This document shows positions 1 to 26,333 of a stretch of DNA of 26,333 nucleotides, one piece after another. The stretch lies in the IMG/VR virus record IMGVR_UViG_3300043775_002582, positions 1 to 26,333 of that record; one strand, 5' to 3'. The translations under genes and the position numbers were made by a program. Source of the DNA: a virus. Within the stretch, counting starts at the first letter, position 1; every line of letters begins with the position of its first letter. A model generated the notes under the pieces. The model did no database searches and had not been told where the DNA came from. It worked only from the letters and a program-made list of their open reading frames with translations.

Positions 1-310
1 CGGCACCCATTTCATTTCTTAAAGTTGTAGTTGAACTATTACTAATTGGTGTGCCGTAAGTTGTCGAAGTTAAAATATCACTACCTAAAGAATACGGATA
101 TTTAACACCTGATTCATTATCAAATGGTGCAAAAACTTTTTGTTGTCCTGTTGTTCCTGTTAATGCGTTAAAAGGTGATGTATAATCAAATTCAGAATCC
201 CCTATTTGGAAATATTGAATATTAAAATTACCATTAGCAATTGCCTTTCTACCTCTGTTGGTAATTCTTGCCGATAAATATTCTGCGTTATTACTGTTTA
301 AAAAACTCAT
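1..310 (-). CDS. Putative virion structural protein, N-terminal part (runs off the window edge)
   Basis: An open frame starts at the ATG at 310 and stays open to position 1, giving 103 residues; the rest lies outside the window. The protein begins MSFLNSNNAEYLSARITNRG and continues with GRKAIANGNFNIQYFQIGDS, a polar sequence with no signal peptide or membrane segment. Sequences of this kind (a start rich in N and S, then a GRKAIA-like stretch and a GDSEFDY-like stretch) fit virion structural proteins of large T4-like phages, but I cannot name the T4 counterpart. A TATTTATA motif ends four bases upstream of the ATG, and the gene follows the 551-aa fibre-like gene after 28 bases, so it belongs to the same late structural cluster. 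The function is inferred from position and general character only. Confidence 0.75.
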   Translation of the reverse strand, partial: MSFLNSNNAEYLSARITNRGRKAIANGNFNIQYFQIGDSEFDYTSPFNALTGTTGQQKVFAPFDNESGVKYPYSLGSDILTSTTYGTPISNSSTTTLRNEMGA

Positions 311-314
311 ATGT

Positions 315-322
315 TATAAATA
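315..322 (-). promoter_or_regulatory. TATTTATA motif upstream of the gene starting at 310
   Basis: An exact TATTTATA octamer on the minus strand lies four bases before the ATG, within the context AAAGATATTTATAAC. The same octamer, in the same orientation, precedes three other structural genes in this window, with near matches before two more. It may be a late promoter element or a translation-initiation element; the sequence alone does not decide which. Confidence 0.4.
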
Positions 323-338
323 TCTTTGTTTAATTTTG

Positions 339-1994
339 TTATTCTCCTAAGGTGTAGTCTATTAATAAAACATTATTTACTTTAATTCTAATATAATCAA
401 CCTCCTCCGATCCTCCACATGGAGTTCTGTCTCTGTCATACATATCTTGAACAAATGTACTTCCTGTAGGTGTCCATGTTGTATATGATGAACCGTTTGT
501 ACTATATTCTACCGTTAAATTAGGTGTTACAGGTCCACTTGTTCCGTTAAATGTAAATGTTACAGTTGTGACACTGGCATTATATGGTGTATCGTCTTGA
601 CAAAATTCATTTAAACCTTGTGATGATCCCATAGTTGCGGTTATACCTGTAACATTACCTGTATCACCTGAGTAGTTTGCGGTACAATCACAATCATTAG
701 TATAAACACTACCCACCATACTTATAATTTCAGATTGCCAATATCCTTTGTATTTCATTTGTTTATATAATCCTGGATATAATACCTTTCTACAAACTCC
801 ATTATCATCTAATATTGTATTTCCTTCATTTAACTTAATCGTTGACCATATTGGATCATTATCCAAACTAATTTGACCGTCACATCTTTCGGTGAAATTA
901 TAATAATATAATGGTGAACAATCACCACAATTATTTGAATAAACAGAACCTTCAACTGCTTGTATACCAACAGGTAAATTTTTATATGTTACAGGGTCTG
1001 TAAGTGGTAATATTGGTACTTGAACTGTTTGACCAGTAAATGCCCCATAATAACTTGTTATAGTGGCACAATAACCATCATCAACCACATTTCCAAGTTC
1101 ATTATATGTAACCATGGAATAAGTTAATCCAGTTTGTAATGATGAAAATTCAGGAATATTAAATGGTGGGGTTAGACCATATGGTGTTTCATCATATAGA
1201 TACGGCCATATACTATAAACTAATATATTTGCTTGATTATCACATCTTGTTGCACCATAAACATACCAATTAAATGTTAATCCAGTAAATGGTGGTTGAC
1301 AAGTGCTACAAGCATTATCTCCTGGTTCAGGTGTTAAACCATCTAAACTTATTGTTGATAATGATGGTGGAACATATTGATCGTCGATATGTACTACTGA
1401 TAAACATTGACCGTCAATTGTGAATACCTTTCCCTCTGCAATTTGTGTATTTGTTTTTAAACTTTTACCATAAATATTAAACGTATATCCAGTTGGGAAT
1501 CCACATGGTTTTGTCTCATCCACATAATATGATGTATTACCTGGATTTTCAAATGGATCGTAACCATCTTGTGCTGTACATCCAGATAAACTTATAATAC
1601 CAAAACCTGTGTTTGTTAGACTTACATATTCATAACCCATGTATTGACAATCACCTAATCTATAGTAATAATATAAATCGGTATTTGCCGGTTCCTGTGT
1701 TGGTGTTGGGGTTGGACTTGGTGTTGCGGTATTTGTTGGAGTTGGTGTTGGTGTATTAGTTGGTAAACCGACAATAGATTTAGTAATCTCATACGAACAC
1801 GATTCTCCTGTGGATTTAATTTTAACAATGGTTGTATTAACTGGAACATTACTAGTACCGTATCCCGCTTGTAAAGATGCTAACGATACTCCCGTTTCAA
1901 ATGCATCAACATATCCATCTATATTAGAATACAAACTGAAAAGTTCGGGTGTTCCTACTATTGAATTTAATGTTATGGTTATTGGTATTGGCAT
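339..1994 (-). CDS. Modular tail fibre/adhesin-like protein with Thr-Pro linker and three Cys-bracketed modules
   Basis: A 551-aa protein starting at ATG 1994. Residues 1-76 form a beta-rich N-terminal domain that resembles those of the 476-aa and 164-aa proteins upstream. Residues about 79-103 are a Thr-Pro linker. Three modules follow, at about 104-232, 236-359 and 361-437. Each begins with aromatic residues before a Cys (for example YYYNFTERCDGQ at 363-374), has a central G-x-C (C197, C309, C401), and closes with a Cys pair (C229/C232, C356/C359, C435/C437). Two of the closers are nearly identical: GSVYSNNCGDC and GSVYTNDCDC. Residues 446-551 form a separate C-terminal domain. There is no signal peptide. 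The position at the end of the baseplate/tail cluster and the modular design suggest a host-binding virion protein; no homologue could be named from the sequence alone. Confidence 0.72.
   Translation of the reverse strand: MPIPITITLNSIVGTPELFSLYSNIDGYVDAFETGVSLASLQAGYGTSNVPVNTTIVKIKSTGESCSYEITKSIVGLPTNTPTPTPTNTATPSPTPTPTQEPANTDLYYYYRLGDCQYMGYEYVSLTNTGFGIISLSGCTAQDGYDPFENPGNTSYYVDETKPCGFPTGYTFNIYGKSLKTNTQIAEGKVFTIDGQCLSVVHIDDQYVPPSLSTISLDGLTPEPGDNACSTCQPPFTGLTFNWYVYGATRCDNQANILVYSIWPYLYDETPYGLTPPFNIPEFSSLQTGLTYSMVTYNELGNVVDDGYCATITSYYGAFTGQTVQVPILPLTDPVTYKNLPVGIQAVEGSVYSNNCGDCSPLYYYNFTERCDGQISLDNDPIWSTIKLNEGNTILDDNGVCRKVLYPGLYKQMKYKGYWQSEIISMVGSVYTNDCDCTANYSGDTGNVTGITATMGSSQGLNEFCQDDTPYNASVTTVTFTFNGTSGPVTPNLTVEYSTNGSSYTTWTPTGSTFVQDMYDRDRTPCGGSEEVDYIRIKVNNVLLIDYTLGE
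1686..1760 (-). repeat. Thr-Pro linker encoded by degenerate TP/hexamer repeats (551-aa protein)
   Basis: Encodes residues 79-103, almost entirely T and P with occasional N, A, S and Q. It separates the shared N-terminal domain from the first Cys-bracketed module. Such T/P stretches are usually extended and flexible. The plus strand reads as G/T-rich GTTGGT-like units. Confidence 0.7.
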
Positions 1995-2017
1995 ATTATA
2001 TTAATCTTTTTTTATTT

Positions 2018-3448
2018 TTATGATCCCGTATTTAAACACTCTAACCCTGGTGGAGTAAGTGCAGATCCAAAACACACACCTGTTGATGTCGGTGTAATAT
2101 ATACATCTATTGCTTGACTTACCGGTATACTTACTCCATTTATTGATCCTTGTAAACCGCATCCATAATCACTAAGTAATGACCCCGCCGAGTTAGTAAA
2201 TCTACTCGATAAATAAGCTCCAGCGGCAAATACATTTACATTAACTTCAACATAATCACAAGTACTATCGGTTACCCTTAAAAATGCACCTAAATTCAAA
2301 TAACCTCCCGCATCTACACTTGGGCTCACTAAGAAGGTTTCGCCTTCTATTATTGATTTTTGTATACCAGATGTTGTATTATTAACCGGACCTAAAGTTG
2401 TGTTATATGTTTGGTAGACTAATTGTAAATTATTTGATACCGCATCGTATGGGGTATTTTGTCTTCCATAAATATTAACCGTAATTTGTGGTATTGGTGT
2501 TGGTGTAGGAGTTGGTTCATTAATAGATAAACAGTTTATACAAGTCCCACTTGGTAGTAATGTATTAGTAGAACCTGATCTCTTATAAAGTCTAACATAA
2601 TTACCTAACGTCGAATCATATGTTATTCCGGTTTGTGATATCCATATATATTGATCTGGACTCATTTCAGCCGACACCCAATTAAACCCTAATGCGTTAT
2701 CTGTCTCAACTGAAGTGGCATCACAAATATTTGTTGCTGAATATAACCACGCATCTACTCCATCGTAAATTGCATTAATAGGACTGGTATGTGTACATGA
2801 TGTGTTATCACCAAACTCAACATCACCAGGATCACCTACCCATAAATCATTTGCAACAATTCTATATGGTGTTGGGGTTGGTGTTGGTGGTAATGATGTT
2901 GGTGTTGCGGTTGGTATGTCGGTTGGTATGTTGGTTGGTATGTTGGTTGGTACATTCGTTGGTAGATTGGTTGGTACATTTGTTGGTATATTAGTTGGCA
3001 CCGAAGTTGGTACATTGGTCGGTGCTGCAGTTGGTGCTAACGTTGCGGGTAATCCATAAACTACATTAGCATCAAATGAACATGGATTAGGTGTATTTGT
3101 TGGTGTAGACGTTGGAATAGGTGTTGGACTTGGAGTTGGTGTAGGGGTCGGTGTGGTTGGCATTTGTATTCTTATTGGGTTAATTTCACTTAATACACAT
3201 CCTCCGTCATTAAGATTTGAGGGAACCGCCTTTATATAATACGTACCGTCAGGTACTATCACATATTTTGGAAAATCTCTTTTAAGTATATTACTATATC
3301 CCGACATTAAGGTATAATTTGTTAACGTATTACCCGTAATCGTACAACCTGAAACATTTCCTAATGTATCTCCAGTGCAATTATATAAATCAACATTCAA
3401 TATTGACGCACCTACAGTATCTAAACTTAATAATATGGTATATGGCAT
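2018..3448 (-). CDS. Modular tail fibre/adhesin-like protein with TP linker and PTN tetrapeptide repeats
   Basis: A 476-aa protein starting at ATG 3448. Residues 1-95 are an N-terminal domain beginning [13 protein letters not shown], related in layout to the starts of the 551-aa and 164-aa proteins. Residues 96-122 are a Thr-Pro linker, followed by a short Cys-containing spacer (C123). Residues about 139-186 are tandem PTN(V/I/L)-type tetrapeptides. A folded module lies at about 197-308 with Cys at 218, 242, 303 and 306, then a short TP linker (311-320) and a C-terminal domain at 321-476 with Cys at 397, 430, 459 and 471. The gene has its own upstream arrangement: an intrinsic terminator for the preceding gene at 3484-3509, then a TATTTATA motif, then the ATG. 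The role as a virion adhesin or fibre is inferred from modular design and location. Confidence 0.72.
2879..3034 (-). repeat. 12-bp tandem repeat encoding PTN(V/I/L) tetrapeptides
   Basis: On the plus strand, units such as GTTGGTATGTTG recur about every 12 bases. They encode P-T-N-(V/I/L) repeats at residues about 139-186 of the 476-aa protein, then grade into ordinary TP sequence up to residue 190. Unit length is a multiple of three, so gain or loss of units keeps the frame. The composition (PTN) differs from the plain TP linkers elsewhere. Confidence 0.75.
3083..3163 (-). repeat. Thr-Pro linker (476-aa protein)
   Basis: Encodes residues 96-122, a nearly uninterrupted T/P run with a few S, I and N. 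It links the N-terminal domain to the short Cys-containing spacer and the PTN repeat array. Confidence 0.65.
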
Positions 3449-3453
3449 ATTTC

Positions 3454-3461
3454 TATAAATA
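3454..3461 (-). promoter_or_regulatory. TATTTATA motif between terminator and 476-aa gene
   Basis: An exact TATTTATA octamer on the minus strand, five bases upstream of the ATG at 3448 and about 20 bases downstream of the intrinsic terminator at 3484-3509. Because the terminator should stop transcription from upstream, a promoter is expected in this short gap, which makes the motif (or the overlapping AT-rich sequence TATATAATAC just before it) a promoter candidate. Confidence 0.45.
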
Positions 3462-3480
3462 GTATTATATACAATTTAAA

Positions 3481-3509
3481 TAAAAAACCCCTCATAATAA
3501 AGGGGTTTT
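3481..3509 (-). terminator. Intrinsic (Rho-independent) terminator after the 164-aa gene
   Basis: A nine-base-pair stem (AAAACCCCT pairing with AGGGGTTTT, 3484-3492 with 3501-3509) encloses an eight-base loop. On the minus strand the stem is followed by more T (GGGGTTTTTTATTT). It begins 25 bases after the stop codon of the 164-aa gene. The stem is symmetrical, but the T-rich tail is better on the minus strand, in line with gene direction. Confidence 0.85.
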
Positions 3510-3533
3510 AATATTGTTATTTGTTTAAATATA

Positions 3534-4028
3534 TTATTCACAATCGGAACAATCAACATTTGAAGTACAAGGTGTTTCACAAGGCACTGATGTCATTAAT
3601 CCAGAGTCAGAGTCTATCTCTGTACCATTTCGTACACATACTGTTCTAGAAGAACCTGGTCCAACAAGCAATGAGGATAAAACATTATCTAAACATCTAT
3701 AATATGTGAATGTTATACCACCATCGTCTCGTCCACCCTCATTATAAACCGTATAACATTCACAATCTGACACTGGTTCAGATGTAACCCAAGCTATTTG
3801 TTCTGTACAAAATCCACCACTTTCAGAACCTGTACTTGTTATTGTTCCTCCTGTTATTGAATCCGATATACCTGTTGCAGTGTATCCAGTTGTAAGTACT
3901 GCTCTTGTTATTCCTGAGGCAATAAAAACTCCGTTTAATGCCCCGCCACTTGTTGTACCCGATATACTATAGTTACCAGATTGTGTGGTTCCCGATGTTT
4001 CTGCGGTTAATGTAAATGTTATTGTCAT
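3534..4028 (-). CDS. Small Cys-rich fibre/adhesin-like protein sharing the N-terminal domain of the two downstream genes
   Basis: A 164-aa protein starting at ATG 4028. The first ~80 residues are rich in T, S and G and resemble the starts of the 551- and 476-aa proteins (a hydrophobic M-x-x-x-hydrophobic start, a central S/T-G-Y, then S-x-G-x-C). There is no TP linker. The C-terminal half looks like one copy of the Cys-bracketed module: FTYYRCLDN, then VCVRNG, then a Cys cluster C150, C154, C160 and C163. It is therefore a minimal version of the architecture of its neighbours. A TATTTATA motif lies upstream, and a strong intrinsic terminator follows directly. Likely a virion surface protein; no named homologue recognised. 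Confidence 0.68.
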   Translation of the reverse strand: MTITFTLTAETSGTTQSGNYSISGTTSGGALNGVFIASGITRAVLTTGYTATGISDSITGGTITSTGSESGGFCTEQIAWVTSEPVSDCECYTVYNEGGRDDGGITFTYYRCLDNVLSSLLVGPGSSRTVCVRNGTEIDSDSGLMTSVPCETPCTSNVDCSDCE

Positions 4029-4044
4029 ATTATTTGTTTCTTTT

Positions 4045-4052
4045 TATAAATA
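4045..4052 (-). promoter_or_regulatory. TATTTATA motif upstream of the 164-aa gene
   Basis: An exact octamer on the minus strand within AATAAGATATTTATAAAAAG, 16 bases before the ATG. The longer context closely matches that before the 303-aa gene (AATAAGAT, then ATATTTATAATAAAAG), which argues against chance. Confidence 0.42.
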
Positions 4053-4086
4053 TCTTATTATTTTATTTTATTTTGTTTTATACAGG

Positions 4087-7000
4087 TTACTCTGGACAAA
4101 GAACTTCATTACATATTCCACCTTCTGCATCTTGACATTCACTTTGACTATTATATATTATTGGACTCATTCCATACTGCCAACATTGTGTCGGTGGATT
4201 TGTTGGTGCTAACGGTTCCGGTGTAGGGGTTGGTGTACTGTATATTATATTCATTACATATTGTATACTCGCACATTCTGATCCACATCCACATGGAACG
4301 GTTAAATATGCGGAAGTATCGTTTTGACTAAATGGTAATTGTATGTTTGAATTATCATTTAAATAAACAACGACATATCCATTCATATTTCTTGGACTTG
4401 TGAAATCAACATAATATGTCCTATCATACTCGTAGTCGTTAGGTTCATAACCAGCTCCACATTGTTGGAAATTACTATCTGTTGATCCAAAAGCCGAAAC
4501 TCCGTCCGGTAATGAAGGTGTTGGTGTTGGTGTAGGTGTCATATATCCACAACTTGCCGAGTTACTTTCAATAAATGTGTCAACATAACCACAACTACCA
4601 TTTGCGGATCTGGAATATAAATTGTACCCATCACAAGTAAACATTAAAAAAGTACCTTCACTAGGACAAGGAGTCGGTGATGGTGTTGGTGTATCTGTTG
4701 GTGGTAAAGGTAATGGTGTTGCGGTTGGTGTTGCCGATGGTGTAGGTGTTGGAGTCGTCGTTGGACAAGGTGCTTGTGCTCTTATCGGTAAAGCCGGTCC
4801 GTCTAACACCCAATAAGAACTTCCATTAGAGAACCAACCTGTTTGACTTACAAGTGCTCCTGAATTATTTGAATACAAATAACATCCATTTGCTAAAGTT
4901 GAACAGTTTGAGTAATATGTTGTTGGGTTAGATACATAGTCTAAACATGCTTCCGGTCCATAACGATCGGCAAATGCTCCTTGTACAAATCCTAAACTAT
5001 GTGAATATAAAACCGGAGTATTAGTTGGTGTTGGGGTTGGAGTATTTGTATTTGTTGGTGTAGGTGTATATGTTGCCGGTTCAGGTGTTGTTGTATTTGT
5101 TGGTGTAGGAGTTGCAGGACAACTACAAGCGGTATTACTATAATTAATAAATGAAATTATCGCATCTGCTCCCGTTACTGTTCCATATTGTATACAATCG
5201 CTTATAGATTCTACCCCTGTTCCACCAAAAGTAACGACTTTTCCAACTCCACAACAATCTACATAACTAACATTACCTGGACTTTCAATATCAAAAGTAA
5301 CTGAAGTCACACAAGGAGGGAATGTTGGTGTTGGGGTTGGTGTATCGGTTGGAGGTAACGGCGAAGGTGTTGGAGTATTTGTGTTTGTTGGTGTTGGGGT
5401 ATATGTTGCTGGTTCAGGTGAAGGGGTTGGTGTAGGTGTATATGTTGCCGGTATTGGTGAAGGTGTTGGAGTTGGTATATCTGTAGGTAAAGGAGTCGGG
5501 GTTGGAGTACTGTTCTCAACTATAACATTCACATTAAAGTTACAATCAGGTGTAGGAGTTGGAGTTGGGGTGTTAGTAGGTGTTGGTGTAGGAGTACTGG
5601 TTATTATAATTAAATCTACATTAAAGTTACAATCTGGAGTTGGTGTTGGGGTAGGAGTTGGTGTAGGTTCGCTAGTTGGTGTTGGAGATGGGGTTGGGGT
5701 ACTAGTAATAACTACTAAATCTACATTAAAGTTACAATCAGGTGTTGGTGTAGGAGTTGGTGTGCCGGTTGGTGTAGGGGTTGGTGTGCTGGTTATAATA
5801 GTTAGATCTACATTAAAGTTACAATCAGGTGTTGGTGTAGGAGTTGGTGTACTAGTTGGTGTTGGTGTGGGGGTACTAGTAATAACTATCAAATCTACGT
5901 TAAAGTTACAGTCAGGTGTAGGAGTTGGGGTTGGAGTACTAGTTGGTGTTGGTGTAGGGGTACTAGTAATTATAGTTAAATCTACATTAAAGTTACAATC
6001 TGGTGTTGGTGTAGGAGTTGGGGTTGAAGATGGAGTTGGAGTTGGGGTACTGGTAATTATAGTTAGGTCTACATTAAAGTTACAATCAGGTGTAGGTGAT
6101 GGTGTCGGCGTTGCGGTTGCAGGTAATGGCGTTGGCGTTGCAGTTGGCGTTGCAGTTGCGGGTAGTGGCGTTGTGGTTGGCGTTGCAGTTGCAGGTAATG
6201 GACTTGGTGACGGGGTTGGAGTTGCTGTCGCAGGTAATGGAGTTGGGGTTGGTGAAGGTGTTGCAGTTGGTGTTGCAGTTGGTATTGGTGTATTAGTTGG
6301 TGTTGGAGTTGGTCCATAAACATATGTTGCGGAACCTCCACTAAATCTACAATCTTTTACATCATTTTGACCAATTGATACATATCCATAATCTAAATAA
6401 TCATTTACCGTACAATCATTTGGACCGTATTTGTAAGATGTGAATTTAATTTTTTCACGTCCTTCATTATCTATGAAAAATTCATATGATATTATTTTTT
6501 GTTTTGTTGTTCCTGTAATCGATGAATTACCAATTTCGGTTCCGTATTGTGTGTTTTTACCTTCACCGTCAATAGTTGATCCCGAATATGTATTAATATA
6601 TGTAACCGTATTTTGTATTGCTCTTTTCCACAATATTTTTAATTGTGTGTCATACTGTTCATTATAATCTGAAAGTGCATTGGTTGTTCCTCCGCTATAT
6701 AAACTAACACTAATACCATTTGTTGTAACAGTATTATCATTATTAAATGTTGTTATTCCCGTCAACGATGTTGCTCCACTGATTAAAACATACGTACACC
6801 CCGTAACATTCGTAGTTGTGTTTAGGGCGGAAGTATTTGCGGGATCTGTCATACCCGAATAAACTATACCATCAATTTCAAATATTGGGTAAAATTTAAC
6901 ATATCCATCAAATTTTGTTTCACCATCTTCATCACTTTCAATTGAAAACCCAAGATCAATATCGGCCTCTTCTCTTAAATAATTAAAATAACTATTATAC

Positions 7001-9408
7001 CCTGTAAAACCTGTTGGTATTTGTAAATCAAAATTTATATAATCATCAGTTTGTATAGGTTGACAACCATATTTGTATTGATATTTTGATCTACCAAAAA
7101 TATTGTTTGATATTAAATTACCTCCCGTCCATAAAGTTGTTGATGGTATAATTTGATCTATTACACTTGTCCAATATGGACTCATTTTTTGAATGAATAA
7201 ATTTAAATCGGAAATTGTATATGGTGGAAAATCTGTATGTGTAATATAATCTTGATAAATGTCTTCTAATGTAATATAGTTTTTCTTATATCTAATTAAA
7301 TTAGAATTTTTAATTTGTTCATGTAACATCTTATCAACGTATTCAAGAAATGTTACTCCCGTTTGTGGTGTTAAACTATTTGTACCAAATGTTGTACCTG
7401 TTGGTCCGAAATCTCTTGATTTACGATATATGTCATAATCCACAGCTTGAGCCGCAGATAAATAAACTTCAATATTTTTACGATTTAAAACTAATCCTGA
7501 ATTGTCAGTAAATGATTCTATTTGATTATTATCAATTACACTTTTTAATTTATATCCCGTATCTAAACCTGGTAAATTTCTATATATATTAAAATAATCT
7601 TCACCATAAGTGTAAGGACTATTTTTAGTTACTACATTTTTTATTCTACCTGTTAATGTTGAATTTTCGGTATCAATAATTAAAGGTGATTTATGTTGTG
7701 ATGTATTATCATACCAACCACTACCTTTTTGGAAAAAGTATTCTGTCGAACCTGTTATTCCTTTTGGTAAGAATGTCTCCCCATTAACCGGATAATTATC
7801 AGAATTAAATGTTGTGGTACCTGTAGTTATACCAGTATAATATGAATACGAAGGATATGTTACACCATCAATAGTTCCACCTGTTGGTAAGAATATTCCT
7901 GTTTTGTAAGTTTTAGTTCCCGATATAACATCATAAATGTCACTGTTTAAATCAAATGATTTAGGTAAAGATGTTACCTTATAAACATATTGATTTATTT
8001 TAATCATAGGTTCAGGTGCGCCCAAGAATTTTAAGAAAAATTCCAAAGACTGTCTTGTACCTTTTGATTTATATATGTAAGCTAAATTGACTAATAATCT
8101 TCTATAAAATTCATATTCCGCATCAATCAAAGATGTTCCCGATGTTAAACCAGAATATTGTTGAGTTGTTTTACTATATAATAATTCATCTAAACCTTTC
8201 TCATCAATTAAGTTAATTGTATCTAATCCTAAAGTATTTGCTAAGTTTTTTAATAATACATCAGGTACGTTATTAATACCGTCATAACTTACATTTCTCA
8301 TGTAAGCAATATTATCTATGTATTTTTTTACACTATCAAAACTTTGTCCATATAATTGAAATAATGATTCGGCCTTTTTATCGGGACTATCAAATTCAAA
8401 CAATTGAGGTGATGTTAAAAACCTAACGAATAAGTTAGACTTATAATCATCAATTTCATCTGCTATGTTACTTAGATTTGTTAAATAACTATCGTATTCT
8501 AAACCTGTAATTTTAATGTTCCAATCTTCCTTATCTGATAATGGCCAACTATAATTTACTGAAATTAATTCAGTTTTTGTTTCATCAAAACTATCTCTTG
8601 GTACTTTAAAACTTGAGGTATATTTTGGGAACGTATCTCTATTTAATAAACTTTCTTCTAAATCATCTAATCCACTAAAAAACTCATCTACGGTTTTATC
8701 GTTTGGTTTTAATAATATATCGGATGTATATGTTGTACCGGTAAATGGTTTACCACTTACCTTTAATAAAATTATATTATCACTATTAGGTTCAACATAT
8801 GAAATTACATCATATGTTTTTCCACTTATTGAAATTAAATAATTTTTAAAAGAAGTATAAAAATCTCTGTTTTTATTGATTGATGGTAATATGGTATTAC
8901 TTTTCGGTGTAACCATAACAATCGAAAATGGATTGTACAGTTTACTGTATTCAACTTGAAATTGAGTGGTGTTACTTATGTTATCGTATGTAATATTATT
9001 TGCAGTAAAATTTGTTACTTTAATTAAACTATTAGAATCAATTAAAATAGCCGCAGGAAAATTATTAATTATATTAGTTGTTGCAACACCTAATCTACTT
9101 TTTAATGATCCAAATAAAGATTTAGCAGCATCATTTTTAGACCCTTTAAATTTTATCTCTTTATTTTTTGTTGCTGTGCCGCTTGCAGTTGTACTTGAAG
9201 TTTGTCCTTTTAAATCATCTAATGTTAAAAAATTAGAAAATGGATTTGTTTTAAAATTCTTTGTATCTCTTTGTATTACCTCACTATCTAACGCAAAGTT
9301 CGTATTAGTCAATTGACCAGTACCCGTGGTAATTTGATTACCAACTAGATTGTCGCTGAATGTATCAGCACCACTCGCAGCTTGACTTGGAACTTTATAT
9401 TTTGCCAT
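4087..9408 (-). CDS. Giant baseplate/tail structural protein fused to a Thr-Pro-linked adhesin-like tail
   Basis: A 1773-aa protein whose ATG at 9408 overlaps the upstream stop codon (TAATG). Residues 1 to about 1032 are ordinary globular phage structural sequence. Around residue 446 the stretch [20 protein letters not shown] resembles a pattern common in tail-protein-I-like baseplate proteins of contractile-tail phages (family resemblance, not proven). From P1033 the chain becomes Thr-Pro linker, then seven tandem 29-residue repeats (D-C-N-F-N-V-D-L core, first Asp at 1108, 1137, 1166, 1195, 1224, 1259 and 1288). More TP linkers alternate with small Cys-containing domains, for example one starting at about 1364 ([15 protein letters not shown]) and one containing [15 protein letters not shown]. 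It ends with a short Cys-rich segment. The design suggests a baseplate-anchored protein carrying a long extended receptor-binding arm; this is inference. Confidence 0.78.
5000..5515 (-). repeat. Thr-Pro linkers flanking a small Cys domain (1773-aa protein)
   Basis: Two T/P-rich stretches (about 5020-5115 and 5316-5515) flank a folded module of about 65 residues that contains a CC pair and a C-S-C. The motifs [17 protein letters not shown] and [19 protein letters not shown] recur on both sides, indicating duplication within the linker. Confidence 0.6.
5518..6105 (-). repeat. Seven-copy 87-bp tandem repeat (29-aa unit)
   Basis: The core ACATTAAAGTTACAATC (plus strand, one copy with a single base change) starts at 5531, 5618, 5723, 5810, 5897, 5984 and 6071. 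Spacings are 87, 105, 87, 87, 87 and 87 bases, all multiples of three. Each unit encodes a DCNFNVDL-type core with one Cys, then ITSTPTPTP-type linker. The 105-bp unit carries six extra residues of TP linker. The copy nearest the C-terminus is the most diverged ([12 protein letters not shown]). Confidence 0.92.
6106..6315 (-). repeat. Long Thr-Pro/Ala linker preceding the 87-bp array
   Basis: Encodes residues about 1033-1102 of the 1773-aa protein, including repeated [10 protein letters not shown] units. It marks the switch from globular structural sequence to the adhesin-like arm. The plus strand is strongly G/T-rich. Confidence 0.7.
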
Positions 9409-10319
9409 TAGATATTAGTAATTGTGTCAAAGTTTAAAGTTTCATCAATATCATTACGATTTTCTCTAACCTCATAAAGAGTTTCATTAAAGTCGTCTTT
9501 GATTTCGAATAAGTTGTATTGTTTATAGATGTTATTATCTTTATCGTAAATTGTGTAAATACCTGGAGTAACCGCCTTAGTTTGATTACCGTAAAGAGCG
9601 TTTGCAAGTGTCGATGCGTCATGTTCAACCATATCAATTTCAATAGTTGTTGGGTTCATAAACGTATTTGATAAAATAACTGTTTGACCTGGACTACCAA
9701 TAAATGGAACTGTATTTGGTTTGTTTGATGGTGCGGACGATGGTGTAATTGTTAAAAACATAAAGTTTGTTGCACCTTCACTATATTGATATCTTACTGA
9801 CTTTTGTGTTGAGCTATTTAAATTGGCAGTAACAGGAGTACAATAAAAAGATGATGTTACTATTTTATAGAAATTTGGTGTTTTTTGTTTGTTATTAGAA
9901 TTTATATATTCAATTCTATATCCTACCAAACCTTGTGGAGTGAATTTATTTCTATCTTCAGACTTAACATTTGATAAATCCAAAATTAGTCCTCTTACCG
10001 ATGGTAATGATGCTAAAACACCACAATCCATAATTGTTGTTCTAATTTGTTTTGGTCTAATGTGAAGTGTGTATATTCCTAATTCGGAAAAATCCGTAGC
10101 ATTTAATTTTAAATTATATAATCCACCCAAAATTTCCACACCACTTTCTCCTCCCGTTACTCCATTGTGTAAAACAGGTGTTAAAACATTATTTGGTGTT
10201 AATTTTTTTAGAGTAGTTGTTGACGTTGAGATTCTATCAGGTGCATAATGATATAGTATTTCTACATCATCAGGTGATACATCCGCCGGTCTTACTATTC
10301 CATATGATCCTACTGCCAT
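9408..10319 (-). CDS. Unrecognised tail/baseplate structural protein, 303 aa
   Basis: Starts at ATG 10319 ([20 protein letters not shown]) and ends in a TAATG overlap with the 1773-aa gene, so the two are probably translationally coupled. The sequence is mixed alpha/beta and soluble, with no signal peptide, TP linker or membrane segment. It has two Cys residues, in MDCGVL and FYCTPV. The only distinctive features are the N-terminal block and an acidic, asparagine-rich C-terminus ([20 protein letters not shown]). I do not recognise the family. Its place between baseplate genes and the giant fibre-like protein, plus coupling to the latter, suggests a structural partner or connector for that protein. 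A TATTTATA motif lies ten bases upstream. Confidence 0.72.
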
Positions 10320-10329
10320 ATTCTTTTAT

Positions 10330-10337
10330 TATAAATA
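10330..10337 (-). promoter_or_regulatory. TATTTATA motif upstream of the 303-aa gene
   Basis: An exact octamer on the minus strand, ten bases before the ATG at 10319, in the gap after the stop codon of the 388-aa gene. The flanks resemble those of the motif at 4045-4052. Confidence 0.4.
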
Positions 10338-10343
10338 TAAATC

Positions 10344-11510
10344 TTATTGTTTTTTAACTTTAAAAAATCCATTTCCGTAGATATCTAACTCATTCATGTT
10401 GTCAATTTCCCCCAATCTTAGGTTAACTTCCATAACCCCCTGTCTTCCTCTTTCAACAAAAATGTCGGAATAGACCGTTGGGTCATCAATAAAACCTAAG
10501 AAATGTTCATTTCTTGTTATAACTTTATTAAAAACCTCCTCTTTAGTAAATGCGGAAGTTGTTCCTGTAATCATTGTATAACCATCTGCGAAGTCCATGT
10601 AAAATAACTTATTATCTTCACTTGATAAAGTGTAACCCGTAAATAATGAACCTGAGTATGTCCCTGTCGTATATAAAGAACTACTTACTGTTGTTTCACC
10701 ATATTTCTTTAATTCACCGATTTTACTACCTCCAATTGCGGCATATCTAAATGTGGTATTACCCGTATTGTTTGTATAATCTAAATCATTCAAATAATTT
10801 TGATAGTTACTTCCTGTGTAATAAATGTTACCGGGTAGAGTAAAACCAGTGGAAGTTCCTAACGTATTACTTATTGTTACTCCTGTTGATATTGTTATGT
10901 TTTTTGTTATTTTTTCTTTATTCCAAGGTGAATCTAATGATAATGTAAGAGTATAACTACCCGTCATACTACCCGTTACAGTTGGGTAGGTATGTGAAGA
11001 CGTGGGAAAATTACTATATAATACTCCACTATTAACTGTTAGACCTGATGTAAATCCATCTCCCCAATTAATTGTATATGTTTGATCTACAATTTTTCTT
11101 AACTTATTTGGATTTACTGTATTATAAACTGTTACAACTGAACCCGATTGTTTATAGGTAAAATTTATTAATTGTTCGACCTGTTCAACATTTCCATCGA
11201 ATGAAACCATAACACCCATTTCATCTGCATCAGCTTCTAAATAAATTGGTAATGTGTAACTAAGATTTAAACTACCCGTTAATCCTGTCCAAGATGAACC
11301 GTTCCACATATATGAACCTGTAGGTAAACTACCCGTAACGTTATTTACAACATAACCACTATATGGTGTAAATCCTGTTGGTAAAAAACCTGGATCATCT
11401 GACCATGATATTAAGTTATTTTGATTATCATACCAAAAAGATCCTGTTACTGAATGTAAATGAACATCAGGTATCTGTCTTTTTAATATAGTGTATTCAT
11501 TTTTTTTCAT
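10344..11510 (-). CDS. Structural protein with PKD-like domain, 388 aa
   Basis: Starts at ATG 11510, three bases after the stop of the 673-aa gene. Residues 1-80 are rich in G, S, T and W/Y. Residues about 142-208 look like a PKD/Ig-like beta-sandwich: NWGDG at 148-152 and HTY at 173-175, followed by a TLTLSLDSPW strand, the usual W-G-D-G and H-x-Y landmarks of PKD domains. PKD-type domains are frequent in surface-exposed proteins of tailed phages and Bacteroidota. The C-terminus (ERGRQGVMEVNLRLGEIDNM, then YGNGFF) is a compact, conserved-looking tail that may anchor the protein in the baseplate. No signal peptide is present, as expected for a virion protein assembled in the cytoplasm. The exact role is not known. 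Confidence 0.73.
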   Translation of the reverse strand: MKKNEYTILKRQIPDVHLHSVTGSFWYDNQNNLISWSDDPGFLPTGFTPYSGYVVNNVTGSLPTGSYMWNGSSWTGLTGSLNLSYTLPIYLEADADEMGVMVSFDGNVEQVEQLINFTYKQSGSVVTVYNTVNPNKLRKIVDQTYTINWGDGFTSGLTVNSGVLYSNFPTSSHTYPTVTGSMTGSYTLTLSLDSPWNKEKITKNITISTGVTISNTLGTSTGFTLPGNIYYTGSNYQNYLNDLDYTNNTGNTTFRYAAIGGSKIGELKKYGETTVSSSLYTTGTYSGSLFTGYTLSSEDNKLFYMDFADGYTMITGTTSAFTKEEVFNKVITRNEHFLGFIDDPTVYSDIFVERGRQGVMEVNLRLGEIDNMNELDIYGNGFFKVKKQ

Positions 11511-11513
11511 ATG

Positions 11514-13535
11514 TTATGAGAAAATTAATCTAGCATATTTTTGATTATCACTATCAGGACTACTTGTTATTGTAAAATCATGAACCCCAACTCCTTTACT
11601 AAATGATTGTGATTCTATTTTTGGAAATTGTGTATTTGTCGAAGTTATTGTTAAACTCGCACCTTCTGTTAAAAGACCAGTATTTGAACATCCTGAACAT
11701 ACACCTGAAAAGACTTCAAATGTAACCGTAACAGTTCCACTATTTACGGTTAAAGTTCCATTTGCGGTCCCATTTACGGTTCCTTGGGTATTATACGTTC
11801 CTGTTACCGTATATGGTAATGGTGTGGATGTTGGTGGTAATGGTGTCGACGTTGGTGTTGCCGTTACCACACCAGGTATAGGAGATGCTGTTGGGGTCGG
11901 AGTTGATGCTGATGGGTCAATTGTTGGGGTTGGGGTTGGGGTTGCTGGTATTGGTGTCACAGTTGGTGTTGCAGTTGCTATTGGGGTCGGAGTTGGAGTT
12001 GGACAAATACTTCCTCCACTTGCCGTTATTACAACATTATTTGTGCCTGGATTTGTATCGGAATATGTATTACCATTTATGGTGTAAGTGTAACCGTCAT
12101 CTCCAAGTACTAATTGTCCATCATAAAAATCAAAATATGGATATCCTATTGACAATGCGATAATATCACTATTACAACGTTCTAATCTATAATATACAAG
12201 TGATCCTAAAAGTGTTGGTTCTGGTGTTGGTGTTATTGTTGGTATACTTGTTGCAAATGGTGTTGAAGTCGGTCTTGGTGTTGGAGTTGGGGTTGATGTT
12301 GTAACAGGTAATGGTGTTGGTGTTGCCGGTACTGTTGCTCCTCCCTTTTCATAAAATGTAATACTATTATTAACGGTATTTCCAGTACCAATTCTACCTA
12401 ACTTTGTTGTTCCTGTATATCTAAATATTTCATATGTTCTATCAAAATTATCAAAATCAATTTGATAATACATATCTTTTTCTTCTGTTATATTATAACT
12501 TGTTGTTTGACCTGAATTTATAAAATCTAATATCTCACCTCTATCCGCATTGAAAAATTTTGCGGTCATGAAAAATGTATTCATTCCATGATAAAATGGT
12601 GTTTTTTGACCGGGTTTATCATTCGTATTATTTATAATTTCATATGATAGATTTGGGTATTCAAATGTTTGTCCTGTCCAACCGATTAATGTGGTTGTTC
12701 CTATTGGTATATTAACTTGTGTTATAACATTATTCTCATTCATAAATAATATAGTCTGTAGTGTGGTTGCAGTAAAACTATATTTATCTAATGTTGTTGT
12801 TCCACTTAAATTAGTGTCAGTTAAAACACTCTCATTATCAAACCAAAACAAATACATGTTTTCTTTGTTTCTATAATTTGAACCTGTAAAAACTGGAACA
12901 AATATATTATACCCATAGTTATTACCTGTATGAAAATATTTTTCACCTAAGGGTAATGCTAAATTTTTAGAATTTATTAATCTTCTGTTTTGTCTTGTTG
13001 GTGGTTCACATGCTAACTCGTTTTCAGAAATAAAAGTCCACCATAGTGTTGTTCCTGAAATTGGTGGTGTGTTATTTGTACTACCCGATACAGATACACA
13101 TTTATATTTTTTATTATTGTAATTTACATAATCGTTGAAATTAAATGTGGTATAGTCATTCCATAACTTTTGTGGTGTTTTAAAAAACTCTAACCTAAAG
13201 AAACTTTCGATTGATTGTTTTGTCATCAATTGATTTTCTTGTGTTGATATACCGACAGGATTATAATCTAAAACATAATTTGGTGTATCTCCACTTGTTG
13301 CAAAATAAAATTGAAACCATATGTCGGTTTGTGACATTGTAATACCACTGATTGTTTTATCATATGGTTTATGAATGTATCTAACTGTTTCATAATTTTT
13401 AGATGGATTAATAATATCTTTTAAAATCTCATCTTCAAAATCGGCAAGATTATCCTGCCAACCCAAATCTGTTCTAAAATTTTGTTCACTATTAACTACA
13501 ATATTTAAATTGTTACTATTTTTTAAAATTTCCAT
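11514..13535 (-). CDS. Structural protein with two Thr-Pro-linked C-terminal modules, 673 aa
   Basis: The ATG at 13535 overlaps the stop codon of the upstream 615-aa gene by one base (TAATG). Residues 1-400 are globular structural sequence that starts MEILKNSNNLNIVV and carries no TP repeats. From about residue 401 the chain is modular: a TP linker, then a module of about 70 residues beginning LVYYRLERCNSDII with the DDGY central motif and a closing Cys. A second, longer TP linker follows, then a C-terminal domain of about 100 residues rich in T, G and V with a C-x-x-C-like pair (GVCSGCS). The first module resembles the Cys-bracketed modules of the 551-aa protein. This is the same plan as the 1773-aa protein, on a smaller scale. 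A baseplate or distal tail role is inferred. Confidence 0.74.
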   Translation of the reverse strand: MEILKNSNNLNIVVNSEQNFRTDLGWQDNLADFEDEILKDIINPSKNYETVRYIHKPYDKTISGITMSQTDIWFQFYFATSGDTPNYVLDYNPVGISTQENQLMTKQSIESFFRLEFFKTPQKLWNDYTTFNFNDYVNYNNKKYKCVSVSGSTNNTPPISGTTLWWTFISENELACEPPTRQNRRLINSKNLALPLGEKYFHTGNNYGYNIFVPVFTGSNYRNKENMYLFWFDNESVLTDTNLSGTTTLDKYSFTATTLQTILFMNENNVITQVNIPIGTTTLIGWTGQTFEYPNLSYEIINNTNDKPGQKTPFYHGMNTFFMTAKFFNADRGEILDFINSGQTTSYNITEEKDMYYQIDFDNFDRTYEIFRYTGTTKLGRIGTGNTVNNSITFYEKGGATVPATPTPLPVTTSTPTPTPRPTSTPFATSIPTITPTPEPTLLGSLVYYRLERCNSDIIALSIGYPYFDFYDGQLVLGDDGYTYTINGNTYSDTNPGTNNVVITASGGSICPTPTPTPIATATPTVTPIPATPTPTPTIDPSASTPTPTASPIPGVVTATPTSTPLPPTSTPLPYTVTGTYNTQGTVNGTANGTLTVNSGTVTVTFEVFSGVCSGCSNTGLLTEGASLTITSTNTQFPKIESQSFSKGVGVHDFTITSSPDSDNQKYARLIFS
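11815..12003 (-). repeat. Second Thr-Pro linker of the 673-aa protein
   Basis: Encodes a T/P stretch with A, S, I and V interruptions, between the YYRLERC module and the C-terminal domain. The plus strand contains runs such as GGTTGGGGTTGGGGTTG, G-rich on the template strand. Confidence 0.65.
12212..12334 (-). repeat. First Thr-Pro linker of the 673-aa protein
   Basis: Encodes residues from about 401 to 441, the junction between the globular N-terminal 400 residues and the first Cys-bracketed module. Confidence 0.65.
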
Positions 13536-15382
13536 TAACAGTTAGTTTTATTTTTATAATTATTAAAACTATTAAATCCATCAGATTTATTTGTGTATGA
13601 TTTTTCATTTCTTAAATAGAAATTAATATCACTTACAACATAGTGTGTATTATTCATATATGGAAATCTTGTTCCATTACCATCTTGGTCTACAAATCCA
13701 TGATCATATAAATCTCTCCATTTCCATAATTTATCATCATTATCATAAATTGCATTTTCAGGTAAATTGATTAAATCGTTTGTTTTTGAACTTTCGATAT
13801 ATGGAGATAGTTCTCTTAATTTAACTCTGTAATATGGTTGGTAATAATATCCGACCGGATTTGTATCGGATACTAATGAATAATAATTAGGATTATTTTG
13901 TCCATGATAAAATAATCTATTAGTTCCACTATAAAAAAGTTTATGTGAAAATTTATGGAAAGCCTCACTGATAATTCTTTCTTTTAATTCTTTTCTATTA
14001 TATTCAACAAAAGCACCTGTAAGACCTGTAGTGCCAACCGGTATAGTTGTTCCACCTGTAAATGTCACATTAGTATAATCGTAAGTGTCTCCCATAACTA
14101 CGGATGTTTTACCTGAAAATGTTGTGGTCAAACCTGTCATAGCCTTTTCAACTGATGTTACTCCACTAAATTGTTTATCTATCCAACTATCATGAAAATT
14201 AAATTTATACCCAACTTTTGGTGGATATTCAAATAAACCATTACCATTTTTAAAAATTATACTTACATAAACTTCCGTCGGTGTGTATCCTAAATTATTG
14301 GTAATACCAGATAACGAAAACGTATCTTTAAAATCAAACAAAACAGATTCTTGTCTATTTCTCTCAACTAATATGTCATTTTCTTGTAATGCATTTTCAA
14401 ATAGGATTTTTCTTTCATCTTCAAATATTGAAGACTCAAAACCAATTTTATCCATGATATACTGTTGGTCTCCTGTTAATGTTTTATGTTTATGAACATA
14501 ATATTGTGATGTTGTTCCTGAAATATTTTTAATATCTAAACATCTTTTACCTAACACAAATGTTACACCGCTCAAAGTGTGTCCCGTTGTAAATTCACTT
14601 TTAAATAAATTAACAACATATTTTTCAGAATTGTAAACTTCATTACCGACACTATCAATATAAAAAATTTTACTATTAACTGATAATCCACTTAACATTG
14701 TTGATCCAGATAAAATAATATATTCACCTTGAGACATTCCATGTTCCACAGGTGACGTTAACGTATAATAATTTCCATTATCTTCAACTCTAAATGGTAT
14801 TCCATTACCGGCAACAAAGTTAAAATTAGTTCCACCTGATAAAGTATAGTTCATAGTGAATCCACTATCTTGTCCATTCACATAACTTAAATATAAATTC
14901 CAATTTTTATATGGGGCCTCAATTGATGTTGTGATGGTATGACCAGTATACCTTCCGAATGGTGTTCCATCCGATAATTCAATTGTTGGTATTACATTTG
15001 TGGAACCTAAAGTAGAACCTGAAGTAGGTTTTGTTTTTTCTCTTAAGACATCATTTCTTAAAAATGCAAATTCATTATATGGTACAAATCCTAAATCATT
15101 TCCCGTTCCGTCACCACATAAATAAAGGTTCCTTAATAGTGGAGTATAATCGGTATATCCATTATACATGTTTCTAAACACCATTTTTAATTTACCATAT
15201 ATTTTATAGTTAAAACTTTGATTTCTTTCGTCATCAAATAATTCGGTTAGATTTAACATTATATTTCTATCACCTTCTCTCATCAATGTCTCATCATTAT
15301 CTAATTTAACATTAAGATTAAGATCCTGTTCATCGGCCTTAAAATATCGTTTACTCGGTAATAAAATTTCTTTCTTTTCCAA
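13535..15382 (-). CDS. Unrecognised baseplate/tail structural protein, 615 aa (probable TTG start)
   Basis: The frame has an in-frame TAA two codons before the TTG at 15382 and no ATG before about residue 34, so TTG is the likely start (MEKKEILLPSKRYFKADEQD). The protein is soluble and mixed alpha/beta, with many T/S/G-rich loops and no TP linkers. Distinct segments are ILVERNRQESVLFDFKD in the middle, and a C-terminal block with LRELSPYIES and WKWRDLYDHGFVDQDG. It lies directly after the 1211-aa gp7-position protein and is coupled to the 673-aa gene by a TAATG overlap, which corresponds to where T4 encodes gp8. I see no sequence signature proving that identity, so the call is position-based. 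Confidence 0.72.
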   Translation of the reverse strand: MEKKEILLPSKRYFKADEQDLNLNVKLDNDETLMREGDRNIMLNLTELFDDERNQSFNYKIYGKLKMVFRNMYNGYTDYTPLLRNLYLCGDGTGNDLGFVPYNEFAFLRNDVLREKTKPTSGSTLGSTNVIPTIELSDGTPFGRYTGHTITTSIEAPYKNWNLYLSYVNGQDSGFTMNYTLSGGTNFNFVAGNGIPFRVEDNGNYYTLTSPVEHGMSQGEYIILSGSTMLSGLSVNSKIFYIDSVGNEVYNSEKYVVNLFKSEFTTGHTLSGVTFVLGKRCLDIKNISGTTSQYYVHKHKTLTGDQQYIMDKIGFESSIFEDERKILFENALQENDILVERNRQESVLFDFKDTFSLSGITNNLGYTPTEVYVSIIFKNGNGLFEYPPKVGYKFNFHDSWIDKQFSGVTSVEKAMTGLTTTFSGKTSVVMGDTYDYTNVTFTGGTTIPVGTTGLTGAFVEYNRKELKERIISEAFHKFSHKLFYSGTNRLFYHGQNNPNYYSLVSDTNPVGYYYQPYYRVKLRELSPYIESSKTNDLINLPENAIYDNDDKLWKWRDLYDHGFVDQDGNGTRFPYMNNTHYVVSDINFYLRNEKSYTNKSDGFNSFNNYKNKTNC

Positions 15383-15406
15383 TTTTTATATTTTCATTTT
15401 AATTTA

Positions 15407-18400
15407 TTAAGTTAAAGGAGGTGGTGTTGTATCACATTCTAATAAGTTAAATGCACCTTTAGGTCCAAACATATCTACAAATTTATCCATACCCGTTTTA
15501 CCCGCCATCAATCCAAAATAAAATTGGAATGGTGTTGATAAAATTTGTTTATTTCCACTGTAATAATCAAATGTAGGTCTTATGATATAATCAACATTAC
15601 TACTCCATGTTTGTTGATGCCAACCATCTGTTATTGTTATTCCTTGATATGTAAACCCACTTTCGGCTGGTCCAACTCTAGTATATAAAGTTCCACCTGT
15701 TGGTGCAATAACAAGTTGATTTGATCCGTCGGTTGGTGTAGTGATACCCGTTGCGGTCACATATAAATAAGTAAATCCAGGGTATTCTAAATTATAATCG
15801 TTGTGATTATCGGTACCCGTCTCATCAACAATATCAAAATTAATTTCATCAACTGTATTACCTGAAATTGTTAAACCACTAAAGGTATATGTCATTGGTA
15901 ATAACAGATATTTGTCAGATGAATCATTAGGTACTCCGGTTATGTTATAACCATACGTCATACCTTGTAAAGGTTGTAATTGTACAGAACTATAATCCCA
16001 AGCTTGGTCATCACTAAATTCATTATATGACCCAAATCCAGTTCCTAACTTATCCCATAAATAGAATGGTACGGGTTGTGATGACTCAGTTAATCTACCT
16101 TGTACCGGAACATTATCATAACCAACGTGTGATGGTTCATTTAAACATGCTCTTACTCTTTCACCGTCTTCTTTTAAATCAAAAGTTACAGGTAAAGGAC
16201 CATATACTCCACTATCTAATTTAAAAACTTTAGGATAAAACTCAGGATCTAAAACGTTATATTGATATGCAACATATTTTGGATTTTCTAAATCAAATGG
16301 TTCAATTCCCGCCTCATTATTAATTGATAATAATTGTAAAATATCTCCGTCTAAAATATTTGTTAAGTTAATTTTATTTTGAAAACCTTGATTTGTAAAG
16401 AACATATCTAAACTACCGTCTGGTCCCGCTACATCCATTCTATAGTTTATTGCCAATCCCATTAATTCCCCAATATCTTGATATGATGTTGGACCAATAC
16501 TTCTCGAAACTGAACAGTTCGGATCTAAACTTTGGTCGATACAAATTTCTTTAATGAATTCATCTCTTGGACCTAAATCAACAAATGTTGTTGGGTGATT
16601 TATTTGTTCAGTTACAAAATTATTATTGATGAATCTTGCCGATCTGTAATAAAATTTATTAATACCATTACCTACAAATCTTACTAATCCCCTACAATAT
16701 CTAATTGATTTCTCTACTCCTGTCGATACTCCCTTTGCTTTAAATTGAAAGAAATATAGTGATCCCGATAACCAATTATCTATAAATCCGTAATTAACAA
16801 CTCCTCCACAAAACATTTTACCCACTCTTTTTCTTCTGTAATATTCGTTAATAACTTTACCTAATCTTGTATTTGATTGTGTACCTGGAACAATTGTATA
16901 AACTCCATTACTAAATTCGCTTCTTCTACTTTTAGTTGCGGTAACCGCACTACCATTATAATAATAGTTTGTTGTACTTGTTAAACCAATAGTGTACCAA
17001 TCTGGTGTTTCAACACTGGCAGTTCTGTTACCCGCAGTATTACCATCATAAACACCTCTATTTTGACTTGTGCCCGAATTATACGGAAAATACGATGCTG
17101 CTATTGTTCCTCCATTTCCATTTTCATCACCACCATATATAGCAACTGCAACGATTTTATCTGAAGATAATAATTGTGATTTAGTTTTGTATTTTCTTTG
17201 AAAACTGTTTGGTAAGTTACTATAATCAGTACTGGTGTATGTTAGATCCTCAACAAAAAATCCCGTAATTATACTATCATCATAAGGTATATCATAATAT
17301 TCACATCCGTTACTTTCACTATATGCCGCACATTCTTCACACTCTGGATAGTTAACTAAATTTAGTGTTTTAACATTATTCGCAACAAAATCATTCATAT
17401 AACCTCTTAATCCTCTTGTTGCGGCATTTGCCCATGCCTTAATAACACCTTCAACTATTGTACGTCCTATTTTAACAAAAATATTTAAAAAAAATAAAAC
17501 AACATAATTAAAAATATAATCTAAATAAAGTAATACATCAGAAATTAGTAATGGAAATGTATAGTTTTTAACCGCGAAATTTGTTGGTGGTGTTAATTTA
17601 TCTCCACAATCTTCTTCCTCCGATGGGTGTGCGTCATTAATATTGGCAAATCCAGTTCTACCAATTAAATCACTTCCAAAATAATGTTGTTGGAAAGATG
17701 AAACTGTATAAACTTTATTATATGTAAATCTATAAAAATAATCTTGTGGATAATATTCGCCTCCATCATTATTTAAAATTAATGATAATGCATCCGTAGG
17801 ATAATCGTTTAAATTTGTTGAAAACGCATATGATTTATCGTCGGGAACCGCATATTGGATGCCACCTAATGTTTCAATTTTTTGATATTCTCTAATATTT
17901 GGTAATAGATAATCGGCATTAAATCTAACTCTTGATAAATCATTATCATTCATGTTAATTCTAAATCTGTAACATGCCGATGTTGGTATACCTTTATTCG
18001 AATCATTTGTAATTTCATTTTCACCAAATTCATTTGTAATGACATAACCCATGTTCATTTCTATCGGTAATACAAATCCTCCGTCGTCCGGTATATCTTC
18101 ATTTAAATTAATTACTTCTAAATATGGATAATTATTTTCATCTTTTTGTGACGTAAATCTAATAGCTTCGATCTTACCAGATTTTGCAACCAAATCACAT
18201 TTTCTACCCATTTTTTTTCTTGGAGTGCAACGTTTATTAATTGCATTTTTACTACTATCAGTAAAAATACCTCCAATAATATATGCTTTAGGTTGTATGT
18301 TAACTCCGTTTTCTGTTAAATCAAAATCAGTTCTTGTTATACCAATTTCACATAAAGACTCATTTCCCCAAAATGGATACACTTGAATAATTTTATTCAT

Positions 18401-19042
18401 GGTGACAATCTGCGGTAATGAATCAATATCCTCAGATGATTTAAATGTGTATTTGTTTTTAAATCCATCAAGTCCCATACCTTGTCTAATAAAATCATAT
18501 GGTCTTAAAGAAAAGCAACCAACATCAGACAAGTCAGCATCCATATGTATTGTTTGAGCACCGATAGGTACCCCCCAAATCATAAAGTCACCGGCACTAT
18601 TTGTTTTAACTGTGTATTTGTAATATTTCTCATATACCTCTAAAACTTCTTCTCTTGTTAAAATATCTGATTGATCGGGAAATGTCCCCGTGTTTGCGTG
18701 TCCACTATGTTGTTGTCTTGAAGGTAATAAGTTGTAACGATAATTATTTTCGTTTTTGTCAGTAACTTCCTTATATGGATAAAGAGTAGAAATTACGGGA
18801 TCCTCTTCATCTTCTGTCGTTAATGGCACAAATATTGATACTCTAACATTACCAAGTCCAAAACCATTATTTGCGGTAACTCTACCACAAACAACTCCGT
18901 AATCGGAGCACATCGAAGTGTAAATCTCTTTTTGACTAAATTTTAAAGATAAAATCTCTAAAACGTCAAAATCTTGTTTTAACTCAACTGTGATTTTTTG
19001 GTCAACCCCAATATTGGTTGAAATTCTATGCTTTTGTATCAT
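15407..19042 (-). CDS. Large baseplate protein in gp7 position, with carboxypeptidase-regulatory-like N-terminal domain and hydrophobic segment
   Basis: A 1211-aa protein starting at ATG 19042. Residues about 50-75 (VVCGRVTANNGFGLGNVRVS) and 141-175 (KTNSAGDFMIWGVPIGAQTI) fit the two halves of a carboxypeptidase-regulatory-like beta-sandwich: G-x-V start, then T-x-x-x-G-x-F and V-P-x-G, with a long insertion between. Residues about 497-524 (LLISDVLLYLDYIFNYVVLF) are strongly hydrophobic, unusual for a baseplate protein. A Cys cluster follows at C568, C571 and C580. The C-terminus ends in an L-L-E-C stretch and TTPPPLT. It follows gp25-like and gp6-like wedge genes, which is where T4-type phages carry gp7 (1032 aa in T4). 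The size and position fit a gp7-like wedge protein, but I see no decisive gp7 motif. Confidence 0.75.
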   Translation of the reverse strand: MIQKHRISTNIGVDQKITVELKQDFDVLEILSLKFSQKEIYTSMCSDYGVVCGRVTANNGFGLGNVRVSIFVPLTTEDEEDPVISTLYPYKEVTDKNENNYRYNLLPSRQQHSGHANTGTFPDQSDILTREEVLEVYEKYYKYTVKTNSAGDFMIWGVPIGAQTIHMDADLSDVGCFSLRPYDFIRQGMGLDGFKNKYTFKSSEDIDSLPQIVTMNKIIQVYPFWGNESLCEIGITRTDFDLTENGVNIQPKAYIIGGIFTDSSKNAINKRCTPRKKMGRKCDLVAKSGKIEAIRFTSQKDENNYPYLEVINLNEDIPDDGGFVLPIEMNMGYVITNEFGENEITNDSNKGIPTSACYRFRINMNDNDLSRVRFNADYLLPNIREYQKIETLGGIQYAVPDDKSYAFSTNLNDYPTDALSLILNNDGGEYYPQDYFYRFTYNKVYTVSSFQQHYFGSDLIGRTGFANINDAHPSEEEDCGDKLTPPTNFAVKNYTFPLLISDVLLYLDYIFNYVVLFFLNIFVKIGRTIVEGVIKAWANAATRGLRGYMNDFVANNVKTLNLVNYPECEECAAYSESNGCEYYDIPYDDSIITGFFVEDLTYTSTDYSNLPNSFQRKYKTKSQLLSSDKIVAVAIYGGDENGNGGTIAASYFPYNSGTSQNRGVYDGNTAGNRTASVETPDWYTIGLTSTTNYYYNGSAVTATKSRRSEFSNGVYTIVPGTQSNTRLGKVINEYYRRKRVGKMFCGGVVNYGFIDNWLSGSLYFFQFKAKGVSTGVEKSIRYCRGLVRFVGNGINKFYYRSARFINNNFVTEQINHPTTFVDLGPRDEFIKEICIDQSLDPNCSVSRSIGPTSYQDIGELMGLAINYRMDVAGPDGSLDMFFTNQGFQNKINLTNILDGDILQLLSINNEAGIEPFDLENPKYVAYQYNVLDPEFYPKVFKLDSGVYGPLPVTFDLKEDGERVRACLNEPSHVGYDNVPVQGRLTESSQPVPFYLWDKLGTGFGSYNEFSDDQAWDYSSVQLQPLQGMTYGYNITGVPNDSSDKYLLLPMTYTFSGLTISGNTVDEINFDIVDETGTDNHNDYNLEYPGFTYLYVTATGITTPTDGSNQLVIAPTGGTLYTRVGPAESGFTYQGITITDGWHQQTWSSNVDYIIRPTFDYYSGNKQILSTPFQFYFGLMAGKTGMDKFVDMFGPKGAFNLLECDTTPPPLT

Positions 19043-19048
19043 TCTTAT

Positions 19049-19056
19049 AATAAATA
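19049..19056 (-). promoter_or_regulatory. TATTTATT motif upstream of the 1211-aa gene
   Basis: TATTTATT on the minus strand (seven of eight bases match TATTTATA), about seven bases before the ATG at 19042. The upstream gap also contains TTATAATATATAG, an AT-rich alternative -10-like element. Confidence 0.3.
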
Positions 19057-19092
19057 GAAACTATGTGATTTTCTATATATTATAACGAAAAA

Positions 19093-19106
19093 ACATTTTA
19101 AAATGT
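19093..19106 (-). terminator. Weak palindrome plus T-run at the end of the gp6-like gene
   Basis: ACATTTTAAAATGT is a perfect 14-base palindrome that includes the gp6-like stop codon, and it is followed on the minus strand by TTTTT. The stem is all but one pair A-T and would leave a short loop, so it is at best a weak terminator or processing site. Confidence 0.25.
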
Positions 19107-20927
19107 AGCCGTTCCTAATGTTTTAACCCTAACTCTAATATCTTTATTTGGGAACCTAATTTGGAAGATTTGATTTGATTTCATAAAGATCATATTATCG
19201 GACTGATTTATCAATCTAGTGTTTTGATCTGTTGTTTGTGACGGTTCCGCAGATGAATACTCACCTCCTATTTTACTGTAAACTCTGGTCTCGATTACAT
19301 TTATCACACCTGATACACTACCTATGATTTTGTTTAAAGCTCCGATAAACAAAGGATCGCCCATTTTACGTTTTTCTATTGCAAAATGTTCAATTGTATC
19401 CTGAATTACCGTTTGAATAATATCTGTCTGATTTGCGTTTTTATCTATGTTTAAATCAATTTCTAACCCCATATCAATGACTTCGCCACTTACGATATCT
19501 AAGTAGTCATTAATCATTTTATATTCCGTAAGATAGGTTAAAATGTTCGATTTTAATGTATTAGAAACAGTATCGGTTAAATTACCTTGATCATCATATG
19601 ATAATAATTTAATTCTAATCTTATTATCTTCCTCCATGACATTAACCTTCGCCGGTGCTCCGTATGTTGATGGCATCGTTTCAATTAATGATTTATAATC
19701 ATTTAATGTAACTGCTCTATTTTGTGCTGCAAAGTTATATGAAACCATATTACGAATTTCTTCGATTGTTGGTTGATCTGCACCACCTACCGCAGGTGTT
19801 ATGTTATTAACTCTAAGTGATTGTACCACACCGGTATTCTTTGCTGGTACTGGTCCTGAAACTATAAATTCAACATCATCTACGTTTGTAATTACATTCA
19901 CCCCTAAGTTACTATCTTTACCACCACCCACACGATATTGTACAAATAATGTTGTATTAATTTTTGGTGTAGTTCCTAATGATAGATTATTTAAATAACT
20001 CGCCAAATTAACTTTCAATTGTCCTGTCATATAGTTGTCCAAATTGTCTAATGGATTAACTGTTCCCGAACCAAATGTTAATGAAAAATAACCTTCAGGT
20101 GTATATTCTGTTATGAATTTATTATTAACAGGTAAAAATGTTCCTGCAGTAAAATTATTAGTATCTGAAACAGATGTTGGGTCAGGCACGAATACTTTAT
20201 CTTGAATTAATGATTTAACCTCATACCATTTGTTTGTGGTACTAGAAAATTCATTTGATGTTGGATTACTTGTGAAAGTTGTTCCGTCCTTATGAATAAC
20301 AGATGTTACTCCTAGTACGTTTTGTTCGGGTAAGTATAATTTTAAGAAAGGTTTTTGATCTGCTTGATTTATAACTCTTCTAAAAATTTTTGTTATACCA
20401 TTCACAACAGGTTCTCTTTTTGTGATCGTATAAGATATTAATCTATTATTTACATCAAAATTTGGTATTTTTAATCTATTAGGTTCTCCTTTTTTATTAA
20501 ATGGTACCGAAAAATCAATGTCGTCAATTGTTTCAAAAACTTGACCTCCACCTGAAACTTGTGCACCACTCTTTAATATACCCAAATATCTAACATCTTC
20601 TTTATCCCCTCTAACATCTACTGTAATTGAGAAATCACACAACGCAACTGATGGTCTAACTCCAGGTAATCTAATACCATATGTTTTTGCAATATGATAT
20701 AATGATTGTCTTTGTTGTGCAAAATCCAACATAGTTTCCTGCCAAACTCTATCAATGTGAAAGTGTAAGTTATCCGCAACCGCTGCGTTAATATCTAATA
20801 ACACCGAATAAATTGATGCGTCGTTAAAATTTTTAACTAAATCGGGATAGTAATTTTTAGTTAATGTTACTAATTCATTTCTTAATCCCTGAAAATCTCT
20901 TGTTGCGTATGATATCTGTTTACTCAT
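19098..20927 (-). CDS. Baseplate wedge protein, gp6 / baseplate-J-like
   Basis: A 609-aa protein starting at ATG 20927, one base after the gp25-like stop. Residues 8-62 (ATRDFQGLRNELVTLTKNYY, then DASIYSVLLDINAAVADNLH) are the N-terminal block of T4 gp6-like baseplate wedge subunits. Residues about 380-530 hold the baseplate-J-like core, including the characteristic AAQNRAVTLNDYKSLI around 400-415. T4 gp6 is of similar size (660 aa); it forms the inner ring of the baseplate and joins neighbouring wedges. Pairing with gp25 in the same order as many contractile-tail systems strongly supports the call. Soluble; no unusual insertions seen. Confidence 0.9.
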   Translation of the reverse strand: MSKQISYATRDFQGLRNELVTLTKNYYPDLVKNFNDASIYSVLLDINAAVADNLHFHIDRVWQETMLDFAQQRQSLYHIAKTYGIRLPGVRPSVALCDFSITVDVRGDKEDVRYLGILKSGAQVSGGGQVFETIDDIDFSVPFNKKGEPNRLKIPNFDVNNRLISYTITKREPVVNGITKIFRRVINQADQKPFLKLYLPEQNVLGVTSVIHKDGTTFTSNPTSNEFSSTTNKWYEVKSLIQDKVFVPDPTSVSDTNNFTAGTFLPVNNKFITEYTPEGYFSLTFGSGTVNPLDNLDNYMTGQLKVNLASYLNNLSLGTTPKINTTLFVQYRVGGGKDSNLGVNVITNVDDVEFIVSGPVPAKNTGVVQSLRVNNITPAVGGADQPTIEEIRNMVSYNFAAQNRAVTLNDYKSLIETMPSTYGAPAKVNVMEEDNKIRIKLLSYDDQGNLTDTVSNTLKSNILTYLTEYKMINDYLDIVSGEVIDMGLEIDLNIDKNANQTDIIQTVIQDTIEHFAIEKRKMGDPLFIGALNKIIGSVSGVINVIETRVYSKIGGEYSSAEPSQTTDQNTRLINQSDNMIFMKSNQIFQIRFPNKDIRVRVKTLGTATF

Positions 20928-20928
20928 C

Positions 20929-21381
20929 TTATATGTTTAAAATTATAAAGTCGGAAGTTGAAAATGACCCGTTATTAACTGTATATTCTATTTTAACTAC
21001 CGCCGTATATGGTTTTGTTGATTCATCAGAAACTCTAAATAATCTTTCATCCTCATCTTGTGCAACGCTTCTTTGTCGATTTGGGTCGTCTTCCGCAGAT
21101 GTTATAGATATATTTGTAATATCTAAGTTTGGTATAAATTTTTTAACCCCTTCTCTGATTTCTTCTTCAATTAAATTATAAGTAATCGCATCATTTTGAT
21201 CAAAAATATATTGATATATTCTTGTCCCAAAATCAGGTAAGTAATATCTACTACCTTTTCTTGTTAAAATAAGGTGTATAAGATTAGCTCTTACCTCCTT
21301 TTCAGGGATTTCAGTCATATTAAGATAGTCTCCTTTGGGGCTATCTCTAAATGGATAATCAATACCGTACGTTACTGCCAT
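20929..21381 (-). CDS. gp25-like baseplate wedge protein (GPW/gp25 family)
   Basis: The 150-aa protein starts at ATG 21381 (MAVTYGIDYPFRDSPKG). A TTG two codons upstream (21387) extends the frame but looks less likely as the start. Residues 45-61 (RYYLPDFGTRIYQYIFD) are the family's most conserved block, equivalent to the R-x-x-x-P-x-(F/Y)-G motif of gp25/GpW-type proteins found in T4, P2, type VI secretion (TssE) and related machines. gp25 links the wedge to the tail-sheath base. It sits directly before gp6. The chain is somewhat longer than T4 gp25 (132 aa), the extra length being a polar segment around residues 90-120. A TATTTATT motif lies five bases upstream. Confidence 0.92.
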   Translation of the reverse strand: MAVTYGIDYPFRDSPKGDYLNMTEIPEKEVRANLIHLILTRKGSRYYLPDFGTRIYQYIFDQNDAITYNLIEEEIREGVKKFIPNLDITNISITSAEDDPNRQRSVAQDEDERLFRVSDESTKPYTAVVKIEYTVNNGSFSTSDFIILNI

Positions 21382-21385
21382 ATTC

Positions 21386-21393
21386 AATAAATA
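21386..21393 (-). promoter_or_regulatory. TATTTATT motif upstream of the gp25-like gene
   Basis: TATTTATT on the minus strand, five bases before the ATG at 21381, in the 30-base gap after the DUF5522-like gene. It is the first occurrence met by a polymerase entering the structural block. Confidence 0.33.
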
Positions 21394-21411
21394 TAGATAA
21401 ACCTAAAATGG

Positions 21412-21585
21412 TTATGTATCCTCTTTTAATTTTGAATTTCCTTTTATTATATGTGGAGGGTCATATGGACAATTTGCACATCCATTGGAACAGCAATACC
21501 CTCTCTTCTGTAAAAAGAAAGAAGTCAGGACCATAAGCCCCGACTTCTCATCTATGTAATAATCTACTCCTTCCTCTAATTTCAT
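21412..21585 (-). CDS. DUF5522-like small Cys-motif protein, 57 aa
   Basis: The ATG at 21585 overlaps the last base of the reductase stop codon (TAATG), and the frame ends at TAA 21412-21414. The protein begins MKLEEGVDYYIDEKSGLMVL, and residues 29-41 read GYCCSNGCANCPY, with Cys at 31, 32, 36 and 39. That motif (Y-C-C-x-N-G-C-x-N-C-P-Y) and the preceding 'LT-x-x-F-L-x-K-R-G' match what I know of the DUF5522 family, small proteins widespread in Bacteroidota whose function is not known. The four Cys could bind a metal or act in redox chemistry. Tight coupling to the class II reductase suggests a functional link, which is a hypothesis. A terminator-like hairpin lies within the gene. Confidence 0.85.
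   Translation of the reverse strand: MKLEEGVDYYIDEKSGLMVLTSFFLQKRGYCCSNGCANCPYDPPHIIKGNSKLKEDT
21511..21548 (-). terminator. Terminator-like hairpin inside the DUF5522-like gene
   Basis: On the minus strand AGAAGTCGGG (21548-21539) pairs with CCTGACTTCT (21529-21520), ten pairs with one G-U, around a nine-base loop, and is followed by TTCTTTTTA. This has the shape of an intrinsic terminator. It lies in codons about 13-25 of the small gene, so either it attenuates transcription within that gene or the match is partly fortuitous. Confidence 0.5.
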
Positions 21586-23846
21586 TAGATACTTGTCACA
21601 TCACATTGTGCTCCACTACAAGCCTGAGCCGCATAATCGGAAATACTCTTGTATTGTGGTTTATCCAAAATAGTACCAAAATCAACTTCTTTAAATTGAC
21701 GAGTAATGGTTTCCCACTTATAGAATAAGTGAACGTCTTTTAAACAATAAACCATCTTCTTCAAATCACCTTTAAAGTAATTCTTAGCAAATTTCTTCGC
21801 TCTTGACAACCAATATTTCTTTAACAATACTTGTTCTCTTGTTCCCGTAACTTGAATTGACACGTCTAATAAAGTATCAGTTGCTAACCATAAATTATTT
21901 TGGAAATAATGTAATCCGTCAATAATTAAACCTGACGCTAAGATTGAACCTTTACCATATGTTTCAACAATTTCATCAAGATTTAATACTGATGTAAATG
22001 GTGCTTGGTTGAAATCTTTATCTCCGTAGTCTGACATGAAACTAACCGCCGTGAAGAAATCTCTTTGTTCCCAAATGTAATCAACAATAGCATCTTTATC
22101 ATCAATAATAACCGTACAAGATGTGTTGTGATTAACCGGCATGTAAGCACATAACTCAGGATTAGTTCCGGCATTTACCCAATGTTGTTGAACCAACTTA
22201 ATCAATTCAAGGTGTTTAATTCCTTTCATATCTTTTTTGAATAAACCAACTTTTGGATTTTCAACAGGAACAAACACAACATAATCTGATTTAGTTGAAG
22301 ACCATACACTTTCTTCTAATAAGAACTCCATATTTTCTTCTAACCATTTTGCGGTATTACTTTCTTTGTTCAACTGCATAATACGGAAATACTTTTCAGA
22401 ATGTTCAGGGTGAATACCTGATGCAGTTCCTAATACTACCGATGCGTTACCTGATGGTTTTACACATGTAGTTCTTGCCGCTTGATTAATACCAATTACT
22501 GCCGCTAATTCTTTATTGGCATCTTTTACAGCTTGTGCACCTTCTTCTAATAATTCAGCATTAAATAATTTAGGATTGTTCATCCAACCTGTAATACTAA
22601 CACCTAATAAAGCCTCTCTTTCAAAGATTGCCTTACTTGTTTCACCTAAATAAGGGAAATCAGTATAACCCGCTTGTAATGTACCTAAGAAAGACGCATC
22701 TCTACAAGCTTTTAAAAATTTCTCTTTAGTTGTGGCCTTCTCCGCGTTAATCTCAGTTAAGTTACAACCTTGGATACCAAATTTAGATTTGTTATCTTTA
22801 ACGTATTGTTCAACTTCATCATATTTGATTTTACCAAAATCAATTGTATCTAATACAGGGATTTTTAAAATCTCAAAACATGGGTTGAACATATCAAACC
22901 AACTATTTGCAAATACAAACCCGATATCATTTGCTCCGTCGTTTAATTGAACTAAGTAATTGAATTGTTCTTTTTTAACTTCACTTCTCAATAATAAAAC
23001 TGAGTTATTACTACGACCTCTTTGTGGGTTTTCCATTCTCCAATTACCAGTCTTAGCGTGGATCATTTCATCGTCGTTAGGGTCAACAATCATATTCAAC
23101 GCTGAACGTCTAACACCACCTGATAATACCGCATCTGCTGAATGACAAATAATATCAAATGCTAGAATTGGACGAATTTTATCTCCTTCAGTTGTAATCC
23201 ATTTTTCAATTAATGTTTCAATCTTTTCTAATGATTGTTTTAATCCATCGGCGCCAGGTGCTTTGAAACCACCGCTGATGAATGCACCTTTCTCACGAAT
23301 TAAAGAATAATCTAATTTAACTTCGTATCCCGCATATTCAGGGAATGGTTGATCATCAACAAAGTAAGATGATAATAACACACCTAATGCGTTTGCCCAT
23401 CCTTCGATTGAATCTTCGATATAGAATGTTTTAGTTCCTAAAGTTCTCTTTTGTATTCTACTTAAATTGTTTACAAAAGGAATTAGTAATCCTCCACCAA
23501 ATCCACAACCAGATAATGCCAAATAGAAAATCTCTTGGAATACTCTATTACGAGCAATGTGTCCTGATGTACAGTTAAACATTCTCGTGTTATGTTTCAT
23601 AATTTGTTCATGTCTGTATTGTAAGTTTCTTTGTGAAGCCAATACAGCTTGATCTTTCATACTTTCAACGGCAGATTGTAAATATGGTTCAATAGCATCC
23701 GCGTATTGTACATATTTTTTTCTGTGTCCGTCAATTATGTTCTCACATGCATCTTCCCATGTTTCGTACCTTTTTTCGTCTTCTTTCCATTTAAAATAGT
23801 CTGAGTGTAACTTCAAGTCACTCAGAAATTTTTTACCTTTCTGCAT
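21585..23846 (-). CDS. nrdJ: Adenosylcobalamin-dependent (class II) ribonucleoside-triphosphate reductase
   Basis: A 753-aa single-chain enzyme starting at ATG 23846. It reduces ribonucleotides to deoxyribonucleotides for phage DNA synthesis, using a B12-generated thiyl radical, and needs no NrdB-type partner. Catalytic residues: thiyl Cys C323 within NPCFEI (N321 and E325 flanking), the active-site disulfide pair C92 (FNCTSG) and C361 (GCNLTEIN), and the C-terminal shuttle pair C743/C748 (ACSGAQC, Cys-x4-Cys). Other class II landmarks are SIEGWANALGVLL (146-158), GGVRRSA (243-249), SNNSVL (279-284) and CVKPSGNASVVLGTASGIHP (461-480). Length is close to the Lactobacillus-type monomeric enzyme (about 740 aa). 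It lies between the helicase and the DUF5522-like gene, which it overlaps by one base. Activity would depend on host or environmental cobalamin. Confidence 0.93.
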   Translation of the reverse strand: MQKGKKFLSDLKLHSDYFKWKEDEKRYETWEDACENIIDGHRKKYVQYADAIEPYLQSAVESMKDQAVLASQRNLQYRHEQIMKHNTRMFNCTSGHIARNRVFQEIFYLALSGCGFGGGLLIPFVNNLSRIQKRTLGTKTFYIEDSIEGWANALGVLLSSYFVDDQPFPEYAGYEVKLDYSLIREKGAFISGGFKAPGADGLKQSLEKIETLIEKWITTEGDKIRPILAFDIICHSADAVLSGGVRRSALNMIVDPNDDEMIHAKTGNWRMENPQRGRSNNSVLLLRSEVKKEQFNYLVQLNDGANDIGFVFANSWFDMFNPCFEILKIPVLDTIDFGKIKYDEVEQYVKDNKSKFGIQGCNLTEINAEKATTKEKFLKACRDASFLGTLQAGYTDFPYLGETSKAIFEREALLGVSITGWMNNPKLFNAELLEEGAQAVKDANKELAAVIGINQAARTTCVKPSGNASVVLGTASGIHPEHSEKYFRIMQLNKESNTAKWLEENMEFLLEESVWSSTKSDYVVFVPVENPKVGLFKKDMKGIKHLELIKLVQQHWVNAGTNPELCAYMPVNHNTSCTVIIDDKDAIVDYIWEQRDFFTAVSFMSDYGDKDFNQAPFTSVLNLDEIVETYGKGSILASGLIIDGLHYFQNNLWLATDTLLDVSIQVTGTREQVLLKKYWLSRAKKFAKNYFKGDLKKMVYCLKDVHLFYKWETITRQFKEVDFGTILDKPQYKSISDYAAQACSGAQCDVTSI

Positions 23847-23877
23847 TTGTGTTCTCTTTATTTTTTGTGTTTATTAA

Positions 23878-25254
23878 TTACTTACTTGCCACTTGTTGTC
23901 TCCTCTTAAACGCTTCGGCGGCTCTATTAGCGTTTATCTGAACCTTTTGCTCTTCGTGTCCCAATAAAGTGTTTTGAGACTCTGTATCAATAAGAAGGAA
24001 CTCGTTATTGAATTTACAGTTTTGGAAAACAACACCATCTCTACCAATACGTGATTTTAATAACGTAAGTGTTGCCAAATTATGTTCTTTTTGTTCTAAT
24101 GTTTTACCAATAGATAATATAACGTGAGCAATTTGTGCTTTCTTAATTGAACCTCCCATTTGATCTCCTGTTACAACTTCTGAAGAAATTGATTCACGGT
24201 TACCTTGTGTTGCGGTCCATATTGCCATTTCAAATTCAGATGTCATAGACTCTAAACTTCTCATAACCGATCCCTCACCTTTCCATTCTTCTCCGTTAGT
24301 TGATTTGTCGGTCGACACACAATCAACATAATCTAAAACTAACAAGTCAACTTTCCTACCACCCTCTGAGTTCATTTTTCTGATTTTATTTTTAATTTCA
24401 GAAACCGTAACATTATCACTGGCTAATTTTAATAACTTTAAACTACCCTTAGATTTAGCCTGAGCCTCTTCTACTTTCATCTTAACCTCATCTTTAAAAT
24501 CAGGTTGCGAATCAGGAGCAATTTCAGTCCAAATCGTATAGTGTTTTCTTTTAATATTACCCGGATTATCCTCAAAGAAAATTTGTACAACGTTGTAACC
24601 TAAGTTATAAGCAGTGTTTGCAAACTTTGTAAGTAAGGTAGTTTTACCAGTACCCGTAGGTGCTAATACAACCCCTAATTCTCCGATCCCAAGACCACCT
24701 TTAAGTAAGTTGTCAATTCCCACAATACCTGTCGGTAATGGGTGTCTAAAGTCCTTCTCTAACGCTCCGTCGATATCATGGAATACATCCGTTGCCTCAT
24801 CGTTGGAAATACCAACTTGTAATGCTTTTTGAATAATTTCCTCAATCTTATTGTAAGCCTCAAACTCACCACTTTCGATAATACTCTGCACACTTTTTAA
24901 CTCTCTTTTCAAGTTTTGTTGTTTACAGAAATTAAGCGCGGTATCTTTTACGTATTCAATTTGAGACTCGTTATTTTTAATTGCTTCTAATGTATCAACA
25001 TGAATTTTAGAGGAATCTTTGTTACCACCTTCGGCCATGATTTTCTGCGCCAATGTATTGTAATCCGGGATTTTGTTGTAATTTTTATACAACTCCTTTG
25101 TGTTTTCCATAATAAATCTGAATGAGTTATTATCAAAAAACTTACTCTCTAATACATCAATAATTGTTTCTCCGTACTTCTTATCTTCAATAATTGCTTT
25201 GATAAGGGACTGTTGAAACGAAAATCCCAAATACCCAAAATTCCTTTCTTCCAT
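23878..25254 (-). CDS. DnaB/gp41-like replicative DNA helicase
   Basis: A 458-aa protein starting at ATG 25254. It would be the hexameric 5'-3' helicase that unwinds the phage replication fork and works with a primase. Residues 1-150 form a helical N-terminal domain, and residues about 172-430 the RecA-like ATPase core. Walker A is APTGTGKTT (198-206, K204), Walker B VDLLVLDYVD (302-311, D308), the H3 sensor motif TQGNRES (349-355) and the arginine-finger region LLKSRIGRDG (398-407). Length matches T4 gp41 (475 aa). The C-terminus is basic (KRRQQ). It is followed after 31 bases by the reductase gene, and both share a TAATAAACAC element just upstream. No primase is seen in the window. Confidence 0.92.
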   Translation of the reverse strand: MEERNFGYLGFSFQQSLIKAIIEDKKYGETIIDVLESKFFDNNSFRFIMENTKELYKNYNKIPDYNTLAQKIMAEGGNKDSSKIHVDTLEAIKNNESQIEYVKDTALNFCKQQNLKRELKSVQSIIESGEFEAYNKIEEIIQKALQVGISNDEATDVFHDIDGALEKDFRHPLPTGIVGIDNLLKGGLGIGELGVVLAPTGTGKTTLLTKFANTAYNLGYNVVQIFFEDNPGNIKRKHYTIWTEIAPDSQPDFKDEVKMKVEEAQAKSKGSLKLLKLASDNVTVSEIKNKIRKMNSEGGRKVDLLVLDYVDCVSTDKSTNGEEWKGEGSVMRSLESMTSEFEMAIWTATQGNRESISSEVVTGDQMGGSIKKAQIAHVILSIGKTLEQKEHNLATLTLLKSRIGRDGVVFQNCKFNNEFLLIDTESQNTLLGHEEQKVQINANRAAEAFKRRQQVASK

Positions 25255-25279
25255 AGTGTTTATTATATATTGTTTTTTC

Positions 25280-25738
25280 TTATAATTCGTATCCTAAATA
25301 ACTTGTTTCCAATTCTTCCGAAGACAGGATGTCCGTTAGATCGGAAAGAATTCTCTTCAATCTTGGACGGATATCTACTGTGTATCTCGCCTTTGGGTGA
25401 TAAACATACGCGGGAAACAGTCTTTGAATAAATACATCATCCCCTAACTTAATTTCCAATAAAAAATGTTCTTTTTCTTGTGTTAATGTCTCATCCACAA
25501 CCTCCGAATGAAGGATATAGTTTTGATTTTCGCATAGATAGTTGGAACTTTTTATTTTCAAATCTTCCATAAAATCGTCACAAATATTTTTTACATAATA
25601 GTGAAGATCTAATGATCGTCTTGCTTGGTCAACGTGGTCTCTAACGTTAAAAAATCTTTGACACACAATGTGTCCTTCTAAAGACAAAAGAAACTCGAAT
25701 TTTGTGATGTTCTCTTGATTTTGGTAATCTCTACTCAT
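25280..25738 (-). CDS. Unrecognised 152-aa protein overlapping the exonuclease gene
   Basis: The ATG at 25738 lies eight bases inside the end of the exonuclease frame, so the two genes are probably translationally coupled. The protein is soluble and charged, with a hydrophobic-to-aromatic N-terminal half (EFLLSLEGHIVCQRFFNVRD) and a helical middle (VKNICDDFMEDLKIKSSNYL). The C-terminal part is basic, then acidic (KARYTVDIRPRLKRILSDLT). There is no signal peptide, membrane segment, Cys cluster or nucleotide-binding motif. Position between a 5' nuclease and the helicase suggests a role in replication, recombination or late transcription, as for the small proteins next to T4 rnh, but I do not recognise a family and assign no function. 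Confidence 0.7.
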   Translation of the reverse strand: MSRDYQNQENITKFEFLLSLEGHIVCQRFFNVRDHVDQARRSLDLHYYVKNICDDFMEDLKIKSSNYLCENQNYILHSEVVDETLTQEKEHFLLEIKLGDDVFIQRLFPAYVYHPKARYTVDIRPRLKRILSDLTDILSSEELETSYLGYEL

Positions 25739-26333
25739 AAGGTCTTACTTTAATTGTTTTTTTTATATTGTTTTTTATATTTTTTTCTTTTCTTGTTAAT
25801 CTTAGAAAAGGATTTAAAAAATTAATCCACGCATCTTCTGATTTTGGTAGAACATTAAAAAGTCCATCTTCATTCATCATCTTCATGGCATTCTTGTACG
25901 ATCTTCCTTCTTGATCTAACGATTCACTAATCAGTAGGTCAATAACCTCTTTTGCCTCGTCTGTTAAAAATGGTTCATCCAAACTTACTATCCTGTTGTT
26001 TACGTCGAAGAATTCCTCACCGAGAACACCGTGTTTTGTCACACCAGTCAATAAATTAGCAATTGACTTATTGTGTTTATCTTGTTCAAATAATAGGTTG
26101 CACTTATCTTTAACCTGATCAACCGTAATTGGTTGATTTCTTAGTTCAGGGACAAAAGACAATAATCTTTTTAGTCCCATTCCTCTTATTCCTGCTATGT
26201 TATCTGATGAGTCACCACAAATCATTTTTACCAATCGAACATTTTCGATAAGGATTTCTTCGTGATCGTAAACGATTATATCATTCTTTGAATATAATTT
26301 CCTGTGTGAAGGATTGTAAACTTGTGTGTTTTC
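25731..26333 (-). CDS. rnh: RNase H / FEN-like 5'-3' exonuclease, C-terminal part (starts beyond the window)
   Basis: The frame is open from the window edge (26333) to the TAG at 25731-25733, giving 200 residues; the N-terminal nuclease part is outside. A TTG at 26234 is not the true start, because the frame continues upstream with protein-like sequence (KLYSKNDIIVYDHEEILIE). The stretch CGDSSDNIAGIRGMGLKRLL is the helix-turn-helix/metal-binding region of FEN-family 5' nucleases (acidic D-x-x-D-N, then G-x-G). A later segment, NRIVSLDEPFLTDEA, and the end fit T4 RNase H, which removes RNA primers from Okazaki fragments. Neighbouring helicase and reductase genes support a replication role. The gene may be longer than T4's (305 aa); this cannot be judged here. 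Confidence 0.85.
   Translation of the reverse strand, partial: ENTQVYNPSHRKLYSKNDIIVYDHEEILIENVRLVKMICGDSSDNIAGIRGMGLKRLLSFVPELRNQPITVDQVKDKCNLLFEQDKHNKSIANLLTGVTKHGVLGEEFFDVNNRIVSLDEPFLTDEAKEVIDLLISESLDQEGRSYKNAMKMMNEDGLFNVLPKSEDAWINFLNPFLRLTRKEKNIKNNIKKTIKVRPYE

Follow-up and report, generated by a model that had tools for sequence, protein, structure and literature searches.

Module swapping between tail-spike types is already known in Kuttervirus (Ackermannviridae), and the exchange described here is a variant of that kind. According to passages of the published account (PMC8432352), the Kuttervirus tail spike proteins TSP1 to TSP4 have type-specific conserved N-termini and receptor-binding modules that are common to the TSP types, with a conserved motif where similarity starts. 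As in the locus studied here, several receptor-binding proteins are carried per phage and modules are traded between carrier types. In those passages, however, each Kuttervirus module is a beta-helix spike within a branched complex, whereas the A, B, C and Y types of N-terminal head described below appear to form one small beta-rich superfamily; in addition, proline-threonine (PT) linkers form many of the joints here, and the exchange also involves two larger tail proteins. Passages of a survey of domain mosaicism report C-terminal fragments exchanged behind conserved N-termini, and rank the classes of tail fibres and tail spikes with the most mosaic ones (Nat Commun 2023;14:7460, PMC10684548). 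As far as those passages go, that survey concerns phage proteins broadly, whereas the exchange reported here involves neighbouring, ordered carriers of one uncultured group and is also intragenomic.

Two other systems share single features with this locus. The amino-acid tandem repeats of Borgs are described, in the passages that deal with them, as rapidly evolving, often Pro/Thr-rich and disordered, and frequent in extracellular proteins (PMC9879509). However, Borgs are archaeal elements, and those passages mention no module exchange between carriers. In the sections cited, bS21-encoding freshwater Bacteroidetes phages have genomes of up to 331 kb and a ribosomal protein S21 gene (ISME Commun 2022;2:31, PMC9723584). 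The S21 gene is a likeness to these phages: PF01165 was matched in six of nine large relatives of the DNA studied here, itself only a 26-kb fragment. The tail genes treated here are not described in those sections. A literature search, with preprints and most subscription journals outside its scope, found no earlier description of the module exchange reported here or of the TATTTATA element described below.

Genomic context of the locus

The window is the whole 26,333-nucleotide stretch of viral DNA that was analysed. The three neighbouring open reading frames reported by the first-pass annotation are present as claimed: gene A (339-1994, 551 aa), gene B (2018-3448, 476 aa) and gene C (3534-4028, 164 aa). 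All three are on the minus strand, as are all other window features whose coordinates are given here. Comparison with relatives places them between two conserved genes of a baseplate cluster. The start of one conserved gene, gene e (2..310), borders the variable interval, or slot, and encodes about 700 aa in relatives. Homologues of the baseplate wedge proteins gp25 and gp6 lie upstream of A, B and C in the same direction, as in a tail gene cluster, and the interval is also present in related contigs. The tail is T4-like, and genes A, B and C belong to its baseplate cluster. Eight records of a phage collection matched gp6, including Flavobacterium phage immuto and Microcystis phage Mel-JY01, and six of these matches covered 98-99% of the gp6 length at 25-28% identity. 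No relative of A, B, D or e was found among the isolate phages of that collection (tblastn, E 1e-3), and this search is also the comparison that bears on homology of the carriers to TSP1-4 with their XD domains and beta-helix. An A-type head matched nothing in the collection better than E 4, no relative of protein D was found in the genome collection, and no terminase was found among the scanned proteins of this 26-kb window.

Two larger proteins encoded in the window, D and G, have the same general plan of a conserved part followed by a variable linker-and-module part, as judged by comparison with relatives. In protein D (1773 aa) these parts are residues 1-1030 (6319..9408) and 1031-1773 (4090..6318), and in protein G (673 aa) residues 1-402 (12330..13535) and 403-673 (11517..12329), the latter housing an A or B module in relatives. 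An intrinsic terminator, recognized as a hairpin with a T run, lies between C and B (3482..3509), and in a redundant set of 107 locus records, 44 have a hairpin with a T run 3' of their first slot gene. A sequence element, TATTTATA, occurs upstream of C (4045..4052), of B (3454..3461) and of the next conserved gene, e (315..322).

For the comparisons with relatives, L011 (the window itself), six duplicate loci and, in later comparisons, the remote L061 were dropped, identical proteins were merged (466 to 263), and the best 80 of 143 relatives of gene e were used.

N-terminal heads of the three proteins

Each of the three proteins can be divided into an N-terminal head and a C-terminal remainder. 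The heads comprise residues 1-79 of A (A-type, 1758..1994) and 1-93 of B (B-type, 3170..3448), both delimited by profile and HMM searches and by structure models, and residues 1-88 of C (C-type, 3765..4028), delimited by the A-C profile match, HMM searches and the translation. In gene A the head is followed by a PT linker (residues 80-107, 1674..1757; pLDDT below 50 over 80-103) and a module region (residues 108-551, 342..1673) whose last domain, 442-551, is FN3-like. Gene B has PT linkers at about residues 94-201 (2846..3169; pLDDT below 50), interrupted by the short segment CSFDANVV, then module 1 (about residues 202-304, 2537..2845), a second linker seen in the translation (about 305-327, 2468..2536) and module 2 (about 328-476, 2021..2467), which was delimited by sequence comparison. 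In gene C, residues 89-164 (3537..3764) form a module that follows the head without a linker. In one relative a gene consists of a head and linker without a module (L019, 11251-11676).

The first-pass annotation had claimed a shared N-terminal domain followed by different C-terminal parts. Pairwise BLASTP of A, B and C returned PT linkers or chance matches and nothing else. When profiles of the heads with their relatives were aligned by hhalign, A and C matched with a probability of 96% (score 50.3), A and B reached 24% (score 23.8), and B and C gave no direct match (0.2%, score 6.1); the top score of head profiles against 18 module profiles was 11.2. The claimed common domain is therefore borne out for A and C, is weaker for A and B, and finds no direct match between B and C. 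Similarly, the S/T/A-G-Y motif put forward as common to all three is equivalent in A and C, but the SGY of B falls off the AGY of A in the alignment.

The set for iterated HMM searches comprised 171 heads together with 3944 other chunks of protein and, as controls, 342 heads that had been shuffled or reversed. Seeded with the window A head at an inclusion threshold of 1e-3, the search gathered 73 heads (31 C-, 18 B-, 13 A- and 11 Y-type), among them the window C head (5e-18) and the window B head (2e-13) and no M- or P-type head. At an inclusion threshold of 1e-4, C was still included and B was excluded. A C-type seed (the L006 gene) reached A at about 1e-17 (inclusion 1e-4) or 7e-16 (inclusion 1e-3). 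The window A head was missed by a search seeded with the B-type gene of L003, but the window B seed retrieved the A-type heads L006:6756 (2e-14), L029:17789 and L095:9369 (both 5e-4). None of the searches included a shuffled or reversed head, and between 0 and 7 other chunks were included, chiefly C-like domains within larger tail proteins. By sequence, the heads of A, B and C thus appear to form one N-terminal superfamily, clearly for A and C and more weakly for A and B, where membership depends on intermediate sequences and on the inclusion threshold.

The claim of a common head with variable ends was upheld as well. The C-terminal parts of A, B and C are unrelated to one another within the window, and across relatives the heads could be aligned more often than the remainder of the same proteins (C-type, 215 vs 18 of 325 pairs; A-type, 26 vs 1 of 45; B-type, 102 vs 33 of 406), in a comparison that is biased toward heads because the types had been sorted by head. 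In the redundant set, 86 of 332 heads were left unclassified by type.

Structure models give confident beta-rich predictions for the A and B heads, and their elements follow one another in a similar order, though not exactly the same one; the B head model has additional short strands compared to A and its last strand is not confident. Block means of pLDDT were 70-95 over residues 1-80 of model A. The fold list for model A was dominated by residues 442-551 (best Z 6.8, rmsd 3.0, 74 residues), so that it says little about an FN3/Ig-like fold of the A head, and beyond its head most of model B has a pLDDT under 50; for these reasons no fold is named for the heads. Module 2 of gene B had weak fold matches to pilin and a carbohydrate-binding module (Z up to 5.8) from a low-confidence model. 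Model A was matched by two proteins of Virus NIOZ-UU157, each 77 aa long (target TM 0.78 and 0.86), which, as a guess, may be stand-alone heads; they were not in the list of the viral fold search with model B.

Signs of an adhesion role

Proteins A, B and C had no significant family in PHROGs or Pfam, B giving only a sub-threshold PT disordered repeat, and Pfam found no VWA, SprB or cadherin domain in them. The best E value in PDB sequence searches with alignments of D, A, B, I, E and H and with protein C was 0.27 (A profile). In relatives, a VWA domain lies behind the M-type head of L138 and another, just below the Pfam cut-off, behind the C-type head of L074, and SprB and cadherin domains lie behind Y-type heads (L117, L126, L083, L120 and L050). 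A Pfam scan (E 1e-3) of 56 slot proteins from relatives found SprB in two and VWA in two, so most modules are without a sign of adhesion. The few domains that were found point to adhesion, and together with the gp25/gp6 neighbourhood they support a role of these proteins as tail adhesins.

One alternative is that the heads do not dock at all, that the proteins are capsid decorations or are released, and that the shared head is merely a common beta-sandwich start. Two points would suit this alternative: decoration domains are commonly Ig-like or FN3-like, and larger proteins of L037, L094, L096 and L112 also contain a C-like head. However, the genes are flanked on both sides by conserved genes of the baseplate cluster, they have modules in common with G and D, and the heads are the retained and ordered part of the proteins, which makes this explanation unlikely.

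Modules shared between carriers

Relatives of the C-terminal parts were found behind other types of head and in both larger tail proteins. For residues 108-551 of A, whole or partial relatives follow heads of the A, B and M types and also occur in G. Residues 196-475 of B have relatives behind the A-type head of L003 and in the G homologues of L035, L048, L053 and L057, module 1 being represented in both settings. In L006, L007 and L008, D ends in a relative of residues 89-163 of C, and the variable region of D homologues contains modules common to C-, B- and A-type genes and to G. After modules were merged at 95% identity (373 to 340), 140 of the 340 were related to one behind another carrier type, 45 of them having a cross-carrier relative at 60% identity or more. 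Unclassified heads are involved in 79 of the 242 cross-carrier pairs.

Several of these matches extend to DNA. Window B, from linker residue 181 to the stop codon, matches an A-type gene of L054 from its residue 232 (916 bp, 88.6%). A match of 1050 bp (78.4%) joins residues 89-435 of window A to G of L001, and the end of window C matches the end of D in L006 (243 bp, 88.9%). Copies also occur within one record: the end of D in L006 matches the C gene of the same record (226 bp, 89.8% DNA identity), and in L012, G and the B-type gene of that record are 87% identical over 84 aa. The 5' ends of cross-type matches fell at linkers in 48 of 72 cases vs 0.23 expected, a result that is favoured by the masking of linkers beforehand. 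PT linkers resemble one another, so breakpoints cannot be placed inside them.

The low identity of most pairs, 203 of 242 being below 60%, would fit an exchange that took place long ago and was followed by slow divergence with little exchange today. However, the B module that follows an A-type head in L003/L054 shares 90% identity with the window B module, whereas the window phage and the L003/L054 phage are 86% identical over the conserved part of D. This suggests that the transfer is probably no older than the split of these phages, and an exchange confined to the distant past is considered improbable.

Order of head types

Head types follow a fixed gene order, with 95 consistent pairs vs 2 violations in 56 clusters and none of 2000 label shuffles as ordered as the observed data, in a test that treats clusters as unrelated and includes incomplete ones. 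C-type and M-type heads each occur at most once per cluster in these 56 clusters, many of which are incomplete. B-type and A-type heads, counted together, number two in 8 of the 56.

The first-pass annotation had read A, B and C as paralogous subunits of fibres or spikes, competing for a single attachment site. The relatedness of the heads and the eight clusters with two B- or A-type heads are in its favour, and competition between B-type and A-type heads is possible. However, rival copies would be expected to supplant each other so that order is lost, whereas the head types are strictly ordered and C and M are never duplicated. Gene C also has its own terminator and its own TATTTATA element, which together with the strict order fits separate sites better. 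Competition of all three for one site is not supported and seems quite unlikely.

Discussion

The preferred reading, with a probability of roughly 0.58, is that an uncultured group of T4-like phages uses A, B and C as short tail adhesins, in which the head is bound to its position and the module can be exchanged. The repetitive PT-coding DNA and the metagenomic loci could instead make the module sharing an artefact of assembly or of low-complexity linkers, but this is very improbable given that the matches lie in segments between linkers or were found with linkers masked, that the same chimeras (C module with D, B module with G) are on separate contigs, and that the copy within L006 has diverged.

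In the adhesin model, each small, beta-rich head would most likely anchor its protein to the baseplate or tail, with the head type dictating the place. In A and B the head would lead into a flexible PT linker, which C does not have, and all three would finish in putative binding modules that attach to the host. Recombination may enter at the linker or at the border of head and module and exit near the gene end, moving modules among A-, B- and C-type genes and between these and the C-terminal regions of G and D, both between phages and inside one genome. A further and more doubtful step is that the head order P/Y-C-M-B-A assigns each adhesin its own place on the baseplate in a positional plug-and-socket arrangement, with linker DNA and gene ends as general recombination joints and one pool of modules serving many heads and the tails of the two large tail proteins.

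Receptor change by phages has mostly been studied in single fibres or spikes, whereas here several ordered carriers exchange together. The defined head family of 73 examples and the set of modules give a handle on whether gene order encodes position in the particle, and on disordered linkers as recombination joints. For the phages themselves, such exchange would allow a phage to re-equip with new host-binding modules.

Results

Modules are shared between different carriers in this phage group, and the heads in front of them follow a set order. Relatives of the module of A (551 aa) were found behind heads of types A, B and M and in homologues of the larger tail protein G, those of the B (476 aa) module in G homologues and behind an A-type head, and those of the C (164 aa) module at the end of homologues of D (1773 aa), another large tail protein. 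When all loci were taken together, 140 of the 340 non-redundant modules had a relative behind a different carrier type, with unclassified heads included in 79 of the 242 cross-carrier pairs. DNA alignments agree: the A-type gene of locus L054 from residue 232 corresponds to B of the window from linker residue 181 to past the stop codon (916 bp at 88.6% identity), while the head of each gene matches its own counterpart. Copies also occur within single records, between the D end and C in L006 (89.8% DNA identity) and between G and a B-type gene in L012 (87% over 84 aa). The 5' ends of cross-type matches fell at the PT-rich linkers in 48 of 72 cases versus 0.23 expected, a figure favored by the masking of linkers. 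In one relative a B-type gene of 141 aa stops within its linker, an empty carrier that lacks any module behind head and linker (L019 11251-11676, the same gene as L004 10001-10426).

The first-pass annotation proposed that A, B and C have a common head with variable ends, as expected of subunits competing for one attachment site. Within one head type, heads were alignable in more pairs than the remainder of the proteins, which agrees with the first part of that proposal. Among the three window heads, direct BLASTP found no similarity. Profiles of heads from related loci tied A to C (probability 96%, score 50.3), gave A-B only 24% (score 23.8) and left B-C apart at 0.2%; against 18 module profiles, no head scored above 11.2. 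The G-Y motif noted in all three falls at equivalent positions in A and C, but not in B. An HMM family seeded by the window A head at an inclusion threshold of 1e-3 held 73 heads, including those of window C (5e-18) and window B (2e-13), and 0 of 342 shuffled or reversed decoys. This family takes in types A, B, C and Y; M- and P-type heads were absent from it. At 1e-4 the B heads tested were not drawn in, and a B seed from L003 did not find the window A head; the window B seed picked up three heads of A type, at 2e-14, 5e-4 and 5e-4 (duplicates not counted). The predicted heads of A and B are confidently beta-rich (block means of pLDDT 70-95 for A and 75-88 for B) and have a similar order of elements, with linkers at pLDDT < 50. 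A C-like head was also found within larger tail proteins, in chunks from residue 321 or 621 (L037 16520-18607, L094 5800-7575, L096 3186-5750, L112 4681-6522), so the head can also sit fused behind other domains.

Counted over 56 redundant locus records that include both ends, 0-5 genes lie between D and e, the conserved gene bordering the interval. Heads were sorted into types, and in 56 clusters that have no identical protein in common, 95 pairs kept the order P/Y, C, M, B/A and 2 pairs, both from L138, broke it. Not one of 2000 shuffles of the labels was as well ordered, a result limited by the non-independence of related clusters. No cluster had a duplicated C or M head; 25 had no C head and 28 no M head. 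The case for competition over one attachment site is weakened by this order and by the copy number.

The genes named here are all on the - strand of the 26,333-base record, in the order exonuclease-like end piece, DnaB-like helicase, ribonucleotide reductase, gp25 and gp6 (both matching baseplate wedge subunits in PHROGs), then four large proteins I, H, G and F, followed by E, D, C, B, A and the start of e. In L054 the F homologue is two ORFs of 177 and 207 aa (7900-9065) that jointly span most of F388 at 96-99% identity, possibly through a frameshift or assembly error. Past e (L054 21377-21985; L012 19933-22626) lie a Holliday junction resolvase-like gene and then DNA primase, exonuclease and SbcD-like genes, so the exchange region is bordered by recombination genes.

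No relatives of D, A, B or e were found in isolate phages at E 1e-3. Relatives were drawn from IMG/VR, 51 loci via D and 80 via e (the best 80 of 143), and some of these contigs are 200-335 kb long. Of nine large relatives, six carry a ribosomal protein S21 gene, also present in the freshwater Bacteroidetes phages described in PMC9723584, which makes a Bacteroidetes host likely.

An octamer, TATTTATA, ends 4-16 nt ahead of four start codons, those of E, C, B and e (- strand, window 10330-10337, 4045-4052, 3454-3461 and 315-322); a fifth sense copy is located elsewhere in the window. In 20 chosen loci of 139, 72 of 92 sense copies lay at most 45 nt upstream of a gene, zones that make up 2.9% of bases. 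The octamer resembles a late promoter, and its reverse complement is the T4 late element, TATAAATA. A strong terminator hairpin lies between C and B (window 3482-3509, - strand), with similar sequence and location in many relatives despite variable genes on either side, and a terminator hairpin 3' of the first slot gene was present in 44 of 107 redundant locus records.

Discussion

The window's own A, B and C modules had no family match. A ends in a domain similar to FN3 domains (best match Z 6.8, rmsd 3.0, 74 residues), a level of likeness that may reflect no more than a shared arrangement. A Pfam scan covering 56 slot proteins from related loci gave 2 with SprB and 2 with VWA; in single scans VWA followed the M-type head of an L138 protein and, slightly below the cut-off, a C-type head (L074). 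Single scans also placed cadherin domains and SprB repeats, which take their name from a Flavobacterium gliding adhesin, in Y-type slot proteins (L117 2027-6145, L126 3680-7738, L083 2705-6730, L120 2153-7132, L050 16905-20432). VWA, SprB and cadherin are adhesion domains in known proteins, and on this basis the slot proteins are read as a set of putative adhesins. In D, an 87-bp tandem repeat of 6.3 copies (window 5531-6098) codes for beads, each with a C-x-F-[DN]-V-[DN] strand flanked by PT linkers. Beads of this sort directly past a linker are present in 25 of 55 D proteins and in 5 of the 11 Y-type slot proteins.

The model that most likely accounts for these data is that each head would dock at a site of its own on the baseplate or tail, the linker would provide reach and the module would bind the cell, with modules re-assigned among the arms by exchange that takes place at linkers and at gene ends. 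The data themselves establish the sharing of modules and the order of heads; docking and cell binding are inferred. The nearest known parallel is Kuttervirus, where TSP1, TSP3 and TSP4 also swap modules (PMC8432352); domain mosaicism in phage proteins (PMC10684548) provides the general frame. The kind of exchange is therefore already known, and the system described here is a variant of it.
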